A stretch of DNA of 64,000 bases from an uncultured Acidobacteriota bacterium (lineage in GTDB: Bacteria > Acidobacteriota > Vicinamibacteria > Fen-336): assembly GCA_902826455.1 (NCBI GenBank), contig CADEEV010000008.1, forward strand, positions 1 to 64,000, in the 5' to 3' direction. The notes below the pieces were generated by a model that was not told where the DNA came from, did not search any database, and saw only the letters and a program-made list of their open reading frames with translations. Within the stretch, counting starts at the first letter, position 1. The number at the start of each line of letters is the position of its first letter. Below are positions 1 to 64,000 of the stretch, one piece after another. The translations under genes and the position numbers were made by a program.

Positions 1-1
1 C

Positions 2-610
2 GCGGCCCTCGTCCCGTACGTGGCCGCGCGGGCCCGCGTGCGGCTCGCCGACGAGGTCTCGAAGGCGGTGACGGATCTCGTCGAGAGCCGGGACAAGGAC
101 GCGGCCTTCCGCGCCGGGCGCAACCTCGTCCACCAGTCCTATCTCAAGGAGTCGGCCGCGATCGCCTCGGTGCGCGGCATCGCCGGCAAGGGCCGTGCCC
201 TGGACGGCATCGCCCGCGGCGTCGCGCGGCTCCAGGAAGGCGAGGCCCGCGACCTCGACACGCTGGAGAAGGCCTACGTCGCCATCGCCGGGAAGAACCC
301 GCCGAACGTCGAGCCGGGCAAGGTCGAGCGCGACATGATGACGCGCGTGTACGCGCCCGTCGCCGATCTCGGCGCGTACTACGACGCGATGGACGAGACG
401 AAGCCCGTGGCCGGACTCCACTCGATCCTGCTGTGGGAGGTCTTCAACTTCGCCGACGGCAAGCGCACGGCCTTCGAGGTGTACCAGGCCGTGGCGGCCG
501 AGGCGCTGTCGGCCCGCGAGTGGTACTACGGGACGGTCACCCCGGAGGCGGTGCTCGAGGCTCTCGAGGGGGCTTCGAAGGCCGGCGCCTTCACGCTGAA
601 GACGCGCTAG
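2..610 (+). CDS. C-terminal part of a possible peptidase M28-like protein (5' cut off)
   Basis: The reading frame is open from the first complete codon of the window to the stop at 608-610, so only the C-terminal ~202 residues are seen. The last ~60 residues (WEVFNFADGKRTAFEVYQAV, then a helical tail ending AGAFTLKTR) resemble the small winged-helix-like tail, with the phrase 'DG.RT..EI...V', found at the end of some bacterial M28 aminopeptidases. No catalytic region is inside the window, so the function is a guess. The stop overlaps the stop of the convergent dehydratase gene. Confidence 0.55.
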   Translation, partial: AALVPYVAARARVRLADEVSKAVTDLVESRDKDAAFRAGRNLVHQSYLKESAAIASVRGIAGKGRALDGIARGVARLQEGEARDLDTLEKAYVAIAGKNPPNVEPGKVERDMMTRVYAPVADLGAYYDAMDETKPVAGLHSILLWEVFNFADGKRTAFEVYQAVAAEALSAREWYYGTVTPEAVLEALEGASKAGAFTLKTR

Positions 611-1560
611 CTCGCGAACCAGCGCGCGGCGGCGGCGAGGTCGACGTTGCCGCCGCTGACGACCACGCCCACCCGTTTGCCGGTCACGTCCACGTGGCGG
701 CAGAACGCCGCAGCCAGCCCGAGGACGCCGGTCGGCTCGACCACGAGCTTCATGCGCTCCCAGACGAAGCGCATGGTCTCGACGAGCTCCGCGTCCGTCA
801 CGGTCAGCATGTCGTCGACGTTGGCGCGGATCAGCGGGAACGTGATCTGGCCGAGGCTCGGCGTGCGGGCGCCGTCGGCGATCGTCCGCGGGTTCTTCAC
901 CGTCTGCAGCGTTCCGGTCTTGAAGGAGCGCGTGCCGTCGTCGCCGGCCTCCGGCTCGACGCCGATCACGCGGCAGCCTGGCGCCAGGGCGCGCGCCGAG
1001 AGCGCCGAGCCCGCGAGCAGGCCGCCGCCGCCGACGCACACCAGCAGCAGGTCGAGGGGACCGGTCTCGAGGAGCAGCTCGCGGGCCGCCGTGCCGGCTC
1101 CGGCAACGACGTCCTCGTGGTCGAAGGGCGGGATCAGCAGCGGGCCGCGGCCCTGCGCCAGGCCCCGGGCGATCTCCTCGCGGTTCTCGCTGGCGGGATC
1201 GTAGGTGACGACGCGGGCGCCGTAGCCCTCGGTCGCGGCGCGCTTGGCCGCTGGCGCGTCGTTCGGCATCACGATCGTGGCCTGGGCGCCGAGCAGCTGG
1301 CTGACGAGGGCCACGGCCTGGGCGTGGTTGCCCGACGAGTAGGCGATGACGCCGCGCTCGCGGGCCTCGTCGGCGCGCTTCGACAGCGCGTTCCAGGCGC
1401 CCCGGAACTTGAAGGCGCCCATGCGCTGCAGGTTCTCGCACTTCAGGAACACGCGGCCGCCCAGGCGCTCGTCGAGGCTGCGCGACGTCGCGACCGGGGT
1501 CTTGTGGGCGACGCCTTCGATGCGCCCGGCGGCGGCTTCGACGTCGGCGTAGGTGACCAT
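607..1560 (-). CDS. Threonine/serine dehydratase-like PLP enzyme
   Basis: 317 aa, fold-type II PLP enzyme. The Lys in KFRGAWN is the expected Schiff-base lysine, SSGNHAQA is the substrate/cofactor Asn loop, and the glycine loop CVGGGGLLAG holds the PLP phosphate. This pattern is typical of short catabolic threonine ammonia-lyases and serine racemase relatives, which lack the C-terminal ACT domain, as here. The reaction is probably threonine (or serine) to 2-oxoacid plus ammonia in the cytoplasm. The ATG at 1560 is chosen because a TAGTAT box sits 8 nt upstream; an open frame continues upstream to 2022 but crosses the divergent gene. Serine racemase is the main alternative. Confidence 0.9.
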   Translation of the reverse strand: MVTYADVEAAAGRIEGVAHKTPVATSRSLDERLGGRVFLKCENLQRMGAFKFRGAWNALSKRADEARERGVIAYSSGNHAQAVALVSQLLGAQATIVMPNDAPAAKRAATEGYGARVVTYDPASENREEIARGLAQGRGPLLIPPFDHEDVVAGAGTAARELLLETGPLDLLLVCVGGGGLLAGSALSARALAPGCRVIGVEPEAGDDGTRSFKTGTLQTVKNPRTIADGARTPSLGQITFPLIRANVDDMLTVTDAELVETMRFVWERMKLVVEPTGVLGLAAAFCRHVDVTGKRVGVVVSGGNVDLAAAARWFAS

Positions 1561-1567
1561 TCTCGCC

Positions 1568-1574
1568 GATACTA
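1568..1574. promoter_or_regulatory. Overlapping divergent -10 boxes (dehydratase / DedA)
   Basis: On the minus strand TAGTAT (1574-1569), preceded by TGC, is 8 nt from the dehydratase ATG. On the plus strand GATACT (1568-1573) is 6 nt from the GTG at 1580. Both transcripts would be essentially leaderless. Inferred from spacing and similarity to the other boxes in the window. Confidence 0.6.
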
Positions 1575-1579
1575 GCAGA

Positions 1580-2538
1580 GTGAATCCCGTCTCCTTCCTG
1601 CTGCAACATCCGTACTCGGTCCTGTTCGGAGTCGTGCTCGCGGAGCAGCTCGGGCTGCCGCTGCCGGCGGCGCCGCTGCTGCTCGGCGCGGGCGCCCTGG
1701 TGGGAGCCGGCAAGCTCGACCTGACCACGGCGCTGGTCCTCGCCGTCGCGGCGTGCCTGCTCGCCGACTTCTCCTGGTACGAGGCCGGTCGGCGTCGTGG
1801 CGCCGCGGTCCTCGGGTTCCTGTGCCGGCTCTCCCTCGAGCCCGAGTCGTGCGTGCGACGCACGGAGGACGTCTTCCTGCGCCACGGCGAGCGCACGCTG
1901 CTGATCGCGAAGTTCCTGCCCGGGCTCTCGGCCCTCGCGACGCCCCTGGCCGGCGTCACGGGCGTCTCGCGCCGCCGGTTCCTGCTCCTCGACATGGGCG
2001 GCGCGCTGCTCTGGATCGGCACGTACGTCGGCCTCGGCTACGTGTTCAGCGACAGCCTCGAGTGGATCGTCGCGCGTCTCGCCGACGTGGCCCACGGCGT
2101 CACGCTGTTCGTCGTGAGCGTGCTGGTGGCCTACGTCGCGGTGAAGTTCGTCAAGCGGCGCCGCTTCCTGCACGCCTTGCGCATGGCCCGCATCAGCGCG
2201 GCCGAGCTGCGCGCCCGCATCGCGAACGGCGAGCCGCTCACGCTCCTCGACCTGCGCTCCGAGCGCGAGTACCTCGCCGACCCCGTGGCATCCCGGGCTC
2301 GCGCCACCTGCGCATCAGGGATCTCCCCGAGCGCCATGGCGAGATCCCCCGGGACCGCGACGTGGTGCTCTACTGCACCTGTCCCAACGAGGAGACGAGC
2401 GCCAGGGTCGCGCTGCTCCTGCGCCGCCGGGGCATCGTGAGAGTGCGGCCCCTCGAGGGCGGGCTCGCGGCCTGGCAGAGCCTCGCCGCGGCGCCGGCCC
2501 TCAGCGCAGGAGCGACAGTCGAAGCCGCAGCAGGTTGA
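1580..2538 (+). CDS. DedA-family membrane protein fused to rhodanese domain, frameshifted
   Basis: The first ~200 residues are a DedA/SNARE-associated membrane protein: an N-terminal re-entrant segment with EQLGLPLPAAP, the FLPGLSALATPLAG motif, and several TM helices. After ~220 residues a rhodanese domain begins (LLDLRSEREYLADP), but this frame then turns to nonsense and stops at 2440. In the next frame the domain continues perfectly: IPGSRHLRI, EIPRDRDVVLYCTCPNE with the active-site cysteine loop, RPLEGGLAAW, stop at 2538. A one-base deletion near 2288-2293 (in gtggca|tcccggg) explains this. Start: GTG 1580 rather than GTG 1553, because the -10 box lies between them. Members likely transport undecaprenyl phosphate or other lipids. 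The 3' end overlaps the convergent glycosyltransferase. Confidence 0.8.
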
Positions 2539-3232
2539 ACATGCCGGCGACGGCTTCGCGGGCGCCCATCTTGCTGCTGCCCCGGGAGCGGTCGAGGAAC
2601 GTAATCGGGATCTCCCGCAAGCCGCGGCTGCCGAGCCGCGCGACCCAGAACAGGATCTCGACCTCGAAGGAGTAGCCGGCGGAGTGCAGCCGATCGAACG
2701 GCACGCGGGCCAGGGTGTCGGCGCGATACGCCCGGTAGCCGCTCGTGCAGTCCCGCGCCGGCAGGCGGAACAGGACGCGGACGAACAGGTTCGCGGCGGC
2801 GCTCAGCACCTTGCGGTGCGGCGACCAGTCGGGCAGCCGGCCGCCGGCCACGTAGCGCGAGCCGATCGCGACGTCGCCGCCCGCGGCGAGCAGGCGCGGG
2901 ATCTCGGCGGGGTCGTGGGAGAGATCGCAGTCCATCGTGATCGCCCAGGCGGAGCCGCGCCGCAGGACCTCGCGCATCCCGGCGGCGATCGCCATGCCGA
3001 GGCCGCGCGCTCCTTCCCGGTGCAGCACGACGACGCGCGGGTCCGCGGCGGCCAGCCGGTCCGCGATGGCACCGGTGCCGTCGGGCGACGCGTCGTCCAC
3101 CACCACCACCGCGACGTGGGGCGCCGCGGCCAGGATGCGGTCCACCACGTCCTCGAGGTTCTCGGCCTCGTTGTAGGTCGGGAGCACGACCATGGCCTCG
3201 GGCGCGCCCGTCGCGGGCTGACTGCCAGTCAT
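2501..3232 (-). CDS. Polyprenol monophosphomannose synthase-like GT2
   Basis: 243 aa, single-domain family 2 glycosyltransferase of the dolichol-phosphate mannosyltransferase type. LPTYNEAENL is the N-terminal nucleotide-binding motif, VVVVDDASPDGTG and ITMDCDLSHDP carry the acidic residues, and GSRYVAGG plus FLDRSRGSSKMG are signatures of DPM1 proteins. It should transfer a sugar from a nucleotide sugar to polyprenyl phosphate on the cytoplasmic face, providing a lipid-linked donor for glycosylation or surface glycans. There is no C-terminal TM region, so it is a soluble DPM1 form. TAAGGT lies 12 nt upstream of the ATG. Confidence 0.9.
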   Translation of the reverse strand: MTGSQPATGAPEAMVVLPTYNEAENLEDVVDRILAAAPHVAVVVVDDASPDGTGAIADRLAAADPRVVVLHREGARGLGMAIAAGMREVLRRGSAWAITMDCDLSHDPAEIPRLLAAGGDVAIGSRYVAGGRLPDWSPHRKVLSAAANLFVRVLFRLPARDCTSGYRAYRADTLARVPFDRLHSAGYSFEVEILFWVARLGSRGLREIPITFLDRSRGSSKMGAREAVAGMFNLLRLRLSLLR

Positions 3233-3244
3233 CGTAAGCGCAGC

Positions 3245-3293
3245 ACCTTAGCACGCGTCCTCGCGCCAGCGAGAGCGCGGAAATTGCTATCCT
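3245..3293. promoter_or_regulatory. Divergent -10 boxes between GT2 and Rieske genes
   Basis: Minus-strand TAAGGT (3250-3245, preceded by TGC) is 12 nt from the GT2 ATG. Plus-strand TATCCT (3288-3293, preceded by TGC) is 10 nt from the Rieske ATG at 3304. No Shine-Dalgarno sequence is visible before either start. Confidence 0.55.
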
Positions 3294-3303
3294 TGCCGCT
3301 GCT

Positions 3304-4419
3304 ATGAACGCCTCGCTCGCGCAGGTCCTCGACAGCTACGATGCCACGGCGCCTCTCGACGAGGCCTTCACGATCCCGGGCCCCTGGTACACGGACGGCC
3401 GCGTCGCCGAGCTCGAACGGCGCGCGGTCTTCGGCCGCACCTGGCAGGTGCTGGCCCGCGCCGACCAGCTCGAGAGGCCCGGCCAGTTCGTGAGCGCCGA
3501 GATCGCGGGCGAGCCCCTGGTGGCCGTGCGCGGCAGCGACGGCGTGCTGCGGGCGTTCTTCAACGTGTGCCGCCACCACGCGACGCCGGTCATGACCGAG
3601 CCGTGCGGCGAGGCGGACAAGCTGCGCTGCGGCTACCACGGCTGGACGTACAACCTCCAGGGCGAGCTGCGAGGCATGACGGACTGGGAGGGCGTCTCGG
3701 ACTTCGACCGCGCGCGCTTCGGCCTCGTGCCGGTGCGCGTCGAGACCTGGGAGAACTTCGTCTTCGTGAACCTCGACAAGGCGGCGCCGTCCCTCCTCGA
3801 CGCGGTGGGCGGGCTCGCGACGCTCCTCGCACCCCTGAACGTCTCGCGCCTGCGCTTCTTCGAGCGCCGCGAGTACGTGCTCGCGTGCAACTGGAAGGTC
3901 TACGTCGACAACTACCTAGACGGCGGCTACCACGTGCCCCACATGCACAAGGGCCTCAGCAGCGTCCTCGAGTACGCCGACTACACGATCGAGAACGGCA
4001 CGCGCTACTGCGTCCAGTCGAGCCCGATGACCCAGAAGAGCGCCGAGGCCGAGGTGGCGAGCGTGCGCAAGGGCGACCGCGCCTACTACCTCTGGCTGCA
4101 CCCCAACTTCATGATCAACTGCTACGAGGGCACGATGGATACGAACCTCGTGCGGCCCCTCGGCATCGACCGCTGCCACGTCACGTTCGACTTCTACTTC
4201 GAAGACGTCTCGGAGGCGCGCCGCGCGGCGAACGCGGCGAGCGTTGAGGTCGCCGACACGGTGCAGGGCGAGGACGTGGCGATCTGCGAGGGCGTCCAGA
4301 AGGGCCTCGGCTCCCGGGCCTACGGCGCCGGGCGCCTCTCGGTGCGGCGCGAGGCGGGCGAGCACCTGTTCCACCGCCTGCTCCACACGGACCTCACGAG
4401 CGAGCTGGGACGCGAATGA
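3304..4419 (+). CDS. Rieske-type aromatic ring-hydroxylating oxygenase, alpha subunit
   Basis: 371 aa. The Rieske [2Fe-2S] ligands are Cys89-X-His91 and Cys109-X2-His112 (CRHH ... CGYH). The mononuclear iron site is in DNYLDGGYHVPHMH, with His210 and His215 as the HX4H pair. The C-terminal catalytic domain ends with the usual 'QGEDVAICEGVQKGLGS' region. It resembles choline monooxygenase and the broad RHO alpha family. No beta subunit or reductase is adjacent, so it would be an alpha-only enzyme using electron donors encoded elsewhere; the substrate cannot be told. Translationally coupled (ATGA) to the DUF1684 gene. Confidence 0.9.
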   Translation: MNASLAQVLDSYDATAPLDEAFTIPGPWYTDGRVAELERRAVFGRTWQVLARADQLERPGQFVSAEIAGEPLVAVRGSDGVLRAFFNVCRHHATPVMTEPCGEADKLRCGYHGWTYNLQGELRGMTDWEGVSDFDRARFGLVPVRVETWENFVFVNLDKAAPSLLDAVGGLATLLAPLNVSRLRFFERREYVLACNWKVYVDNYLDGGYHVPHMHKGLSSVLEYADYTIENGTRYCVQSSPMTQKSAEAEVASVRKGDRAYYLWLHPNFMINCYEGTMDTNLVRPLGIDRCHVTFDFYFEDVSEARRAANAASVEVADTVQGEDVAICEGVQKGLGSRAYGAGRLSVRREAGEHLFHRLLHTDLTSELGRE

Positions 4420-5312
4420 GGAGCCTCGCCTTCCTGCTCCTCTGCGCGCTGCCGGCGTCCGCCGCCGACTACGCCGCCGAGATCAAGACCTGGCGCGTCG
4501 AGCGCGAGGCGAAGCTCAAGGCCGAAGGCGGCTGGCTCTCGGTCGCGGGCTTGTTCTGGCTGAAGGACGGCGAGAACCGCTTCGGCAGCGGCCCCGGAAA
4601 CGCCATCGTCCTGCCGGCCTCGGCGCCCGCCAGCGCCGGCGCCTTCGAGCTGAGGGACGGGGCCACGCGCTTCCGGCTGGACCCGGGCGTCTCCGCCACC
4701 CTGGACGGCCAGCCGACGACCGGCGGCGCGATGCGCCCCGACACCGCGGGCCAGCCGAACGTGCTCGCCCTGGGCCGCCTCACGATGCACGTGATCGAGC
4801 GCAGCGGCCAGGTCGCGATCCGGCTCAAGGACAACGACAGCCCGCGCCGCAAGGGCTTCAAGGGCCTGTCCTGGTACCCGACCTCGGAGGCCTACCGGGT
4901 GACCGCCCAGTGGGTCGCCTACCCGAAGCCGGTCAACCTTCCGATCCCCAACGTCCTCGGGCGGGTCGAGTCGATGCCGAGCCCGGGCTACGCGACGTTC
5001 ACGCTGAATGGCCGGGAGCTGCGCCTCGACCCCGTACTCGAGGGCGCCGACGCCGACGAGCTGTTCTTCATCTTCCGCGACGAGACGGCCCCGAAGGACA
5101 CCTACGGGGGCGGCCGGTTCTTCTACAGCGCCATGCCCGCCAACGGCCGGGTGGTCCTGGACTTCAACAAGGCCTACAGCCCGCCCTGCGCGTTCACGAA
5201 CTACGCGACCTGCCCCCTGCCCCCGAAGCAGAACCGCCTGCCGGTCCGCATCGAGGCGGGCGAGAAGACCCCGCCCGACGCGGTCCACGTGGCCGCCCGG
5301 CCCGCCCCGTAA
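4416..5312 (+). CDS. Secreted DUF1684 protein
   Basis: 298 aa with a signal peptide (about residues 1-16, cleaved after ASA). The region GWLSVAGLFWLKDGENRFG near the N terminus and NKAYSPPCAFTNYATCPLP near the C terminus are the hallmark motifs of DUF1684, a family of unknown function related in fold to FMN-binding split barrels. The start ATG overlaps the stop of the Rieske gene, so the two are co-translated and may act together, although this protein would be exported and the oxygenase cytoplasmic. Confidence 0.85.
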   Translation: MRSLAFLLLCALPASAADYAAEIKTWRVEREAKLKAEGGWLSVAGLFWLKDGENRFGSGPGNAIVLPASAPASAGAFELRDGATRFRLDPGVSATLDGQPTTGGAMRPDTAGQPNVLALGRLTMHVIERSGQVAIRLKDNDSPRRKGFKGLSWYPTSEAYRVTAQWVAYPKPVNLPIPNVLGRVESMPSPGYATFTLNGRELRLDPVLEGADADELFFIFRDETAPKDTYGGGRFFYSAMPANGRVVLDFNKAYSPPCAFTNYATCPLPPKQNRLPVRIEAGEKTPPDAVHVAARPAP

Positions 5313-5442
5313 ACGTTTCTTTTCAGAACCTTTCCCCGGCCGGAAGCGTCTAATTCGCTGACTACGAGCTTCCCGGCCGAGAGGCGGCTGCGCGCGTCAG
5401 GACGAGCCGGCCTTCCGCGGGGACGAACAGGAGTTCTCTCGC

Positions 5443-5655
5443 ATGGCGAACCTGAAGAGCCTGGTGGCGGACTACGAACGACAACTGATCGAGTCGGCGC
5501 TGTCGGCGGCCCACGGCAACCAGCGGCGGGCCGCGTACGCCCTGGGCGTGCTGCCCACCACTCTTCACGAGAAGATGAAGCGCCTCGGCCTGATGCGCCG
5601 CGAGGTCTCCGCGATGGCCGGCTTCGCCGAGACGGTCCAGCAGGAAGCCCGCTAG
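5443..5655 (+). CDS. Orphan Fis-type HTH peptide (paralogue 1)
   Basis: 70 aa. It consists of little more than the DNA-binding helices normally found at the C terminus of NtrC-type activators: YERQLIESALSAAHGNQRRA, then AYALGVLPTTLHEKMKRLGL as the helix-turn-helix. No receiver or AAA+ domain precedes it. A good AGGAG lies 9 nt before the ATG, so unlike many neighbours it has a leader. A second copy is at 13722. It probably binds DNA as a dimer; the target genes are unknown. It could also be a remnant of a larger activator, but two conserved copies argue against that. Confidence 0.8.
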   Translation: MANLKSLVADYERQLIESALSAAHGNQRRAAYALGVLPTTLHEKMKRLGLMRREVSAMAGFAETVQQEAR

Positions 5656-5746
5656 CCCCCTGTCGCCGTTCCCGGCTCCCGGCGCGCGGCCGCGCGCGCC
5701 TCCGGCGGTGCAATGCCGCCGGCCGAGCCCGCGAGTCAAATAATCC

Positions 5747-5776
5747 TTGACTCGCGTTCCTGCCCTCCACTAGCCT
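5747..5776 (+). promoter_or_regulatory. Sigma-70-like promoter of the M4 protease gene
   Basis: TTGACT (5747-5752), 18-nt spacer, TAGCCT (5771-5776). It predicts a leader of about 70 nt carrying a strong GGAGG before the ATG at 5855. This classical arrangement contrasts with the leaderless genes around it and may allow post-transcriptional control. Confidence 0.5.
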
Positions 5777-5854
5777 CCGACCACTTCAATCGTGTGAACT
5801 TTCCGAACGAAGGCCGTTTTCTCGGGGCGCCGGTCGCGCCGCAACGGAGGACAA

Positions 5855-8800
5855 ATGAACCGAATCCCTCTTCTGACCTCGCTGGTGGTCGTATGGGCGG
5901 GACTGTCCGTACCGGTCCAGGCCCGGGAAACCCAGGAACGCCGTGAGCCGCTCGACGCCGCGGGCGTGGCCCGGCTCGGCGCCGAGACCGGCGCCCGCGT
6001 CAGCATCAACGGCGCCACCGGCGCCGCGCGCTTCGTGAGGATCGCCCCCGGACCGCGCAAGAGCGGCCTCGCGGCCGCCAAGCGTGCGCCGGAAGCCGCC
6101 GCCGCGGACTTCTTCCGCGCCTACGGGAGCATCTTCGGGCTCCGGGATGCGGCCGCCGAGCTGCGCACGGAACGCGTCGGCGCCGACCGTCAGGGCTTCA
6201 CCCACATCACCCACCGCCAGGTCTACAAGGGCCTTCCCGTCTTCGGCGGCGAGCTCAAGTCCCACCTGGACGCCTCGGGCGACCTGGTGGCGGTCAGCGG
6301 CACGTTCGTGCCCGAGATCGCCGTCGACCCGCGGCCCGGCCGCAGCGCCGCCGAGGCGGCACGCACGGCCGTCACGCGCGTCGAGCGCCAGAAGGGCACG
6401 ACCGGCCTGACGGCCCGCGCCACGACCCTCCTCGTCTTCCGCGAGGGCCTCGCGAAGGGCGTCCCCGGCCCCAACCGCCTGGCCTGGCAGGTCGAGGTGG
6501 GCGACGGCGCAGGCGTCCGCGAGCTCGTCTTCGTCGACGCCCACACGGGCAAGTTCCTCGACCAGATCACGGGCGTGCAGGACGGGATGTTCCGCCGCGC
6601 GTACGACGGGCAGAACCTGCCCGCCCCGCCGCCGGAGTATCCCGGCACGCCGTTCTGGTCCGAGGGCCAGCCCTTCCCCACCGGCAACACCGAGGCCGAC
6701 AACATGCTGCTCGCCTCGAAGGAGACCTACGACTTCTACAAGAACGCCTTCGGCCGCGACTCCTTCGACGGCGCCGGCAAGATCATGGACTCGATCTTCA
6801 ACCGCGGCTACAACTGCCCGAACGCGTCCTGGAACAGCACCTTCATCTCGTTCTGCCCGGGCCTGACCACCGACGACGTGACGGCCCACGAGTGGACCCA
6901 CGCCTACACCGAGTACACCCACGGCCTCATCTACCAGTGGCAGCCCGGCGCGCTGAACGAGGCCTACTCCGACATCTTCGGAGAGACCGTCGACCGCATC
7001 AACAACCGCGGCGGCGACACGCCCGACAACCCGCGCGCCGCCGACAGCTGCTCGGTCTTCGACGGCGGCGTGCCGCCGCCTTCGCTCACGATCGCGGGCG
7101 GCAGCGCGGCCGGGAGCTACTTCGCGCGCGCCTCCGTGAACGAGCCGCCGCTGCCCCTGACGGTCGGGCCGACCGCGATGGCGCAGGCCGTGCCCGCGGG
7201 CGCCTGCAGCGCGGTGAGCGGCGTCGCCGGCAAGATCGCGATCGTCGACTGGACGTTCCTGGCCGACGGCGTGACCAACGAGTGCGGCTCCGGGGCCCGC
7301 GCCGTCAACGCGTTCAACGCCGGCGCCACGGCCGTCATCTTCGTGGCGCCCGCGTCCGGCCTGCTCAACCTCGGTGCCAGCACCCTGATCGCGAGCGTCG
7401 AGGTCACGAACGCCGACGGCGCCCTCATCAAGGCGGGCCTGCCGGCGAGCGCCACGATCGCCATGAACGTCGGCACCGACAACTCGGTCCGCTGGCTGCT
7501 GGGAGAGGACGATACGGCCGTGGGCCTCACCGGCGCCCTGCGCGACATGTGGAACCCGCGCTGCTTCGGCAACCCGGGCAAGGTGTCCGACACGTTCGAG
7601 TACGTCTGCTCGACGGCGGACAACGGCGGCGTGCACGGCAACTCCGGCATCCCCAACCACGGCTACTCGTTGCTGGTCGACGGCGGCAACTACAATGGCG
7701 AGAGCGTCGTGGGCATCGGCCTGACGAAGGCCGCCCACATCTACTACCGCGCGATGACCGTCTACCAGGGCCCCGCGAGCGACTTCGCGGACCACGCGGA
7801 CGCGATCGAGCAGTCGTGCGCCGACCTCGTCGGCACGAACGTGCCCGATCTCTCGACGGGTGCTCCCTCGGGCCAGGTGATCTCGGCGTTCGACTGCGCC
7901 CAGGTCGCCGCCGCGGCCACGGCGGTCGAGCTGCGCACGCCCCCCACGCAGTGCCACTTCGAGGCGATCCTGGAACAGAACCCGCCCGATCGCTGCGAGG
8001 CGGGCACGACCCAGGCGACGATCTTCAGCGACACGTTCGAGACGAACCCGGCCAGCCGCTGGAGCGTCTCGAGCGAGGGCGGTCCGGACTTCACGCCACG
8101 CAACTGGGAGTGGTCGAGCGCCCTGCCCGACGGCCGCGCTGGCTCCGCCATGTTCGGCATCGACTTCCCCGGCGGCACGTGCGCGCCCGGCGGCGACGAG
8201 TCGGCGGTGCTCCATCTCGACAGCAACAGCATCGTCTTGCCCCAGGGCGCCAGCAGCCCGCGCCTCACGTTCGACCACTGGGTGGCGACCGAGGGCGGCT
8301 GGGACGGCGGCAACCTGAAGGTCAGCGTGAACGGCGGGGCCTGGCAGGTGGTGGCCCCCGGTGACTACACCTTCAACGGCTACAACGCGGCGCTGTTCAC
8401 GGCGGCCGACGGCAACACGAACCCGATGGCCGGAGAACCGTCGTTCACCGGCACCGACGGAGGCTCGGTCGGCGGATCCTGGGGACGCTCCCACGTCGAC
8501 CTGACGAACTACGCCTCCGCGGGCGACAGCGTCCGGCTGCGCTACGACATCGGCAACGACGGCTGCACGGGCATCGTCGGCTGGTACGTGGACGATCCCA
8601 CACTCTACGCCTGCGTGCCCTCCACGCGCCCGGCGCTCTCGATCGCCGACGTCCAGGTGATCGAAGGCAACTCGGGCTTCACCACGGCCAACTTCAAGGT
8701 GTCGCTGTCCCACGCCTCGGCGCGGCCGGTGAGCGCCTGGTACACGACGCTGTTCGGCTCGGCTCTGCCGCTCCTCGACTATCTCCCCGAGATCAGCAAG

Positions 8801-8977
8801 GTCGAGTTCGCACCGCTCCAGCTCGAGGGCAACATCACGATCAAGGTGCGCGGCGAACGCCTGTTCGAGAACGACGAGAGCTTCTCCGTGTACCTGTTCG
8901 ACCCGAGCCGCGCCACGATCGGAGACGGCAAGGGGAAGGGGACCATCCTGAACGACGACTCGCGCCACCACCACTGA
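5855..8977 (+). CDS. Secreted M4 (thermolysin-like) metalloprotease with PA insert and Calx-beta tail
   Basis: 1040 aa. Residues 1-23 are a signal peptide (cut after VQA). A fungalysin/thermolysin propeptide region with PepSY character follows to about residue 245. The catalytic domain has H345-E-W-T-H349 and Glu369 in GALNEAYSDIFGE, the exact 20-residue spacing of thermolysin, and later DNGGVHGNSGIPNHGYSL carrying the transition-state histidine. Between about residues 400 and 545 a PA domain is inserted inside the catalytic domain. A beta-sandwich region (about 720-930, TFETNPASRWSVSS onward) and a C-terminal Calx-beta repeat (IADVQVIEGNSG ... GTILNDDS) follow. Expected to digest extracellular protein. 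A hairpin terminator follows the stop. Confidence 0.93.
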   Translation: MNRIPLLTSLVVVWAGLSVPVQARETQERREPLDAAGVARLGAETGARVSINGATGAARFVRIAPGPRKSGLAAAKRAPEAAAADFFRAYGSIFGLRDAAAELRTERVGADRQGFTHITHRQVYKGLPVFGGELKSHLDASGDLVAVSGTFVPEIAVDPRPGRSAAEAARTAVTRVERQKGTTGLTARATTLLVFREGLAKGVPGPNRLAWQVEVGDGAGVRELVFVDAHTGKFLDQITGVQDGMFRRAYDGQNLPAPPPEYPGTPFWSEGQPFPTGNTEADNMLLASKETYDFYKNAFGRDSFDGAGKIMDSIFNRGYNCPNASWNSTFISFCPGLTTDDVTAHEWTHAYTEYTHGLIYQWQPGALNEAYSDIFGETVDRINNRGGDTPDNPRAADSCSVFDGGVPPPSLTIAGGSAAGSYFARASVNEPPLPLTVGPTAMAQAVPAGACSAVSGVAGKIAIVDWTFLADGVTNECGSGARAVNAFNAGATAVIFVAPASGLLNLGASTLIASVEVTNADGALIKAGLPASATIAMNVGTDNSVRWLLGEDDTAVGLTGALRDMWNPRCFGNPGKVSDTFEYVCSTADNGGVHGNSGIPNHGYSLLVDGGNYNGESVVGIGLTKAAHIYYRAMTVYQGPASDFADHADAIEQSCADLVGTNVPDLSTGAPSGQVISAFDCAQVAAAATAVELRTPPTQCHFEAILEQNPPDRCEAGTTQATIFSDTFETNPASRWSVSSEGGPDFTPRNWEWSSALPDGRAGSAMFGIDFPGGTCAPGGDESAVLHLDSNSIVLPQGASSPRLTFDHWVATEGGWDGGNLKVSVNGGAWQVVAPGDYTFNGYNAALFTAADGNTNPMAGEPSFTGTDGGSVGGSWGRSHVDLTNYASAGDSVRLRYDIGNDGCTGIVGWYVDDPTLYACVPSTRPALSIADVQVIEGNSGFTTANFKVSLSHASARPVSAWYTTLFGSALPLLDYLPEISKVEFAPLQLEGNITIKVRGERLFENDESFSVYLFDPSRATIGDGKGKGTILNDDSRHHH

Positions 8978-9005
8978 TGGCCTGAGGGTCGTACCGTTGC
9001 GTTCC

Positions 9006-9041
9006 GGGAGGGGCCGACGCCGGCCCGTCCCTTTTCCTTTC
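9006..9041 (+). terminator. Rho-independent terminator after the M4 protease
   Basis: Arms 9006-9016 and 9021-9031 pair over 11 positions with one mismatch around a 4-nt loop, followed by a T-rich run at 9032-9041. It ends exactly at the stop codon of the convergent gene. Confidence 0.8.
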
Positions 9042-9982
9042 TACTGGACGTCGGACGGCAGGTCCGTGCCGTGACGCAGCTCGAGGCGCGCCCAGTACTC
9101 GCCCGGCGCGATGGCCTTTCCCGCCACGGGCACGGGAGACAGGGCGACGAGGCGCACGGCGAGGTCGCCGTCTCCGATCCCGGTCGCGGTCCTGGCGGAG
9201 AGCGCGACGTCGATCGTCTTGCGGGCACTGGCCGGGCCCACGGAGAGGCGCACGGTGGCGTCCCCGGCCCAGACGCAGACCTGGCCCTTCGGACAGCGCG
9301 AGTCGGTGAGGACCGCCTCGAAGCCGACCTCGAGCTCGCTCCCGGGCAGGCGCGTGCTCTCGCCGACCTTCATCTCGAAGGCCGTCCCCGCCGTCGCCTC
9401 GCGACTGCCGCCGAGGCGTCCGACCATCAGCGCGTCGCCCGCAGCCAGGACGAAACGGACCGAGGCCCCGAGCCCCAGCGGGGCCGCCGGCACGCGCACC
9501 TCGATCCACTCGCCGTGGACCGAGAGCCGATCGGGGGCCGCCTCGTCGTCGGCGCGCCAGAGGGTGCGCCGCCGGCCTTCGCCCGTGACAGCATGGAGCG
9601 TCGCCGCCACCAGCGTGCTCGCGGGACGCTTCTCTTCGTCGTCGGCGCCCATGGCGATGGCGCCGATCTCGAGCCGGCGCTCGCAGCCGGTCCTGAGGTC
9701 GGCGCCACCCTGGCCGAGCCCGCTCTTCGCGTCGTCGTCGACGTCGAGATAGAGGACGGCCTTCACGCGGCTCAGGGCTGGTCGCACGGGCCGGTCGAAG
9801 GCGAAGCGGACGACCAGGTCGTCCTTGTCCCGCGCGGCGTGGACCTCGACGACCCGGGCCTCGTCTCTCGCGCCGACTGCCGCCGCGTCGTCGACCACGA
9901 TCACCGGCGGCCGCGCGCCCCAGTAGAAGAGCGGACGCCCTTCGGCAGGGGTGGCGAGCAGGGACACCAACAGGACCCACAT
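9041..9982 (-). CDS. Secreted hypothetical protein
   Basis: 313 aa. A short signal peptide (MWVLLVSLLATPAEG) is followed by a mostly beta-strand protein. The region LYLDVDDDAKSGLGQGGADL resembles the acidic 'LDVDxDxxTG' strand-loop seen in several secreted beta-sandwich proteins, and a later CPKGQVCVWAGDATVRL segment carries two cysteines. I do not recognise a family, and no enzyme motif is visible. The start is ATG 9982 because TAGGCT lies 8 nt upstream and a signal peptide begins there; the longer open frame to 10138 overlaps the divergent amidohydrolase. Confidence 0.7.
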   Translation of the reverse strand: MWVLLVSLLATPAEGRPLFYWGARPPVIVVDDAAAVGARDEARVVEVHAARDKDDLVVRFAFDRPVRPALSRVKAVLYLDVDDDAKSGLGQGGADLRTGCERRLEIGAIAMGADDEEKRPASTLVAATLHAVTGEGRRRTLWRADDEAAPDRLSVHGEWIEVRVPAAPLGLGASVRFVLAAGDALMVGRLGGSREATAGTAFEMKVGESTRLPGSELEVGFEAVLTDSRCPKGQVCVWAGDATVRLSVGPASARKTIDVALSARTATGIGDGDLAVRLVALSPVPVAGKAIAPGEYWARLELRHGTDLPSDVQ

Positions 9983-9990
9983 CGCTTCGA

Positions 9991-10020
9991 AGCCTAGCAC
10001 GCCGCCTCGCGTGCTATGGT
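9991..10020. promoter_or_regulatory. Divergent leaderless promoters (hypothetical / amidohydrolase)
   Basis: Minus TAGGCT (9996-9991, preceded by TGC) and plus TATGGT (10015-10020, preceded by TGC) each stand exactly 8 nt from their ATG. Both are extended -10 type. Confidence 0.65.
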
Positions 10021-10028
10021 CGGCGCCG

Positions 10029-10871
10029 ATGGTCACGGACGTCCACGTCCACGTGCAGCCGATCTGGGAGATGAAGGCCGCGGCCCTCGACGTGTTCCTG
10101 AAGGGACGCGACGACGTGGACGCGCTGCAGAAGATCATGCGGTCGCCGGAGCACCTGCTGCGGCGCCTCGACGCCGACGGCGTCGACCGCGCGGTGCTCG
10201 TGAACTACCCGAGCCCCGATCTCATGGGCTTCAGCCACCGCGTGAACGACTACGTCGCCCAGTACTGCGCCGCGGCCCCGGACCGCCTGATCCCCATGGG
10301 CGGCGTGCACCCGCGCTTCACGGACGACGCCGCGGCCGAGGTGCGGCGCGCGGCGGACGCCGGCGTGCGCGCCCTCAAGATCCATCCCCCGCACATGGGC
10401 TTCGAGTCGAACGCCTATCTCCACGGCCTCGACGCCCTGCGCGACCTCTACGCCGAGGCGCAGCGCCTGAAGCTGCCGGTGATGATCCATACCGGGACGT
10501 CGATCTTCCCCGGGGCCCGCAGCCGCGTTGGCGAGCCGATGCCGATCGACGACGTCGCGGTGGACTTCCCCGACCTCACGCTCGTGATCGCCCACGGCGG
10601 CCGGCCGCTCTGGATGGAGCAGGCGTTCTTCCTGGTCCGGCGCTTCCCGAAGGTCCACATGGACGTCTCGGGCATTCCGCCGAAGGCGCTGCTGCGCTAC
10701 TTCCCGCGCCTCGCCGAGATCGCCGACAAGGTGCTCTACGGCAGCGACTGGCCCTCGCCGGGCGTCGCGAGCCTCGCGAGGAACCTCGCCGACTTCCGCG
10801 GCCTGGGCCTGCCGGCCGACGTCGAGACGAAGATCCTCGAGACGAACGCCCTGGCGCTGTTCCCCGCCTAG
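10029..10871 (+). CDS. Amidohydrolase-2 family TIM-barrel hydrolase/decarboxylase
   Basis: 280 aa. DVHVHV at residues 4-9 is the HxH metal motif of the amidohydrolase-2 family. The conserved ALKIHPP, MIHTG, IAHGG and GSDWPSP segments supply the further His and Asp ligands at the ends of strands. Such proteins include ACMSD-like decarboxylases and lactone or ring hydrolases; the exact substrate is not visible. The start at 10029 is supported by the -10 box 8 nt upstream; the frame is open to 9951 but that would contain the promoter. Confidence 0.85.
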   Translation: MVTDVHVHVQPIWEMKAAALDVFLKGRDDVDALQKIMRSPEHLLRRLDADGVDRAVLVNYPSPDLMGFSHRVNDYVAQYCAAAPDRLIPMGGVHPRFTDDAAAEVRRAADAGVRALKIHPPHMGFESNAYLHGLDALRDLYAEAQRLKLPVMIHTGTSIFPGARSRVGEPMPIDDVAVDFPDLTLVIAHGGRPLWMEQAFFLVRRFPKVHMDVSGIPPKALLRYFPRLAEIADKVLYGSDWPSPGVASLARNLADFRGLGLPADVETKILETNALALFPA

Positions 10872-11104
10872 ACGCGGGCGGTGCGCACCGCGCCGATGCA
10901 CTCGGCGGCGAGGCTCGTGGCGCGCTCGGCTCCCACGAAGGCCACGAGGCCGCGGCGCAGGAACTCGCGAAGCTCCCCGGCCTTGGCGTTGTCGATGCCC
11001 GGCTGCACGTCGAACTTCGCGCACAGGTGGCGCGCGACCGCGTCCGCCGAGTGTTCTCCGAGGTGCGGCGCCAGCACGGCCGCGATGCGTTCGGGGACCG
11101 TCAC
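10868..11104 (-). CDS. Small conserved-looking hypothetical protein
   Basis: 78 aa from GTG 11104, all helical in appearance (PERIAAVLAPHLGEHSADAV, then KAGELREFLRRGLVAFVG). It fills the gap between two plus-strand genes and ends with a stop overlapping the amidohydrolase stop. Codon use matches real genes, with third-position G/C, whereas the other frames here look like shadows. I do not recognise a family. The start is uncertain because no clear -10 box or Shine-Dalgarno is seen; an open frame continues far upstream opposite the dehydrogenase gene. Confidence 0.55.
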   Translation of the reverse strand: MTVPERIAAVLAPHLGEHSADAVARHLCAKFDVQPGIDNAKAGELREFLRRGLVAFVGAERATSLAAECIGAVRTARV

Positions 11105-11179
11105 CGGCCGGGCATTCGCATGAGCGGCCGAATGATGCTGAAGGACGCCTCGAAGCGCAAGCGGCCGCAGGCCCTGTGC

Positions 11180-11185
11180 TAACAT
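11180..11185 (+). promoter_or_regulatory. Extended -10 box of the 3-hydroxyacyl-CoA dehydrogenase gene
   Basis: TAACAT preceded by TGC, 9 nt before a TTG start codon. Its position selects TTG 11195 as the start. Confidence 0.65.
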
Positions 11186-11194
11186 CCGGGCGCC

Positions 11195-12049
11195 TTGAGC
11201 ATCCAGAAAGTGGCGGTGATCGGCACGGGCCTGATGGGCCGTGGCATCGCTTACGCCGCGGCCGCGGGCGGCTTCGACGTGTCCCTCCACGACGTCTCCG
11301 GGGAGGCCCTGAACCGCGCCCTCATCCAGATCCGCAAGGACATGGAAGAGGCCGTGGCGCGCGGCAAGATGCCGGCCGAGGACGTGAAGGCGGCCCTCGC
11401 CCGGCTCCAGCCCGACCAGGAGCTCGACTCCGACGCGGACTTCGTGATCGAGGCGATTCCCGAGGACATCTCCCTCAAGCTGAGGATCTTCGCGCGCCTC
11501 GATCGCGTCTGCCGCGAGGACGTCGTGCTGGCGACGAACACCTCGGGCCTGTCGATCACGGAGATTGCGGCGGTGACGAAGCGCCCGGGCCGGGTCGCCG
11601 GCATGCACTTCTTCAACCCGGTCCCGAAGATGAAGCTGGTCGAGATCGTGCGCGGCCTCGAGACGAGCGACGCCACGGTGGCGGCGGTGGCCGAGGTCGC
11701 CGCGCGCATGAACAAGGAGACCGTGACGGTGAAGGAGTCGCCGGGCTTCATCACGTCGCGCGTCAACGCCCTCATCGGCAACGAGGCGTTCCTCATGCTC
11801 CAGGAAGGCGTCGCGAGCGCCCGGGACATCGACAAGGCCCTGAAGCTCGGCCTCAACCATCCCATGGGGCCCTTCGAGCTCGTGGACCTGGTGGGTCTCG
11901 ACACGCGCCTCTCGGTCCTCGAGTTCCTGCACAAGAGCATGGGCGAGAAGTACAAGCCCGCGACCCTGCTCGTGCAGTACGTGAAGGCCGGGCGGCTGGG
12001 CCGCAAGGCCGGCCGCGGCGTCTACGAATACCCGGACGAACCCCGCTAG
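11195..12049 (+). CDS. 3-hydroxyacyl-CoA (3-hydroxybutyryl-CoA) dehydrogenase
   Basis: 284 aa. The N-terminal Rossmann motif VAVIGTGLMGRGIA binds NAD. IPEDISLKLRIF, ATNTSGLSI and HFFNPVPKMKLVEI are diagnostic of the HAD/HBD family; the His in HFFNPV is catalytic, and ESPGFITSRV plus LNHPMGPFELVDLVGLD form the C-terminal dimer domain. It oxidises 3-hydroxyacyl-CoA to 3-oxoacyl-CoA in beta-oxidation or butyrate metabolism. The stand-alone form lacks the hydratase domain, but a separate enoyl-CoA hydratase follows 7 nt later. Starts with TTG. Confidence 0.95.
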   Translation: MSIQKVAVIGTGLMGRGIAYAAAAGGFDVSLHDVSGEALNRALIQIRKDMEEAVARGKMPAEDVKAALARLQPDQELDSDADFVIEAIPEDISLKLRIFARLDRVCREDVVLATNTSGLSITEIAAVTKRPGRVAGMHFFNPVPKMKLVEIVRGLETSDATVAAVAEVAARMNKETVTVKESPGFITSRVNALIGNEAFLMLQEGVASARDIDKALKLGLNHPMGPFELVDLVGLDTRLSVLEFLHKSMGEKYKPATLLVQYVKAGRLGRKAGRGVYEYPDEPR

Positions 12050-12056
12050 GCCCCTC

Positions 12057-12830
12057 GTGTCCTACCGCAACCTCATCCTCGAGGCCGACGGCAGGGTCGC
12101 GACGCTCGTCGTGAACCGGCCCGAGGTGCGCAACGCCCTCGACGGCGACACGGTCGCCGAGTTCCACGCCGCCCTCGACGAGGTCCGCAAGGCGCGGGTC
12201 ACGGTCCTGATCGTGACCGGCGCGGGCGACAAGGCCTTCGTCTCCGGCGCCGACATCAACGCGATCCGGGCGCGCCGCCGCGACGACGCCTTCGCCGGGA
12301 TCAACTCGCGCCTGATGGCGGCCGTCGAGTCCGCCGACGCCGTCACGATCGCCGCGATCAACGGCTTCGCGCTGGGCGGCGGCTGCGAGCTCGCCCTCGC
12401 CTGCGACATCCGCATCGCCTCGGAGAGCGCCGTCTTCGGCCAGCCCGAGCCCGCGATCGGCATCATTCCCGGCGCCGGCGCGACGCAGCGGCTGCCGCGC
12501 ATCGTGGGCGTCGGCCGCGCCAAGGAGATGATCCTGGCCGGGGCGCGCTGGAGCGCCTCCCAGGCCCTCGCCTATGGCCTGGTGAGCGAGGTCGTGCCGG
12601 CCGCGGGCCTGCAGGCGGCGGCGCGCGCCTGGGCCGAGCGCGTGCTCGCCCTCGGTCCCCTGGCCGTGCGGCTCTCGAAGCAGGCGATCAACGCGTCGAT
12701 GCAGATGCCACTCGCGGCAGGCCTCGCCTACGAATCGGGCCTGCAGGCGATCACGTTCGAGTCGACGGACAAGATGGAGGGAACCGCGGCGTTCCTCGAG
12801 AAGCGGAAGCCGCGGTTCACCGGCGAATGA
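12057..12830 (+). CDS. Enoyl-CoA hydratase/isomerase
   Basis: 257 aa crotonase. SGADI and ALGGGCELAL form the oxyanion hole, and QPEPAIGIIPGAGATQRL carries the second catalytic glutamate region. It should hydrate trans-2-enoyl-CoA to 3-hydroxyacyl-CoA, feeding the dehydrogenase encoded just upstream. The GTG start lies 7 nt after the previous stop, so the two genes form an operon. The stop overlaps the next start (ATGA). Confidence 0.93.
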   Translation: MSYRNLILEADGRVATLVVNRPEVRNALDGDTVAEFHAALDEVRKARVTVLIVTGAGDKAFVSGADINAIRARRRDDAFAGINSRLMAAVESADAVTIAAINGFALGGGCELALACDIRIASESAVFGQPEPAIGIIPGAGATQRLPRIVGVGRAKEMILAGARWSASQALAYGLVSEVVPAAGLQAAARAWAERVLALGPLAVRLSKQAINASMQMPLAAGLAYESGLQAITFESTDKMEGTAAFLEKRKPRFTGE

Positions 12831-13039
12831 GACGCTTCGGCCTCGCGTTGTTCCTCGTGGGCGCGTGCGGGTACTACGTCTGCGGCCAGCAGCGCGCCGC
12901 CGCCGAGCCGGTGCCGGCGGGCCTCACGGTCGAGGAGGGCCTGCGCTACGCCGCGGGCCGCTTCGAGATCGGCCAGTACGTGATGGCGATGGCCGCCGGG
13001 GCGGGCCTGCTCCTCGCGCTGTTCCCCCAGGGGCGGTGA
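12827..13039 (+). CDS. Small membrane protein, two TM segments
   Basis: 70 aa. Residues 5-20 and 49-66 are hydrophobic, separated by an amphipathic stretch; the first could be a signal anchor. The ATG overlaps the hydratase stop and the stop overlaps the next GTG, so the gene is embedded in a coupled operon and is very likely real. Function unknown. Confidence 0.7.
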   Translation: MRRFGLALFLVGACGYYVCGQQRAAAEPVPAGLTVEEGLRYAAGRFEIGQYVMAMAAGAGLLLALFPQGR

Positions 13040-13629
13040 GCCTGAGGCTGCGCAGCGTCTGCGTGTTCTGCGGCTCGAGCGCCGGGCGCGACCCGGCCTT
13101 CGCCGAGGCGGCCCGGGCGATGGGCGCGCGGATCGCGGCCGAGGGCCGCACGCTCGTCTACGGCGGCGGTCGCGTGGGCCTCATGGGCGTCCTGGCCGAT
13201 GCGGCGCTGGCCGGCGGGGCCCAAGTGATCGGCGTGATCCCCGAGGTGCTCATGGCCCGCGAGGTCGCCCACACGGGCCTCTCGGAGCTGAGGGTCGTCC
13301 CGACCATGCACGCCCGCAAGGCCCTGATGGCCGACCTGAGCGACGCCTTCGTGGCGCTTCCCGGCGGCTACGGCACCCTCGAGGAGCTGTTCGAGGTCGT
13401 GACGTGGGCCCAGCTCGGCATCCACGCGAAGCCGATCGGCCTGCTCGACGTCCAGGGCTTCTTCGAGCCGCTGGCCGCCTTCACCGAGCGCGCCCTGGCC
13501 GAGACCTTCGTGAGCCCGCGCCAGCGCGACCTGCTGATCCTCGAGACGACTCCGGAGCGCCTCCTCGAGCGCCTCGAGGGTGCTTCGCCCCTCGCGCCGG
13601 ACCCCCGTCGCGAGCCGTTCATCCGCTAG
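13036..13629 (+). CDS. LOG-family protein (TIGR00730), cytokinin riboside 5'-monophosphate phosphoribohydrolase-like
   Basis: 197 aa from GTG 13036, overlapping the upstream stop. VCVFCGSSAG at the N terminus, YGGGRVGLMG and the signature PGGYGTLEE identify the LOG/lysine-decarboxylase-like Rossmann family. Members cleave nucleoside monophosphates to the base and ribose 5-phosphate. The role in bacteria is nucleotide salvage or, in some, cytokinin release. Older annotation as lysine decarboxylase is not supported for this family. Confidence 0.92.
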   Translation: MSLRLRSVCVFCGSSAGRDPAFAEAARAMGARIAAEGRTLVYGGGRVGLMGVLADAALAGGAQVIGVIPEVLMAREVAHTGLSELRVVPTMHARKALMADLSDAFVALPGGYGTLEELFEVVTWAQLGIHAKPIGLLDVQGFFEPLAAFTERALAETFVSPRQRDLLILETTPERLLERLEGASPLAPDPRREPFIR

Positions 13630-13721
13630 GACGAGCCACTCACCACAAAGGCGTTCCCAGGGCGCGCGGCTCGCCCTAACCTCAGACTCGACGTTGTTCC
13701 CTGGGGAGCGGAGTCCAAGCC

Positions 13722-13928
13722 ATGGCCATGAACGCAATCGCCACCGACGCACCGGCCAACCTGAAGGGCATGCTCGAGTCCTACGAGCGGCAGCTCATCG
13801 TCTCGGCTCTCGAGCGGGCCGGCGGGCACCAGCGCGCCGCCGCGGCCGCGCTCGGCATCCTGCCCACCACGCTGCACGAGAAGATGTCGCGGCTGGGCAT
13901 TCCCACCGCGCGCGCCAGCCGCTACTAG
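13722..13928 (+). CDS. Orphan Fis-type HTH peptide (paralogue 2)
   Basis: 68 aa, clearly related to the peptide at 5443: SYERQLIVSALERAGGHQRA and LGILPTTLHEKMSRLGIP match nearly residue for residue in the helix-turn-helix. The N terminus (AMNAIATDAPANLKGM) and short tail differ. GGGGAG precedes the ATG, and a TAACCT box at 13677-13682 would give a ~33-nt leader. A second ATG at 13728 is possible. It stands alone between two plus-strand genes. Confidence 0.8.
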   Translation: MAMNAIATDAPANLKGMLESYERQLIVSALERAGGHQRAAAAALGILPTTLHEKMSRLGIPTARASRY

Positions 13929-13958
13929 CCCGGGCCGCCGCCGGGGCGCCGGCTCGGC

Positions 13959-13964
13959 CATAAT
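13959..13964 (+). promoter_or_regulatory. -10 box of the E1 gene
   Basis: CATAAT, 6 nt before GTG 13971. No Shine-Dalgarno is present. Confidence 0.5.
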
Positions 13965-13970
13965 CCGTCC

Positions 13971-15944
13971 GTGAGCCTGCCTCCGGACGAGCTGCTTCCG
14001 CTCCACCGCTCGCTGCTGCTGCCTCGGCTCATCGAGGAGAAGATGCTGCTCCTGCTCCGGCAGGGCAAGCTCACGAAGTGGTTCTCCGGCATCGGCCAGG
14101 AAGCCATCGCCGTGGGCGTCACGTCGGCCCTCGAGCCCGACGACTGGATCCTGCCGATGCACCGCAACCTCGGGGTCTTCACGACCCGCGGCCTCGACGT
14201 GCCCCGGCTATTCCGGCAGCTCCTGGGACGCGACGGCGGCTTCACCAAGGGCCGCGACCGCACCTTCCACTTCGGCCACCTCGAGAGCCGCGTGGTGGGG
14301 ATGATCAGCCACCTGGGCGCGATGCTCCCCGTCGCCGACGGCCTGGCGCTCGCGGCGCGGCTGCGGGGCGAAAAACGCGTCGCGGTGGCGTTCACGGGCG
14401 ACGGCGCCACGAGCGAGGGCGACTTCCACGAGGCCGTGAACCTGGCCGCGGTGTGGAAGCTGCCCGTGCTCTTCGTGGTGGAGAACAACCAGTACGGCCT
14501 GTCGACACCGGTGGCCGAGCAGTACGCGTGCCGCGACCTCGCGGACCGGGGGCCCGGCTACGGCATCCCGGGCTGGATCGTGGACGGCAACGACGTGCTC
14601 GCGGTCCACACGGCGGTCGCCTCAGCCGTCGAGCGCGCGCGGCGCGGCGACGGGCCGACCCTGCTCGAGTTCAAGACCTTCCGCATGCGCGGCCACGAGG
14701 AGGCCTCGGGCACCGCGTACGTGCCGAAGGATTTGGTCGCCGAATGGGCGAAGAAGGATCCCGTGGCACGCTTCGAGGCCCATCTCGAGAAGCGAGGCCT
14801 GCTCACGCCCGACGCCGCGGCCGAGGTCCGGGGCGAGCTGCGGCGGCAGATCGACGCGTGGGTCGACGACGCCCTCGCCGCCCCGGAACCGGACTCGAGC
14901 GCCGAGAGCGAGCTCGCGGACGTGTACGCGCCGGCGCTCGCCGTCCTGCCGGGGCCCGAGCGCACTCCGGACGCCCCGGAGCTGCGCTACCTCGACGCGA
15001 TCCGCGACGGCCTGCGCGAGGCGCTGCGCACGGACCCCGGGGTGCTGCTCCTGGGCCAGGACATCGCCGAGTACGGCGGCGTTTTCAAGGCCACGGAAGG
15101 GCTCGCCGCGGAATTCGGCAAGGAGCGCGTGCGCAACACGCCCCTCATCGAGTCGGGCGCGGTCGGCGCGGCCCTCGGCCTCGCCCTCGACGGCTTCCGG
15201 CCCATGCTCGAGATGCAGTTCGGCGACTTCATCACGTGCGGCTTCAACCAGGTCGTGAACAACCTGGCGAAGACGCACTACCGCTGGGGCGCCGGGGTGC
15301 CCGTCGTGCTGCGCGTCCCCGTGGGCGGCGGCGGCGGCGCAGGCCCGTTCCACTCCCAGAACGTCGAGGCCTGGTTCGGCCACGTGGCGGGCCTCAAGGT
15401 CGTGGCGCCGGCCACGCCGGCCGACGCGAAGGGGCTGCTGCTGTCGGCGTTCGCCGACGGCAACCCCGTGCTCTACCTCGAGCACAAGCTGCTCTATCGC
15501 TCGGCGCGCGGGCCGGTGCCCGAGGGCCGCTACGGCGTCCCCATCGGCCAGGCGCGCCTGGCCCGCGCCGGCAGCGACGCGACGCTCGTGACCTACGGCG
15601 TCGGCGTGTCGTGGGCGCTCGAGGCCGCGGCGGTCCTCGCCGCCGAGGGACACGAGATCGAAGTGCTCGACCTGCGCACCCTGCAGCCGTGGGATCGCGA
15701 CGCGGTGATGGCGTCGGTGCGCCGCACGGGCCGCGCCCTCGTGCTCCACGAGGCGCCGCTCACCGGGGGCTTCGGCGCGGAGCTCGCGGCCTCGATCGGC
15801 CGCGAGGCGTTCCAGTGGCTCGATGCGCCGGTCGAGCGCCTGGGGGGCCTCGACACCCCGGTGCCGTTCAGCAAGGCCCTGGAGGAGATCTTCATGCCCC
15901 GGGCCCGCCTGCTGCCCGCCCTGCGCGCGCTGCTCGCTTTCTAG
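13971..15944 (+). CDS. Fused E1 alpha-beta 2-oxoacid dehydrogenase (branched-chain type)
   Basis: 657 aa. Residues ~10-320 are the alpha part: the TPP motif begins at GDG 143-145 and closes at NN 172-173 (GDGATSEG ... VVENN). Residues ~335-657 are the transketolase-like beta part, with LLGQDIAEYGGVF, NTPLIESGAVGAALGLAL and VVAPATPADAKGLL. The enzyme decarboxylates 2-oxoacids and acylates the lipoyl group of an E2 not encoded nearby. Fusion of the two chains is known in Bacteroidetes, Acidobacteria and others. Pyruvate and branched-chain substrates cannot be told apart with certainty. Confidence 0.92.
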   Translation: MSLPPDELLPLHRSLLLPRLIEEKMLLLLRQGKLTKWFSGIGQEAIAVGVTSALEPDDWILPMHRNLGVFTTRGLDVPRLFRQLLGRDGGFTKGRDRTFHFGHLESRVVGMISHLGAMLPVADGLALAARLRGEKRVAVAFTGDGATSEGDFHEAVNLAAVWKLPVLFVVENNQYGLSTPVAEQYACRDLADRGPGYGIPGWIVDGNDVLAVHTAVASAVERARRGDGPTLLEFKTFRMRGHEEASGTAYVPKDLVAEWAKKDPVARFEAHLEKRGLLTPDAAAEVRGELRRQIDAWVDDALAAPEPDSSAESELADVYAPALAVLPGPERTPDAPELRYLDAIRDGLREALRTDPGVLLLGQDIAEYGGVFKATEGLAAEFGKERVRNTPLIESGAVGAALGLALDGFRPMLEMQFGDFITCGFNQVVNNLAKTHYRWGAGVPVVLRVPVGGGGGAGPFHSQNVEAWFGHVAGLKVVAPATPADAKGLLLSAFADGNPVLYLEHKLLYRSARGPVPEGRYGVPIGQARLARAGSDATLVTYGVGVSWALEAAAVLAAEGHEIEVLDLRTLQPWDRDAVMASVRRTGRALVLHEAPLTGGFGAELAASIGREAFQWLDAPVERLGGLDTPVPFSKALEEIFMPRARLLPALRALLAF

Positions 15945-15946
15945 GC

Positions 15947-18103
15947 CTACTGCACGTAGCCGAGGGCGCGCAGCTCGTCGCGATCCTCGTCGGAGAGCTC
16001 GACCTTGGCGCCGCCTCGGAGCACCTCGGCGGCGCGCTTCTGCGACGCGCGCAGGACCTCGAGGCGGTTCCGCAGGTACTGCACGGCGATCGGCTGCCGC
16101 GACGCGAGGTTCGCGTGCTCCCCGGGATCGGCGTCGAGGTCGTAGAGTTCGAGCGGCCCTTCGAGCTCGCCGTAGATACGGGGATCGTCATTGACGATCA
16201 GCTTGAGCGGCCCGATGCGCAACGCCGACTTGTCCGCCTTGCCGAAGCGCGTCTCGCTGACGAGATCGGGCGGCTCGGCCGGCGCGCCGCGGCCCAGGAA
16301 GAGGCTCGAGAGGTCGCGGCCCTCGCGCAGCTCCGGGGGCGGCAGGGAGGCGAGCGACAGCAGGGTCGGGAGCAGGTCGACCTGGGCCACGGGTTGGCGC
16401 TCGCGGACGCCCGCCCTTGCCGCCTTCGGCAGCCGCACGGCCAGGGGGATGCGGGTCAGCTCGCGGTACAGCGTGTGGCCATGGCCGTGGCCGCCGTGAT
16501 CGCCGAACTCCTCGCCGTGGTCGGCGACGAACGCGACGAGCGTGTCGTCGAGACGGCCGCGCGACCGCAGCGCCTCGACCAGCGCGCCGAAGGCATGGTC
16601 GTTGCCCAGGATCTCGCCCAGGTAGAGCGTCTCGAGGTAGGCGATCTCCCCGGGTCCCTTGGGCGCCATCAGGATCGGAAGGCTCGGCCGGCGCGCGACG
16701 CCCGGCGCGTGGAACGGCGCCCAGTCCTCGTCCGAGGGCTCGTACGGAACGTGGGGCTCCATGGTATGGACGTAGAGGAAGAAAGGCTGCGGCCCCGCGT
16801 CCACGAAGCGCAGCGCACGCTCGACCGCCTCCTTCGCGCTGAAGCCGTAGCGGCGCTTCTCGCCGTCGTTCCACACGTCGAAGCCCTGGGCGAAGCCGAA
16901 GCGCTGGCTCACGACGTGGTTCGAGACCACGGCGCCGGTCCGGTAGCCGGCCTTGCGGAACTGCTCGGCCAGCGTCGTGAAGCCGCCGCCCAGCGCGCGA
17001 TCGAAGCCCCCGGCCCCATGCGTTCCCGGGTGCAGGCCGGTGAAGATCGAGGCCACGGTGGGACGCGTCCAGGGCGCATGGGCCCAGGCGTCCTCGAACA
17101 CGATGGACTCGCGCGCGAACGCGTCGAAGGCCGGCGAGGTCGGGCCCGGGTACCCGTAGGCGCCGAGGCGATCGGCGCGCAGCGTGTCGGTCAGGAAGAT
17201 CACGACCGAGGGACGGCCGCCGAGCGCCGCCGCCGGGAGCGGCGCGGCCGCGGCGCCAGGCAGGCCGGCGATCGCCGGGGCCTCGATGCGCAGCGGCGCG
17301 CTGCCCGTGTTGGCGAACGTCAGGCGTGCGTAGCGCACGCCGGCGGCGGGCGCCGGCAGGGCGGCGCGAACGGCCTGGGCCTGGGCGGACGGCGCCGCCT
17401 CCAGCACCGTGACGCTCCCGCTGCCGGTCTCGTAGCGGACCGTGAGCCGGGCCCCGGCGCGGCCCGCGGCGGCCCGGCCCGCGACGCTCAGCCCTGCGCG
17501 TGCGGGGAACGCGAAGCCGGCGCTCGAGCGCGGCGGGAGCAGCAGCGCTCCGCCATCGACGGTGGGCGTCGTCGCCTCGCCCACCTCGAGGCGCGAGAGG
17601 AGCAGGCCGGACGGCCGATCGAGGTGGAAGACGAGGGCGTTGTCGCCGTCGACCTGGGCAGCCTCCGGCAGATCGAGCGTGAAGTCGCCATCGGCGACCC
17701 GGACCTGGAGACGACCGACCGCCGTGCCGTTCAGCCGCACCTCGACGGCGAGGCGTTCGGGCGGGGCCTGACAGCGCGCCCGCACCTTCAGCGTCTTCGG
17801 GCCGCGCGAGAAGAACGGGAGCCGGATCTCCGCCTGCTTGCGCTGAGCGGCGATCTCGAGCCCGCCCCCCTCGCGCCGCGGGTTCTGCCAGCCCGGCCAG
17901 ACGAGCCGCCGGCGCTCGACGAGGAACCCGAGATCCAGCCCGTCGCTGCGGATCTCGGCGCCGGCCAGCTCACGCGCGAGGACCCACTCGCGGACCACGG
18001 GAGCGGCGGGCCGGGGCTCCGGCGCGCGGCAGCCGAGAGCCGCGAGACCCGCGCCCAGAGCGGCCGCGAGGCCCCTGCACCGGAGACGGCCCCGCAGCAT
18101 CAT
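15947..18103 (-). CDS. Lipoprotein of the sulfatase/alkaline phosphatase superfamily with Thr at the nucleophile position
   Basis: 718 aa from ATG 18103. A lipobox-like ALGC near residue 25 suggests a lipoprotein. An N-terminal beta-sandwich-like region (~30-290) precedes the sulfatase-fold domain. Metal residues begin at Asp306 in FLTDTLRADRLG and continue with FVADHGEEFGDHG. At the place of the modifiable Cys/Ser (C/S-x-P-x-R) it has Thr346 in WTRPTVASIFTG, so a formylglycine cannot form. It may be a phosphoester hydrolase or phosphotransferase rather than a sulfatase. The short form of the start is chosen because TAGACT is 8 nt upstream; a frame to 18136 overlaps the divergent gene. Confidence 0.85.
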   Translation of the reverse strand: MMLRGRLRCRGLAAALGAGLAALGCRAPEPRPAAPVVREWVLARELAGAEIRSDGLDLGFLVERRRLVWPGWQNPRREGGGLEIAAQRKQAEIRLPFFSRGPKTLKVRARCQAPPERLAVEVRLNGTAVGRLQVRVADGDFTLDLPEAAQVDGDNALVFHLDRPSGLLLSRLEVGEATTPTVDGGALLLPPRSSAGFAFPARAGLSVAGRAAAGRAGARLTVRYETGSGSVTVLEAAPSAQAQAVRAALPAPAAGVRYARLTFANTGSAPLRIEAPAIAGLPGAAAAPLPAAALGGRPSVVIFLTDTLRADRLGAYGYPGPTSPAFDAFARESIVFEDAWAHAPWTRPTVASIFTGLHPGTHGAGGFDRALGGGFTTLAEQFRKAGYRTGAVVSNHVVSQRFGFAQGFDVWNDGEKRRYGFSAKEAVERALRFVDAGPQPFFLYVHTMEPHVPYEPSDEDWAPFHAPGVARRPSLPILMAPKGPGEIAYLETLYLGEILGNDHAFGALVEALRSRGRLDDTLVAFVADHGEEFGDHGGHGHGHTLYRELTRIPLAVRLPKAARAGVRERQPVAQVDLLPTLLSLASLPPPELREGRDLSSLFLGRGAPAEPPDLVSETRFGKADKSALRIGPLKLIVNDDPRIYGELEGPLELYDLDADPGEHANLASRQPIAVQYLRNRLEVLRASQKRAAEVLRGGAKVELSDEDRDELRALGYVQ

Positions 18104-18111
18104 GCGGCGGG

Positions 18112-18126
18112 AGTCTAATGTAGGAT
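18112..18126. promoter_or_regulatory. Divergent leaderless promoters (phosphatase-like / FAD oxidoreductase)
   Basis: Minus TAGACT (18117-18112) is 8 nt from ATG 18103. Plus TAGGAT (18121-18126, preceded by TG) is 8 nt from ATG 18135. The two boxes are 3 nt apart, so both cannot be filled by RNA polymerase at once. Confidence 0.6.
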
Positions 18127-18134
18127 CTGAGGCC

Positions 18135-19646
18135 ATGCATACCCGGCGCTACTTCCTCAAGACCGTGGTGCTGGGCGCGACGGCCTCGGGAATGCCGGGA
18201 TGCAGCGAGCCGGACCGCCCGCTGCCGACACCCGCGGTCGCCGCGACGCCGCGCACGCTGGCCAGGCAGCTGCGGGGCGATCACTTCGAGACCTGCCACG
18301 CGGTCCGCGACGGCCAGGCGCTGCCCGTGGCCGGCGTGACGGCGAGCCACGACGTGGTCATCGTGGGCGGCGGCCCCAGCGGTCTCTCCTCGGCCTACGC
18401 GCTACGCGACCGGGACCTGCTGCTGCTCGAGAAGGAAGACGTCTTCGGCGGCAACTGCATCCTCGACGAGTGGGAGGGCGTCCGCATGTCGACGGGCGGG
18501 GCGTTCTACACGGAGAGCGAGCAGGAGCTGGTGGCGCTGTTCGCCGAGATCGGGGCCCAGGGGCGACCCGTCGTGGGCGGCGACTCGCTCGTCGTGGACG
18601 GCGAGCCCACGACGCAGTTCTTCGCCGACGGCGCGAACCGCCTGCCGTTCCCGCAGAAGGCTCGCGACGACTTCCGGCGCTCGAAGGACGAGATCCTGCA
18701 GCGCTACAGAAAGGAAGGCACGGCCCTCGACCGGCTCACGTTCGCCGAGATCCTGAAGCCTTACGACCCTCTGCTCACGCAGTTCTGGGACAGGTTCGGG
18801 CCCTCGAACTGGGGCGGCACGACCGCCGAGACGTCGGCCTACATCGGCGCCGAAGCCTACCTGTGGGCCGGCGGCATGGACGACGCCCGCTGGACGTTCC
18901 CCGGCGGCATGGCCGGCGGCGCCCAGGCCCTCGCCGACTGGCTGAAGCCGAAGCTCGGGGAGCGCCTGCAGGGCGGCTCGGCGGTCTATGCGATCGAGCG
19001 CGAGCCGAAGGCGCGCGGCGCGATCGTCCGCTACATGAAGGACGGGGCGCCCCACGCGGTGCGCGCGCGGGTCGTGATCGTCGCGACGCCGAAATTCTAC
19101 GCGGGCCACGTCGTGGCCGGGCTGCCCGCGGCCCAGCTCGCAGCCATGAAGGCGTACCGCTACGCGCCGTTCCCGGTCTTCAACGTGTGCCTGAACCGGC
19201 CGGGCCCCGAGCCGGCCTACGACAACTGGTTCCTGGACGCGCCCTTCACAGACTTCATCCCCGCCGACTGGATCCTGTACGCCGGCAAGGGGGCGAAGGA
19301 GCGCAAGACGGTGCTCACCGTCTACCACCCGCTGCCGGTCGAGCGCCGCAAGGAGCTGCTGGTGGATCCCATGGTGCTCGACATGGCCGACGGCGTCGCG
19401 GAGGCCCTCGAGCGTCACTTCCCCGGCACGCTCGAGAAGATCGCGGAGATCCGCGTGTTCCGCCGCGGCCATCCCATGTACGTCTCCGCTCCGGGCCGCA
19501 TGGCCCTCGTCGCGACGGCGTCGCGCGCGTTCGGCCCCGTCCTCTTCGCCAACACCGACAGCCTGGCCGGCGTGTCGAGCTTCGACGGGGCCTGGCTCGC
19601 GGCCCAGCGCGCGGCCCGAGAGGCGAGGAAGCAGCTCTCGGCGTGA
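18135..19646 (+). CDS. Tat-exported FAD-dependent oxidoreductase
   Basis: 503 aa. The N terminus TRRYFLKTVVLGATASGMPGC is a twin-arginine signal with a possible lipobox cysteine. DVVIVGGGPSGLSSAYALRD is the FAD dinucleotide-binding motif and KEDVFGGNC the second FAD contact. The general shape is that of flavin-containing amine oxidase/NAD(P)-binding oxidoreductases. Substrate unknown. Coupled (GTGA) to the acyltransferase downstream and similar in style to the Tat oxidoreductase at 22064. Confidence 0.82.
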   Translation: MHTRRYFLKTVVLGATASGMPGCSEPDRPLPTPAVAATPRTLARQLRGDHFETCHAVRDGQALPVAGVTASHDVVIVGGGPSGLSSAYALRDRDLLLLEKEDVFGGNCILDEWEGVRMSTGGAFYTESEQELVALFAEIGAQGRPVVGGDSLVVDGEPTTQFFADGANRLPFPQKARDDFRRSKDEILQRYRKEGTALDRLTFAEILKPYDPLLTQFWDRFGPSNWGGTTAETSAYIGAEAYLWAGGMDDARWTFPGGMAGGAQALADWLKPKLGERLQGGSAVYAIEREPKARGAIVRYMKDGAPHAVRARVVIVATPKFYAGHVVAGLPAAQLAAMKAYRYAPFPVFNVCLNRPGPEPAYDNWFLDAPFTDFIPADWILYAGKGAKERKTVLTVYHPLPVERRKELLVDPMVLDMADGVAEALERHFPGTLEKIAEIRVFRRGHPMYVSAPGRMALVATASRAFGPVLFANTDSLAGVSSFDGAWLAAQRAAREARKQLSA

Positions 19647-21028
19647 CGCCTGCGGCGCTGGCGGCCGGCGCGGCCGCCGTCGTCGCGGCGACCCTCGCGG
19701 CGCGCGCCTGGGCGAAGGGCCGCCTGCGACGCGCGGCCTGGTCGGTGAAGCGCCAGTTTGGCGACACCATCCACCCCTTCAAGTTCACCCACCGCGACAC
19801 GGTGCGCCGCGATCTCCTGACGGACCCGGAGGTCGCCGCGGCGGTCGCGGCCCACGCGGCCTCCACGAGCGACAGCGAGGCGCGAGCCTGGGACAAGGTG
19901 CGCGAGTACGTGGACGAGATCGTGCCCTCGTTCAGCCTGCTCGCGTACTACCGCCTCGGCTACGGAATCGCCAGGCTGCTGATCCAGGCGCTCTACAAGG
20001 TCAGCGTCGGCTACGAGGCCCGCGAGGAGCTGAACGCGATCCCGCGCTCGAGCGCCGTGGTCTACCTCATGAACCACCGCTCGAACGCCGACTACGTGGC
20101 GGTCGCCTACGTGCTCACGGGCGAGGTCGCGATCTCGTACGCGGTCGGGGAATGGGCGCGCGTCTGGCCCCTCGAGACCTTGTTCAAGCGCTTCGGGTCG
20201 TACTTCGTCCGCCGCGGCTTCCGCGAGCCGCTCTACCACAAGGTCCTGGAGCGCTACATCCAGCTCATCACGCGCAACGGCGTGCCCCAGGGCATCTTCC
20301 TCGAGGGCGGCCTCTCGCGCGACGGGCTGTTCCGCGAGCCCAAGCTCGGCATCCTCGACTCGATCGTGCGGGTCAAGGCCGAGCCGGGCTTCGACATGCC
20401 GCTCACGATCATCCCCGTCGCCATCAACTACGACCGCGTCCTCGAGGACCGCTCGCTGCTGCGCGAGTCCCAGGCGCCCGAGGAGCGCCTGGGACGCGTC
20501 GCCCAGTTCCGCGAGGTGGCGGCGTACCTGCTCAAGGTCTCGGCCCGCTTCCTGCTGCGGCGCGCCCGCCGCTACGGCCGCGTGTGCGTGAACTTCGGGG
20601 CCCCCATGCGGGTCGACGACTGGCTCGCGAAGAACCCGGGGATCCTGCTGTTGCCGCGCCACGAGCGGCTCCCCCACCTCAAGGGCCTGGCCGACGAGGT
20701 GATGGCGCGGATCGCCGCGGTGATGCCCGTGACCGGGGTGGCGCTCGCGTCGGCGGCACTGCTCCGGCAGCCCGGCGACACCGTGACGCGCGCCGCCTGG
20801 GAAGCCGGCATGCAGGCCCTGCGCGACGCCATGAAGGACGCGGATGCCCACGTGATCGGCGAGGAGCGGGCGATCGGCGCGGTGCTCGACCGGGCACTCG
20901 TGATGTTGACGCTGCGCCACGTGGTCGAGGAGACGGAGGAGGGCTACCGGGTCGACCGCGGCCAGGACCTGCTGCTGCGCTACTACGCCAACTCGATCGC
21001 GCACTTCCTTGGGGCGAAGCCGGCATGA
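19643..21028 (+). CDS. PlsB-like 1-acyl-sn-glycerol-3-phosphate acyltransferase
   Basis: 461 aa from GTG 19643. A TM or anchor segment at residues 2-20 is followed by a glycerolipid acyltransferase domain: NHRSNADYV is the catalytic HX4D box, and FLEGGLSRDGLFREPKLG is the substrate-binding block. The C-terminal helical extension matches the long PlsB/GPAT type rather than the short PlsC. It likely acylates glycerol 3-phosphate at the membrane. It is coupled by overlapping stop/start to both neighbours. Confidence 0.85.
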   Translation: MTPAALAAGAAAVVAATLAARAWAKGRLRRAAWSVKRQFGDTIHPFKFTHRDTVRRDLLTDPEVAAAVAAHAASTSDSEARAWDKVREYVDEIVPSFSLLAYYRLGYGIARLLIQALYKVSVGYEAREELNAIPRSSAVVYLMNHRSNADYVAVAYVLTGEVAISYAVGEWARVWPLETLFKRFGSYFVRRGFREPLYHKVLERYIQLITRNGVPQGIFLEGGLSRDGLFREPKLGILDSIVRVKAEPGFDMPLTIIPVAINYDRVLEDRSLLRESQAPEERLGRVAQFREVAAYLLKVSARFLLRRARRYGRVCVNFGAPMRVDDWLAKNPGILLLPRHERLPHLKGLADEVMARIAAVMPVTGVALASAALLRQPGDTVTRAAWEAGMQALRDAMKDADAHVIGEERAIGAVLDRALVMLTLRHVVEETEEGYRVDRGQDLLLRYYANSIAHFLGAKPA

Positions 21029-21756
21029 AGCGCACCGAAGAGACGTTCCGCGCCTCGGACGGCACCGTGCTCCACTACACCCGGGTCTCGCGCGGGCTCC
21101 CGGGCGCCATCCTGGTGGCGCCGGGCGTGCTGATGCACCGCCGCCAGTCGGAGCATCGGCTGCTCGCCGAGCGGCTCTCGGAGCTCGCCGACGTCGTGAC
21201 CCTCGACGTCCGCGGCCACGGGGATTCGGAAGGCGCCTTCACGTTCGGGCAGGTGGAGCCCGAGGACCTCGCGGACCTGGCACGATCCCTCCGGCGGGAC
21301 TATGCCCACGTCGGCGGCCTCGGCTTCTCCTTCGGCGGCTACAGCACCTGCATCGCGGCGGCCGAGCACCGGGTCTACGACGCCGTGGCCCTGGTCGGCA
21401 CGCCGCACCGGCTGTTCATCCTGGACCACAACTTCCTCACGACCGGCCTCGCCCGCAGCCTTCCGGCCATGGCGAAGCGCGAGCGGCGCCTCACGCGCAT
21501 GACGGCGGCGTGGCCCCTGACGCGGCGGGTGCCCTCGGAGCTCGTCGAGCGCATCGCCCCGGTGCCGCTGCTCGTCGTGCAGGGATCCGACGACTGGCTG
21601 ATCCCCGAGAAGCACGGCCGCGAGCTGTTCCGGCGCGCCAGCGAGCCCAAGGAACTGGTGGTGATCCCGGGCGGCCTGCACGCGGAGACGATGCTCGTGG
21701 ATGACCCCGAGCCACTCCTCGCGGCTCTCGACGGCTTCTTCCGCAGGCGCCTTTGA
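21025..21756 (+). CDS. Alpha/beta hydrolase
   Basis: 243 aa. VTLDVRGHGDSEG, the nucleophile elbow GFSFGGYS, GSDDWLIP with the acid, and PGGLHAET with the histidine make a complete catalytic triad. The ATG overlaps the acyltransferase stop, suggesting an ester or lipid substrate. Specificity is unknown. Confidence 0.85.
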   Translation: MKRTEETFRASDGTVLHYTRVSRGLPGAILVAPGVLMHRRQSEHRLLAERLSELADVVTLDVRGHGDSEGAFTFGQVEPEDLADLARSLRRDYAHVGGLGFSFGGYSTCIAAAEHRVYDAVALVGTPHRLFILDHNFLTTGLARSLPAMAKRERRLTRMTAAWPLTRRVPSELVERIAPVPLLVVQGSDDWLIPEKHGRELFRRASEPKELVVIPGGLHAETMLVDDPEPLLAALDGFFRRRL

Positions 21757-21758
21757 TC

Positions 21759-21764
21759 TAAGCT
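21759..21764 (+). promoter_or_regulatory. -10 box of the charged 98-aa protein gene
   Basis: TAAGCT just after the preceding stop, 6 nt before ATG 21771. No Shine-Dalgarno. Confidence 0.45.
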
Positions 21765-21770
21765 CCGCCC

Positions 21771-22067
21771 ATGCCCGACGAAGCCCCGAAATCCTCGTAC
21801 GAGCTCGCGATGGAACGCCGGCGCAAGAAGGACAAGGACGCGGGCATCGAGGAGCGCGCGGTGACCGGCCAGCAGAAGGAAGAGATCGCCGAGATCCGCC
21901 GCGTCTACGAGGCGCGCCTGGCGGAGCGCGAGATCCTGTACCAGGCCGCGGTGCGCAAGGCCCACGACGCCGACTCCCTGGCCGTCCTGGAGGAGGAGTA
22001 CCGCAAGGACCGCGAGCGCGTCGGCCACGAGCGCGACAAGAAGATCGAGGAGGCCCGGAACCGATGA
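21771..22067 (+). CDS. Highly charged coiled-coil hypothetical protein
   Basis: 98 aa, about half charged residues, with long heptad-like Lys/Arg/Glu helices (YEARLAEREILYQAAVRKAH, EEEYRKDRERVGHERDKKIE). No TM or signal peptide. It sits between the hydrolase and the second Tat oxidoreductase and its stop overlaps the latter's ATG. I do not recognise a family; a structural or chaperone-like role is possible. Confidence 0.75.
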   Translation: MPDEAPKSSYELAMERRRKKDKDAGIEERAVTGQQKEEIAEIRRVYEARLAEREILYQAAVRKAHDADSLAVLEEEYRKDRERVGHERDKKIEEARNR

Positions 22068-24019
22068 GCGAGCGCAGCGACCGCGAGCTGGGGATGGGCC
22101 GGCGCATCTCGCGCCGGGATTTCGTGAACGGTGTCGCGGTCGGAACCGCCGGGCTGCTGGCAGGACCCGGCAGCCTCGAGGCCCTCGCCGTCGGCGCCCT
22201 GGAAGCGGAGCAGCGGCCGGACTACTACCCGCCCGCCCTCACCGGCCTGCGCGGCAGCTACGAGGGCTCCTACACGGCGGCCCACGCGCTGCGCGACGGC
22301 GACTTCTGGGCCAAGGCCGGAGCCCCGCGCGACAGCGGCGAGACGTTCGACCTGGTCGTGGTGGGCGGCGGCATCAGCGGCCTCTCGGCGGCGCACTACT
22401 TCCGCAAGGACGCGGGCCCGGCCGCGAGCGTGCTGGTCCTCGACAACCACGACGACTTCGGCGGCCACGCGAAGCGCAACGAGTTCAAGGTCGGCAACCG
22501 CACGATCCTCGGCTACGGCGGCACGTGGTCGATCGACAGCCCCGCGCCGTACAGCGCCAACGCCAAGGCCCTCATCAAGGACCTGGGCATCGACGTGCTG
22601 GGCCGCCGCTCGATCATGGACTGGAAGCTCTACGGCGGCATGAACCTCGGCTCCGGGATCTTCTTCGACAAGGAGACCTTCGGCGCCGACAAGCTGATCC
22701 CCGCGCCGGTGCGCCGCCGCCGCGGCGTCGGCGAGGTGACAGGCGATCCGTGGGCACCGTTCATGAACGACGCGCCCATGTCCGCGGCCGCGAAGCGCGA
22801 CGTGAAGCGCATCCACGAAGACAAGACCGACTACATGCCGGGCCTGTCCTCGGCCGAGAAGAAGGCCAAGCTCGTCCGCATCAGCTACGCGAACTTCCTC
22901 ACCGAGATCGCGAAGATGGACCCCGGCGTGCTGCCCTACTTCCAGGCGCGGCCCCACGGCCTCTACGGCGCCGGCATCGACGCCGTCTCCGCCCAGGACG
23001 CCTTCGGCCTCGGCTTCCCCGGCTTCCAGGGCATGGGCCTCGACGAGGCGCCCGGCGTCGGCCAGGGCCTCGACGCGATCCGCAGCCACGAGGCCGAGGA
23101 GTACTTCCTCCACTTCCCCGACGGCAACGCGACGGTCGCCCGTCTGCTGGTCCGCGGCCTGATCCCCAAGGCCATCCCGAGCACGGCCCTCGACGATCTC
23201 GTCACGGCGCGCTGCGACTACGCGCGTCTCGACGAGGCGGGCTCCCCCGTGCGCATCCGCCTCAACAGCACGGCCGTGCGCGTGCGCCACTTGGGCGACG
23301 GCGCCGGCAAGCTCGTCGAGGTCACCTACAGCCGAGACGGCAAGCTCACGGTCGTGCGCGCGAAGCGCTGCATCCTGGCCTGCTGGAACTCGGTGATCCC
23401 CCATCTCTGTCCCGAGCTCCCCGAGGCCCAGAAGGAAGCGCTGCACTTCGCGACCAAGGTGCCGCTGCTCTACACGAACGTGCTGCTCCGCAACTGGAGC
23501 CCCTTCCAGAAGCTCGGCTTCGCCTCGATCGAGGCCCCCGGCAGCTATCACACGAACCTGGGCCTCGACATGCCGCTCAACATCGGGAGCTACCACAGCG
23601 CCCGCACGGCGGACGAGCCGGTGGTGGTCACGATGTCGAAGACGCCGTGCAGCCCGGGCCTGCCGATCCGCGACCAGCACAAGGCCGGGCGCCTCGAGCT
23701 GTTCACGACGCCCTGGGAGGAGCTCGAGCGCAAGGTCCGCGACCAGGTCGCCCGCACCCTGGGCCCGGGCGGCCTCGACCCGGCGCGCGACATCCTCGCC
23801 ATCACCGTGAACCGCTGGGCCCACGGCTACGCCTACCAGTACAACTCGCTCTTCGACGAGTTCTGGCGCGACGGCAAGCTCGACCAGTCCCCGTGCCTCA
23901 CGGCCCGCAAGCCGTTCGGCAAGATCTCCATCGCGAACGCCGACGCCGCGGCCTACTCGTACACGGACGCGGCCATCGACCAGGCCTATCGGGCGGTGCA
24001 GGAAGTCCTCAAGGCCTAG
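22064..24019 (+). CDS. Tat-exported flavin oxidoreductase, spermidine dehydrogenase-like
   Basis: 651 aa. SRRDFVNGVAVGTAGLLAG is a twin-arginine signal. YYPPALTGLRGSYEGSY and AHALRDGDFW form the N-terminal phrase typical of the spermidine dehydrogenase-like family, before DLVVVGGGISGLSAAHYF, the FAD-binding motif, and VLVLDNHDDFGGHAKRNEF. The family includes the periplasmic polyamine oxidoreductase SpdH, which cleaves spermidine using electron carriers. Length and motif order fit. The actual amine substrate is inferred only. Confidence 0.85.
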   Translation: MSERSDRELGMGRRISRRDFVNGVAVGTAGLLAGPGSLEALAVGALEAEQRPDYYPPALTGLRGSYEGSYTAAHALRDGDFWAKAGAPRDSGETFDLVVVGGGISGLSAAHYFRKDAGPAASVLVLDNHDDFGGHAKRNEFKVGNRTILGYGGTWSIDSPAPYSANAKALIKDLGIDVLGRRSIMDWKLYGGMNLGSGIFFDKETFGADKLIPAPVRRRRGVGEVTGDPWAPFMNDAPMSAAAKRDVKRIHEDKTDYMPGLSSAEKKAKLVRISYANFLTEIAKMDPGVLPYFQARPHGLYGAGIDAVSAQDAFGLGFPGFQGMGLDEAPGVGQGLDAIRSHEAEEYFLHFPDGNATVARLLVRGLIPKAIPSTALDDLVTARCDYARLDEAGSPVRIRLNSTAVRVRHLGDGAGKLVEVTYSRDGKLTVVRAKRCILACWNSVIPHLCPELPEAQKEALHFATKVPLLYTNVLLRNWSPFQKLGFASIEAPGSYHTNLGLDMPLNIGSYHSARTADEPVVVTMSKTPCSPGLPIRDQHKAGRLELFTTPWEELERKVRDQVARTLGPGGLDPARDILAITVNRWAHGYAYQYNSLFDEFWRDGKLDQSPCLTARKPFGKISIANADAAAYSYTDAAIDQAYRAVQEVLKA

Positions 24020-24050
24020 CTCGGCCGCTCGCGTACCGGCGTGGGCGTGC

Positions 24051-24056
24051 TAACGT
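24051..24056 (+). promoter_or_regulatory. Extended -10 box of the solute-binding protein gene
   Basis: TAACGT preceded by TGC, 11 nt before ATG 24068. It lies inside the longer open frame beginning at GTG 24041, arguing for the later start. Confidence 0.6.
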
Positions 24057-24067
24057 TCGGCAACCCC

Positions 24068-24850
24068 ATGCTCGCCGGGATGGCGCTCGCGCTGCTGCTC
24101 GCGGCCGGCACTTCTGCGCCGGACGTGCTGCGGTTCGGCATGGACACGCGCGGCGTGCCCGGGTCGTGGGTGCCGGGCCTCGAGAACCGCCGCGAGGACT
24201 CGTTCCGCGACCCGCAGGTCACTCGCGAGCAGCTCCAGAAGCTGCAGGGGCTCGAGGTGGACATCCTCGAGGCGATCGCCGCGCAGATGGGCGTCAAGCC
24301 CGAGATCGTGCCGACGTCCTGGTTCCACCTCGAGGAGAAGCTGGCGGACGGGCGCTGCGACCTGATCCTCGGCTCCTGGACGCCAAACCCCCGGACGCCG
24401 GAGACGATCGTCGCGTCGATTCCCTACTACGACTGGGGCCTGATGACGGCGGTGCGCGCGAACAGCCCGGTGCGCACGCTGGCCGATCTCGAGGGACTGC
24501 GCGTGGGCCACATTCCCGACCCCTCGGTCGAGGCGCCGCTGAGCGCGATGCTCGTCAGCCTCAAGGCGCAGTTCGTCGAGATCAAGGACGGCGACGCGCT
24601 GTTCGACCAGGTGGCCGATGGCAGCCTCGACGCCATGCTCTTCGACTCGATGTACGTGCGTTGGCGCGCGCGCCACGACCCGCAGTTCCGCATCGTCGGC
24701 GAGCCGCTCAACCGGCTCGGCTATCACGTGGGCGTGCGGAGCGCCGACCCGGCCCTGCTGAAGCGCGTGAACGCGGCGATCCACGCGCTCCAGGACTCGG
24801 GCGCGCTCGCCCGCATCCGCCTGAAGTGGGAAGGCCCGTCGAAGCCCTAG
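24068..24850 (+). CDS. Family 3 extracellular solute-binding protein
   Basis: 260 aa. Signal peptide at residues 1-17 (MLAGMALALLLAAGTSA). It shows the two-lobe SBP_bac_3 layout: VLRFGMD ... GLEVDILEAIAAQMGV, LADGRCDLILGSWTPNPRT, ADLEGLRVGHIPDPS and LNRLGYHVGVRSADPALLKR. Usually amino acids or related small molecules are bound. No ABC permease is adjacent, so it may be an orphan component or act in sensing. It converges on the TPR gene, with overlapping stops. Confidence 0.85.
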   Translation: MLAGMALALLLAAGTSAPDVLRFGMDTRGVPGSWVPGLENRREDSFRDPQVTREQLQKLQGLEVDILEAIAAQMGVKPEIVPTSWFHLEEKLADGRCDLILGSWTPNPRTPETIVASIPYYDWGLMTAVRANSPVRTLADLEGLRVGHIPDPSVEAPLSAMLVSLKAQFVEIKDGDALFDQVADGSLDAMLFDSMYVRWRARHDPQFRIVGEPLNRLGYHVGVRSADPALLKRVNAAIHALQDSGALARIRLKWEGPSKP

Positions 24851-26298
24851 CTGGCGGCGAGCTCCTTCGCCTTCGCCCGCACGTAGCCGTAGTTGAAGTT
24901 GAGCGCGTTGAAGTCGGCCGCGCGCAGCGCCAGGGCCTTGGCTCCCGCCGCGTCCCCGGCCGCCTTCGTGGCCAGCGCGAGCTCGTAGGTCACCTGCGGG
25001 TCGACGCCGTTGGCCTTCTTGAGCTCGGCCACGGCGAGCGCGCCGTTGTTCTCCGCCAGCGCCACGAGGCCGGCGAGCTGGTGCACCTGGAACTGCTCGA
25101 AGGGGTTTGCCTTCACCGCCACCTGCTTCGCGTACTCGGCCGACTTCGCCTTGGCCGCGGCTACGTCTTTGCGGGCCAGGGCCAAGCGGCCCTCCTCGAA
25201 GATCACGTTGCGCCGTGTGGCCGCCTTCACCTCGGCCGGCACGTCGGCCCGGTCCATGGCCGTGGCGCTCGCGGCGTAGGCCTTCGAGGCCTCGTCGAGG
25301 CGGCCCGCCGCGCGCAGGATGTCGCCGACGATCACCTGGTCGCCCGACACGGCCGCGTGGTCGTTCTCCGCCACCGCCAGGGCGCTCATCTTCTGCACCT
25401 CGGCGATCGCCTCGTCCCAGGCCTGGTCGTGGACGTAGGCGCTCGCGGTCCACAGGCGCGCCGTGCGCTTCTCGCCGGAGTTGCGGGCGACCGCGTCGAG
25501 ACGCTGCAGCGTGGCCCGGGCGGCGTCGGTCTTGCCCTGGAACGTCTGGTCGTTGGCGATGCCGATCAGCGACGCGACGAAGTGGCCGTCGATCTTGAGG
25601 GCCTTCTCGTAGTTCTGGATCGACTCGTCGAAGCGGCCCGTCTTCATCAGGAGCTCGGCATACGAGTCGTACGGGTTGGGGTCGCCCGGCAGGACCTCGA
25701 TGTACTTCTTGAAGGCACGCTCGGCTTCGGGGATGTTGCCGACGAAGCGGTGCGAATAGCCGAGCTGGTTGTAGGGCTGCGTGAAGCTCGGGTCGATCTG
25801 GGTCGCCTTCGTATAGTGCTCGATCGCCTTCGCGTAGTTCTGGCGGCCGAAGTAGTAGGTGCCGAGCAGCGTCTGCGCCCGCTCGTCGTTCGGGAACGCC
25901 TTCACGAGCGCCGTCAGGTGCCGTTCCTGCGCCGCGACATCGCCGCTGCCCCCGGCCTGGTTGGCGAGCAGCATGTCGCGCTCGCCGGCCGACACCTTGC
26001 CGGCGAGAGCCGCGCCCTTCGAGGCCGCGTCGAAGAACTCCTTCGCCGTGCCCGAGGTGTTCGCGAGGCCCAGGTAGGCGAGGGCGAAGTTGGAATCCTT
26101 CGCGAGCGCCTGCTCGAAGAACTTGCGGCCGTCCGTGGCGCGGAGCTTCTCCGTGAGGTCGCGGCCCTGCAGGTACAGCTTGCGGGCCTCGTCGGACGTG
26201 GTCGTGATCGGCACCTTGCCGGTGTCGGCGGCGAGCGCCGGCATCGCGACGAGCGCCCAGGCCAGAGGGAGGACTCGCGGACGAATGGCTCCGAACAT
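24847..26298 (-). CDS. Periplasmic TPR-repeat protein
   Basis: 483 aa. Signal peptide cut after ALA (residue ~23). Most of the protein is tetratricopeptide repeats: the clearest run is ~130-260, with AQTLLGTYYFGRQNYAKAIE, PYNQLGYSHRFVGNIPEAER and SYAELLMKTGRFDESIQNYE. TPRs mediate protein contacts; no enzymatic domain is present. AAGGAG lies 7 nt before the ATG, so this gene uses classical initiation and probably has a leader of ~70 nt. Confidence 0.88.
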   Translation of the reverse strand: MFGAIRPRVLPLAWALVAMPALAADTGKVPITTTSDEARKLYLQGRDLTEKLRATDGRKFFEQALAKDSNFALAYLGLANTSGTAKEFFDAASKGAALAGKVSAGERDMLLANQAGGSGDVAAQERHLTALVKAFPNDERAQTLLGTYYFGRQNYAKAIEHYTKATQIDPSFTQPYNQLGYSHRFVGNIPEAERAFKKYIEVLPGDPNPYDSYAELLMKTGRFDESIQNYEKALKIDGHFVASLIGIANDQTFQGKTDAARATLQRLDAVARNSGEKRTARLWTASAYVHDQAWDEAIAEVQKMSALAVAENDHAAVSGDQVIVGDILRAAGRLDEASKAYAASATAMDRADVPAEVKAATRRNVIFEEGRLALARKDVAAAKAKSAEYAKQVAVKANPFEQFQVHQLAGLVALAENNGALAVAELKKANGVDPQVTYELALATKAAGDAAGAKALALRAADFNALNFNYGYVRAKAKELAAS

Positions 26299-26422
26299 TG
26301 GACTCTCCTTGGGATTGCCCCGTTTGAGGAGAGCCTGGGCCCCTGGCAGGGCGCCTGGAAGCCTTATGAGGCGAGGCGAGCCGGGCCGGGGCGAACGCGG
26401 ACGGCGGGGTGACGGACGGGGG
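26299..26422 (-). other. Intergenic leader of the TPR gene
   Basis: 124 bp with no convincing gene. On the minus strand it holds AAGGAG before the TPR start and a CATAAG sequence near 26370 that could be a weak -10. GC-rich partial inverted repeats at 26333-26360 could fold but lack a T run. Confidence 0.35.
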
Positions 26423-26851
26423 CTACGGCCGGAACGCCTGGTTGCCGATCAGCCGCTGCGCGGCCTCCGCGTCGCTCCACCCGAGGATGTTCTCGCCGGC
26501 CGTGCCGCGGAATACCGAGACGTCGTACAGCCTGCCGGCCTGCAGAGTCTCCGGAGAGTCATCCTGGACCGCCCCCGAGGGCACGCTGGCATAGCGAACG
26601 CCGGGAGCAATGCCCTGGCTGTTGCCCCAGATGAACCAGGCATCGCCGCCGTCGGAGCCCTCGACGATCAGCGCGAGCACCGTGCAGGCCGGCGACCACG
26701 TGAAGGTGGGTGTCGTTCCAGTGCCGACGCTGATCGAGACGTTGCTCGTGCAGGCGGCCAGCGGCATCGTCGGATCCGTCACGCTGTCGCCGGAGCACGA
26801 CGCGATCGCGACCAGCATCGCGCAAGCCACGACGCTTTGGGGCAGTGTCAT
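26423..26851 (-). CDS. Small putative lipoprotein
   Basis: 142 aa from ATG 26851. The N terminus MTLPQSVVACAMLVAIASCS has a lipobox-like IASC. The mature part is a beta-rich domain with GTTPTFTWSPACTVLALIVE, reminiscent of Ig/Fn3-like folds that compare text-like 'structure of observed values' in secreted Acidobacterial proteins; no family assigned. Its start overlaps the stop of the NTF2-like gene (ATGA), so it is the last gene of a four-gene minus-strand run. Confidence 0.7.
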   Translation of the reverse strand: MTLPQSVVACAMLVAIASCSGDSVTDPTMPLAACTSNVSISVGTGTTPTFTWSPACTVLALIVEGSDGGDAWFIWGNSQGIAPGVRYASVPSGAVQDDSPETLQAGRLYDVSVFRGTAGENILGWSDAEAAQRLIGNQAFRP

Positions 26852-27354
26852 TGGACCCGAGCCTCTTCGAGCGCGTGGTGGTCGAAGCTGATCACCCGCG
26901 AGATCTGCCAGACGCCGTCCTTGTTCTGCCACAGATGCATGAACTTCGCCTCGCCGACGCCATCCTCCTTCTCACGGCCGGGGTGATGGAAGCGGTGCAC
27001 GCCGATCTCGACGGCACCGTAGCCCTTCATCGGGTAGACCTCGAGCGATCCGGCCACGAGCTCGCGCCGGACCTTGCCGCAGAGGTTGTTCTTCGTCGCG
27101 TCGACCAGGGTCTGGCGCCCCCGGCTCAGCCCTCCGAGGTCGTGGTAGAACTCCAGGTCTTCCGTGAAGTAGCTGCCGACCTTCTCGAGATCGCAGGAGT
27201 TGACGGCATCGAAGACGGCCTTGTCCAGGGCCTCGATCGTCTTGAACAGCTCCTTGTCGGTCGCGTCGGCTTTGTCCGCTGCGAACGCCGCCGGCCCGAC
27301 CATCAACACAACGCTCAGCACCAGGAGGTTTGGCACTTTGGCAGAGACACTCAT
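26848..27354 (-). CDS. Exported NTF2-like (SnoaL/DUF4440) protein
   Basis: 168 aa. Signal peptide to about residue 26 (AAFAAD). The mature protein is one NTF2-like cone: a helix with ALDKAVFDAVNSCDLEKVGSYF, then TEDLEFYHDLGG and beta strands ending WQISRVISFDHH. The family covers small-molecule binding proteins and some enzymes; DUF4440 proteins are mostly of unknown role. It lies 9 nt after the zinc-ribbon gene and overlaps the next gene. Confidence 0.8.
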   Translation of the reverse strand: MSVSAKVPNLLVLSVVLMVGPAAFAADKADATDKELFKTIEALDKAVFDAVNSCDLEKVGSYFTEDLEFYHDLGGLSRGRQTLVDATKNNLCGKVRRELVAGSLEVYPMKGYGAVEIGVHRFHHPGREKEDGVGEAKFMHLWQNKDGVWQISRVISFDHHALEEARVQ

Positions 27355-27363
27355 CGGTTCACC

Positions 27364-27681
27364 TTAGTGAGGAAGCGACAGGCCGCAATGGCCGCACGCC
27401 TGCTCGATGAAACCCCAACCTGCGTGAAACCGTTGTCCGCACCGCGGGCACTGCGCGCGGGAGGCGATCGCGCGCAGGCAGATGATTGCGACGATCGCTA
27501 TTCCCATCACGGCCCGACTGACGTACTCAGGCAGGAGAAGGCTGACTCCAGCGGCGGCGAGAAGGGTCAGAGGGATCAACACCAGGTTCCTGAGTTGTCG
27601 GTCGCGAATGTCGTGCAAGACCGCCGTCTCTTGGGGCGTGGGCGGCCGGCCCGGCTCGGTGTCGAAGAGAGCGTTCCGCAT
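27364..27681 (-). CDS. Small membrane protein with C-terminal zinc ribbon
   Basis: 105 aa. Two adjacent TM helices (~31-50 and 56-73) are followed by CPRCGQRF and CGHCGLSLPH, a four-cysteine zinc ribbon. No signal peptide. The role is unknown. The gene is 9 nt after the upstream lipoprotein gene and is probably co-transcribed. Confidence 0.75.
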   Translation of the reverse strand: MRNALFDTEPGRPPTPQETAVLHDIRDRQLRNLVLIPLTLLAAAGVSLLLPEYVSRAVMGIAIVAIICLRAIASRAQCPRCGQRFHAGWGFIEQACGHCGLSLPH

Positions 27682-27690
27682 CGAGCCGGC

Positions 27691-28251
27691 CTACGGTGCC
27701 TTCGTCCCGTTGTCACTCACCCGAGCGCAGACGACGAAGTCCGCGTACAGACCCGGCGTGCCATCGACCTGCTCGAGAGCCGCGCGCATCGCGCCCGGTC
27801 CCTGGCCCACCCCAGTCAGCACGTCGTCGTCGACGAGCTGGATCTGCAGGACATTGGGTCGAAGGAACGTGTAGCGCGCGAGGTTCCAGGCCTTCTCCGG
27901 ACCCTTCTTCGGCGCAAGGTCGCGCACGTTGAGAACCGTGTGTCCTTTGACCTCGGACGCGTAGGCCTCGAAGAACGACGGCTCTTCGTCGTCCACGTCG
28001 AAGCGGATGGAGTAGATCCGATCGCGAGCGGTCCCGAACACGAAGTTGGCCGGATGGGCGTCGGCGTTGGGCTCGGCCTCGAGACAGCGCCATTTCCCCA
28101 TCAGCGCCGGATCCAGCGCCTGGGTCGGAGCCGGGTCGATGGGCGCGTCGAAGTCGTAGCAGGCGCCTGTAGCCAGCAGGCTGCCGAGCACGAACGCGGT
28201 CAGGGCAGTGCGCTTCACGCCCGCCATCAAGGCAATCAATAGCGCGTGCAT
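27691..28251 (-). CDS. Putative lipoprotein, function unknown
   Basis: 186 aa from ATG 28251, which has AGGAGG a few bases upstream. The N terminus is hydrophobic and ends in LLATGACYDF, a lipobox-like site. The mature portion (PALMGKWRCLEAEPNADAHP, IYSIRFDVDDEEPSFFEAYA) is a small beta-barrel-like domain resembling bacterial lipocalin-type 'MxGKWxC' lipoproteins, but I cannot name a family. The frame extends to 28287. It heads the four-gene run to 26423. Confidence 0.7.
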   Translation of the reverse strand: MHALLIALMAGVKRTALTAFVLGSLLATGACYDFDAPIDPAPTQALDPALMGKWRCLEAEPNADAHPANFVFGTARDRIYSIRFDVDDEEPSFFEAYASEVKGHTVLNVRDLAPKKGPEKAWNLARYTFLRPNVLQIQLVDDDVLTGVGQGPGAMRAALEQVDGTPGLYADFVVCARVSDNGTKAP

Positions 28252-28307
28252 GGACCTCCTGGTGGCTGTGGTTGAATCGTCGCACAAGAGAGACTTCGAA
28301 GCTCCTG

Positions 28308-28331
28308 TAAGCTAGCGGCACCATCCGGAGG
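28308..28331 (+). promoter_or_regulatory. Promoter and RBS of the TIR-like gene
   Basis: TAAGCT preceded by TG (28308-28313) predicts a leader of about 18 nt; GGAGG at 28327-28331 is 6 nt before GTG 28338. Confidence 0.45.
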
Positions 28332-28337
28332 GCGGTC

Positions 28338-29252
28338 GTGGCCAAGCCGAGCATCTTCCTGGGATCGTCGGGCAAGCAGGTGAAGCTGCTGCAGTCGCTC
28401 ACGCGCGGCCTCGAGGACGTGGCGCACGTGGTGCCTTGGACCGCATCCTTCGACCCCGGCACCACGACCCTCGACCGGCTCGTCGAGCTCACCCGAGAGG
28501 TGGATTTCGCCGCGTTCGTGTTCGCCCAGGACGACTGGACCTCGAAGGAGGACACGGGCTCGAGCCAGGCATCGCCGCGCGACAACGTGGTTTTCGAGGC
28601 CGGGCTGTTCGGCGGCGTGCTCGGGATGCGCCGCACGTTCATCCTTCACGCGGAGGGCGCCAAGCTTCCGACGGACCTGCTCGGCCTCACGTGCGTCCGC
28701 TATGGCGACGCGAGCGAGGCCGCCGAGATGCGCGCGATCAACCAGAAGCTGCGCAGGGCCATCGAGGCCCAGGGCCGGATCGGCCGCATCGAAGGGCTCT
28801 GGTGGCAGTTCTCGCTGACGGCGCGCAACGAGCGCGAACCCTCGGCGGTGAGCCTGCTGCGCATCTCCCGCGACCGCGACGGCGCCCTCGAGGTCAACGG
28901 CCGTTCCTGGCAGGAGGACGGCACGTTGTCGGCGCGCTACTGGAGCGAGGCCGCGAAGGAGAAGAGGGACCCGTCCGGCCTCTTTTATTGCTGGAAGGGC
29001 GAGAGGCCCCGCGATCCGAACGCTCCGGCCCTCGACGGCACGGGCGAGATCCGCCTCGAGACCGACGACCGGGCCGCCGGGTACTTCACGACGCGCTCGT
29101 TCTCCGATCCGAGCATCAACGCCAAGACGTCCGGCGTCTACATCCGGGCCGAGGCCGCCGACCTCGCGGTCCTGGACGGCCAGGACGACCGCGCCCGCGC
29201 GGCGCTGATCGCGGAACGCCTCCAGCGCTGGAAGTCGATCACGAGCTGCTGA
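28338..29252 (+). CDS. Solo TIR-like nucleotide-binding protein (CAP12/Pycsar-effector TIR family, PF10137)
   Basis: 304 aa. Residues ~4-125 show the TIR-like fold of PF10137: SIFLGSSGKQVKLLQSLTRG, FAAFVFAQDDW, then PRDNVVFEAGLFGGVLGMRR, with Glu87 as the candidate NADase catalytic residue, and KLPTDLLGLTCVRY. Residues ~140-304 are a separate, Trp-rich beta-type domain (GLWWQFSL, GRSWQEDG) with no family I recognise; it may sense a ligand. Relatives act in CBASS or Pycsar anti-phage immunity, hydrolysing NAD+ on a signal. No nucleotide cyclase is within the window, so this one is either autonomous or activated in trans. Confidence 0.8.
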   Translation: MAKPSIFLGSSGKQVKLLQSLTRGLEDVAHVVPWTASFDPGTTTLDRLVELTREVDFAAFVFAQDDWTSKEDTGSSQASPRDNVVFEAGLFGGVLGMRRTFILHAEGAKLPTDLLGLTCVRYGDASEAAEMRAINQKLRRAIEAQGRIGRIEGLWWQFSLTARNEREPSAVSLLRISRDRDGALEVNGRSWQEDGTLSARYWSEAAKEKRDPSGLFYCWKGERPRDPNAPALDGTGEIRLETDDRAAGYFTTRSFSDPSINAKTSGVYIRAEAADLAVLDGQDDRARAALIAERLQRWKSITSC

Positions 29253-29757
29253 CGTCCAGGCGCTTGCGGTAGAAGGCGCGGGCGTCCCAGGGCAGCCGCA
29301 TCTCGTCTTTCTCATGACGGCAGATGTGGGCCATCGCCGGCGTCCACTCGGAGCGCTCCACGGGCTCGAAGCCGAGCCTCTCGTAGAACGGGCCGTTCCA
29401 CGGCACGTTCCGGAACGTCGTCAGCAGCAGGCTGTCGTAGCCGATGCCGCGGGCCCACCGGCAGACGTGCTCGACGAGCTGCCGGCCGAATCCCCGCCGC
29501 CCGAACTCGGGGAGCACGTCCATCTCCTGGAGGTAGCCGAAGCCGTCCTCGGCCGTGGCCGCCGCGTAGCCGACAGGAACGTCGTCCACGGTCAGCACCC
29601 AGACGCGGTCGTCTGCTATCGCAGCAAGAAGGTCCTCGGCGGGTGTCACGTCGCCCAGGGCATGGTCGATGAGCCCCAGGCCCCAGAACCGCTTCGCGGC
29701 CTCGGCCTCGATGCGCTGGATCGTCGCCACCTCGTCGGGTCGGGCGAGCCGGATCAC
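29239..29757 (-). CDS. GNAT family N-acetyltransferase
   Basis: 172 aa from GTG 29757. VGYAAATAEDGFGYLQEMDV then LPEFGRRGFGRQLVEHVCRW is the acetyl-CoA binding strand and loop (the usual first Arg of the loop is Gly here), and GPFYERLGFEPVE is the C-terminal signature. The start overlaps the stop of the lactonase-like gene (GTGA), so both are translated from one mRNA. Substrate unknown; the pair is suggestive of small-molecule detoxification. Confidence 0.85.
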   Translation of the reverse strand: MIRLARPDEVATIQRIEAEAAKRFWGLGLIDHALGDVTPAEDLLAAIADDRVWVLTVDDVPVGYAAATAEDGFGYLQEMDVLPEFGRRGFGRQLVEHVCRWARGIGYDSLLLTTFRNVPWNGPFYERLGFEPVERSEWTPAMAHICRHEKDEMRLPWDARAFYRKRLDVSSS

Positions 29758-30530
29758 GCGCGCCAGGCCGGGAACTGCGGGAGGCTGCGGAAGAAGGGAA
29801 AGTCGTGGTTGGGCCAGAGCTCGGCGCCGGTCGAGCGCGCCAGCGCCTTCAGCTTGCGAATGCTCTCGAGAGCCAACGCCTCCTCGTCCTTCCAGCAGTA
29901 GCCCGGCGCTACTTCGTCGACCAGGTTCTCGGTGAGGTCCGCGGCGTCGCCGCACAGCAGCACCGGCGGCCCTTCGGACAGCTCCACGAGCATCGACATG
30001 TGGCCAGCGGTGTGCCCCGGCGTCGCGACGGCGTGGACGCCAGGAGCCACGGCGTACTCGCCCTCGTGGATCCGCCAGCTCTCAGCACCCGCGATCTCGT
30101 CCTCGAAGACACCGTCGTCGAGCCCGGTGCGGCCAGCCGCGAGCTCGTCCTTCTGGATGTGGACCTCGCAGCCCGGCAGATCGCCGAGGCCGCCCGCATG
30201 GTCGAAGTGCAGGTGGCCGAGGAACACGACGTCGATGTCCCTAGCGCCGAGGCCGAGGCGGGCGAGGTAGCGCGGGATGCGCTGGTCTTCGGTCATCTGC
30301 GGCGGCTCGAACAGAGGCCGCATGGGATCGAAGAAGCGGGCCCGCAGCTCCGGCGTCGCGACCTTGCGATAGTCGCAGCCCACGTCGTAGAGGATCCGGC
30401 CGTTCGGCGTCTCGATCAGGTAGGCGAGGATCGGCGCGTCGATGTACTGGCCGTGTCCCCGATTGCGCGTGGACACGACCTTCTCGTAGCGGTGCGTGCC
30501 TGTCAGAAGGGTGAAGAGGCGGGTCGGCAT
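29754..30530 (-). CDS. Metallo-beta-lactamase-fold N-acyl homoserine lactonase-like hydrolase
   Basis: 258 aa. GHLHFDHAGG is the HxHxDH dinuclear zinc motif; TPGHTAGHMS, LCGDAADL and WPNHDF provide the remaining ligands. The N-terminal layout (LAYLIETPNGRILYDVGCD) matches AHL lactonases of the AiiA group, which open the lactone ring of quorum signals. Other lactones or esters are possible. No signal peptide, so it acts in the cytoplasm. It is divergent from the epoxide hydrolase. Confidence 0.83.
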   Translation of the reverse strand: MPTRLFTLLTGTHRYEKVVSTRNRGHGQYIDAPILAYLIETPNGRILYDVGCDYRKVATPELRARFFDPMRPLFEPPQMTEDQRIPRYLARLGLGARDIDVVFLGHLHFDHAGGLGDLPGCEVHIQKDELAAGRTGLDDGVFEDEIAGAESWRIHEGEYAVAPGVHAVATPGHTAGHMSMLVELSEGPPVLLCGDAADLTENLVDEVAPGYCWKDEEALALESIRKLKALARSTGAELWPNHDFPFFRSLPQFPAWRA

Positions 30531-30576
30531 CGGCTGGGATATCGTCGCCTACATTCGCGCTCGTTTGGAGGCCTCG

Positions 30577-31647
30577 ATGGAGCCGTTCCGGATCGACGTT
30601 CCGGATGCCGTGCTGGAGGACCTCCGGTCCAGGCTTCGCAATGCACGCTGGCCGGATGAGATCCCCGGCATCGGTTGGGAACAGGGCACGGACCTCGCTT
30701 GGCTGAAACGGCTCACGACCTACTGGGCGGAAGGCTTCGACTGGCGCGCCTGGGAGCGACGGCTCAACGCCCTCGAGCAGTTCCGTTGGAACGGCATCCA
30801 CTTCGTCCGGCAACGCGCCGCGTCAGGACACGGCATGCCTCTTCTCCTCACGCACGGCTGGCCGGGGTCGTTCCTCGACTACGTCGACACGCTGCCGCTC
30901 CTCACGGAGTTCGACGTCGTCGTGCCCTCCCTGCCCGGCTACGGCTTCTCGCCGCGGCCGCGCGAGGTCGGCGTCAACTACCGCTACGTGGCGGAGCGCT
31001 GGCACCAGTTGATGACGGCGCTCGGCCATGGGCGCTACGGCGCCGGCGGCGGGGACTTCGGCGCGGGCGTCTCGACGTTCCTGGCGCTGGATCATCCGGA
31101 CGCCGTCATCGGCCTTCACCTGACGACGCCGGAGCTCACGCCCGATGTCGACGAGGCGGCTCTGTCCGATGCGGAGCGCGCCTATCTCGAGGTGCGGAGC
31201 GGCTGGGATCTAGCCGAACGCGGCTACAGCCTGATCCAGGGGACCAAGCCGCAGACCGTCGGCTACGGCCTCAACGACTCACCCGTCGGCCTCGCGGCCT
31301 ATGTGGGCGAGAAGTGGCATTCGTGGAGCGACGTCACGCCGTCCGACGACCATCTCTGCGCGACACTGACGCTCTACTGGGTGACGCAGACGATCACGTC
31401 GTCGATGCGCGACTACTGGGACAACCGCCGCTTTCCGCTGATTCCGAGCTACGTCAAGACACCCACGGCCTTCGGCGTGTTCGCGAACGAGACGATCCCC
31501 GAGGGTGAGCCGCCGCGTTCGTTCATGGAACGGCTCTACAACATCCAGCGCTGGGCCGTCTTTCCGCGCGGTGGGCATTTCGCTTCGGTCGAGGAGCCCG
31601 CTGCGGTCGCCGGCGATCTGACAGCATTCTTCGAAGGCTTGGCCTAG
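30577..31647 (+). CDS. Epoxide hydrolase (EHN plus alpha/beta hydrolase)
   Basis: 356 aa from ATG 30577 with TTGGAGG upstream. The N-terminal EHN region (FRIDVPDAVLEDLRSRLRNA ... RWPDEIPG) is followed by a hydrolase fold: HGWPGSFLDY holds the oxyanion loop, GAGGGDFGAGVST has the nucleophilic Asp, and PRGGHFASVEEP the catalytic His. It should open epoxides by the microsomal-type mechanism. Its closest architecture is the juvenile-hormone/microsomal EH family found widely in soil bacteria. It converges on the sugar-binding protein gene. Confidence 0.92.
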   Translation: MEPFRIDVPDAVLEDLRSRLRNARWPDEIPGIGWEQGTDLAWLKRLTTYWAEGFDWRAWERRLNALEQFRWNGIHFVRQRAASGHGMPLLLTHGWPGSFLDYVDTLPLLTEFDVVVPSLPGYGFSPRPREVGVNYRYVAERWHQLMTALGHGRYGAGGGDFGAGVSTFLALDHPDAVIGLHLTTPELTPDVDEAALSDAERAYLEVRSGWDLAERGYSLIQGTKPQTVGYGLNDSPVGLAAYVGEKWHSWSDVTPSDDHLCATLTLYWVTQTITSSMRDYWDNRRFPLIPSYVKTPTAFGVFANETIPEGEPPRSFMERLYNIQRWAVFPRGGHFASVEEPAAVAGDLTAFFEGLA

Positions 31648-31652
31648 GCGGT

Positions 31653-32624
31653 CTACTCCTTCTCCAGCTTGGCCCAGTCGGCAACGTACTGATCCAGGCT
31701 CGCGGGCGTCACGATGTCGACGCCGGAGTCGATGATCGTCTTCTCGGGCATCTTGCCGGCCTTGATATCGGCCAGCAGCTTCACCGACTCGCTGCCCCAG
31801 CCGAAGTACTTCTGGCCGATCAGGAGCTGCACCTTGCCGGAGCGCATCACGTCCGGGGCCGGCGGGATCGTGTCGAAGCTCGCGAACTTCGTCTTCTTCG
31901 GGTCCACGGGGTCGAGGGCATTGCGGGTGAAGACGGGCCAGCCGCCGACCGAGATCCAGGCGCCGAGGTCGGGATACTTGTTCGTGGCCGTCGCGATCAC
32001 CTCGACGCAGCGCACCGAATCTTCCTTGATGTCGAAGACCTCGACCACCTTCACTTCGGGGTGCTTCTTCAGGCTGTCCTGGACGCCCTCGAGACGGCGC
32101 TGGAGGTTGTAGGCGCCGAGGCTCGTGATGATCGCGACGGTCTTCTTCGGGCCGAGCATCTTCACGGTCTCTTCGCCGAGAACCTGGCCGGCGGCGAAGT
32201 CGTCGACGCCGTAGTAAGCGGCGCGCTTCGACTTCGGGGCGTCCGAGTCCCACGTGACGACGGGGATGCCCGCGGCCACCGCGCGATCGATCGTCTCCGT
32301 CAGGAAGTCCCCGTTCGTGGTCGAGATCGCGATGCCGTCCACGCGTTGGGAGATGAAGGACTCCAGGATCTCCTTTTGCTTGAGCTGGTCGGCGGTCTCG
32401 GCCGCGCGCCAGATCACCTCGACGTTGCCGAGAGCCTTCGCCTGGCGCTCGGCGCCGATCTTCGCGTAGTTGAAGACCGGGATGTCGAGGGATTTGGGCA
32501 GCACCGCGAAGCGCAGCTTCTTCGGGGCCGCGGCCTCGGGGGCTGGGGCCGGCTCCTTCGAGCCGCAGCTCCAGGTGACGGCGGCGAGGGCCAGGAGGCC
32601 GAGGGCGGCGAGCGGTCGCTTCAT
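31653..32624 (-). CDS. Sugar ABC transporter substrate-binding lipoprotein (xylose/ribose type)
   Basis: 323 aa from ATG 32624. Signal with lipobox (VTWSC) and a Pro/Ala-rich linker. The periplasmic-binding-protein type 1 fold is seen in KLRFAVLPKSLDIPVFN, QRVDGIAISTTNGDFLTETI, AAGIPVVTWDSDAPKS and ITSLGAYNLQRRLEGVQDSL. It feeds the permease and ATPase just upstream on the same strand and belongs to the xyl unit. Xylose is inferred from the operon; other pentoses are possible. Confidence 0.9.
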   Translation of the reverse strand: MKRPLAALGLLALAAVTWSCGSKEPAPAPEAAAPKKLRFAVLPKSLDIPVFNYAKIGAERQAKALGNVEVIWRAAETADQLKQKEILESFISQRVDGIAISTTNGDFLTETIDRAVAAGIPVVTWDSDAPKSKRAAYYGVDDFAAGQVLGEETVKMLGPKKTVAIITSLGAYNLQRRLEGVQDSLKKHPEVKVVEVFDIKEDSVRCVEVIATATNKYPDLGAWISVGGWPVFTRNALDPVDPKKTKFASFDTIPPAPDVMRSGKVQLLIGQKYFGWGSESVKLLADIKAGKMPEKTIIDSGVDIVTPASLDQYVADWAKLEKE

Positions 32625-32626
32625 GG

Positions 32627-33583
32627 TCAGTTTCCTTTCCTTGACAGCAGGCGGTCGATCACGACGATGACGAGGACGACGACGCCGAGGATCAGACGAT
32701 CGTAGAACGTCGCGCCGGGGATCTGGGGCAGGGCGTTGCGGAGCACGCCGAAGATCAGCGTGCCCAGGACCGCGCCGATCACCGAGCCGCGGCCGCCCGA
32801 GAGGCTCGCGCCGCCGACGACGGCGGACGCGATGATGTCGAGCTCGTAGCCGTTCGCGAGGTCGGCCTTGCCCTGGCCCTGGGTGACCGTGAGGATCACG
32901 CCCGAGAGCGAGGCGAGCAGGCCGGCGATCCCGTAGACGAGGAACTGCACGCGCTTGACCGGAATGCCGGAGAAGAGCGCCGCCGTCTCGTTGCCGCCCA
33001 GGGCGAACACGGCGCGGCCCATCTGGAAGCTCTTCATGAAGAACTGGAAGAGCACGGCGAGCGCGACCATGGTGAGGGGCGCCAGCCAGCCGAGGGACGC
33101 CGTCGAGCCGCTCGGAAGCCGGCTCGAGACGTCGAAGAAGCGGCCTTCCGTGATGATGAACGCGAGGCCGCGCGTGATGCCCATGACGCCCAGGGTCGCG
33201 ATGAACGGCGGCAGCTTCACGAGCGCGACCAGCAGCGCGTTCAGGGCTCCGGCGAGGAGGCCGACCAGCAGGCCGCACACGACGCTCGGCAGCAGGTCCC
33301 AGCCCGAGATCACGTAGCAGCGGCTGCACACGACGCCGGCCAGGGCGATCACGGCCCCGGGCGAGAGGTCGACGCCGCCCGCGATGATCACCATCGCGGC
33401 GCCCACGGCCGCGATGCCGTAGGTCGAGGAGTACTTGAGGATCAGCAGGCCGTTCTCGGCGTTGAGGAACGGATGCACGCGCCCGGCCTCGGGCCAGAGG
33501 TACCAGCCGAAGAACGCGATCTCGGCCACCAGGATCAGCAGCGTGCTGACCTCGCGGTGCTTCAGGAGCTCCTTGAGGCGCAT
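32627..33583 (-). CDS. Sugar ABC transporter permease (RbsC/XylH family)
   Basis: 318 aa, about 9-10 TM helices. The motif IIAGGVDLSPGAVIALAGVV and the C-terminal VVGGASLSGGRGSVIGAVLG, which contacts the ATPase, identify the BPD_transp_2 sugar permeases. It forms a homodimeric channel for the sugar delivered by the binding protein. Overlaps the ATPase stop by one base (TGATG). Confidence 0.92.
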   Translation of the reverse strand: MRLKELLKHREVSTLLILVAEIAFFGWYLWPEAGRVHPFLNAENGLLILKYSSTYGIAAVGAAMVIIAGGVDLSPGAVIALAGVVCSRCYVISGWDLLPSVVCGLLVGLLAGALNALLVALVKLPPFIATLGVMGITRGLAFIITEGRFFDVSSRLPSGSTASLGWLAPLTMVALAVLFQFFMKSFQMGRAVFALGGNETAALFSGIPVKRVQFLVYGIAGLLASLSGVILTVTQGQGKADLANGYELDIIASAVVGGASLSGGRGSVIGAVLGTLIFGVLRNALPQIPGATFYDRLILGVVVLVIVVIDRLLSRKGN

Positions 33584-35079
33584 CAATGCGCCACCGCCGT
33601 CGCGAGGCGCATCACGGACTCCTCGTTGGCCTCGTCGCCGCCCAGCACGCCGCGCACCCGGCCCTCGCGCATCACGACGATGCGGTCGGCCAGGGCCAGG
33701 ACCTCGGGCAGGTCGCTCGAGATCAGCAGGCAGGCGCGCTTCTGCGCCGCCTCCTGGCGAACACGCTCGTGGATCTCGTACTTCGCTCCGACGTCGACGC
33801 CCTTCGTGGGCTCGTCGAGGATCAGCAGCTTGGGCGCCGTCGAGAGCCAGCGCGCGATCAGGACCTTCTGCTGGTTGCCGCCGCTCAGGCTGTCGGGCGG
33901 CGCCTCGAGGCCCGCGGCCTTGATGCGGAAGTCGGCCACCAGCGATTGGCCCGAGGCCGCCTCGCCACGGCCGTCGATGCGGCTCCGCCGTGCGGCGAGC
34001 TCGCGGGTCATGGCGAGATTCTGCCCCACGTCGAGGTTGAAGAAGAGGCCTTGCCGCTGCCGGTCCTCGGGGACGAGCGCCAGCCCCGCGCGCACCGCCT
34101 CGAGGGCACTGGCCGCCTGGAAGGGGACGCCGCCCAGCGTCACGCGGCCCGCGTCCGCCGCGTGGAGGCCGAAGAGCGTCTCGGCCAGCTCGCTGCGGCC
34201 CGAGCCCACGAGGCCGAACAGCCCGACGATCTCGCCGGGCCGCACCGTCAGGCTCACGTCCTCGAAGAACGGCCGTCGCGTGAGGCCGTCGACGGCGAGC
34301 AGCGGCGTCTCGGACTCGAGGGCCGCCAGGGCCTGCGCCGAGCGCGTCCGGGTCTCGAGGTCGCGGCCGACCATGGAGCGCACCACGTCGCGCGGCGTCA
34401 GCTCCGCCTTCGGGCGCGTCGTCACGTGCTGGCCGTCGCGCAGCACGGTGATGCGGTCGCAGAGCCGGAAGACCTCGTGCAGCTTGTGGGACACGTAGAC
34501 GAGCGTGAGGCCGCCGGCCTTCAGCCGGTCGAGGATCGTGAACAGCTCGGCGCTCTCGGCGTCCGTGAGGCAGGTCGTGGGCTCGTCGAGGATCAGGAGC
34601 CGGCACTCGAAGGCGAGGGCACGGGCGATCTGCAGGAGCTGGCGCTCGGCGGCGTTCAGGGACTCGACCTCGACGTCGGGCGAGAGGGACAGTCCGAGCT
34701 CCGCGAGGAGCGACTGCGTGCGCGCGCGCATCTCGGGCTTCCGCAGCCGGCCCAGGGCCCCCACGTGCTCGCGGCCCGCGAAGATGTTGCCGGTCACCGT
34801 GAGGTTCGGGAAGAGCACCGTCTCCTGGTAGACCATGCCGATGCCGCGGTCGAGCGCGTGGCGCGGCGTCGGCAGGTCGAGGGTGACGCCGTCCCACAGC
34901 ACGGCGCCCGCGTCGGGCCGCGTGATGCCCGCGAGGATCTTCATCAAGGTCGACTTCCCCGCGCCGTTCTCGCCGACCAGGGCATGGGCCTCGCCGGCCT
35001 GGACGTCGAAGCTCACGCCCCGCAGCGCCTTCACGGCTCCGAACGACTTCGCGACGTCGCGGAACTCGAGACCGCTCAT
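33583..35079 (-). CDS. Sugar ABC transporter ATPase with two nucleotide-binding domains
   Basis: 498 aa, a tandem duplicate ABC protein of the RbsA/XylG type. First Walker A is GENGAGKST and Walker B LLILDEPTTCLTD; the first signature is degenerate (LNAAERQLLQIARAL). The second half has the usual degenerate Walker A (GLVGSGRSELAE), a normal LSGGNQQKV signature and Walker B LLILDEPTKGVDVG. This asymmetry is normal for the family. It powers the adjacent permease. The start ATG 35079 overlaps the epimerase stop. Confidence 0.93.
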   Translation of the reverse strand: MSGLEFRDVAKSFGAVKALRGVSFDVQAGEAHALVGENGAGKSTLMKILAGITRPDAGAVLWDGVTLDLPTPRHALDRGIGMVYQETVLFPNLTVTGNIFAGREHVGALGRLRKPEMRARTQSLLAELGLSLSPDVEVESLNAAERQLLQIARALAFECRLLILDEPTTCLTDAESAELFTILDRLKAGGLTLVYVSHKLHEVFRLCDRITVLRDGQHVTTRPKAELTPRDVVRSMVGRDLETRTRSAQALAALESETPLLAVDGLTRRPFFEDVSLTVRPGEIVGLFGLVGSGRSELAETLFGLHAADAGRVTLGGVPFQAASALEAVRAGLALVPEDRQRQGLFFNLDVGQNLAMTRELAARRSRIDGRGEAASGQSLVADFRIKAAGLEAPPDSLSGGNQQKVLIARWLSTAPKLLILDEPTKGVDVGAKYEIHERVRQEAAQKRACLLISSDLPEVLALADRIVVMREGRVRGVLGGDEANEESVMRLATAVAH

Positions 35080-36092
35080 CGGCCCTTCTCGGCGCCGAAG
35101 ACGAGGCGCGTGCGGGAACGATACTCCCGGCCGGGGGCCAGGATCGGCGAGGGGAACTCGGCCCGGTTGGGAGCGTCCGGGAACTGTTGCGGCTCGAGGC
35201 AGAACCCGGCGTGGGTCCCGAAGGCTCCCAGCGCGTTGCCGGTGTAAAGCTGCAGCGCCGGCTCCGTGGTGAAGACCGTGAGCGTGCGGCCCGACAGCGG
35301 CTCGAACACGTGGGCCGCGCGGCGCAGGCCGCGCTCCGGCCGCAGCACGAAGTTGAGGTCGTAGGGGCCGTCGATGGGCCGGGGCTCGCGGAAGTCGAAC
35401 GGCGTGCCGGCGACGGGCGTCCGCTCGCCCGTCGGCACCAGCCCGTCGTCCGCCGGCGTGAAGCGGTCCGCGTCGATCTGCAGGACGTGGTCGAGGATCG
35501 TGCCGCGGCCGGCGAGGTTGTAGTAGCCGTGGTGTGTGAGGCTGACGGGCGTGGGCTCGTCGCAGCTGGCCCGGTAGGCGATGTCGAGCGTCGCCGGGCT
35601 CTCCCACCGGTAGGTGACCTCGACCGCGAGCGTGCCGGGATAGCCCTCCTCACCCGCGGGGCTCGTGCGGCGCAGCGCCAGGCCTGCGGCGCCGCCGTCC
35701 GTGAACGCCTCGGCGTCCCACACCTGCTTGTGGAAGCCGCGCGGTCCGCCGTGTAGGTGGTTCGGGCCGTCGTTGACGGGCAGCGCGTGGGTCCGGCCAC
35801 CGAGAGAGAAGCGGCCCCCGGCGATGCGGTTCGAGTAGCGCCCGATCAGCGTCCCCACGTAGTAGCGGTCGCTCACGTAGCCGTCGAGATCGGGATAGGC
35901 CAGCACGACGTTCCCGTTCACGCGCTCGTCGCGGTCCGGCGCGTCGATCCACGTGATGGCGCCGCCCCACCCGAGGGCCTTGAGCTCGAAGCCGGCGTCG
36001 TTCGTCAGGGTGAACACGTCCACGGCACGACCCTCGGGCGTGAGGCCGAAGGGCGCGCGGGACGCCTGCGTCGGCTTAGCGGGCGACCACAT
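35076..36092 (-). CDS. Aldose 1-epimerase (mutarotase)
   Basis: 338 aa. NRIAGGRFSLGG, the sugar-contact SLTHHGYYNLAG with the catalytic His, and FCLEPQQFPDAPN with the general-base Glu are diagnostic. It interconverts alpha and beta anomers; in this operon it likely acts on xylose or glucose released by the GH3 enzyme, supplying the form needed by the isomerase. Start overlaps the GH3 stop region by 17 nt. Confidence 0.93.
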   Translation of the reverse strand: MWSPAKPTQASRAPFGLTPEGRAVDVFTLTNDAGFELKALGWGGAITWIDAPDRDERVNGNVVLAYPDLDGYVSDRYYVGTLIGRYSNRIAGGRFSLGGRTHALPVNDGPNHLHGGPRGFHKQVWDAEAFTDGGAAGLALRRTSPAGEEGYPGTLAVEVTYRWESPATLDIAYRASCDEPTPVSLTHHGYYNLAGRGTILDHVLQIDADRFTPADDGLVPTGERTPVAGTPFDFREPRPIDGPYDLNFVLRPERGLRRAAHVFEPLSGRTLTVFTTEPALQLYTGNALGAFGTHAGFCLEPQQFPDAPNRAEFPSPILAPGREYRSRTRLVFGAEKGR

Positions 36093-38430
36093 CCAGCGTG
36101 GCTTTGACCAGTTCCGTGGAGTTGCCGCCCACCATCACCTCGAACGTGCCGGGCTCCACGACGCGCTGCATCGACTCGTCCAGGAACGAGAGCTCGGCCG
36201 GCGAGAGCGGCAGCTCCACCGTCTTGGTCTCGCCCGGAGCGAGGCTCACGCGCTTGAAGCCCCGCAGCTCCTTCACCGGTCGCGTCACGCTCGCGACCAC
36301 GTCGCGCACGTAGAGCTGCACCACCTCGTCGGCCTTCACCTTGCCCTTGTTGGTGACCGCGACCGATACGATGGCGCTGCCGCCCGGACCGATCGTGGCC
36401 GGGCTCACCTTGACGTCGCCGTAGGCGAACGTCGCGTAGCTGAGGCCGTGCCCGAAGGCGTAGAGCGGCGCCCGCGTTCCGTCGACGTAGGAGCGGAAGG
36501 ACGTCGGCTTGCGGCTGTAGTGGACCGGAAGCTGCCCGACGCTGCGCGGGATCGTGATCGGCAGCTTGCCGGAGGGGCTCACGTCGCCGAACAGGATCTC
36601 GCCCACGGCCGTGCCGCCCTCCTGGCCGAGGTACCAGCCTTCGAGGACGGCCGGCACGGTCTGCGCGACGCGGTGGATCGAGAGCGGCCGTCCGTTGATC
36701 AGCAGCGCGACGACCGGCTTGCCCGTCGCGACCACGGCCGCCACCAGCTCGTCCTGCTGGCCCGTGAGGTCGAGGCTCAGGGCGTCGCCCAGGTGCTCGT
36801 CCGCCCAGGCCTCGCGCGACGTCGACTCGTTGGTGCCGATCACGAGCAGCACCGCGTCGGCCTTCGCGGCCACAGCCGTAGCGGCCTTGATCCGCTCGCG
36901 GTTCTTCGCGGGATCCCCGAAGGTCACGGCGTCGCGCCACCAGATCGGCTCGTCCTCGGTGATGCGCGTGCCCTCGGCGTAGGTCACGGTGACGCCGGCG
37001 CCGGACGCGGCCTTCACCCCCGAGAGGACGTCGACACCCCGGCCCGGGTCGCTGCTGTAGCCGCCCAGGTGCACTCCCTTGGCGTTCGGACCGATCACCG
37101 CGAGGGTCTTGAGCCTCTTGCGGTCGAGGGGCAGCAGGCCCTTGTCGTTCTTCAGCAGCACGATCGACTGCCGGGCGGCCTCGAGGGCGACCGCCTGGTG
37201 CTCGGGCGTGTTGGAGACGGCCTCGGCCTGCGCCGGATCCACGTACGGGTTCTCGAAAAGCCCCGCTTGGAACTTGGCCGTGAGGACGCGTGCCACGGCC
37301 GTATCGAGCGTCGCCTGGGAGATCCGGCCGTCCTTCACCTGCTCGGCCAGCGTGCCGTAGGCCTCGACGTCGGGCAGCTCGATGTCGACGCCGGCTTCGA
37401 GCGCGACACGGCCGGCCTCGGCCAGGTCCTTCGCGACGAGGTGGCGGTCCTTGAGCTGGGCGATCGCGAAGTAGTCCGAGACCACGAGGCCGTCGAAGTG
37501 CCACTCGCGCCGCAGCACCTGGTCGAGCAGCCAGCGGTTCTTGTGGGACGGCACGCCGTCGACTTCGTTGTAGGACGGCATCACCGCGAAGGGCCTGGCG
37601 TTCGCGATCGCGTACTCGAACGGGAACAGCAGCTCCTCGCGCAGGTAGCGCTCGCCGAAGCTCGAGGGCGCGGTGTTGATGCCGCCTTCGTTCGGGCCGT
37701 GGGCCGCGAAGTGCTTGAGCGTCGCGAAGACCTTGTCCTTCGCGAGGGGCAGGCTCGTGCCCTGGTAGCCGCGCACGGCGGCGACGCCGAGCCGGGAGAC
37801 CAAGAACGCGTCCTCGCCGTACGTCTCCTCGGTGCGGCCCCAGCGCGGGTCGCGGGCGAGGTCGACGACCGGCGAGAGCACTTCCTGGCAGCCGCGGGCG
37901 CGGGCCTCGCGAGCCGCGACGCTCATGACCTTCTCGAGGAGGTCGGGATTCCACGTGCTCGCGAGGCCGAGCGGCACCGGGAAGTGGGTGGCCTTGGGAT
38001 CGGCGAGGCCGTGGAGCGCCTCCTCGTGGAACATCACCGGGATCCCGAGGCGCGTGTCGGCGACCGCCCACTTCTGCACCGCGTTCACGTACTCGGCGTG
38101 CTTCTTCGGGCCGCGTGAGGCCGGCGGCGCGCCCGGCGTCGACGGGCCGACCTCGCTCGGCCGCGCGATCCAGCCGAGGCCGTTCGGCAAGGCCGTCTTC
38201 GCCTTCTCGGCCGAGAAGCGGTGCTGGTCGTCCTGGATGGTCGGCTTCTTCAGCCACACGGCCTGGAGCTGCGCCACCTTCTCGTCGAGGGTCATGCGCG
38301 CGAGCAGGTCCGCGACGCGCGCGTCCACGGGCGCCTGGGCGTCCTTGTAGAGCGGCGCCGGCTCCGGCGCGGCGCCGACGAGGGCGGCGGCGAGGCCAGC
38401 GGTCACGAGCGACAAGCCGTAGCGCGGCAT
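36076..38430 (-). CDS. Secreted GH3 beta-glycosidase (beta-glucosidase/xylosidase)
   Basis: 784 aa with a signal peptide (cut near AALVGAA). Barrel domain ~25-380: PVMFHEEALHG, the region KHFAAHG, and the nucleophile Asp319 in GLVVSDYFAI, where most relatives have SDW. The alpha/beta sandwich follows (SIVLLKNDKGLLPLDRK ... NESTSRE, with Glu residues for acid/base), then an Fn3-like C-terminal domain. It releases sugars from beta-linked oligosaccharides in the periplasm. Operon context favours xylosides. ATG overlaps the xylulokinase stop by one base. Confidence 0.92.
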   Translation of the reverse strand: MPRYGLSLVTAGLAAALVGAAPEPAPLYKDAQAPVDARVADLLARMTLDEKVAQLQAVWLKKPTIQDDQHRFSAEKAKTALPNGLGWIARPSEVGPSTPGAPPASRGPKKHAEYVNAVQKWAVADTRLGIPVMFHEEALHGLADPKATHFPVPLGLASTWNPDLLEKVMSVAAREARARGCQEVLSPVVDLARDPRWGRTEETYGEDAFLVSRLGVAAVRGYQGTSLPLAKDKVFATLKHFAAHGPNEGGINTAPSSFGERYLREELLFPFEYAIANARPFAVMPSYNEVDGVPSHKNRWLLDQVLRREWHFDGLVVSDYFAIAQLKDRHLVAKDLAEAGRVALEAGVDIELPDVEAYGTLAEQVKDGRISQATLDTAVARVLTAKFQAGLFENPYVDPAQAEAVSNTPEHQAVALEAARQSIVLLKNDKGLLPLDRKRLKTLAVIGPNAKGVHLGGYSSDPGRGVDVLSGVKAASGAGVTVTYAEGTRITEDEPIWWRDAVTFGDPAKNRERIKAATAVAAKADAVLLVIGTNESTSREAWADEHLGDALSLDLTGQQDELVAAVVATGKPVVALLINGRPLSIHRVAQTVPAVLEGWYLGQEGGTAVGEILFGDVSPSGKLPITIPRSVGQLPVHYSRKPTSFRSYVDGTRAPLYAFGHGLSYATFAYGDVKVSPATIGPGGSAIVSVAVTNKGKVKADEVVQLYVRDVVASVTRPVKELRGFKRVSLAPGETKTVELPLSPAELSFLDESMQRVVEPGTFEVMVGGNSTELVKATLDVVAR

Positions 38431-39914
38431 CAGACGACCTCCTTGTAGAGCGGAGCGAGACGCTCGTAGAGCTTCCTGTAGAGCGCGCGGCCGCGGACGT
38501 AGGCGGCCCGCGGCGTAGGATCCGGGGCGAGACGGTCGGCCACGTGGATCACGGCGTCGCAGGCCTCCGGCACGCTCGACCAGGCGCCGGCCCCGACGCC
38601 GGCCAGGAGCGCCGCGCCATACGCCGGACCCTCGGCGACGCCGATCGTGGCCACGTCGCGGCCGAAGACGTCGGCCTGCATCTGGCGCCAGAAGGGGCTC
38701 TTCCCGCCGCCGCCGCTCGCGCGGACCTCGCTCACGGGGACGCCCATCGCGGTGAGGATGTCGAGGCAGTCCCGGAGGCTGTAGGTGACGCCCTCGAGCA
38801 CCGAGCGCACGAGATGCGCCCGCGTGTGGGCGGCCGTGAGGCCGAACCACACGCCGCGGGCCTTCGGGTCGAGGTGCGGCGTGCGCTCCCCCATCAGATA
38901 GGGAAGGAAGGTCAGGCCGGCGCAGCCGGCCGGCGCCGTGGCCGCCAGGGCGGTGAGCGCCTCGTAGGACTCGCCGGGAGCGAACTGGTCGCGGAACCAG
39001 CGCAGCGACAGGCCCGCGCCCTGGGTGACGCCCATGACGTGCCAGGCGCCGGGAACGGCGTGGCAGAAGGTGTGGACGCGGCCCTTCGGGTCGCGGGCCG
39101 GCGTCTCGGCATGGGCGAAGACGACGCCGCTGCTGCCGATCACGGAGGAGACGACGCCGGCGCGCACGAGGCCGGTGCCGACGGCGCCGGCGGCCTGGTC
39201 GCCCCCGCCCCCGACGACCGGGATGCCCGCGGCAATGCCGAGCTCCGCGGCCACGGCCTTCGTCACGCGTCCGCTCACGACCGGCGACTCGTGGACCTCC
39301 GGCAGCAGGGACCGATCGAGGTCGAGCGCGCTCGTCATCGCGTCGGACCACCGACGATTCACGACGTCGAACAGCAGCGTACCGCTCGCGTCGGAGACCT
39401 CGCTCGCGTACTCGCCGGTGAGCCGGAGGCGCACGTAGTCCTTCGGCAGCAGGAACTTCTTCGCGCGCTCGAACTCGGCTGGCGCATGACGCCGCACCCA
39501 CAGCAGCTTGGGCGCGCTGAATCCCGTGAGCGCGGGGTTCGCGGTGAGCTCGAGCAGCCGGTCGGCTCCGACCCGCGACGTGATCTCGGCGCATTCCTCC
39601 TCGGTGCGGCCGTCGCACCAGAGCAGCGATCGCCCGATGGGCCGTCCCGCGCCGTCCACGAGCACGACGCCGTGCATCTGGCCCGACAGGCCGACCGCGA
39701 CGATGTCCTTCGTTCCGGCTTTGGCGAGCGCCGCCTTCACGGCCGTGACGGCGCCGCGCCACCAGTCGTCGGCGTCCTGCTCGGCCCACAAGGGCCTCGG
39801 CGTGTGGAGCGGGTACTCGCTGGTCCCCTCGGCCACGACCCGGCCGTCGGCGGCGTCGACGACGAGGGCACGCGCCCCCGTCGTCCCGATGTCGATGCCG
39901 AGGAGTTGGCCCAC
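38430..39914 (-). CDS. xylB: Xylulokinase
   Basis: 494 aa, FGGY kinase. LLGIDIGTTGARALVVD is the N-terminal phosphate-binding loop, VGLSGQMHGVVLVD the XylB-specific motif with the substrate Asp, and RASGGGGKSPFWRQMQADVFG the ATP-binding C-terminal segment. It phosphorylates D-xylulose to xylulose 5-phosphate, the step after the isomerase encoded 10 nt upstream. Confidence 0.95.
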   Translation of the reverse strand: MGQLLGIDIGTTGARALVVDAADGRVVAEGTSEYPLHTPRPLWAEQDADDWWRGAVTAVKAALAKAGTKDIVAVGLSGQMHGVVLVDGAGRPIGRSLLWCDGRTEEECAEITSRVGADRLLELTANPALTGFSAPKLLWVRRHAPAEFERAKKFLLPKDYVRLRLTGEYASEVSDASGTLLFDVVNRRWSDAMTSALDLDRSLLPEVHESPVVSGRVTKAVAAELGIAAGIPVVGGGGDQAAGAVGTGLVRAGVVSSVIGSSGVVFAHAETPARDPKGRVHTFCHAVPGAWHVMGVTQGAGLSLRWFRDQFAPGESYEALTALAATAPAGCAGLTFLPYLMGERTPHLDPKARGVWFGLTAAHTRAHLVRSVLEGVTYSLRDCLDILTAMGVPVSEVRASGGGGKSPFWRQMQADVFGRDVATIGVAEGPAYGAALLAGVGAGAWSSVPEACDAVIHVADRLAPDPTPRAAYVRGRALYRKLYERLAPLYKEVV

Positions 39915-39924
39915 GGTCGCGGCG

Positions 39925-41094
39925 CTAGCGCACGCCGAGCAGCAGGTCGATCACGAGCTGGTCGAGGCGCTCGTAGCCGAGGCCCTTCGTCGCGAGGGCG
40001 TCCACGTCGAACGTGGCGGCCTTGAGCTTCGCGGCGCCGTCCTTCGTGTACTGGCCGAGACCGTGGTCGTCCTTCGTGACCTTCGCTCCGATCTCCGCGA
40101 GGATGGCCTGGATCTCCTCGTCCTCGGCGAAGCGGCGCGCCTTCTCCTTGAGCAACAGGTACGTGCGCATCGAGCCCTTCGCGAACTCCCAGACCCCCGC
40201 CTCGTCCTCGGTGCGGTAGGCGTGAGAGTCGAAGTGGCGGGCTCCGGAGTAGCCCGACTCCTCGAGCAGCTTCACCAGGAAGAACATGCCCTTGAGGCTC
40301 TCGCTGCCGAAGCGCAGGTCCTGGTCGTAGCGGCCGGGCTTCTGGTCGTTGAGGTCGATGTGGAACAGCTTGCCGGCGTCGATGGCCTGGGCGATGCCGT
40401 GGTAGAAGTTGAGGCCGCTCATGTGCTCGTGGGCGACCTCGGGGTTGACGCCCACCATCTCCGGATGGTCGAGGGTCTCGATGAACGCGAGCATGTGGCC
40501 GGTCGAGGCGAGGTAGATGTCGCTGCGGGGCTCGTTGGGCTTCGCCTCGAGAGCGAACCGGATGTCGTACTTCTGGTCGAGCACGTACTCGGCCAGGTAG
40601 TTGAGGGCCTCGCGGTAGCGCTTGAAGCCCTCGCGCGCGTCGCGGCAGGCGTCGGCCTCGGTACCCTCGCGGCCTCCCCAGCAGACGTAGATCTTCGCCC
40701 CGAGCTCGACGCCGAGGTCGATCGAGCGCATCGTCTTCTGGATCGCGAAGGCGCGGACCTTCGGGTCGTTCGCGGTGAAGGCGCCGTCCTTGAAGACCGG
40801 ATGGCCGAACAGGTTGGTCGTCGCCATGGGCACGACCATGCCGCTGTCCGCCAGGACCTTCTTGAACTCCTTCACGATCCGGTCGCGCTCGGCGGCGCTC
40901 GCCCCGAAGGGCACGAGGTCGTTGTCGTGGAGGTTGACGCCCCAGGCGCCGAGCTCCGACAGCTTCTTCACGATGTGGGCCGGGGACATCACGGCGCGCA
41001 CCGCGTCGCCGAACGGGTCGCGGCCCGGGTTCCCCACGGTCCACAGCCCGAACGTGAACTTGTCTTCTTTGCGCGGCTGGTACGCGTCGCTCAT
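39925..41094 (-). CDS. xylA: Xylose isomerase
   Basis: 389 aa from ATG 41094, of the short, actinobacterial-type class. [18 protein letters not shown], the catalytic GVNLHDND (His/Asp pair), [11 protein letters not shown] and [13 protein letters not shown] supply metal ligands. It converts D-xylose to D-xylulose (and can act on glucose). A GTG start six bases upstream would remove the GAGG Shine-Dalgarno, so ATG is preferred. The promoter and a LacI-type operator are just upstream. Confidence 0.96.
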
Positions 41095-41117
41095 GGTCAC
41101 CTCGGAAGAGACGAGGG

Positions 41118-41147
41118 ATCATGGCGCTTCGCCCGCGCGCGTTTCAA
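41118..41147 (-). promoter_or_regulatory. Predicted sigma-70 promoter of xylA
   Basis: TTGAAA (41147-41142), 18-nt spacer, CATGAT (41123-41118) on the minus strand, predicting a leader of about 16 nt with GAGG before the xylA ATG. Inferred from consensus match only. Confidence 0.5.
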
Positions 41148-41160
41148 GGTCGCGGGGAGC

Positions 41161-41172
41161 GAAAGCGCTTTC
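41161..41172. promoter_or_regulatory. LacI-family operator palindrome
   Basis: GAAAGCGCTTTC is a perfect 12-bp palindrome with a central CG, the form recognised by LacI/GalR regulators. It overlaps the stop codon of the adjacent LacI-type gene and lies 13 bp upstream of the predicted -35 of xylA. The upstream placement is unusual for simple repression; looping to a second site is possible. Confidence 0.65.
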
Positions 41173-42220
41173 AGCGCCGCTGTTTCTTCTTCTTCGGGGC
41201 CGGCGCCTTGCGCGGAGCCGTGGAAGCGCGCACGACGAGCGGGGCGAGGAACGTCGGCAGCGGCGTCGCGCGCGCGCCCTCGGCCCGCGCGAGGAGGCTG
41301 CGCACCGCCGCCTGGCCCATCTCGAACTTGGGCTGGTGCACGGTCGTGAGGGGCGGACGACAGAAGGACGCGAAGCCCTCGTCGTCGAAGCCCACGACCG
41401 ACACGTCCTGGGGGATGCGCAAGCCGTGGCGATCGAGGGCGAGCATCACGCCGAGGGCGATCTGATCGCTGCCGGCGAACACGGCCGTGAGCGCGACGCG
41501 CGAGGCCAGCAGCTCCTCCATGGCCGCGAGGCCGGCGGCCATGTCGAAGCCGCACTCGACCACGAGGCGGCCGTCGAAGCGCAGGCCCGCATCGAGCAGG
41601 GCCTCGCGATAGCCGACGCGGCGCTCCGCCGCGTCGCTGTGGGCGAGCGGCCCGCCGACGTGGGCGATGCGCTCGTGGCCGAGCTCCACGAGGTGCCGCG
41701 TGGCCGCCCGGCCGCCCTCGCGGTTCTGGACGCGGATCCGGCGGCTGTCGTCGCCCGTGGCCCCGCGGCACACGGTCACGAACGGCACGCCGCCGACGAT
41801 CTGCTCGAGCTCGGGATCGGAGAGCGCGCCGCTCGCGAGCACCAGGCCCTCCACCTGGTGGCGCAGGAGCAGGTCGAGGGCCCGCTGCTCGCCGGCCGAG
41901 CCCTTGGCGCTCGCCATCAGGAGGTGGTAGCCGCGCGTCCGCAGCTCCGTCTCGATGCCCCCGACGAGGGCGCCCCAGAACGAGCTCACGGTGTCGGGCA
42001 GCACCAGCCCGACGGTGCGCGAGCGGCCGCTCGCGAGATCCTGGGCCATGAGGTTCGGGCGATAGCGCAGGAGGCGCGCGGCCTCGACCACGGCCGCGCG
42101 GCGCGCCGGGGCCACGCGCGCGCCGCCGCCAAGCACGCGCGACACCGTCGCCGGGGACACGCCCGCCTTCAGCGCGATGTCGTAGATCGTCACGGCCTGC
42201 TTGTTGCGCTTCGGGTCCAT
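41171..42220 (-). CDS. LacI-family transcriptional regulator
   Basis: 349 aa. VTIYDIALKAGVSPATVSRVL is the N-terminal helix-turn-helix, followed by the hinge YRPNLMAQDLASG and a periplasmic-binding-like effector domain (TVGLVLPDTVSSFWGALVGG, VFAGSDQIALGVMLAL, VVGFDDEGFASFCRPPLTTV). The C-terminal tail is rich in Lys/Pro. It most likely controls the downstream xyl genes through the palindrome at 41161, with a sugar as inducer. 26 nt separate it from glgC, so the two may be co-transcribed. Confidence 0.92.
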   Translation of the reverse strand: MDPKRNKQAVTIYDIALKAGVSPATVSRVLGGGARVAPARRAAVVEAARLLRYRPNLMAQDLASGRSRTVGLVLPDTVSSFWGALVGGIETELRTRGYHLLMASAKGSAGEQRALDLLLRHQVEGLVLASGALSDPELEQIVGGVPFVTVCRGATGDDSRRIRVQNREGGRAATRHLVELGHERIAHVGGPLAHSDAAERRVGYREALLDAGLRFDGRLVVECGFDMAAGLAAMEELLASRVALTAVFAGSDQIALGVMLALDRHGLRIPQDVSVVGFDDEGFASFCRPPLTTVHQPKFEMGQAAVRSLLARAEGARATPLPTFLAPLVVRASTAPRKAPAPKKKKQRR

Positions 42221-42246
42221 CTCGGCCTCGGCGCCTCCTGGACGGA

Positions 42247-43500
42247 CTAGATCACGCGGCCGTCGGGCACGACGCCGTTCTTCGGGACGATCACGATGCC
42301 CTCGCGGATGAAGTAGCCGTCGCCGTCCTTCTCCGAGACGCCGGCCTCGTTCACGATCCGGACGCCCGAGCCGATGCGGGCGTTCTTGTCGACGATCGCG
42401 CGCTCGATCACGGAGTCGGCGCCGATACCCATGGGCGGGATGCCGCGGGAGCTGTCCCTGGAGATCTCCTCGAGGGTCTCGTAGTAGTCGGCGCCCAGGA
42501 TCAGGCTGTCGCGGATCGTGGTGCCCTTCCCGATGCGGCTGCGGATGCCGATCACCGAGCGCTCGATCTGCGCGCCCACCAGGATGCAGCCCTCGGAGAG
42601 CAGCGCGTTCGTGACGGTGCAGGCCTCGACCTTGGTCGCCGGCAGCAGCCGGGGATGGGTGAACACGGGCCGCGAGGCGTCGTAGAAGTCGAAGGGCGGC
42701 ACGGGCTGGGCCAGCGCCAGGTTGGCCTCGTAGTACGAGCGGATGGTGCCGACGTCCTCCCAGTAGCCGCGCTGCACGTGGGCGTGGACGCGCAGCTTCG
42801 GCACCGCCTCGGGGATCACGTTCTTGCCGAAGTCCACGAGGGCGGGATCGGCCAGGGACGCCTCGAGGGCCTCGCGGCCGAAGATGTAGATGCCCATGGA
42901 GGCGAGATAGGCGGGGCCCTGGCCCGGGATGTCCGAGACCAGATCGGGCAGGCGGTCCGGCTTCGGCTTCTCCTCGAAGTGCGTGATGCGCCCCTGGCGG
43001 TTCACCTTGAGGATCCCGAAGCCGGCCGTCTGCTCGGCCGGCACCGGCAGCACCGCCACCGTCACGTCGGCGACGTGGCGGCGGTGGGTGTCGAGCATCT
43101 TCCGGTAGTCCATCTGGTAGAGCTGGTCGCCCGACAGGATCAGCACCTCGCGGGAGCGGTGCTCGCGCATGTGGCGCAGGCTCTGGCGCACGGCGTCGGC
43201 GGTGCCCTGGAACCAGTTGGAGTTCTCGTCGGTCTGCTCGGCCGCGAGCAGCGACACGAAGCCCGAGGAGAACACGTCGAACTTGTAGGTCTGGTTGAGA
43301 TGCTTGTTGAGGCTCTCGGAGTTGTACTGGGTCAGGACGAAGATGCGGCGCAGGTTCGCGTTCAGGCAGTTGCTGATGGGGATGTCGATGAGCCGGTACT
43401 TGCCGCCGATCGGAACCGCCGGCTTCGAGCGGTGCAGCGTCAACGGGAACAGCCGCGAGCCGCGTCCCCCGCCCAGGATGACGGCGATCACATCCTTCAT
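42247..43500 (-). CDS. glgC: Glucose-1-phosphate adenylyltransferase
   Basis: 417 aa, the usual family length. AVILGGGRGSRLFPLTLHRSKPAVPIGG is split here as the N-terminal nucleotide loop (GGGRGSRLFPLT) and regulatory/catalytic Lys-rich segment (RSKPAVPIGG). SNWFQGTADAVRQ, GDQLYQMDY and GILKVNRQG are sugar-nucleotide contacts, and the C-terminal left-handed beta-helix begins near residue 290. It makes ADP-glucose for glycogen. Its link to the xyl genes by position suggests carbon storage coupled to sugar intake. TAGAAT 9 nt upstream of the ATG. Confidence 0.95.
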   Translation of the reverse strand: MKDVIAVILGGGRGSRLFPLTLHRSKPAVPIGGKYRLIDIPISNCLNANLRRIFVLTQYNSESLNKHLNQTYKFDVFSSGFVSLLAAEQTDENSNWFQGTADAVRQSLRHMREHRSREVLILSGDQLYQMDYRKMLDTHRRHVADVTVAVLPVPAEQTAGFGILKVNRQGRITHFEEKPKPDRLPDLVSDIPGQGPAYLASMGIYIFGREALEASLADPALVDFGKNVIPEAVPKLRVHAHVQRGYWEDVGTIRSYYEANLALAQPVPPFDFYDASRPVFTHPRLLPATKVEACTVTNALLSEGCILVGAQIERSVIGIRSRIGKGTTIRDSLILGADYYETLEEISRDSSRGIPPMGIGADSVIERAIVDKNARIGSGVRIVNEAGVSEKDGDGYFIREGIVIVPKNGVVPDGRVI

Positions 43501-43509
43501 GGCCGCGGA

Positions 43510-43528
43510 ATTCTAACCCTGATAAGCT
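43510..43528. promoter_or_regulatory. Divergent -10 boxes (glgC / EI24 gene)
   Basis: Minus TAGAAT (43515-43510) and plus TAAGCT (43523-43528) each sit 9 nt from their ATG. Neither gene has a Shine-Dalgarno. Confidence 0.65.
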
Positions 43529-43537
43529 GCCGGCCCG

Positions 43538-44317
43538 ATGCCGTCCCTCCTCGACGCCGCTCCCATCTCCCTCGCGCGACGGCTCGCGGCGGGCGCCTGG
43601 CACGTCCCGGCGGGCTTCGTGTTCCTCGTCAAGCGGCCGCGGCTGTGGCCGCTCGCGGTGCTCCCGGCGCTGCTCGCGGCCGCGCTCGTCTCCGGCGGTT
43701 TCGTGCTGGGGCTCTACGCGGCCCCGAACATCGAGACGATGCTGACGCCCGCGCCCGGCCGGCTCCCCGACTGGTTCGCGGCGATCCTGGCGGTCACCGT
43801 GTGGATGGCGACGATCACCGCCGCCCTGGCCCTGGGCTTCGCGTGCGCGCTGCTGCTCGCGGCGCCCGTGCTCGACAAGCTCTCCCAGGAGACCGAGCGC
43901 CTGGCGCGCGGCGAGGCGACCAGCACGTCGCCCGGTGCCGTGTGGGAGGTGAAGCAGGCCCTGCGCAGCGCGGTCTACTTCCTGGCCGCGGCTCCGGGCG
44001 TCTTCCTGCTGGGCCTCATCCCGCTGGTGGGCCCGCCCCTCGCCGCGCTGTGGGCGGGCCGGGCGCTGTCGTTCCAGCTCACCGACCCGGCCCTCGCCCG
44101 CCACGGCCTGGATTTTCCGGCGCGCCGCGTCTGGCATCGCGGCTTCTGGGCCGAGAGCCTCGGCTTCGGCCTGATCGCCCTGCTGGTGCTCGTGGTGCCC
44201 TGCGCGAACCTGCTGCTCGCCCCGGCCCTGGTGATCGGTGCGACGCTCCTGGTGCTGGAGCTCTCTCCCGCTAGGTCGATTCCCCGCGCGTCCGTTTCGT
44301 CTCCCCTGCCAGAGTGA
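43538..44317 (+). CDS. EI24-domain (CysZ-like) membrane protein
   Basis: 259 aa. Helices near residues 35-60, 80-110, 150-180 and 200-235, with PAGFVFLVKRPRLWPLAVLP at the N terminus and the cytosolic VLDKLSQETERLARGE stretch between, match the EI24/CysZ family; CysZ is a sulfate channel. Sulfate supply would fit the sulfotransferases found later in the window, but family members also have other roles. The 3' end overlaps the PDZ gene by 47 nt. Confidence 0.8.
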   Translation: MPSLLDAAPISLARRLAAGAWHVPAGFVFLVKRPRLWPLAVLPALLAAALVSGGFVLGLYAAPNIETMLTPAPGRLPDWFAAILAVTVWMATITAALALGFACALLLAAPVLDKLSQETERLARGEATSTSPGAVWEVKQALRSAVYFLAAAPGVFLLGLIPLVGPPLAALWAGRALSFQLTDPALARHGLDFPARRVWHRGFWAESLGFGLIALLVLVVPCANLLLAPALVIGATLLVLELSPARSIPRASVSSPLPE

Positions 44318-45218
44318 CCTTCAGCTCGAGGGGCTTGCCCTCGCGCCAGACCGACAGGGTGGCGACGCTGCCCGCCTCCGCGTCGGCCACCGCGCGCCGC
44401 AGGTCGTCGCCGTCCTTCACGGCCTTGCCGTTGAAGCTCAGGATCACGTCGCCGGCGCGCAGGCCCGACTTGCCGGCGGGACCGTCGGCGTCCACGTCGG
44501 CGACCAGCACGCCCTCGTCCCCGGCCAGGCGGAAGTACTTGGCGAGCTGACCCGAGATCTCCTGGTAGCGGATCCCGAGCTTGCGGGGGCCGCGGTCGAG
44601 CAGGAAGTCGAAGCCCTCGGCGTCGCCCTCGTTGTGCCAGCGGAACATCCCCGGCAGCGGCGCCATCGGCGCGCGCGGAGCCCGCGGCGCGCGGGGCGCC
44701 CGTGGAGCCCGCGGCGCATCGGGAGGATTGGGAGCGTCGAGGGCGTCCGGTGGCTCGGGGGGCTCGGGCGGCATGGCCCAGGAGAGCTCGTCGACGCGGG
44801 TGCCCGGAGTCCAGCCCTCGCGCGCGGCCAGCGTGACGTCGAGCTTGACGGAGGCTCCGTCGCGACGCACGTCGACGCTCACCACCCGGCCGGCCGGCGT
44901 CTCGCTCACGAGCCGCGCGAGATGGGCGGCGCTGCGCACGTCCTCGCCGTCGAACTTGACGATCTGGTCTCCGGACTTGAAGCCCGCGCGCGACGCGGGC
45001 GTGTCGGCCGTCACCTCGCCGACGAGCGCGCCGCGCGCGCCGCCCGCCATGTCGTTCAGGCTCACGCCCAGGTACGAGCCCGCGCCGGCGTGGCGGACGA
45101 TCTTGACCCGGCGGTCCACCTTCGTCTCGGCCTCGCCGTCACCGGAACCCGCCGCGGCGACGGCGCCGGCGGCCAGCATGACGGCCCCGCCCAGCGCCCA
45201 CCCCTTCACGTGTGACAT
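44271..45218 (-). CDS. Exported double-PDZ protein
   Basis: 315 aa from ATG 45218 (GGAGGAG upstream). Signal peptide to about residue 23. First PDZ ~45-130 (SYLGVSLNDMAGGARGALVG, ASRAGFKSGDQIVKFDGEDV), Pro/Ala-rich linker ~150-190, second PDZ ~220-300 (KLGIRYQEISGQLAKYFRL, GLRAGDVILSFNGKAVKDG). No protease domain, so it is a scaffold or adaptor in the periplasm. An alternative start at 45245 is unlikely. Confidence 0.85.
   Translation of the reverse strand: MSHVKGWALGGAVMLAAGAVAAAGSGDGEAETKVDRRVKIVRHAGAGSYLGVSLNDMAGGARGALVGEVTADTPASRAGFKSGDQIVKFDGEDVRSAAHLARLVSETPAGRVVSVDVRRDGASVKLDVTLAAREGWTPGTRVDELSWAMPPEPPEPPDALDAPNPPDAPRAPRAPRAPRAPRAPMAPLPGMFRWHNEGDAEGFDFLLDRGPRKLGIRYQEISGQLAKYFRLAGDEGVLVADVDADGPAGKSGLRAGDVILSFNGKAVKDGDDLRRAVADAEAGSVATLSVWREGKPLELKVTLAGETKRTRGEST
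44668..44716 (-). repeat. Tandem Pro-Arg-Ala codon repeat in the PDZ linker
   Basis: About five near-identical triplet units encode repeated APR between the two PDZ domains. Such repeats can vary in number between strains. Confidence 0.65.
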
Positions 45219-45291
45219 GACTCCTCCGTTCAATCCCTTGTCCATGCAGCGTCGACGGCGCCTCGTTCTATCGACTATTGACGCGTCGGAA

Positions 45292-45307
45292 CGCCGAAAA
45301 GTCGGCG
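45292..45307 (-). terminator. Possible short hairpin after the Lon-N gene
   Basis: CGCCGA and TCGGCG arms around a 4-nt loop lie just after the Lon-N domain stop on the minus strand; only a weak T-rich stretch follows, so it may be an attenuator-like hairpin or chance. Confidence 0.35.
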
Positions 45308-45312
45308 GAGCC

Positions 45313-45960
45313 CTAGTGGACGGTGTCCTTCGAGCTCTTGCCCATGACCTGGTCGAGCGCCTTCCACTGCAGGATCTCGAGCAGGCGTCGGGCGCGCTCC
45401 AGGGTCGTCGGGCAGTCGAGCAGGGACTGGCGCTCGATCGGCGTGAGGGCGAGCGTCTGGCACAGCGCGTTCACGAACACGTCGGGGGCGAGCTCCGACT
45501 GGAGGACGAGGACAGCCGGTCCGTCGCTCGCGGTGCCGATCGACGCGAGGAGCTGGGGATGCAGGGCCAGGAGATCGGCGGCGTCGCCCTTGGGCTCGGA
45601 CAGCGTCGCGACGGAGGCGATCCGATAGGACGCGCCCGGGTACTCGTTTTCGACCCGGAAGCGCGAGGTGCCGCGCAGGAGGATGTTGTAGCGGCCGTCG
45701 TCCAGGCGATCGCAGCGCTCGATGACGCCGGCGCAGCCCGTCTCGAAGATCGGCGGGCGGCCCTCGTAGTCCGCCTCGAAGCCGGGCTTCAGGAGGACCA
45801 TGCCGATGGTCTTCTCGGCCGCCATCGCGGCCTCGACCATCTCCCGGTAGCGCAGCTCGAAGATGTGGAGCGGCAGGGGCATCCCGGGGAACAGGACGAC
45901 GTTCGGCAGCGGGAAGAGCGGGATGCGGTCGGGAAGCTTAGTGCTGGTGGCCGTGGCCAT
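45313..45960 (-). CDS. Lon substrate-binding (LON_substr_bdg) domain protein
   Basis: 215 aa from ATG 45960. RIPLFPLPNVVLFPGMPLPL and HIFELRYREMVEAA are the start of the Lon N-terminal domain, with GRYNILLRGTSRFRV in the middle. There is no ATPase or protease part, so it is a stand-alone substrate-recruiting domain of unknown partner. Its first ~8 codons overlap the end of the Fe-S carrier gene in another frame; the N terminus (TATATST) is low complexity and the start is uncertain. Confidence 0.8.
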   Translation of the reverse strand: MATATSTKLPDRIPLFPLPNVVLFPGMPLPLHIFELRYREMVEAAMAAEKTIGMVLLKPGFEADYEGRPPIFETGCAGVIERCDRLDDGRYNILLRGTSRFRVENEYPGASYRIASVATLSEPKGDAADLLALHPQLLASIGTASDGPAVLVLQSELAPDVFVNALCQTLALTPIERQSLLDCPTTLERARRLLEILQWKALDQVMGKSSKDTVH

Positions 45961-46333
45961 GGGCGTGGCCGTGGCCCGCGCCGTCACCCGCCGCTTCGCC
46001 TTCGCCCTTGGCCTGGAACGAGTGGCCGCAGCCGCAGGTCGAGACCGCGTTCGGGTTCTTGATCGCGAAGCCGCCGCCGAGCAGGTCGTCCTTGTAGTCG
46101 ACCTCGGCGCCGTCGAGGTAGCGCAGGCTCATCGGGTCCACGATCACCTTGATGCCCTGGAGCTCGAGGATCTCGTCGCCTTCGGCCGCTTCGTCCAGCA
46201 CCATGCCGTACTGGAAGCCCGAGCAACCGCCGCCCTGCACGTAGATCCGGAGGCCGCCCTGGGGCAGGCTTTCCTTTTCCTGGTCCAGGATGCCCTTGAC
46301 CTTGTCCGCCGCCTTCGTCGTGAGGCTGATCAT
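45938..46333 (-). CDS. A-type iron-sulfur carrier with His-rich tail
   Basis: 131 aa from ATG 46333. LTTKAADKVKGILDQE, LRIYVQGGGCSGFQYGMVLD with the first Cys and STCGCGHSF with the two further cysteines are the IscA/ErpA signature. It carries Fe-S clusters to apoproteins in the cytoplasm. Unusually the C terminus runs into a His-Gly tail (GHGHAHGHGHQH), a likely metal-binding extension not found in standard ErpA. Annotated ATG at 46381 would sit in the -10 box, so it is not used. Confidence 0.9.
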   Translation of the reverse strand: MISLTTKAADKVKGILDQEKESLPQGGLRIYVQGGGCSGFQYGMVLDEAAEGDEILELQGIKVIVDPMSLRYLDGAEVDYKDDLLGGGFAIKNPNAVSTCGCGHSFQAKGEGEAAGDGAGHGHAHGHGHQH

Positions 46334-46415
46334 CGACTCTTTGTCTCCTCGTCGCGGGACCGGGAACACCCGCTCGAGCATCGTAGCCCATCGCCCCGGG
46401 GTTGGGAAGCGTCAC

Positions 46416-46421
46416 TATAAT
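46416..46421 (+). promoter_or_regulatory. Consensus -10 box of the NuoF-like gene
   Basis: Perfect TATAAT, 9 nt before a TTG start; no Shine-Dalgarno. It fixes the start at TTG 46431. Confidence 0.7.
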
Positions 46422-46430
46422 GCGAGGGCT

Positions 46431-47624
46431 TTGAGCGGAACAGACCTCGACGGAGCCTATCTCGTTCGGCGCGTGGCGGATGCGGGCCTGCGCGGCCGCG
46501 GCGGCGGGTGGTTCCCGGTCGCGCGTAAATGGCAGGCCGTCCGAGCCGAGGCCGCCGACCCGTACCGCGCCTCGCGCCTGCCCCCGGTCGTGGTGGCCAA
46601 CGGGGCGGAAAGCGAGCCCGGCTCGGTCAAGGACCAGCACCTGATGCGGCATCGGCCGGCCGACGTGCTCGCGGGTCTCGCGCTCGCGGCGCGGGCGGTG
46701 GGCGCCACCGAGGCGATCGTCTTCTTGAAGGGCTCCTTCGAGCGCGAGGCCGCGGCCCTCGAGGCCGCACGACGCCAGGCGCCCCTCGACGGTCTCTCGC
46801 TCACGATCCGGCGGGGCGAAAACTCGTACGTGGCAGGGGAAGAGACCGCGATCCTCGAGGTCCTCGAGGGCCGGCGCGCGTGGCCCCGCCCCAAGCCGCC
46901 GCTCCCCTACGCGTCGGGCCTCGAGGGCCGGCCGACGCTCGTGCAGAACGTCGAGACGCTGGCGCGGGTTCCGGCGGCCGTCGCCGAGCCCGAGCGCTAC
47001 AAGGCCGCCGAAACGACGCTCGTCACGGTCTGGGGTCACGTGCGGCGGCCCGGAGTCCACGAGGTGACGCTGGGCACCCCGCTGCGGGGGATCGTCGACG
47101 ACTGCGCCGGGGGCGCGACCGACGGCCTCGGCTGGCTCTTCCCCGCCGGTCCCTCGGCCGCCCCCCTGCGTGGCGCGGACGCCGACACGCCTCTCGACCC
47201 CGACGCGCTGCGGGCGGCGGGATCGGCCCTCGGCACGGCCTCGCTGCTGGTGGTCGGCGCGAGCGCTTGTCCGTTGAGCCTCGCCGCGTCCCTCGCCGCG
47301 TTCTTCGAGCGCGAGGCCTGCGGCCAGTGCCCGCCGTGCACCATGGGCACGGCGAACCTGTCGCGGATCCTGCAGGCGGTGGAGGCCGGCACGGCGCGCG
47401 CCGCCGACCTGGGCCATCTCGCCGAGGCCGCAGGCTTCATGTCGGACCATGGCTACTGTGCGCATTCGCGCACGGCCGCGGCGTCGGTCACCGGGCTGCT
47501 GCGGCGCTGCTCCGAGGACGTGCAGGCCCATCTCGGGGGCCGAGGCTGCCCGCGGCCGGCCGCGCCCGTCGATCCCTTCGCGCCGGGCTCCCCCGAGCGT
47601 GCCGCCATCGAGCTGCCCGCGTGA
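46431..47624 (+). CDS. Stand-alone NuoF-like NAD(P)H-binding flavoprotein
   Basis: 397 aa from TTG 46431. GLRGRGGGWFPVARKW is the FMN/NADH glycine-rich motif of the 51-kDa subunit, ANGAESEPGSVKDQHLM the NADH loop, GENSYVAGEETAILEVLEG the second flavin contact, and CGQCPPCTMGT plus a cysteine ~43 residues on (YCAH) the N3-type 4Fe-4S ligands. There is no NuoE or NuoG next to it. It should oxidise NAD(P)H and pass electrons to an unknown acceptor. Coupled by GTGA to a membrane protein, which is a candidate partner. Confidence 0.85.
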   Translation: MSGTDLDGAYLVRRVADAGLRGRGGGWFPVARKWQAVRAEAADPYRASRLPPVVVANGAESEPGSVKDQHLMRHRPADVLAGLALAARAVGATEAIVFLKGSFEREAAALEAARRQAPLDGLSLTIRRGENSYVAGEETAILEVLEGRRAWPRPKPPLPYASGLEGRPTLVQNVETLARVPAAVAEPERYKAAETTLVTVWGHVRRPGVHEVTLGTPLRGIVDDCAGGATDGLGWLFPAGPSAAPLRGADADTPLDPDALRAAGSALGTASLLVVGASACPLSLAASLAAFFEREACGQCPPCTMGTANLSRILQAVEAGTARAADLGHLAEAAGFMSDHGYCAHSRTAAASVTGLLRRCSEDVQAHLGGRGCPRPAAPVDPFAPGSPERAAIELPA

Positions 47625-48421
47625 CCACGGTCTTCTTCCTGTTCCTCGTGCACTCGGCGCTCGGCCTGCTCGTCACGTTGCCGCTGGTGCCCGAGCGCGC
47701 CGGCACGAAGTACTTCAAGTTCTGCTCGGCGGCCGCGACGTTCATGGTGGCCTGCGGCGTGTGGCTGGCGTACCGGCGCTACGGCACCGCGGGCGGGAGC
47801 GGCGCGCCGGGCGGGCCGAACTACGTGGCCGTGCTCGCCTGCACGGCGGCGGCTCTCGGCTTCTGCGTGCTCTACAACCGTGCGCGCCACTTCGGCTGGG
47901 CGTCGCTCCAGAAGGCCTTCCTGGCGCTCTCGTTGCTGACGGGCCTGGCCGGCCTCGTGATCGGCGCCCCCGAATCCCAGCGCCTGCTGGTCTCGGTCAC
48001 CGACCTCACGTCCGTGCTCCTGCTCGGCGCCGCGGCGGCCGCGATGATCCTCGGCCACTGGTATCTGGTGGTGCTCGACCTGCCGATCCTGGCGCTGCGG
48101 CGCCTGACGGTCCTGCTGATCGTGGCGCTCGTGCTGCGGGCTCTCGTGGTGGGCTTCGCCCTGGCCGGGCCGGTGCATGCCGGCTTCGACGACGCGCGCG
48201 CGGTGGCCGTGGGCCTGTGGAGCCCCGACGGCGTCTTCGTCTGGATGCGCGTGCTGTTCGGGATCGCCGGCCCGTTCTCGCTGATCTGGTTCATCTGGAA
48301 GACGGTGGAGATCCGCTCGACGCAATCCGCGACCGGCATCCTCTACGTGCAGCTGTTCCTGGTGATGTCGGGCGAGCTCCTGGCGAAGTACCTGCGCATC
48401 GCCGCGGGGCTGCCGTTGTGA
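47621..48421 (+). CDS. Eight-TM membrane protein coupled to the NuoF-like gene
   Basis: 266 aa, GTG start overlapping the NuoF-like stop. Hydrophobic helices cover nearly the whole length (about 1-23, 35-55, 68-88, 95-118, 130-155, 160-183, 210-230, 240-262). His residues in the first (LVHSALG) and fifth (LGHWYLVV) helices might bind heme or quinone, but this is speculative. I do not recognise the family. The downstream zinc-ribbon gene overlaps too. Confidence 0.75.
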   Translation: MTTVFFLFLVHSALGLLVTLPLVPERAGTKYFKFCSAAATFMVACGVWLAYRRYGTAGGSGAPGGPNYVAVLACTAAALGFCVLYNRARHFGWASLQKAFLALSLLTGLAGLVIGAPESQRLLVSVTDLTSVLLLGAAAAAMILGHWYLVVLDLPILALRRLTVLLIVALVLRALVVGFALAGPVHAGFDDARAVAVGLWSPDGVFVWMRVLFGIAGPFSLIWFIWKTVEIRSTQSATGILYVQLFLVMSGELLAKYLRIAAGLPL

Positions 48422-48858
48422 AGGCCCCCGAGATCGCCTTCCATTGCCGGAGCTGCGGCACGGAAGCGACGAGCGGGCTCGACGGCCAGGGCCGCTGCGG
48501 CCGGTGCGGCGCGCTGCAGGAGCTGCCGCTGTCGGCGTCGCTGCGCGAGGAGCGCATCGTGGACCGCTGCCCCGCCTGCGACGGCGTGCAGCTCTACGTC
48601 CAGCGCGACTTCAACCAGAAGGCCGGCCTCGCCATCGTGATCCTGGGCGGCGCCCTCGCGCCCTTCACGCCGTTCTACTCGAGCCTGTTCGTCGCGGCCG
48701 CGATCGACGCGGCCCTCTACGCGCTGCTGCCCGAGATCACCGTCTGCTATCGCTGCCACGCCCACTTCCGCGGCTTCCGCCGCAACCCGAAGCACAACCC
48801 CTTCGACCTGCACCTCGCCGAGCAGTACGAGGCGCGGCCGGCGCCGCCGGCTCAGTGA
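48418..48858 (+). CDS. Zinc-ribbon membrane protein
   Basis: 146 aa, GTG start overlapping the previous stop. CRSCG ... CGRCGA and CPACDG form two zinc ribbons, residues ~64-95 form a hydrophobic hairpin, and a last CYRCHAHFRG is a third pair of Cys. The end is charged. It could be a small adaptor to the two upstream proteins; function unknown. Stop overlaps the oxidoreductase GTG. Confidence 0.75.
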   Translation: MKAPEIAFHCRSCGTEATSGLDGQGRCGRCGALQELPLSASLREERIVDRCPACDGVQLYVQRDFNQKAGLAIVILGGALAPFTPFYSSLFVAAAIDAALYALLPEITVCYRCHAHFRGFRRNPKHNPFDLHLAEQYEARPAPPAQ

Positions 48859-50285
48859 GCGGCTGGCGGGAGCGGCTCGCGGCGCAGCGCTACGACGCGA
48901 TCGTCGTGGGCTCGGGCCCGAACGGCCTCGCCGCGGCGCTGACGCTGGCCGAGGCGGGACGGGCCGTGCTGGTGCTCGAGGCGGCGAAGACTGCCGGGGG
49001 CGGGCTGCGCTCGGAAGAGCGCACCCTGCCGGGCTTCGTCCACGACGTGTGCTCCGCGATCCACCCGATGGCCGCCGGCTCGCCGTTCTTCGTGGGCCGC
49101 GACCTGCCGGGCCTCGAGTGGATACACCCGCCGCTCGCTCTCGCCCATCCTCTCGACGACGGCTCGGCCGTCGCGCTCGCGGCGTCGGTGGAGGCCACGG
49201 CCGAAGGCCTCGGCGCGGACGGCCGCGCCTGGACCCGGCTCGTCGGAGCGCTCGCGCGCGACTGGCCGACGCTGGCGCCGGAGCTTCTCGGCCCGCTGCG
49301 CGTCCCCTCGCTCGCCATGGCGCGCTTCGGCCTGCGCGCCCTCCGGCCGGCCCGGGCCCTGGCGGAGTCGTGGTTCCGGGGCGAACCGGCGCGCGCGTTG
49401 TTCGCGGGCATCGCGGCCCACGCGGTGCTGCCCCTCGACGGGGCGGCGAGCGCCGCGGCCGGCCTGGTGCTGGGGGCGCTCGGCCATGTCACGGGCTGGC
49501 CCCTGGCGCGCGGTGGCTCCCAACGCATCGCCGACGCCCTGCTCGCCCGCCTGTCGAGCCTCGGCGCGGAGATCCTGACGGGCGCTCGCGTCGCATCCCT
49601 GGCCGAGCTGCCGCCGGCGCGCGACGTGCTCCTCGACGTCACGCCGAGGCAGCTCCTCGCGCTCGGGGGCGAGCGCCTGCCGGCCTCGTACCGGCGCACC
49701 CTCGCGCGCTTCCGCTACGGCCCCGCGGCCTTCAAGATCGACTACGCGCTCTCGGGCCCGATTCCCTGGCGCGCCGAGGCCTGCCGTCGCGCCGGCACCG
49801 TGCACGTCGGCGGCACGCTCGACGCGATCGCGCAGAGCGAGGCCGACGTGTGGCGCGGCGTCCTGCCCGCCCGGCCGTACATGATCGTCGCGCAGCAGAG
49901 CCTGTTCGACGCGACGCGGGCCCCGGCGGGCAGGCACACGGCCTGGGTCTACTGCCACGTGCCCGCGGCGTCGACCGCCGACCGCACCGAGGCCATGGAA
50001 CGGGAGCTGGAGCGGCACGCTCCGGGCTTTTGCGACCTCGTGCTCGCGCGGGCCGTGCTGTCGCCCGCCGACCTCGAGGCGCACAACCCGAACTACGTGG
50101 GCGGCGCGATCGGCGGCGGCGTCTCGGACCTCGCGCAGATCGTGGCGCGCCCGCGACTCTCGTGGAGCCCGTACGCGACGCCGATCCCGGGGATGTTCCT
50201 GTGCTCCTCCTCGACGCCGCCGGGAGCCGGCGGCCACGGCATGTGCGGCTGGCAGGCGGCGCAGGCGGCCCTCGGAAGGGGATAA
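48855..50285 (+). CDS. Phytoene desaturase-like FAD oxidoreductase
   Basis: 476 aa from GTG 48855. DAIVVGSGPNGLAAALTLAEAG is the dinucleotide fold (shown here as SGPNGLAAALTLAEAG), GGGLRSEERTLPGF the flavin/lipid region and PGAGGHGMCGWQAA the C-terminal FAD contact. It is close to the CrtI-like group (also found as pyridine nucleotide-disulfide oxidoreductase-like proteins) that act on lipids or polyprenyl-like chains. Co-translated with the three genes before it, it may receive electrons from them or serve a separate task. Confidence 0.85.
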   Translation: MSGWRERLAAQRYDAIVVGSGPNGLAAALTLAEAGRAVLVLEAAKTAGGGLRSEERTLPGFVHDVCSAIHPMAAGSPFFVGRDLPGLEWIHPPLALAHPLDDGSAVALAASVEATAEGLGADGRAWTRLVGALARDWPTLAPELLGPLRVPSLAMARFGLRALRPARALAESWFRGEPARALFAGIAAHAVLPLDGAASAAAGLVLGALGHVTGWPLARGGSQRIADALLARLSSLGAEILTGARVASLAELPPARDVLLDVTPRQLLALGGERLPASYRRTLARFRYGPAAFKIDYALSGPIPWRAEACRRAGTVHVGGTLDAIAQSEADVWRGVLPARPYMIVAQQSLFDATRAPAGRHTAWVYCHVPAASTADRTEAMERELERHAPGFCDLVLARAVLSPADLEAHNPNYVGGAIGGGVSDLAQIVARPRLSWSPYATPIPGMFLCSSSTPPGAGGHGMCGWQAAQAALGRG

Positions 50286-50288
50286 CAT
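50283..50288 (+). promoter_or_regulatory. -10 box of the histidine phosphatase gene
   Basis: TAACAT overlapping the previous stop codon, only 5 nt before ATG 50294. The spacing is shorter than at other genes, so the assignment is tentative. Confidence 0.4.
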
Positions 50289-50293
50289 TCGCC

Positions 50294-50980
50294 ATGCTCC
50301 AGGCACTGCTGCTGGCCGCCGCGACCCTGCACTCCCCCGCCGACCTCGGCCCCGTTCCGGCCGACGCCGTCCGCGTGTACCTGGTCCGCCACGGGCAGGC
50401 GTTCTCGAACCTCGACCCCGAGCCGGACCTGCCCGCGGACCAGCTGGATCGCCTGACCGATCTCGGCCACGCGCAGTCGCGCGGCGCCGCCGCGGCGCTC
50501 CAGGGTCGCGCGATCGCGGCCATCTACACCTCGCCCGCCGGGCGCGCGCGGGAGACCGCGGCCGAGCTCGCGAAGGCCCTGGGCCTCGCGGCGACTCCGG
50601 TGGAGCCGCGTGTGGGCTCGCTGAAGGTCGGCAAGAACCCGAAGGGCGAGGACGACGACTGGGACTACCGCATCGCCGAATGGGAGGCGGGCCGCGACCC
50701 CGTGCCGCCCGGCGGCGAGTCCATGGCCCAGATGGGCGATCGCGTCCGTGCCGTCGTCGCCGACCTCGCGGCGACCCACAAGGGCCGCAGCGTCGTGATC
50801 GTGGCCCACAGCGAGGTGATCGGCGCGTTCGTCGGGCTGCTCCAGGGGACGCCGCCGGCGAAGCGCTACCCTCCGAGCGTCCGCAACGGCTCGATCACGG
50901 CGGTCGAGGCGAAGGCCGGGTCCCTGCCGGCCCTCGTCTTCGCCAACTACGTGCGCCCGGAGCCCGCGGCCGCGAAGTAG
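50294..50980 (+). CDS. Histidine phosphatase family protein
   Basis: 228 aa. Possible signal peptide (first 13-15 residues, MLQALLLAAATLHS). VYLVRHGQAFSN is the RHG catalytic motif, TSPAGRARETA the second phosphate pocket, and VIVAHSEVIGAF the C-terminal His. It removes phosphate from small molecules or proteins. If exported, it would act in the periplasm. Confidence 0.88.
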   Translation: MLQALLLAAATLHSPADLGPVPADAVRVYLVRHGQAFSNLDPEPDLPADQLDRLTDLGHAQSRGAAAALQGRAIAAIYTSPAGRARETAAELAKALGLAATPVEPRVGSLKVGKNPKGEDDDWDYRIAEWEAGRDPVPPGGESMAQMGDRVRAVVADLAATHKGRSVVIVAHSEVIGAFVGLLQGTPPAKRYPPSVRNGSITAVEAKAGSLPALVFANYVRPEPAAAK

Positions 50981-50983
50981 CCC

Positions 50984-51820
50984 ATGCCCGAGCTGCCCGA
51001 CCTGCTCCACGTGCGCGATCGCCTGCGGGAGCGGCTGCTGGGCCGCAGCGTCACGGGCGAGCGCGTGCGGGAGCCCGTCGTTCTGCGCTTCGCGGTCCGT
51101 GGCAACCTGTCGCTGCTCCAGGGCCGGGCCCTCGGCGACGTCTTCCGGAAGTCCCACTTCCTCGTGTTCCGCTTCGAGGGCCTGGACCTCGCCGTGAACC
51201 CCATGCTGGCCGGGCGCTTCCGCTTCGCGACGCCGGGCGAGATGGACGAGCGCTCGCTCGCCTTCGCCCTGGCCTTCGGCGCCGACCTCGAGCTGCGCTA
51301 TCTCGACGACAAGGCGATGGGCAAGGCGTACCTCATCGGTACCGACGACTGGAACGCGATCCCCGGCCTGCAGACGGGAGGCGTCGACATCCTGTCGACC
51401 GAGTTCACGCGCGAGCGCTTCGCGAGCCTTCTGCGTCACCGCCGCGACCAGGTGCGCGTGTTCCTCCTCGACAAGAAGGCCCTCGACTCGATCGGCAACG
51501 CCTACGCCGACGAGATCCTGTTCGAGGCCCGCATCCACCCGAAGACCTGGTGCCGCTCGCTCTCCCACGACGAGGCCCTGCGGCTCCACGACGCGATCGT
51601 GAGCGTGATGCAGGCGGCGGTGGCCGAGGTCGCCCAGCGCGGCGAGGCCATCGAGGTGAAGGTCCGGGATTTCCTGAAGGTGCGGCTCAAGGACGATTGC
51701 CCGCGCTGCGGGGCGAAGCTGCGCACCGCGGGCGTCAAGGGCATGGACGCCTACTACTGTCCCCACTGCCAGCCCGAGACCCGTCCCGGGTTCGTCGACT
51801 TCCGGAAGACCGGCAAGTAG
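50984..51820 (+). CDS. Fpg/Nei-family DNA glycosylase
   Basis: 278 aa. MPELPD has the catalytic Pro2 and Glu3 of formamidopyrimidine glycosylases, but position 6 is Asp rather than Glu, as in a subgroup distinct from MutM. The helix-two-turn-helix (IGNAYADEILFEARIHP) and the zinc finger CPRCG ... CPHC are complete. It excises oxidised bases and nicks DNA. Starts 3 nt after the phosphatase stop and likely shares its mRNA. Confidence 0.9.
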   Translation: MPELPDLLHVRDRLRERLLGRSVTGERVREPVVLRFAVRGNLSLLQGRALGDVFRKSHFLVFRFEGLDLAVNPMLAGRFRFATPGEMDERSLAFALAFGADLELRYLDDKAMGKAYLIGTDDWNAIPGLQTGGVDILSTEFTRERFASLLRHRRDQVRVFLLDKKALDSIGNAYADEILFEARIHPKTWCRSLSHDEALRLHDAIVSVMQAAVAEVAQRGEAIEVKVRDFLKVRLKDDCPRCGAKLRTAGVKGMDAYYCPHCQPETRPGFVDFRKTGK

Positions 51821-51823
51821 CCG

Positions 51824-53182
51824 TTGCGCAGGAAGGTCGGCATCTGCAGCTTCGAGATCGACGGCCCGAAGCGCGGCGGCATCGGCACGGCCTACGCGTC
51901 CCTCGCCAAGGTGCTCGCCGCGGCCGGCCACGACGTGACCCTGGTCTTCGCGGGCGATCGCTACGAGACCGGAGGACCCGAGCACTGGCGCGCTCACTAT
52001 GCGCGGCGCGGGGTGACGTTCGAGGGCCTGCCGCCACTGGCGGAGGCGGTCGATCCCCAGACGCCGTGGCCGCTGCCGCTCTCCTACCGCGCCTACCGCC
52101 ACCTGCGCGAGCGCGACTTCGAGATCGTCCACTTCCCGGAAGCGCTGGGAGTGGGCTTCTATTCGCTCCTCGCGGCGCGCCAGGGCCTGGCGTTCCGCAA
52201 CACGGTGCTGGCCGTCGGCACGCACGGGCCGAGTCGATGGGTGCGCGAGGCGAACGCGAACGCCTCGTTCCAGAAGCCCCGGGTCGCGGCCGTTCAGGAC
52301 GTCCTCGAGCGCCGCTGCGTGGAGATGGCCGACGTCCTGATCAGCCCGAGCGCCTACCTGTACCGCTGGATGGAGGAGAGCGGCTGGACGCTCGCCGAGC
52401 CGCGTCACGTGCTCCAGAACGTGCTGCGACCCTCGAGCTCCTCGCCTACCCCGCCGACCGCGTCGTTGAGGATCGAGGAGATCGTGTTCTTCGGGCGCCT
52501 CGAGACGCGGAAGGGCCTGGCGCTGTTCTGCGAGGCGATCGAGCGCGTCCTCGCCGGGGGCCCCGAGCGGCCGCGCGTGACGTTCCTGGGCTGGAATGCG
52601 AAGGACGCGATCGACGGCCTGCCTCCGACCGAGTGGCTGGCGAAGCGCACGGCCGGATGGCCGGCGACGCCGCTCTTCCTCACGGATCTGGATCGCGCCG
52701 GCGCTCTCGCCTACCTGCGGGGCCCGGGCCGGCTGGCCGTCATGCCGTCACCGGTCACGGAGAACTCGCCCTACACCGTGCTGGAGTGTCTCGACGCGGG
52801 GCTCCCGTTCGTCACGACGGACGTCGGTGGGATTCCCGAGTTGGTCCGCGTCGAGGATCGGAGCGCCGCGTGCGTCAGGCCGACGCCGGAGGCACTCGCC
52901 GCCCGGCTCGCGGAGGTGCTTCGGGGACCGCAGGCTCGGCCTCGTCCGGCCCGGGATCCCGCCGACACGCGCCGTGCGTGGATCGAGTGGCACGAGTCCC
53001 TTCCGCCCGCGTCCCGGCCGGCGACGGCCCCGGGCGAGGAGCTGGGCCTCGTCGTCGACGACTCCGAGGAGGGCGTGTTCTTCCGGCGCGAGATGCTGCG
53101 CGATCGCAAGGTGGCGCCCGGAGGAGGCGCTTTCTCGCGTCTGCTGCGAGGCTGGCGTCGCCGCCTCACAAGCGGTGAATGA
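51824..53182 (+). CDS. GT4-type glycosyltransferase
   Basis: 452 aa from TTG 51824, 3 nt after the glycosylase stop. N-terminal GGIGTAYASLAKVLAAAGHD and C-terminal FFGRLETRKGLALFCEAIE, then SPVTENSPYTVLECLDAGLP with the conserved Glu pair, form a GT-B fold of family 4. It likely adds sugar to a surface glycan. The C terminus is variable and overlaps the convergent sulfotransferase by 17 nt. This begins the glycan cluster. Confidence 0.85.
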   Translation: MRRKVGICSFEIDGPKRGGIGTAYASLAKVLAAAGHDVTLVFAGDRYETGGPEHWRAHYARRGVTFEGLPPLAEAVDPQTPWPLPLSYRAYRHLRERDFEIVHFPEALGVGFYSLLAARQGLAFRNTVLAVGTHGPSRWVREANANASFQKPRVAAVQDVLERRCVEMADVLISPSAYLYRWMEESGWTLAEPRHVLQNVLRPSSSSPTPPTASLRIEEIVFFGRLETRKGLALFCEAIERVLAGGPERPRVTFLGWNAKDAIDGLPPTEWLAKRTAGWPATPLFLTDLDRAGALAYLRGPGRLAVMPSPVTENSPYTVLECLDAGLPFVTTDVGGIPELVRVEDRSAACVRPTPEALAARLAEVLRGPQARPRPARDPADTRRAWIEWHESLPPASRPATAPGEELGLVVDDSEEGVFFRREMLRDRKVAPGGGAFSRLLRGWRRRLTSGE

Positions 53183-54068
53183 GCCCCCGGACGCGCGGCT
53201 CGAGGGCCGCATGCACGCGCTCCATGCCGCGCCGCAGCGCGAAGCGTAGCGGCCCCAGCCGCCCCGGCGCCGTCGCCCGCGCATAGCCCAGGCTCTCCAT
53301 CACCGGGCCGGCCACGTGCTCGAGGCGCCGCAGCTCCCCGGCCGACAGTTCCTGCCTCCAGCCGTCGGCGGCGCCGCGCCGGAAGAACGCCTGGTTCGGG
53401 TGCGCGGCCCGCATGCGGTCGAACTGGCAGGCGGCGCGGATCTCGGCCGGGAGCCCGGGGGGCGTGTCGAGCTCCATCCACCGGAACAGCCGCGCCAGCT
53501 CCTCCTCGGCGTGGGTCAGCAGGCGCTCGTAGCGGACCTCGCTGTAGCGCGGCGTGAGCTGCGGGATCTCGAGGGCGCGGGAGACGATCTGGGTCCACGC
53601 GCGACCGGCCTCGATCGGGTTGTCCGGGAACGCCTGGGTCCACGCGCGCGTGCCACGGAACGAGCAGAAGACCTCGCGCGGATCCCGGATCACGTGGAGG
53701 AAAGCGGCGTCGGGGTAGAGGCGCAGGATGAGCGGCGCCTGCTTGGCGTGGGCCGGCGTCTTCTCGAGCCGCACGCGGCAGCCGGGGCGCTCCGGGATCG
53801 CGGTGTCGAGCACCCGGTCCGAGAAGGTGCGCAACAGGTCGTCGAAGGCCTCCTTCCCGAGAACCGAGTGGATGCCGAAGCCCTTGTCCGGTGGCGGGCG
53901 GCGCGTCTCCGCGTTCCAGGCCGCGTCGAGACGGCTGAGGTAGAGCGTGAAGACCGCGGTCTCGGTGGCCGCCGCGGCGACCTGGGGATGGCGCGCCAGC
54001 ATCTCGCGCAGCCAGGTGGTGCCGCTGCGCGGGCAGCCCACGATGAAGACCAGTCTCGGGCCGGGCAT
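53166..54068 (-). CDS. Sulfotransferase family protein (copy 1)
   Basis: 300 aa from ATG 54068. VGCPRSGTTWL (~10-19) is the 5'-phosphosulfate loop and FLHVIRDPREVFCSFRG the 3'-phosphate binding motif, so it should use PAPS to sulfate a hydroxyl, most likely on a glycan. TAGCAT lies 11 nt upstream of this ATG; the frame is open to 54104 but that region holds the promoter. Confidence 0.87.
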   Translation of the reverse strand: MPGPRLVFIVGCPRSGTTWLREMLARHPQVAAAATETAVFTLYLSRLDAAWNAETRRPPPDKGFGIHSVLGKEAFDDLLRTFSDRVLDTAIPERPGCRVRLEKTPAHAKQAPLILRLYPDAAFLHVIRDPREVFCSFRGTRAWTQAFPDNPIEAGRAWTQIVSRALEIPQLTPRYSEVRYERLLTHAEEELARLFRWMELDTPPGLPAEIRAACQFDRMRAAHPNQAFFRRGAADGWRQELSAGELRRLEHVAGPVMESLGYARATAPGRLGPLRFALRRGMERVHAALEPRVRGLIHRL

Positions 54069-54079
54069 GGGAATGGCGC

Positions 54080-54089
54080 ATGCTACCCT
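54080..54089. promoter_or_regulatory. Overlapping divergent -10 boxes (sulfotransferase / GT2)
   Basis: Minus TAGCAT (54085-54080) is 11 nt from ATG 54068; plus TACCCT (54084-54089, preceded by TGC) is 13 nt from ATG 54103. The boxes share two bases. Confidence 0.65.
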
Positions 54090-54102
54090 TTCGCCTCCTG
54101 CC

Positions 54103-55053
54103 ATGCCCCTCGTCAGCGTCGTGCTGCCTTGCTGGAACGCCGCGGCCTACCTGGGCGACGCGATGTCGAGCATCCTGGCCCAGACGCTCGGCGACCTGGA
54201 GCTGATCGTCGTCGACGACGCCTCCACGGACGGGTCGCTCCGGATCGCCCGCGGGTTCGCGGACCCGCGGGTGCGGGTCTCGGCGCTCGCGACGAACGGC
54301 GGGTACCCCGTGGCCATGAATCACGGCATCGCGATGGCCCGGGGACGCTATCTCGCGCGCATGGACGCCGACGACGTGTGCCGGCCGGCGCGCCTCGAGC
54401 GCGAGGTCGCGCTCCTCGAGGACGATCCGCGCCTCGCGTTCGTGGGCACCGAGTGGTACCTGGTCACGCCTCACGGCCACGTCCACGAGAGGCTCGCGGC
54501 GCCGGCGCCCGGCGCGCCCGCCTGGCGGCCGGAGAGCTGGGACTCGCTCGCGACAGGCACGCGGCGCTTCAACGACCCCTCTGTAGTCGCGCGGATCGAG
54601 GCCGTGCGGGCCGCCGGGGGCTATCGCACCTACCAGCGCAGCGTCCAAGACCTCGACCTGTGGCTGCGGCTTCTGGAGGCCGGCGGCGGCGGCGCCGCAT
54701 GGCTGGAGCCTCTCTATGGCCGGAGGCTCAACCCCGACAGCCTCGTGTACTCGGGGCGGCGCGCGGTGGTCGATGCCGTGCCGCGCCGCCTCGCCGAAGA
54801 GCGGCGCGCCACCGGCTCCGACGCCGTGATGCGGGGCGAGCCGTTCCCGGAGAGCCGCGCGTCGGGACCCCTGCGCGCCGCCCGGCGCCGGACGGCCCAG
54901 GCCATGCTGCACGCCGCCGGCGTCTGCGCGACGGCCGGAGACACGCGGGCCGAGCGCACGTTCCTGCGGCGCGCCCTCGCGATGGCGGGCCTGAGCCCGC
55001 TCGGCGCGCGGATCGCGGCCCGCCTCGCGCGTCGAGCGCTGCTCGGTCGCTAG
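54103..55053 (+). CDS. Family 2 glycosyltransferase
   Basis: 316 aa. VSVVLPCWNAAAYLGDAMSS and IVVDDASTDGS bind the nucleotide sugar, and Asp88-Ala-Asp90 (MDADD) is the DxD metal motif; QDLDLWLRL is the acceptor-side acidic motif. GT-A fold, no TM anchor. It probably elongates the surface glycan; donor and acceptor unknown. It overlaps the convergent GT2 by 4 nt. Confidence 0.88.
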   Translation: MPLVSVVLPCWNAAAYLGDAMSSILAQTLGDLELIVVDDASTDGSLRIARGFADPRVRVSALATNGGYPVAMNHGIAMARGRYLARMDADDVCRPARLEREVALLEDDPRLAFVGTEWYLVTPHGHVHERLAAPAPGAPAWRPESWDSLATGTRRFNDPSVVARIEAVRAAGGYRTYQRSVQDLDLWLRLLEAGGGGAAWLEPLYGRRLNPDSLVYSGRRAVVDAVPRRLAEERRATGSDAVMRGEPFPESRASGPLRAARRRTAQAMLHAAGVCATAGDTRAERTFLRRALAMAGLSPLGARIAARLARRALLGR

Positions 55054-55958
55054 CGCGACGCGAGTCGGGCGCGCCACAGGCGCAGCAGCGCCGGCAGCGA
55101 CGCGGGCTCGCGCAGCGCCGCAGCCGCCAGCCGCGGCAGCGGCCGCAGAGGCCCGCCTTCGTGGATCTCAGCCTCGACCGCGTGGGCGAGCAATCGCCAA
55201 CGCCACGCCTTGCGGACGGCTGCCAGGTCCGCCGGGGGCAGCGGAGCGACGAAGCGCTCGACCTCGCGCTCCACGTCCTCGAGATACCGAAGGTGGGCCC
55301 GTGGGCCGAACGTGTGGGAGTCGCCACCGGGATGGACCCGGTACTCGGCCTGGGGCTCGAAGACGTACGCGAAACGGGTGCGGCTCGCCAGTCGCAGCGT
55401 CAGCACGTACCCGTCGTACTTGGGAAAAGCCTCGTCCAGGAAGCCCGCCGCGGTCACGAGGTCGCGGCGCGCGAGCAGCGACCTCATCAGTCCCATGGCG
55501 CCCCCGGCGACGTGAGCCAGAACGTCTCCCGCGGGCTGAGGTGCCGTGTCGCGATTCCCCAGGCGACGGCCCGCGGCGTCGATGAAGGCCACGTTGCTGT
55601 AGGCGCATCCGGCGTCGGGATCCTGCGCGAGAGCCGCGACGAGCGCCTCGATGCAGCCCGGCAGGAGCCGATCGTCGCCGTCGAGGACGCCGACCAGCGC
55701 GCCCGTCGCGCGCTTCAGGCCCGCCGTGCGCGTCCTCGGGATCCCGCCGTTCAGCTCCTGCAGCACTCCGATCACCCGGCCGGGATGACGCGCCTCCCAG
55801 CCGCGGATGAGCTCCTGGGAGCCATCGGACGAGGCGTCGTCCACGACGACGATCTCGTCCACGGCCCGTGTCTGGGCCAGGACGCTGTCGACGGCCTCGG
55901 CCAGGTACGCCTTCTGGTTGAAGGACGTGACGACGATGCTGACGCGCTCGGCGCTCAC
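55050..55958 (-). CDS. Family 2 glycosyltransferase
   Basis: 302 aa from GTG 55958. SIVVTSFNQKAYLAEAVDSV, VVVDDASSDGSQ and LDGDDRLLPG (DxD) mark the GT-A fold, and GYVLTLRLAS corresponds to the acceptor-side motif. Start overlaps the stop of the sulfotransferase upstream on the same strand (GTGA), so sulfation and glycosylation genes are co-translated here. Confidence 0.88.
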   Translation of the reverse strand: MSAERVSIVVTSFNQKAYLAEAVDSVLAQTRAVDEIVVVDDASSDGSQELIRGWEARHPGRVIGVLQELNGGIPRTRTAGLKRATGALVGVLDGDDRLLPGCIEALVAALAQDPDAGCAYSNVAFIDAAGRRLGNRDTAPQPAGDVLAHVAGGAMGLMRSLLARRDLVTAAGFLDEAFPKYDGYVLTLRLASRTRFAYVFEPQAEYRVHPGGDSHTFGPRAHLRYLEDVEREVERFVAPLPPADLAAVRKAWRWRLLAHAVEAEIHEGGPLRPLPRLAAAALREPASLPALLRLWRARLASR

Positions 55959-56692
55959 GGCTCGTAGCCTGCGCGGCGCAGGAAGCCCCCCAGGCGGGCC
56001 TCGGCCACGGCGCGCTCGTGGGGCGAGAACGCGGCGCGATGCCGGCCGGCCTCTCCCACGTTGAAGTGAAGATGCTCCCAGCCCTCGACCCTGTCCTCGG
56101 ATTCGCGCCGTCGCGCCTCGAGGACCCCGTCTATGGCCTCGGGCGCCAGGCGGATGTCGAGGAACGCGCAGAGCCGTTCGGCCTCACGACGTGGCGACGC
56201 CAGGAGATCCTCGTAGCGCTGGACGAACGCCCTGGAACACGCCATCCAGGCTTCGGCCGCCTGGACCTCGCGCGCCATCAGCTCGATGGCGGCCTCGAGC
56301 GACACGAGCGCGGCGAAGGAGCTGGGGCTGCCCTCGCGCCGGGCGCGCTCGCCGTGCTCGAAGGCCGAGAGCGCCGCGTCGCGCGGATCCCGGTACAGGA
56401 ACGTGGCCCTCCAGGCGCCGCTCGCCACGAGGCCCCGGAGCCACGGCGACGGCGGCGCGTGGGTCTTGAACACGAAGCTCTCGCCCGCCAGGGCCGGCCT
56501 GAGCAGCGGCACGAGGCTTCGCAGGCGGGTGTCGCCCAGCAGGCAGTTGTGGTGCCGCAGCACGGCCTGCAGTCCGAAGCGCTCGCGCACGTCGCGCACG
56601 TCCGAGCGCCCCGCGCGCACGAGCAGATCGTTCTGGACGTTGAACCACCATCCGGTGCCGCTCTTGGGCATGCCGGCCGCCACGACGATCAC
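55955..56692 (-). CDS. Sulfotransferase family protein (copy 2)
   Basis: 245 aa from GTG 56692 with GGAGG 7-8 nt upstream. VAAGMPKSGTGWW is the PAPS 5' loop and FLYRDPRDAALSAFEHG the 3' motif. The frame is open to 56815 but crosses the shared promoter. It differs strongly in sequence from copies 1 and 3, so the three are not recent duplicates. Confidence 0.83.
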   Translation of the reverse strand: MIVVAAGMPKSGTGWWFNVQNDLLVRAGRSDVRDVRERFGLQAVLRHHNCLLGDTRLRSLVPLLRPALAGESFVFKTHAPPSPWLRGLVASGAWRATFLYRDPRDAALSAFEHGERARREGSPSSFAALVSLEAAIELMAREVQAAEAWMACSRAFVQRYEDLLASPRREAERLCAFLDIRLAPEAIDGVLEARRRESEDRVEGWEHLHFNVGEAGRHRAAFSPHERAVAEARLGGFLRRAGYEP

Positions 56693-56716
56693 CGGGGGGC
56701 CTCCATCGGAGGCTTG

Positions 56717-56728
56717 GATGCTAGCATC
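56717..56728. promoter_or_regulatory. Palindromic bidirectional -10 element
   Basis: GATGCTAGCATC is a perfect 12-bp palindrome that contains TAGCAT on both strands (plus 56722-56727, minus 56723-56718), each preceded by TGC. It can start transcription towards both the sulfotransferase and the GT92-like gene. Confidence 0.7.
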
Positions 56729-56734
56729 GCGGCG

Positions 56735-56758
56735 ATGCAGCCCGCCGGCGGAGCCTGA
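56735..56758 (+). CDS. Seven-codon leaderless upstream ORF
   Basis: ATG 56735, 7 nt after the TAGCAT box, encodes MQPAGGA and stops at 56756-56758. One base later the TTG of the glycosyltransferase begins. On a leaderless mRNA this ATG would be first read by the ribosome, so it could provide coupled re-initiation. Too short to be judged by composition. Confidence 0.4.
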   Translation: MQPAGGA

Positions 56759-56759
56759 C

Positions 56760-57761
56760 TTGGGGATCGCCCTCGTCATGACGGTGCGCGACGAGGTGGC
56801 GCTGCTCCGTCGCAACCTTCTCTACCATCGCTTCCTCGGCGTCGACCGCTGCTACCTGTTCGACGACGGCTCGAGCGACGGGTCCGCCGCGTCCGTGGCC
56901 GACCTGGACTTCGTAGAGGTGCGGCCCACCACCGACGAGAGCCGCTTCGCGGGCCGGCCCGATCTCGAAGCCCAGCTCCGACCCCACCCGTCCCAGGCCC
57001 GGCGCCAGGGCCTCAACTGCGCCCTCGCCCTGGATCTGGCCCGTGCCGCGGGCCTCGACTGGCTCGTCCACGTGGACGCCGACGAGCTGCTTTGCCCGGA
57101 CCTCGAGCGCGTGGAGCCGGGCGGCCTCGCGCGTCTCCTCGCCGGTGTGGAGGCGCCGATCGAGATGGTCGTCTTCACGGTCGTGGAGGCGATCCAGCAA
57201 GGCCGCGACGACGCCTCGGCCTTCGGGGCCACGTTGTTCCGGCGCCCGGGCACGCTCCTCGAGCGCCCGGCCCTCGACCCGGGCACGGGCGAGACCTGGA
57301 ACGTCGCGCTCTACGGCCACGCACAAGGCAAGGCGGCGGTGCGCGTCGGCGCCGATGCGCATCCGTACACGCCGCACCGCTTCGAGCGCCGCGACGGCAG
57401 CGCGCTTCGCGAGGCCTGGGCCGGCTTCGTGGCGCACTACTACGGCTACAACGCCGAGGACTTCTGGGACAAGTTCCGGGCCCTCGCCCTGGAGGGCGAC
57501 CGCTATCCGCTGGGCCATCCCGTGCAGCGCCGGGTCCGGGTCTGGCACTCGATGGCCCACGACCCGCGCTGGTCGCGGGAGGAGCTGGCGCGCTACTACG
57601 AGCGCTGGATCCGTTTCGGGGACGACGAGGTGAAGCGCCTGCGCCGGACGCGCCGCTTCGGCGTGCTGCCCGTCGTCTCGCCCATCCAGGAGGTCACGGC
57701 CATCGCGGCGGCCCTGCGCGGCCTCGGCCTGCTCCCCGGCGGGAACGCCCGGGACGCCTAG
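56760..57761 (+). CDS. PF13704/GT92-like glycosyltransferase (paralogue 1)
   Basis: 333 aa from TTG 56760. LGIALVMTVRDEVALLRRNL, LGVDRCYLFDDGSSDGS, then VHVDADELL (DxD) define the family. The TTG start matches the N termini of the paralogues at 60387 and 61349; the in-frame ATG at 56778 would drop the first strand. Residues ~260-333 have the YYERWIRFGDDEVKRLR motif shared by all three. Cytosolic GT-A fold; sugar unknown. Confidence 0.87.
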   Translation: MGIALVMTVRDEVALLRRNLLYHRFLGVDRCYLFDDGSSDGSAASVADLDFVEVRPTTDESRFAGRPDLEAQLRPHPSQARRQGLNCALALDLARAAGLDWLVHVDADELLCPDLERVEPGGLARLLAGVEAPIEMVVFTVVEAIQQGRDDASAFGATLFRRPGTLLERPALDPGTGETWNVALYGHAQGKAAVRVGADAHPYTPHRFERRDGSALREAWAGFVAHYYGYNAEDFWDKFRALALEGDRYPLGHPVQRRVRVWHSMAHDPRWSREELARYYERWIRFGDDEVKRLRRTRRFGVLPVVSPIQEVTAIAAALRGLGLLPGGNARDA

Positions 57762-57764
57762 TGC

Positions 57765-57770
57765 TAGCAT
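57765..57770 (+). promoter_or_regulatory. Extended -10 box of sulfotransferase copy 3
   Basis: TAGCAT preceded by TGC, 6 nt before GTG 57777; no Shine-Dalgarno. Confidence 0.6.
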
Positions 57771-57776
57771 CCCGCC

Positions 57777-58811
57777 GTGAGTGACGACGGGGCGGGAACG
57801 CGGCTCGTCTTTCTCGTCTCGCAGCCCCGCGCGGGATCGACGCTGGTCGAGCGGGTCCTGGCCGGGCACCCCGAGATCCACGCCGCCGGCGAGACCTGGC
57901 TGATGCTGCCGGGGCTCTATGCCCTGCGCGAGCAGGACCGCGGCGAATCCTACGACACGGCCCTCGCCCGTCGCGCGATCGGCGCGTTCCTCGCCACGCT
58001 CGAGGACGGGCCGGCCTCCTATCGCTCGTCCCTGGGGCGCCACGCCGGAGACCTGTACGCGCAGGCCGCGCGCGCGGCCGGCAAGCGCCTCTTCCTCGAC
58101 AAGACGCCGCGCTACTACCTCGTGCTGCCCGAGCTGCGCGCGACGTACCCGGCCGCCCGCTTCGTGATCCTCGTGCGCCATCCCCTCGCGGTGCTGCACT
58201 CGATCCTCGACACCTGGGTGCGGCCCGACTGGCTCGCGGCGAGCGCCTTCGCTCGCGACATCGTCGATGCGCCGGCCCTGCTGCTCGAAGGCATCGCCGA
58301 GCCGGGTCCTGCGGCGCACGTCGTGCGCTACGAGAGCTTCGTGGCGGATCCCGAAGCGGAGACGCGCCGGCTCTGCGGGCACCTCGGCGTCGCGTTCCAC
58401 CCGCCCATGCTGCGATACGCCGAGTCGGGGCTTCCCGTCTGGGAGCTCGGCGACCGGAAGGTCTACGACCGGACGGCCCCGGTCACGACGAGCGTCGAGC
58501 GCTGGAAGGCCGCGCTGGCCGAGCCGCAGTTCTGGCGCCTCGCGCGCGACTACGCGGCGCTCCTGGGTCCGCGGCTCGACAGCCTGGGGTACCCCGCCCG
58601 CGAGGTCGATGCGCTCCTCGCGGCCTCGCGGCCCGCGGCCTGGCGCCTCGCCGGCACGTTCTCTCTCGACGAGGTGCTCGCCACGCGGAAGGGCAGCCGG
58701 ATCGGGGCGAGCCTCGAGCGCTTCGGGAGGGCCTGGTCGCGGCGCGGCCTGCGCGGCGCGGTCCTGGGCGGCCTCGCCTGGATCCGCGGGGTCGAGCCGC
58801 CCCGCGACTAG
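57777..58811 (+). CDS. Sulfotransferase family protein (copy 3)
   Basis: 344 aa from GTG 57777. LVSQPRAGSTLVERVLAGHP is the PAPS 5' loop (QPRAGSTL, 16-23) and FVILVRHPLAVLHSILDTW the 3' motif. It belongs to the Sulfotransfer_3-type group. It overlaps the convergent GT2 stop by 4 nt. Together with the other two it points to a sulfated surface polymer. Confidence 0.87.
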   Translation: MSDDGAGTRLVFLVSQPRAGSTLVERVLAGHPEIHAAGETWLMLPGLYALREQDRGESYDTALARRAIGAFLATLEDGPASYRSSLGRHAGDLYAQAARAAGKRLFLDKTPRYYLVLPELRATYPAARFVILVRHPLAVLHSILDTWVRPDWLAASAFARDIVDAPALLLEGIAEPGPAAHVVRYESFVADPEAETRRLCGHLGVAFHPPMLRYAESGLPVWELGDRKVYDRTAPVTTSVERWKAALAEPQFWRLARDYAALLGPRLDSLGYPAREVDALLAASRPAAWRLAGTFSLDEVLATRKGSRIGASLERFGRAWSRRGLRGAVLGGLAWIRGVEPPRD

Positions 58812-59554
58812 ACCGCCCGTCCCAGGGCCGTGCGCAGCGCGAGCCGCGGCAGGATCTGCGGATGCGCCGCGTACAGGCCGGGATGGTTGCGCACGAGCTG
58901 GACGTAGCAGCGGCGCCAGTCGGCCGGGGTGAGGAGGTCGCTGCGCGAGCCCCGGCGCACGCGATACTCGAAGAGGACCTCCGGGACGCGCTCGGCGACG
59001 CGCCCGAGCGAGACGAGGGACAACCAGAAGTCGAAGTCCTCCCAGCCCCGCGTCATGTTCGCGTTGTAGCCGCCCGTGCGATCGAAGTCCGCGCGCTTGT
59101 AGAGCGCCGCCGGCGCGATCGTGTTGCCGAGCAGGAAGTGAGGCATGCGGAAGACGGGCCGCACCCAGGGTCCCGCGTTCTCGCCGAAACGCTCGGCCTC
59201 GGTATCGACGATCCCCACGGGCGAGCCCTCCGCGAAGCGCGCGAGGGTCCTCTCGAGGAATGCCGGGCGCAGGCGATCGTCGGCGTCGAGAGGAAGGATG
59301 AAGACGCCGCGGGACTCCGCGACGGCCGCGTTCCTCGCGGCCGATGGCCCGCGGGGCGGGGTCCTCAAGACCCGGGTCCGGGGCCGGTCGTAGCGGGCCA
59401 GGAGCTCCGTCGTGAACGGGTCGGTGGAGCCGTCGTCGACCACGAGGATCTCCACGTCCCTCACGGTCTGCGCGAGCACGGAATCCACGGCCTCGTCGAG
59501 GAAGCGGCCGTGGTCCCGGCAGGGCATCACGACGCTGACCTGGGGCGTCGTCAA
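58808..59554 (-). CDS. Family 2 glycosyltransferase
   Basis: 248 aa from TTG 59554. VSVVMPCRDHGRFLDEAVDS, ILVVDDGSTD and LPLDADDRLRP (DxD) define a GT-A domain; GWEDFDFWLSL is the acceptor motif. The TTG overlaps the stop of the GT upstream on the same strand (TTGA), so both are translated together. The open frame continues to 60418 over the other GT gene, which is shadow. Confidence 0.85.
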   Translation of the reverse strand: MTTPQVSVVMPCRDHGRFLDEAVDSVLAQTVRDVEILVVDDGSTDPFTTELLARYDRPRTRVLRTPPRGPSAARNAAVAESRGVFILPLDADDRLRPAFLERTLARFAEGSPVGIVDTEAERFGENAGPWVRPVFRMPHFLLGNTIAPAALYKRADFDRTGGYNANMTRGWEDFDFWLSLVSLGRVAERVPEVLFEYRVRRGSRSDLLTPADWRRCYVQLVRNHPGLYAAHPQILPRLALRTALGRAV

Positions 59555-60354
59555 CGGCCGCGCAGCCAGAGGAAGAAGTGCGGCCGGCGGTAGAACCAGA
59601 GGTAGGACGCCAGGAACGCCCAATGGCCGGGCGTCCACGCCGGTCCCCAGTGGGCCCGGCTGATCGCCAGGGTCTCGCGCCACTGGTGCGGGGTCGGAGC
59701 GTGAGACAAGGATCCCTGGTCGTACCGGAAGCGCGCCAGGGTGTGTCCCAGGGTGCGGACCGGAAAGCGCTCGGTGAGGCGGATCCAGTGGTCGTAGTCC
59801 ATGGCGTAGCGATGCCGCTCGTCGAAAGGCCCCGCCGACTGGAGCGCCTCGCGCGAGAAGAAGGTCGCCGCGGCAGGCAGGCAGATGCGCGTTCCCCAGT
59901 AACGCCAGCACTCGATGAGATCGCGGCGGCTCGTGAAGCTCGCCGTCTGCGTGAAGCGGAGGGCGCCCTGGTTGTCGACGAAGTCGCAGCCTCCCGAGAC
60001 GAGACCGGCGCCCGGCGCCTCGGCAAAGGCGCGAGCCACCGTGGTCAGGGCCCCGGGAAGGTACGCGTCGTCGTCGCCCAGCACGCCGAGGACGGCGCCG
60101 CTGGCCAGGGCCAGGCCCTTGTTCATGGCCTGTGACGGCCCGTCGTCGGGGCCGGACACGAAGCGAAGATGCGGGTGGCGGCGCGCCGCGTCTTGCAGGT
60201 ACTCGAGGGTCCCGTCGGTCGAGGCGCCGTCGACGACGATGTGCTCCTTGTCCGGATGGTCCTGGGCCGCGACACTCTCGACGCAGCGCGCAAGCCACCC
60301 GCGGCGGTTGAGCGTCGCGGTCACGACGGACAGCCGGAGACCGCCAGCGAGCAT
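59551..60354 (-). CDS. Family 2 glycosyltransferase
   Basis: 267 aa. LSVVTATLNRRGWLARCVES, HIVVDGASTDGT and VLGDDDAYLPGA (DxD) are the GT2 motifs of the WcaA-like subgroup, with YAMDYDHWIRL as the acceptor-side motif. TAGCAT lies 9 nt before its ATG. It precedes the GT2 at 58808 in an operon. Confidence 0.88.
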   Translation of the reverse strand: MLAGGLRLSVVTATLNRRGWLARCVESVAAQDHPDKEHIVVDGASTDGTLEYLQDAARRHPHLRFVSGPDDGPSQAMNKGLALASGAVLGVLGDDDAYLPGALTTVARAFAEAPGAGLVSGGCDFVDNQGALRFTQTASFTSRRDLIECWRYWGTRICLPAAATFFSREALQSAGPFDERHRYAMDYDHWIRLTERFPVRTLGHTLARFRYDQGSLSHAPTPHQWRETLAISRAHWGPAWTPGHWAFLASYLWFYRRPHFFLWLRGR

Positions 60355-60363
60355 CCGCCGGCA

Positions 60364-60373
60364 ATGCTAACCT
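60364..60373. promoter_or_regulatory. Overlapping divergent -10 boxes (GT2 / GT92-like)
   Basis: Minus TAGCAT (60369-60364) is 9 nt from ATG 60354; plus TAACCT (60368-60373, preceded by TGC) is 13 nt from ATG 60387. The two boxes overlap by two bases. Confidence 0.65.
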
Positions 60374-60386
60374 TTTTGTCTTCCCC

Positions 60387-61352
60387 ATGAGCCTCGCCCT
60401 GGTCACGACGGTGCGCAACGAACGCCTCGCGCTCCGTCCGAATCTGCTGTACCACCGGTTCCTGGGTGTCGAGCGCGCCTACGTGTTCGACGACGGCTCG
60501 AGCGACGGCACCGTCGAGTCGGTGGCCGATCTCCCGTTCGTCCGGGTCCGGCCCATGGAGGCGCCCATCGCCTTTCCGCCCAGCGCGGCGCCCGCCTGGG
60601 CGGCCCACGTCGCGCGGCAGCACACGGCGCGCCAGAGCCTCAACGCCCACGCGGCCATGGCGAGCGCCCGGGCCGACGGCTTCGCGTGGCTGCTGCACCT
60701 CGACCCGGACGAGTTCGTCGCCCTCGACGCGAACGAGGCGCGGGCGGGGAGCCTGGCCCGAGCCGTCGAAGAGCTGCCGCCCGAGGTCGAGGTGGCGCAC
60801 CTCGAGACGGCGGAGGTCGTGCAGCGGCCCTCCGGCCAGAGCCGGGGGTTCGGCCGGGAGACCGCGTTCAAGATCGATCGCTCGGTGCTGCGCCGGCCGA
60901 TGTACGACCCGCTCCGGGGCCTGACCTGGGAGCTCCAGGGCTTCTACGCCCACCACCTCGGCAAGGCGCTGGTGCGCCTGTCGGGCGATGCGCGCCCTGT
61001 GTCGCCCCACGAGTTCAAGAGCGCCACGGGGCGAGCGCTCCGGACGCGGACCGTGGGCCGCCTGCTCCACTTCCACGCCCACTCCTTCGAGGACTGGGTC
61101 GCGAAGTACCGCCAACTGCTCGGCCGGCCGGATCACTACGTCTCCGGAGACCTGCTCGAGCGCCACAAGCGCGTCTGGCGCGATCTCGTGACCCACCCCG
61201 ACTACGACGTCGACCGCCTGCGCTCCTACTTCGACCGCTGGCTCGCCATGGGCGAGGACGAAATCCGACGCGTCGGCCACGGGATCCTCGAGGTCCGCGG
61301 CCTCGGCGACCTCCTCGCCACGCTCGACGCGCCGCCTCCGGCCTCCGCATGA
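60387..61352 (+). CDS. PF13704/GT92-like glycosyltransferase (paralogue 2)
   Basis: 321 aa. SLALVTTVRNERLALRPNLL, LGVERAYVFDDGSSDGT and LHLDPDEFV (DxD as D-P-D) match paralogues 1 and 3. The Cys/His-free core and the YFDRWLAMGEDEIRRV motif near the C terminus are shared too. Its stop overlaps the ATG of paralogue 3, showing tandem duplication. Confidence 0.88.
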   Translation: MSLALVTTVRNERLALRPNLLYHRFLGVERAYVFDDGSSDGTVESVADLPFVRVRPMEAPIAFPPSAAPAWAAHVARQHTARQSLNAHAAMASARADGFAWLLHLDPDEFVALDANEARAGSLARAVEELPPEVEVAHLETAEVVQRPSGQSRGFGRETAFKIDRSVLRRPMYDPLRGLTWELQGFYAHHLGKALVRLSGDARPVSPHEFKSATGRALRTRTVGRLLHFHAHSFEDWVAKYRQLLGRPDHYVSGDLLERHKRVWRDLVTHPDYDVDRLRSYFDRWLAMGEDEIRRVGHGILEVRGLGDLLATLDAPPPASA

Positions 61353-62353
61353 CGATCGCCCTCGTGACCACGGTGCGCAACGAGCGCGCCTCGCTGCGCA
61401 CGAACCTTCTCTACCATCGGCGGCTGGGCGTCACCCGGGCCTTCGTCTTCGACGACGGCTCGACGGATGGCACCGCGGAGACTCTCGCGGACCTCGCCTT
61501 CGTGGAGGTGCTGGGGCCGGCCCGGGGCTCGGAGTTCGGCGGGCGGCCGGGCCTGGCCGCCGCCGCCGAGCGCTGCGCTCACGACTACGCCTCGCGCCAG
61601 ATCCTGAACGCGCAGCGCGCCCTGGACCTCGCCCGCGAGCAAGGCTGCGACTGGCTCCTCCACATCGACGCCGACGAGCTCCTGGTCGCCGAGGGCTCGA
61701 GCGGCGCCGCGGGCAGTCTCGAGGCGCTGCTGGGCGACGTGAAGGAGGCCGAGGCCGTGGCCTTCCGACCGCTCGAGGTCGTGCAAACGCATGCGGAGCC
61801 CCGTAACGCATTCGGGGAGCTCACGCTGTTCAAGCGCCGATCCCCTCGACTCCGGCGCCGCGTGCCCGATCCCTACAGCGGCGCGCTCCTGCCCATCGCC
61901 GATTTCTTCGGCCACACGGCCGGAAAGTGGGCGGTGCGCGTCCCCGCCGCCGCCTATCCGGCGTCGGTCCATGCCTTCCGCGGCGCGGGGGGTCGCGCCC
62001 TCGCGGTGGCGCGGCGCGGCGCGCTGCTCCACTACTACTCGAACGGCGTCTCCGACTTCGTCCGGAAGCATCGGGCCCTGCCTTCGTTCGATCGCTACGC
62101 GAGCGGCGCCCCCGTGGAGGCCCACAAGATCGTGTGGCGGCGGATGGCGCAGGATCCGGCCTGGACGGAGGCGCGCCTGCGGGACTACTACGAGCGCCAC
62201 ATCGTGTACCCCCCCGCCGAGATCCGCCGCCTGCGGGCGACCCGCCGGTTCGGCTTCTGGCCGGTGGAGCCGGCGATCGTCGAGGTCACGGCCGTCCGGG
62301 ACGCCCTCCGGGAGATGGGCCTTCTGGACACGCCCGGGGCTGACGGCGGATAA
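61349..62353 (+). CDS. PF13704/GT92-like glycosyltransferase (paralogue 3)
   Basis: 334 aa. TIALVTTVRNERASLRTNLL, LGVTRAFVFDDGSTDGT and LHIDADELLV (DxD) mark the family; YYERHIVYPPAEIRRLRA corresponds to the C-terminal motif of paralogues 1 and 2. It is co-translated with paralogue 2 and ends 23 nt before infA. The three enzymes probably add different sugars to the same polymer, by inference from duplication and divergence. Confidence 0.88.
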   Translation: MTIALVTTVRNERASLRTNLLYHRRLGVTRAFVFDDGSTDGTAETLADLAFVEVLGPARGSEFGGRPGLAAAAERCAHDYASRQILNAQRALDLAREQGCDWLLHIDADELLVAEGSSGAAGSLEALLGDVKEAEAVAFRPLEVVQTHAEPRNAFGELTLFKRRSPRLRRRVPDPYSGALLPIADFFGHTAGKWAVRVPAAAYPASVHAFRGAGGRALAVARRGALLHYYSNGVSDFVRKHRALPSFDRYASGAPVEAHKIVWRRMAQDPAWTEARLRDYYERHIVYPPAEIRRLRATRRFGFWPVEPAIVEVTAVRDALREMGLLDTPGADGG

Positions 62354-62354
62354 T
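62349..62354 (+). promoter_or_regulatory. Possible -10 box of infA
   Basis: GATAAT overlapping the previous stop, 22 nt before the infA ATG, with TGGAG in between as Shine-Dalgarno. Confidence 0.4.
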
Positions 62355-62376
62355 CAGCCGTTTAACTGGAGCGTGA

Positions 62377-62595
62377 ATGAGCAAGGAAGACCTGATCGAA
62401 CTGCAGGGTGTCGTGACGGAAGTGCTGGCGGGCGGGAACTACAAGGTGAAGTGCGGAGAGAACCACGAGGTCCTGGCCCGCTTGAACGGAAAGATGCGTC
62501 AGTACCGGATTCGCGTGATCGGCGGCGACCGCGTCACGGTGGGCGTTTCGCCCTACGACCTGAAGCGCGGCCTCATCACCTACCGCGCCAAGTAG
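62377..62595 (+). CDS. infA: Translation initiation factor IF-1
   Basis: 72 aa, standard length. LIELQGVVTEVLAGGNYKVK, GKMRQYRIRVIGGDRVTVG and SPYDLKRGLITYR are the OB-fold signatures of IF-1. It binds the 30S A site during initiation. In most bacteria infA is near the ribosomal protein operons or stands alone; here it follows the glycan cluster. That translation of many mRNAs here may be leaderless makes initiation factors of interest. Confidence 0.97.
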   Translation: MSKEDLIELQGVVTEVLAGGNYKVKCGENHEVLARLNGKMRQYRIRVIGGDRVTVGVSPYDLKRGLITYRAK

Positions 62596-62602
62596 TTCCT
62601 CC

Positions 62603-63283
62603 CTGCCTCGGCTTCGCGCCGTCCTCTTCGACGCCGACCAGACGCTTCTCGACTTCGACCGGGCCCAGCGAGCCGCGCTGCGGGCGACGCTCCTGGCCGC
62701 AGGCCTGCCCTGGTCGCGCCGCGCCCTCGTCGACTTCCGCGCGATCAACGAGGCGCTCTGGGAGCGCTACCGCCGCAAGGAGATCGCCCAGGACGAGCTC
62801 GCCGTCGAGCGCTTCCGGCAGCTGCTCCTGAGCCTGTCGGTGGCCCGGGCAGAACCTCGCCGGCTCGCGGCCTCGTTCATCAGCGAGCTGTCGCTGCGCG
62901 GCGATCTCTTCCCGGGCTGCCGTGCCCTCCTGCGCGCGCTCGCGCCCCGCTTCCAGCTCGCGATCGTCACGAACGGTATCGACCGGGTCCAGCGCTCGCG
63001 CCTGCGGGTGAGCCGTCTCGACGGTTTCTTCGGGACGATCGTGACGTCGGAGGGCTGCGGCTTCGCGAAGCCCGACCCGCGCATCCTGGGCGTTGCTCTC
63101 GAAGCCCTGGACGTCGCTCCGCGCGAGGCCGTGTACGTGGGCGACGACGTGCGCGTCGACGGTCTCGCCGCGCGCCGGGCCGGCATGGGCTTCGTCTGGA
63201 TGGATCGCGCGGGCCTCCCCGCCGGAAGCCGCGCGCCTCGCCGGCGCATCGTCCATCTCTCGGAGCTGCCGGCCGTCCTATAA
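62603..63283 (+). CDS. HAD-superfamily hydrolase without a standard start codon
   Basis: 226 aa if CTG 62603 is used. LFDADQTLLDF (D10-x-D12) is HAD motif I in the YjjG-like form, LAIVTNG holds motif II, GFAKPDPRI motif III and YVGDDVRVDG motif IV; all are intact. A frame stop at 62561 and absence of ATG/GTG/TTG before motif I leave CTG 62603 as the likely start; the GTG at 62837-62839 region would delete the nucleophile. Phosphatase on nucleotides or sugar phosphates is likely. Confidence 0.75.
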   Translation: MPRLRAVLFDADQTLLDFDRAQRAALRATLLAAGLPWSRRALVDFRAINEALWERYRRKEIAQDELAVERFRQLLLSLSVARAEPRRLAASFISELSLRGDLFPGCRALLRALAPRFQLAIVTNGIDRVQRSRLRVSRLDGFFGTIVTSEGCGFAKPDPRILGVALEALDVAPREAVYVGDDVRVDGLAARRAGMGFVWMDRAGLPAGSRAPRRRIVHLSELPAVL

Positions 63284-63284
63284 T
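63279..63284 (+). promoter_or_regulatory. Consensus -10 box of the HtrA-like gene
   Basis: Perfect TATAAT overlapping the HAD stop codon, 6 nt before GTG 63291; no Shine-Dalgarno. Confidence 0.65.
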
Positions 63285-63290
63285 CCGTTC

Positions 63291-64000
63291 GTGGACGGTC
63301 CTGCCTTCATCCCGCGGGGCGCGGCGGCGAGCCTGGTCCACTTCGAGAGCCGCATTCCCCCGCAGCATCCCTCGGCGCCCATGCTCGGACGCGAGCGGAC
63401 GGGCGTCGGCGTCGCGATCGCTCCCGATCGCGTGCTGACCGCGCACTACCTGGTGATGGGCGCGGAGCACGTGACGCTCACGGGACCCGACGGGCGCGAG
63501 CGCGGCGTCGCCCACGTCTCGGTCGATCACGAGACGGGCCTGGCGCTCCTGACGCTCGCCGGGGAGGCTCTGGCGCCGGCGCCGCTGGGGCGCTCGTCTA
63601 CGGTCGTGCCGGGAGAACCCATCTTCCTGCTCACCCGCGACGCCGAGGGCGGGCGCCGCGGCGCCTCGGGCCACGTCGCGAGCGTCGCGCCCTTCGAGAC
63701 GTTCTGGGAATACATGCTCGAGCACGCGATCCTCACGACGGTGGTGAACCCCGGCCTGGCCGGGGCGCCGCTGTTCGACGCCGCCGCGCGCCTCGTGGGC
63801 ATCGTGTCCCTCGGCCTCGCGAACGTGGGCCGCTACAGCCTGGCCATCCCGATCGATCTCTTCCTCGAGACGCGCGAGGCCCTGGAGTCCGGCATGCCGC
63901 GGCGCCGGCCCCGGGCCTGGGTCGGCTTCTTCCCTCAGCTCTTCGAGGACTCGATCCTGATCTCGGGGGTCGTTCCGGGCGGCCCCGCCGAGCGCGCGGG
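63291..64000 (+). CDS. HtrA/trypsin-like pseudoprotease with PDZ domain (3' cut off)
   Basis: At least 236 residues to the window edge, still open. The two-barrel trypsin-like fold is recognisable: GVGVAIAPDRVLTAHYLVMG, SVDHETGLALLTL, TTVVNPGLAGAPLF, LVGIVSLGL and YSLAIPIDLF. But the Ser of NSGGPL is Ala157, the Asp of TDLA is Gly83, and at the usual His position there is Tyr53 (a His at 52 is one residue off). A PDZ-like region begins at ~ARAWVGFF, GVVPGGPAERAG. It is probably non-catalytic, a scaffold or sensor. No signal peptide is seen. Confidence 0.75.
   Translation, partial: MDGPAFIPRGAAASLVHFESRIPPQHPSAPMLGRERTGVGVAIAPDRVLTAHYLVMGAEHVTLTGPDGRERGVAHVSVDHETGLALLTLAGEALAPAPLGRSSTVVPGEPIFLLTRDAEGGRRGASGHVASVAPFETFWEYMLEHAILTTVVNPGLAGAPLFDAAARLVGIVSLGLANVGRYSLAIPIDLFLETREALESGMPRRRPRAWVGFFPQLFEDSILISGVVPGGPAERA

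Follow-up and report, generated by a model that had tools for sequence, protein, structure and literature searches.

Fusions of a DedA protein (COG0586) with a rhodanese domain are known, and in the accessible text of PMC10127716 their link to undecaprenyl phosphate is described as unclear. Rhodaneses with a CxU motif are likewise known: model NF041203 (rhodanese_LYCAU) corresponds to the "rhodanese-like domain-containing protein form 3" of a 2026 review, as given in the part of that source available to us (PMC13188914). The terms DedA, VTT, SNARE, COG0586, and PF09335 are absent from the main text of the review in the form in which it was accessible (PMC13188914). Furthermore, no mention of a DedA fusion containing selenocysteine (Sec) was found in the literature searched, including selenoprotein lists; this literature consisted mostly of papers available without subscription, often in part, and novelty is unproven. 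With DedA-rhodanese fusions and CxU rhodaneses each already known, the Sec-containing DedA-rhodanese is apparently an undescribed form of selenoprotein, as judged against the accessible portions of these sources. A further described system that bears on the locus is -1 frameshifting at Z_ZZN tetramers, 16 of which, C_CC.C included, were tested in E. coli (PMC4066793). According to the accessible text of that study, the hierarchy in the presence of the IS3 pseudoknot was A_AA.G >> U_UU.C > U_UU.U > C_CC.U = C_CC.C > A_AA.A, with frameshifting of 0.26-5.6% for those six tetramers and values barely above background when no stimulator was present (PMC4066793).

In the current study, we characterized a DedA-rhodanese gene within a 64-kb stretch of DNA that was analysed as a whole (the window). 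The frame that opens at GTG 1580, or alternatively at GTG 1553, closes at a stop codon at 2438-2440 and holds a complete DedA (VTT) domain followed by the start of a rhodanese domain, 'LLDLRSEREYLADP'; translation places the rest of the rhodanese domain, 'GIPGSRHLRIRDLPERHGEIPRDRDVVLYCTCPNEETSARVALLLRRRGI...', in the -1 frame (Table 1). Positions 1580-2281 match PF09335 above its cut-off of 33.9 bits and hence belong to the DedA/VTT family (PF09335, COG0586). Positions 2281-2535, taken alone, match PF00581 above its cut-off of 22.2 bits and belong to the rhodaneses; the match spans profile positions 30 to 101 of 102, the first 29 positions being encoded in the other frame. A homology-blind codon-usage HMM, trained on 124 long ORFs of the window's own genome, put the switch at 2287/2288 (optimum 2289; 2282-2292 within 2 log units) and gained 47 log units by switching frame vs. 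staying in frame. Homology, by way of the D-P-x-x-[ILV]-P-G motif of the relatives, places the break at 2281-2287, where four C follow one another. The presence of the frame break in the assembled sequence is confirmed, and an earlier note on this DNA, which had the rhodanese domain split across two frames near 2288-2293, was right within the resolution of these two estimates. When the genome was searched with a profile, the gene likewise came out in two pieces at the break (model positions 4-237 and 235-303), and none of the other full-length copies found in the class and phylum profile searches consists of two adjacent pieces of this kind. No second intact copy occurs in the genome, the other two matches being distant DedA proteins with 30% and 25% identity.

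Table 1. Features of the DedA-rhodanese locus (positions in the window).
Feature	Position	Strand	Basis
Divergent neighbour gene, presumably threonine dehydratase-like	607..1560	-	ORF; same neighbour also beside the L005 orthologue (435-1418, minus)
DedA (VTT) domain and first rhodanese strand and helix	1580..2287	+	PF09335, 48.4 bits; HMM coding segment 1589-2287
Frame junction: run of four C, then GTG; downstream part -1 relative to upstream part	2281..2287	+	Translation, HMM, relatives in frame
Predicted long imperfect RNA hairpin, not conserved in Sec relatives	2288..2358	+	Folding
Remaining rhodanese domain in the -1 frame, stop at 2536-2538	2288..2538	+	PF00581, 36.6 bits; HMM coding segment 2288-2504
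TGT (Cys) in YCT-C-PNEETS, at the column where near relatives have TGA (Sec)	2380..2382	+	Alignment
SECIS-like hairpin remnant, AGC GCC AGG GTC GCG vs. AGC GCC CGK GTG GCG in Sec copies	2398..2412	+	Codon alignment
Convergent gene, presumably glycosyltransferase-like; 38-base overlap with 3′ end of rhodanese frame	2501..3232	-	ORF

A search of 60 genomes, the window's own included, recovered close orthologues in four genomes of the same family (G003, G005, G009, and G010) and in one genome of the same class (G045), all five of which keep a single frame across the junction position. In the copies from within the family (L004, L005, L006, and L007), the ORF stops at a TGA right after '..YCT', at the rhodanese active site (YCTU) and 96 bases downstream of the junction position, and the frame continues beyond it as P[NS]EATSARVAL...; the G045 copy reads YCSCPDEATS at the active site. 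In these relatives, a UGA lies in frame where homologues have Cys, with conserved sequence beyond it, and their DedA-rhodanese proteins are apparently selenoproteins into which Sec would be inserted at this codon. The earlier note makes no mention of this recoding codon of the relatives.

This arrangement extends well past the family. A survey with a five-row profile at E<=1e-25 gave matches in 13 of 193 class genomes and in 81 of 396 phylum-sampled genomes (the two sets overlap). The active-site column of 84 full-length copies from 73 genomes held U (TGA) in 37, C in 42, S in four, and R in one, and 33 of the 73 genomes carried a U copy. Left out of these counts were 11 of the 94 aligned rows (eight rhodanese-only and three second domains with G at the column) and ten weaker full-length copies (161-183 bits), all from genomes already counted. 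On the tree, U and C exchange at least five times. selB scored over the cut-off in 31 of the 33 genomes with a U copy vs. 4 of the 40 without one (counts not corrected for descent); the tally comprised 76 genomes, 73 of them with a full-length copy in the count. Other matches, to DedA only or to rhodanese only, fall outside the classification. Both selB-negative U genomes, G086 and G243, look like Sec users with an unfound selB because each has selA and a selD with an in-frame TGA. In genome G003, which combines a U copy with selB, the search for selA gave no match at E<=1e-20. The genomes with selB and no U copy are G232, G255, G541, and the window's own (G000).

Several other copies encountered in the survey deserve mention. 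Genome G074 has three nearly identical Sec-type DedA-rhodanese copies (L060, L067, and L153), some of which may come from another strain, since the genome is rated 8% contaminated. Family f26 has a second DedA-rhodanese group with Ser or Arg at the CxU column (L132, L136, L142, L143, and L144), L136 having an internal TAG as well. Finally, a separate small rhodanese with an in-frame TGA (YC[AS]GPTUH) is found upstream of DedA-rhodanese in genus g121 (L071 417-749; also L073 and L074), and its only NCBIfam matches are below the cut-off (NF041203 56 bits, TsoB 48 bits).

Downstream of the UGA, codons +6 to +10 are nearly fixed in the Sec copies: AGC in 29/30, GCC in 36/36, CGG or CGT in 31/32, GTG in 25/25, and GCG in 33/37, where each count covers those of the 37 Sec rows that have the commonest residue of the column. 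Wobble positions flanking the frozen codons vary freely in the same copies, and among Cys copies the corresponding Ser and Ala columns are variable. In most folds the frozen codons form a GCC-CGKGU-GGC stem-loop. Because the folding advantage over synonymous shuffles is small (mean z -0.55 in 37 Sec copies and -0.09 in 41 Cys copies), the case for a SECIS-like element rests on the codon freeze. These observations bear on the simplest alternative for the relatives, namely, that their TGA is an ordinary stop and the rhodanese half downstream is left untranslated. Under the standard code the ORFs do end at the TGA, and gene callers would stop there. However, residues beyond it are conserved across families, the TGA is found at a single column that aligns with Cys, U copies co-occur with selB, and the freeze of wobble positions is confined to the hairpin; we regard an ordinary stop as extremely improbable.

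The window's own gene has no in-frame UGA at the Cys-aligned column and by that measure is not a selenoprotein. The possibility that a TGA at 2380-2382 was miscalled was rejected, since the neighbouring residue (EETS) and the eroded hairpin codons also differ from the Sec copies, and the Cys codon looks genuine in the alignment. Two loop codons of the hairpin remnant lie outside the frozen pattern, as expected once Sec has been given up. In the tree, the window's copy falls together with L005 and L004, both of them Sec copies (SH-aLRT 86 and 84, both below 95). The Cys of the rhodanese YC motif is present, and sulfurtransferase activity is a prediction. In an AlphaFold2 model built on 19 aligned relatives (mean pLDDT 85.7, pTM 0.72), a membrane part made of helices is accompanied by a rhodanese domain, and residue 266, the C/U column, falls in a loop that connects the strand at 259-263 to the helix at 270-281. 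Judging by their titles, the 50 listed matches from the PDB (best E 2.8e-05) are rhodaneses or chains that contain one.

The genome that carries this Cys copy also encodes the means to use Sec. It has a tRNA-Sec with anticodon TCA (RF01852 70.1 bits; also found by ARAGORN), selA (524.9 bits), selB (290 bits over model positions 2-370, at a contig end), and selD. The selD gene itself (G000:C17:84469-85383, L182) has Cys, reading SCAGCASK vs. SCAGUASK (TGA) in G005. One FdhA (G000:C71:15958-17652, L189) has Cys as well, in CARVCHSPT, at what we take to be its usual Sec site. The genome would therefore be one in which Sec has been exchanged for Cys in DedA-rhodanese and selD, with Cys in FdhA also, while the machinery stays.

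What, then, is the nature of the frame break? The earlier note had left a choice between a recent event, an assembly error, and a recoding site, and the first two fit the state of the downstream part. Past the junction, the gene retains 13 of the 15 invariant columns and 20 of the 22 that are nearly invariant, compared with 22 of 22 invariant columns before it. It is 40-55% identical to the relatives in DedA and 55-71% identical past the break, a pattern also seen when intact copies are compared with one another. Decay of the rhodanese part was rejected on these grounds, and the loss must therefore be very young, or not real, or bypassed. A known structured RNA at the junction was rejected, no Rfam match being obtained at E<=1 in 1500-3300. 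A viral origin was rejected too, as no relative of the rhodanese half was found in a viral contig set. The window's genome is the sole member of its genus in the genome set compared, and a wider collection of genome contigs held distant relatives only, in Bacteroidetes-type MAGs, with 29-31% identity.

If the loss is not real, the break is an assembly or consensus error, and the gene in the organism is whole and codes for a DedA-rhodanese of Cys type. This would agree with the lack of decay past the junction, with every near relative being in frame, and with the position of the break in a C run beside a GC-rich hairpin, where base-calling can slip. Set against it is the condition of the assembly elsewhere. 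We scanned 464 kb of the window's own genome (the 64-kb window and 400 kb of contig C1; 408 coding segments) with a frame-break rule that detected 61 of 88 simulated one-base deletions. Four places were flagged, one of them the DedA-rhodanese gene; the others are a place near 45.9-46.4 kb of the window where two genes overlap, the point at which a (PT)n repeat gene ends, and a 48-base overlap at G000:C1:295349 that was judged by distance only. The overlapping pair in the window (45313-46381, minus strand) shares ~50 bases through a His-Gly repeat tail and is ordinary. A general indel problem of the assembly was rejected, because the scan turned up this single clear frame break with a rule of that sensitivity; since the window was picked for its break, no rate can be derived. 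Moreover, runs of exactly four C or G are common (377 in the window), with no others broken. An error confined to this site nevertheless seems quite possible, at somewhat less than an even chance.

Alternatively, the sampled strain may have undergone a real, very recent loss of one base, which would make the rhodanese part a fresh pseudogene with DedA still produced. The apparent accuracy of the assembly is in keeping with such a loss, as is the intact DedA part, whose altered tail of only ~50 residues means that the loss may be tolerable; the complete absence of decay after the junction, on the other hand, requires that it be very young. We put this possibility close to, though still below, an even chance.

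A bypassed loss would require recoding, and the sequence right after the junction has a feature of relevance to it. Positions 2288-2380 fold to -48.3 kcal/mol (z -3.9), with 0 of 200 shuffles as stable, and a second folding test of this stretch gave z -4.3, a value as low as which none of 300 random 93-base pieces from the window fell relative to their shuffles. Only 6 of 1000 synonymous versions were as stable. Of 57 stretches along the gene, the one with the lowest folding z (about -2.5) is beside the junction and overlaps this stretch, whose own z of -2.56 is lower than that of any of 179 stretches from five neighbouring genes (lowest -2.46). The junction hairpin is stronger than codon choice alone explains. 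Over 83 homologous stretches the mean z was -0.05, and only that of L008, itself in frame, fell below -3. L008 (G045) is an in-frame Cys copy with a very stable predicted hairpin (z -4.8) in the 93 bases before its active-site codon, and G045 gave no selB match at E<=1e-60. A strong hairpin right after a C run is what a frameshift stimulator would need; the same placement can also make a deletion or a misread base more likely.

Productive -1 frameshifting at C_CC.C (2281-2284), stimulated by the hairpin at 2288-2358, would allow both DedA alone and the fusion to be made. In the accessible account, C_CC.C is a weak -1 motif in E. coli when a strong stimulator is present (PMC4066793). The window's hairpin is unusually stable and starts 3-6 bases past the tetramer, and a -1 shift at that tetramer restores exactly the residue spacing of the family. 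However, the slippery heptamer (X_XXZ_ZZN) that the earlier note had proposed to look for is absent over 2265-2300, as read by eye, the only candidate there being the tetramer itself, and tetramers without a stimulator are near background in the same account (PMC4066793). The comparison with orthologues also told against a recoding site: neither the site nor the hairpin is conserved in the Sec relatives (L004-L007, z -1.6 to +1.2), whose genes are in frame. In addition, the hairpin was tested after the site was already known. We consider productive frameshifting unlikely. Because there is no decay, the relatives are in frame, no heptamer occurs, and the hairpin lacks conservation, programmed frameshifting is not supported, and the better account is probably that a single base was lost very recently or that an error is left in the sequence.

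Taken together, it seems likely to us that the locus is one gene for DedA with a C-terminal rhodanese domain, of Sec-type ancestry and now of Cys type, in which a base was later and separately lost, whether in reality or through assembly error. The near relatives would read the UGA in the rhodanese active-site loop as selenocysteine (CxU) with the aid of the short downstream hairpin, and the window's gene would descend from such a selenoprotein. In the lineage of the window, the Sec codon would then have changed to Cys (TGT) and the hairpin codons eroded, an ancestry suggested by the tree and the codon comparison. The base missing from the short C run at 2281-2284 would have gone separately and later, through a very recent event in the organism or an error left in the assembly; a real loss would give the cell a DedA whose tail is meaningless and leave it without a functional rhodanese domain. 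As for function, the lipid moved by the DedA part may be undecaprenyl phosphate or one like it, and the residues of CxU/CxC could serve at the membrane as a redox pair of the persulfide or disulfide kind. A more elaborate history can be imagined, in which each gene of the Sec relatives gives two products, DedA with a truncated rhodanese when UGA acts as a stop and the full fusion when selenium is available, and in which a -1 shift at C_CC.C with the new hairpin took over this role in the window after Sec was lost. It would mean that one kind of recoding replaced another within the same gene, and we hold it to be very unlikely. Returning to the likelier history, a Sec-type gene turned Cys-type with a later base loss, the frame break itself is minor and the family behind it carries more weight. 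Sec-type DedA-rhodanese genes occur in many families of one phylum, where ordinary gene calling would reduce them to a truncated DedA and where they escape the CxU-rhodanese model. The family suggests that a sulfur or redox step at the membrane, close to the recycling of lipid carriers, depends on selenium.

Compared with the described systems, the window resembles Z_ZZN -1 frameshifting in having C_CC.C, a stable hairpin after it, and a continuation in the -1 frame, but it differs from the cases in the accessible text in that its site is not conserved, lacks a heptamer, and is known here from sequence alone (PMC4066793). Like NF041203, Sec-type DedA fusions have a CxU motif at the rhodanese active-site loop, and this model is the best NCBIfam match of the rhodanese part in every DedA fusion scanned. 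In contrast to members of that 126-residue rhodanese model, the nine DedA fusions scanned from relatives score 67.3-91.4 bits against a cut-off of 115; the window's half, which has Cys, scores 48.7 bits and is likewise under the cut-off. A stand-alone relative in G272 passes it with 125.4 bits. The COG0586 DedA-rhodanese fusions have the same pair of domains, PF09335 and PF00581, in the portion of the source available (PMC10127716). Unlike those fusions as described there, with selenocysteine unmentioned in the accessible text, the family surveyed here includes copies with UGA at the rhodanese active site (PMC10127716).

Follow-up and report, generated by a model that had tools for sequence, protein, structure and literature searches.

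A perfect 12-bp palindrome as a probable bidirectional promoter core between divergent sulfotransferase and glycosyltransferase genes of an acidobacteriote

A sulfotransferase gene and a divergently oriented family 2 glycosyltransferase gene are separated by 67 bp that contain the perfect 12-bp palindrome GATGCTAGCATC at positions 56717-56728 of the window (the whole 64,000-nucleotide stretch of DNA that was analysed). Judging from its sequence and from genome-wide word statistics, this palindrome is probably the core of a bidirectional housekeeping-sigma promoter for both genes. We infer that transcription would leave GATGCTAGCATC in both directions and that the two directions would exclude each other: RNA polymerase would load at the palindrome in either orientation, with sigma region 2 opening the hexamer TAGCAT on each strand and sigma region 3.0 touching the TG extension, which would make up for poor -35 elements. 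The plus-strand transcript, starting at ca. 56734, would run into the glycosyltransferase gene and the minus-strand transcript, starting at ca. 56711, into the sulfotransferase gene. Because both hexamers share one TA step, the two start sites would lie only ca. 23 bp apart and a single polymerase at a time would occupy the core. More broadly, the genome seems to use many shared start signals between closely packed divergent genes, and the statistics favour this general arrangement more than the single site at 56717.

The palindrome and its flanking genes

As the original prediction had claimed, a sequence check finds the palindrome to be perfect over its 12 bp, and each strand reads the extended -10 element TGCTAGCAT with TAGCAT and a TG extension. 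On the glycosyltransferase side (plus strand, 56719-56727), the hexamer occupies 56722-56727 and the TG 56719-56720, while on the sulfotransferase side (minus strand, 56718-56726) the hexamer runs from 56723 to 56718 and the TG from 56726 to 56725. The TA step at 56722-56723 is common to both hexamers, resulting in the pattern ANNNTANNNT, and scanning both strands of the 67-bp gap revealed no TANNNT hexamer besides these two. Part of the symmetry comes free of charge because TGCTAGCA is self-complementary, so that a one-way TGCTAGCAT with one additional A already looks two-way. From the hexamer geometry, with 7 nt from each -10 and a resulting spacing of ca. 23 bp, the plus-strand start is predicted at ca. 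56734/56735, where the letters are purines (G, A), and the minus-strand start at ca. 56711, where the transcript would have a pyrimidine (the minus strand after the -10 reads CCAAGCCTCC). The plus direction may be stronger than the minus direction because of these pyrimidines at the minus-strand start and the G and A at the plus-strand start.

Gene starts were assigned with a home-made codon-usage caller that was trained on the genome and is blind to promoters, the start choices being home-made as well. The gap extends from a GTG at 56692 (minus strand) to a TTG at 56760 (plus strand), and these independently called starts make the two genes divergent. The sulfotransferase gene (PF00685/PF13469; 55955-56692, minus strand), supported by the coding model and Pfam, overlaps the next minus-strand gene, a family 2 glycosyltransferase at 55050-55958, and with its start at GTG 56692 the N-terminus of the protein carries the P-loop-like stretch of sulfotransferases, VIVVAAGMPKSGT. 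On the other side, the family 2 glycosyltransferase gene (PF13704; 56760-57761, plus strand) is supported by the coding model, Pfam and a paralogue alignment in which TTG 56760 lines up with the ATG of a paralogue at 60387 (40% identical). The region at 53166-62353 is a glycosyltransferase/sulfotransferase cluster with mixed orientations, and its three PF13704 glycosyltransferases (at 56760, 60387 and 61349) are without relatives in the 59 related genomes searched; for the one at 56760, no relatives were detected at E<=0.001 in these 59 genomes or in a contig scan.

The sulfotransferase start is preceded, at a distance of 7 nt, by a Shine-Dalgarno-like GGAGG (56700-56704, minus strand), which is covered by a 6-bp leader hairpin, GCCTCC-GAT-GGAGGC (56698-56713, minus strand), and in RNA folding of both leaders neither one beats shuffles (z of 0.08 for the minus-strand leader). 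On the plus strand, an ATG 7 nt behind the -10, i.e., at leaderless distance, opens a 7-codon frame (56735-56758) that stops 1 nt before TTG 56760; on the minus strand, an ATG opens a 5-codon frame (56689-56706) with a TGA that overlaps GTG 56692. The frame at 56735 could possibly be a leaderless mini-ORF and its minus-strand counterpart possibly a mini-ORF as well; both short frames may be due to chance. Relative to the genes themselves, the hexamers sit at -38 (plus) and -31 (minus), outside the range of -16 to -11 that marks leaderless genes and holds the strongest genome-wide signal; at this locus, only the 7-codon frame at 56735 falls within it. A leaderless reading of both main genes was dropped: the called starts, the Pfam-typical N-termini and the paralogue start all point to 56692 and 56760.

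The RpoD of this genome has its closest match in the named collection (72% identical) in a Vicinamibacterales metagenome-assembled genome, the next-closest named matches come from other Acidobacteriota, and the host is an acidobacteriote that is probably near Vicinamibacterales. The RIPVHMIETINK stretch of this RpoD, which in E. coli sigma70 contacts the extended -10, is identical to that of solved RpoD sequences.

Extended -10 words, leaderless starts and shared cores in the genome

Gap and start statistics were compiled from 1.26 Mb of the genome, taken as stretches. In this sample, 44 of 108 occurrences of TGNTANNNT have an ATG or GTG 7-10 nt downstream, as compared to 27 of 213 for the reversed control word, and TANNNT hexamers peak at positions -15 to -12 relative to the called starts with 130 matches versus ca. 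3-12 per position upstream. Similarly, TGCTANNNT with an ATG 6-10 nt downstream was counted 66 times in this genome versus 16 times for the control, an enrichment that recurs in most genomes of the same family and is not general among the other members of the class. All seven TGCTAGCAT sites of the genome lie within 120 bp upstream of a start on the same strand, and one has a TTGACG -35 in front of it. Words containing CTAG are rare in this genome, with only nine occurrences of TGCTAGCA versus 318 of its reversed, non-complemented control word.

Several other places in the window show related layouts. At 57762-57777, a second TGCTAGCAT directly follows the TAG stop of the glycosyltransferase gene at 56760 and is itself followed, after 6 nt, by the GTG of the next gene, a sulfotransferase, so that it would be a leaderless internal promoter filling the 15-bp gap. 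At 9991-10020, extended -10s lie back to back (TGCTAGGCT on the minus strand, TGCTATGGT on the plus strand) with an ATG 7-8 nt after each, and these would be separate, closely apposed divergent leaderless promoters. The divergent pair at 1560-1580 has a 19-bp gap with TGCTAGTAT at leaderless distance of the minus-strand gene. Finally, the next divergent pair after the palindrome (60354-60387), of which the plus-strand gene is the paralogue of the glycosyltransferase at 56760, has a shared core of identical geometry (ATGCTAACCT).

Divergent gaps were counted at lengths of 10-250 bp (n = 126; 0.9% of the sampled DNA). The shared-core pattern ANNNTANNNT is present in 34 of them versus 9.5 +/- 2.9 expected from Markov-1 simulations, and it occurs 39 times in 11.7 kb of divergent gaps (3.3 per kb) versus 12 times in 18.8 kb of tandem ones (0.64 per kb). 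When broken down by offset, the shared-TA geometry accounts for 48 cases versus 19 in shuffles, and the 18-bp geometry shows no enrichment (23 versus 19 in shuffles). The double-extended shared core ATGNTANCAT has four sites in 5.26 Mb, three of which lie between divergent starts, and the 126 divergent gaps hold a single double-extended shared core, GATGCTAGCATC, compared to a mean of 0.0 in 200 Markov-1 simulations. In addition, leaderless -10s have the extra A that turns them two-way in 17 of 46 cases in divergent gaps shorter than 70 bp, as compared to 9 of 101 cases elsewhere (Fisher p = 8e-5). Because both genes need a promoter in such short gaps, this enrichment shows that cores are common to both genes and not that sharing is selected. 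Of the original proposal that one core serves two divergent genes, the divergence is borne out by the called starts, and the sharing, as far as word statistics can tell, is supported genome-wide. The proposal had also named rarity of the palindrome in other divergent pairs as an argument against itself; the exact 12-mer is indeed present only once in the 5,258,802-base genome, but the underlying pattern ANNNTANNNT is enriched in divergent gaps. Two points had escaped the original proposal: that leaderless promoters are a broader trait of this genome, and that the self-complementary TGCTAGCA accounts for part of the symmetry.

In five divergent pairs of the 1.26-Mb sample, one shared core lies at leaderless spacing from both genes, versus 0.05 pairs expected, and their gaps measure 18-29 bp (e.g., cacCGGGGCAGTATATTCGCGGGatg at C1:332275-332296). 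We tentatively suggest, at somewhat less than even confidence, that packing divergent genes tightly around a single two-way -10, from which two leaderless mRNAs start, is a systematic habit of this lineage, in which case the palindrome at 56717 would be a leadered variant where each direction may first run into a mini-ORF that is coupled to the actual start. With the same reserve, the 18-29 bp gap of that packing could comprise both whole promoters together with both translation starts. Two other tight divergent pairs were examined for conservation of the two-way arrangement. Among orthologues of the gene at C5:4307, several family members keep a TANNNT ca. 6-7 nt before the GTG, and a divergent neighbour was not evident in these family members; for the gene at C2:126416, the orthologue comparison gave no usable start alignment. 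Short divergent gaps were few in 400 kb of a same-family genome, with a count of 1/4, and a same-class genome gave none.

Alternative explanations for the palindrome

A promoter that drives only the plus-strand glycosyltransferase gene would account for the symmetry as a by-product of the self-complementary -10 and leave the sulfotransferase operon to be driven from elsewhere or weakly. We regard this explanation as unlikely, even though the extra A is missing from six of the seven TGCTAGCAT sites, which appear one-way, base composition would lead one to expect about one ATGCTAGCAT in seven, and the +1 letters are purines on the plus strand and pyrimidines on the minus strand. The one TGCTAGCAT site that does have the extra A is the one located between two close divergent starts, and it is short divergent gaps that are enriched in this letter. 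Moreover, the minus-strand gene is left without an alternative TANNNT in the gap, and its good GGAGG is suitably placed for the predicted start.

That the palindrome is a chance occurrence without function seems very improbable to us. Perfect 12-bp palindromes are common enough in the window, which has 62 of them, yet only three fall within its 2,292 intergenic bases, and the scarcity of CTAG-containing words, the location of all seven TGCTAGCAT sites in front of genes and the near absence of double-extended cores from simulated divergent gaps all argue against coincidence. We give hardly any credence to an operator bound by a dimeric transcription factor that regulates both genes. The palindrome is a perfect inverted repeat, and its location between divergent genes is usual for an operator, but the 12-mer is unique in the genome and therefore not a repeated operator that recurs at other regulated promoters, and it was on this ground that the operator was rejected. 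Furthermore, the related ATGNTANCAT sites share just the letters set by the two extended -10s, without any outer consensus, and no regulator gene was seen adjacent to the locus. A bidirectional promoter core is the explanation that we favour for GATGCTAGCATC.

Comparison with known promoters and biological meaning

Promoters that use one -10 in both directions form an established bacterial class of bidirectional promoters, described by Warman, Grainger and colleagues (PMC12825309, PMC10268837), with common start spacings of 18, 10 and 23 bp (PMC12825309). The locus at 56717 resembles this class in that one pseudo-symmetrical -10 region lies on both strands between divergent genes, that the -10s of opposite strands reciprocally overlap (TAGCAT at 56722-56727 and 56723-56718), and that the arrangement is commoner between divergent genes than expected (34 of 126 gaps versus 9.5); the predicted spacing of ca. 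23 bp would belong to a common class and fall inside the 7-25 bp used to define such promoters. Unlike the described promoters of E. coli or Salmonella, it is found in a GC-rich acidobacteriote, has a TG extension and a poor -35 in both directions, and is perfectly symmetrical over 12 bp. Furthermore, this genome shows an excess of the 23-bp geometry over shuffles, whereas E. coli favours the 18-bp one. Two polymerases cannot bind simultaneously at bidirectional promoters (PMC12825309), and the same steric exclusion would apply here, so that the original statement that the two directions do not start at the same moment agrees with expectation. This does not have to mean regulation, however, because at the five E. 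coli promoters tested basal activity was so low that neither direction affected the other (PMC12825309).

A TANNNT ca. 12 bp before the start codon is the signature of leaderless mRNAs, and Acidobacteria have ca. 13% leaderless genes (Zheng et al. 2011, PMC3160421). Both the pattern and its position match genome-wide in our case, but the two genes at 56717 apparently have leaders of ca. 19-26 nt, and leaderless use is found at other divergent pairs of the genome and at 56717 only for the mini-ORF. Extended -10 promoters (TGn-TAnnnT) are known from E. coli and other bacteria. The palindrome shares with them the TG one base before the hexamer, the poor -35 and a conserved sigma region 3.0 stretch, and it differs from them in that one core has the extension on both strands.

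Taken together, the palindrome at 56717 is probably a known kind of promoter in a new lineage. Among open-licence papers of the bacterial literature, we found none whose main subject was leaderless promoters in combination with bidirectional ones. Sequence evidence for bidirectional promoters now reaches a Vicinamibacterales-related acidobacteriote, where it is tied to leaderless gene starts. If neither mRNA of a divergent pair has a leader, promoter strength in both directions would be fixed by the same few base pairs, with scant space for separate regulation, and a coupling of divergent genes by polymerase competition would be testable by plain 5'-end mapping.
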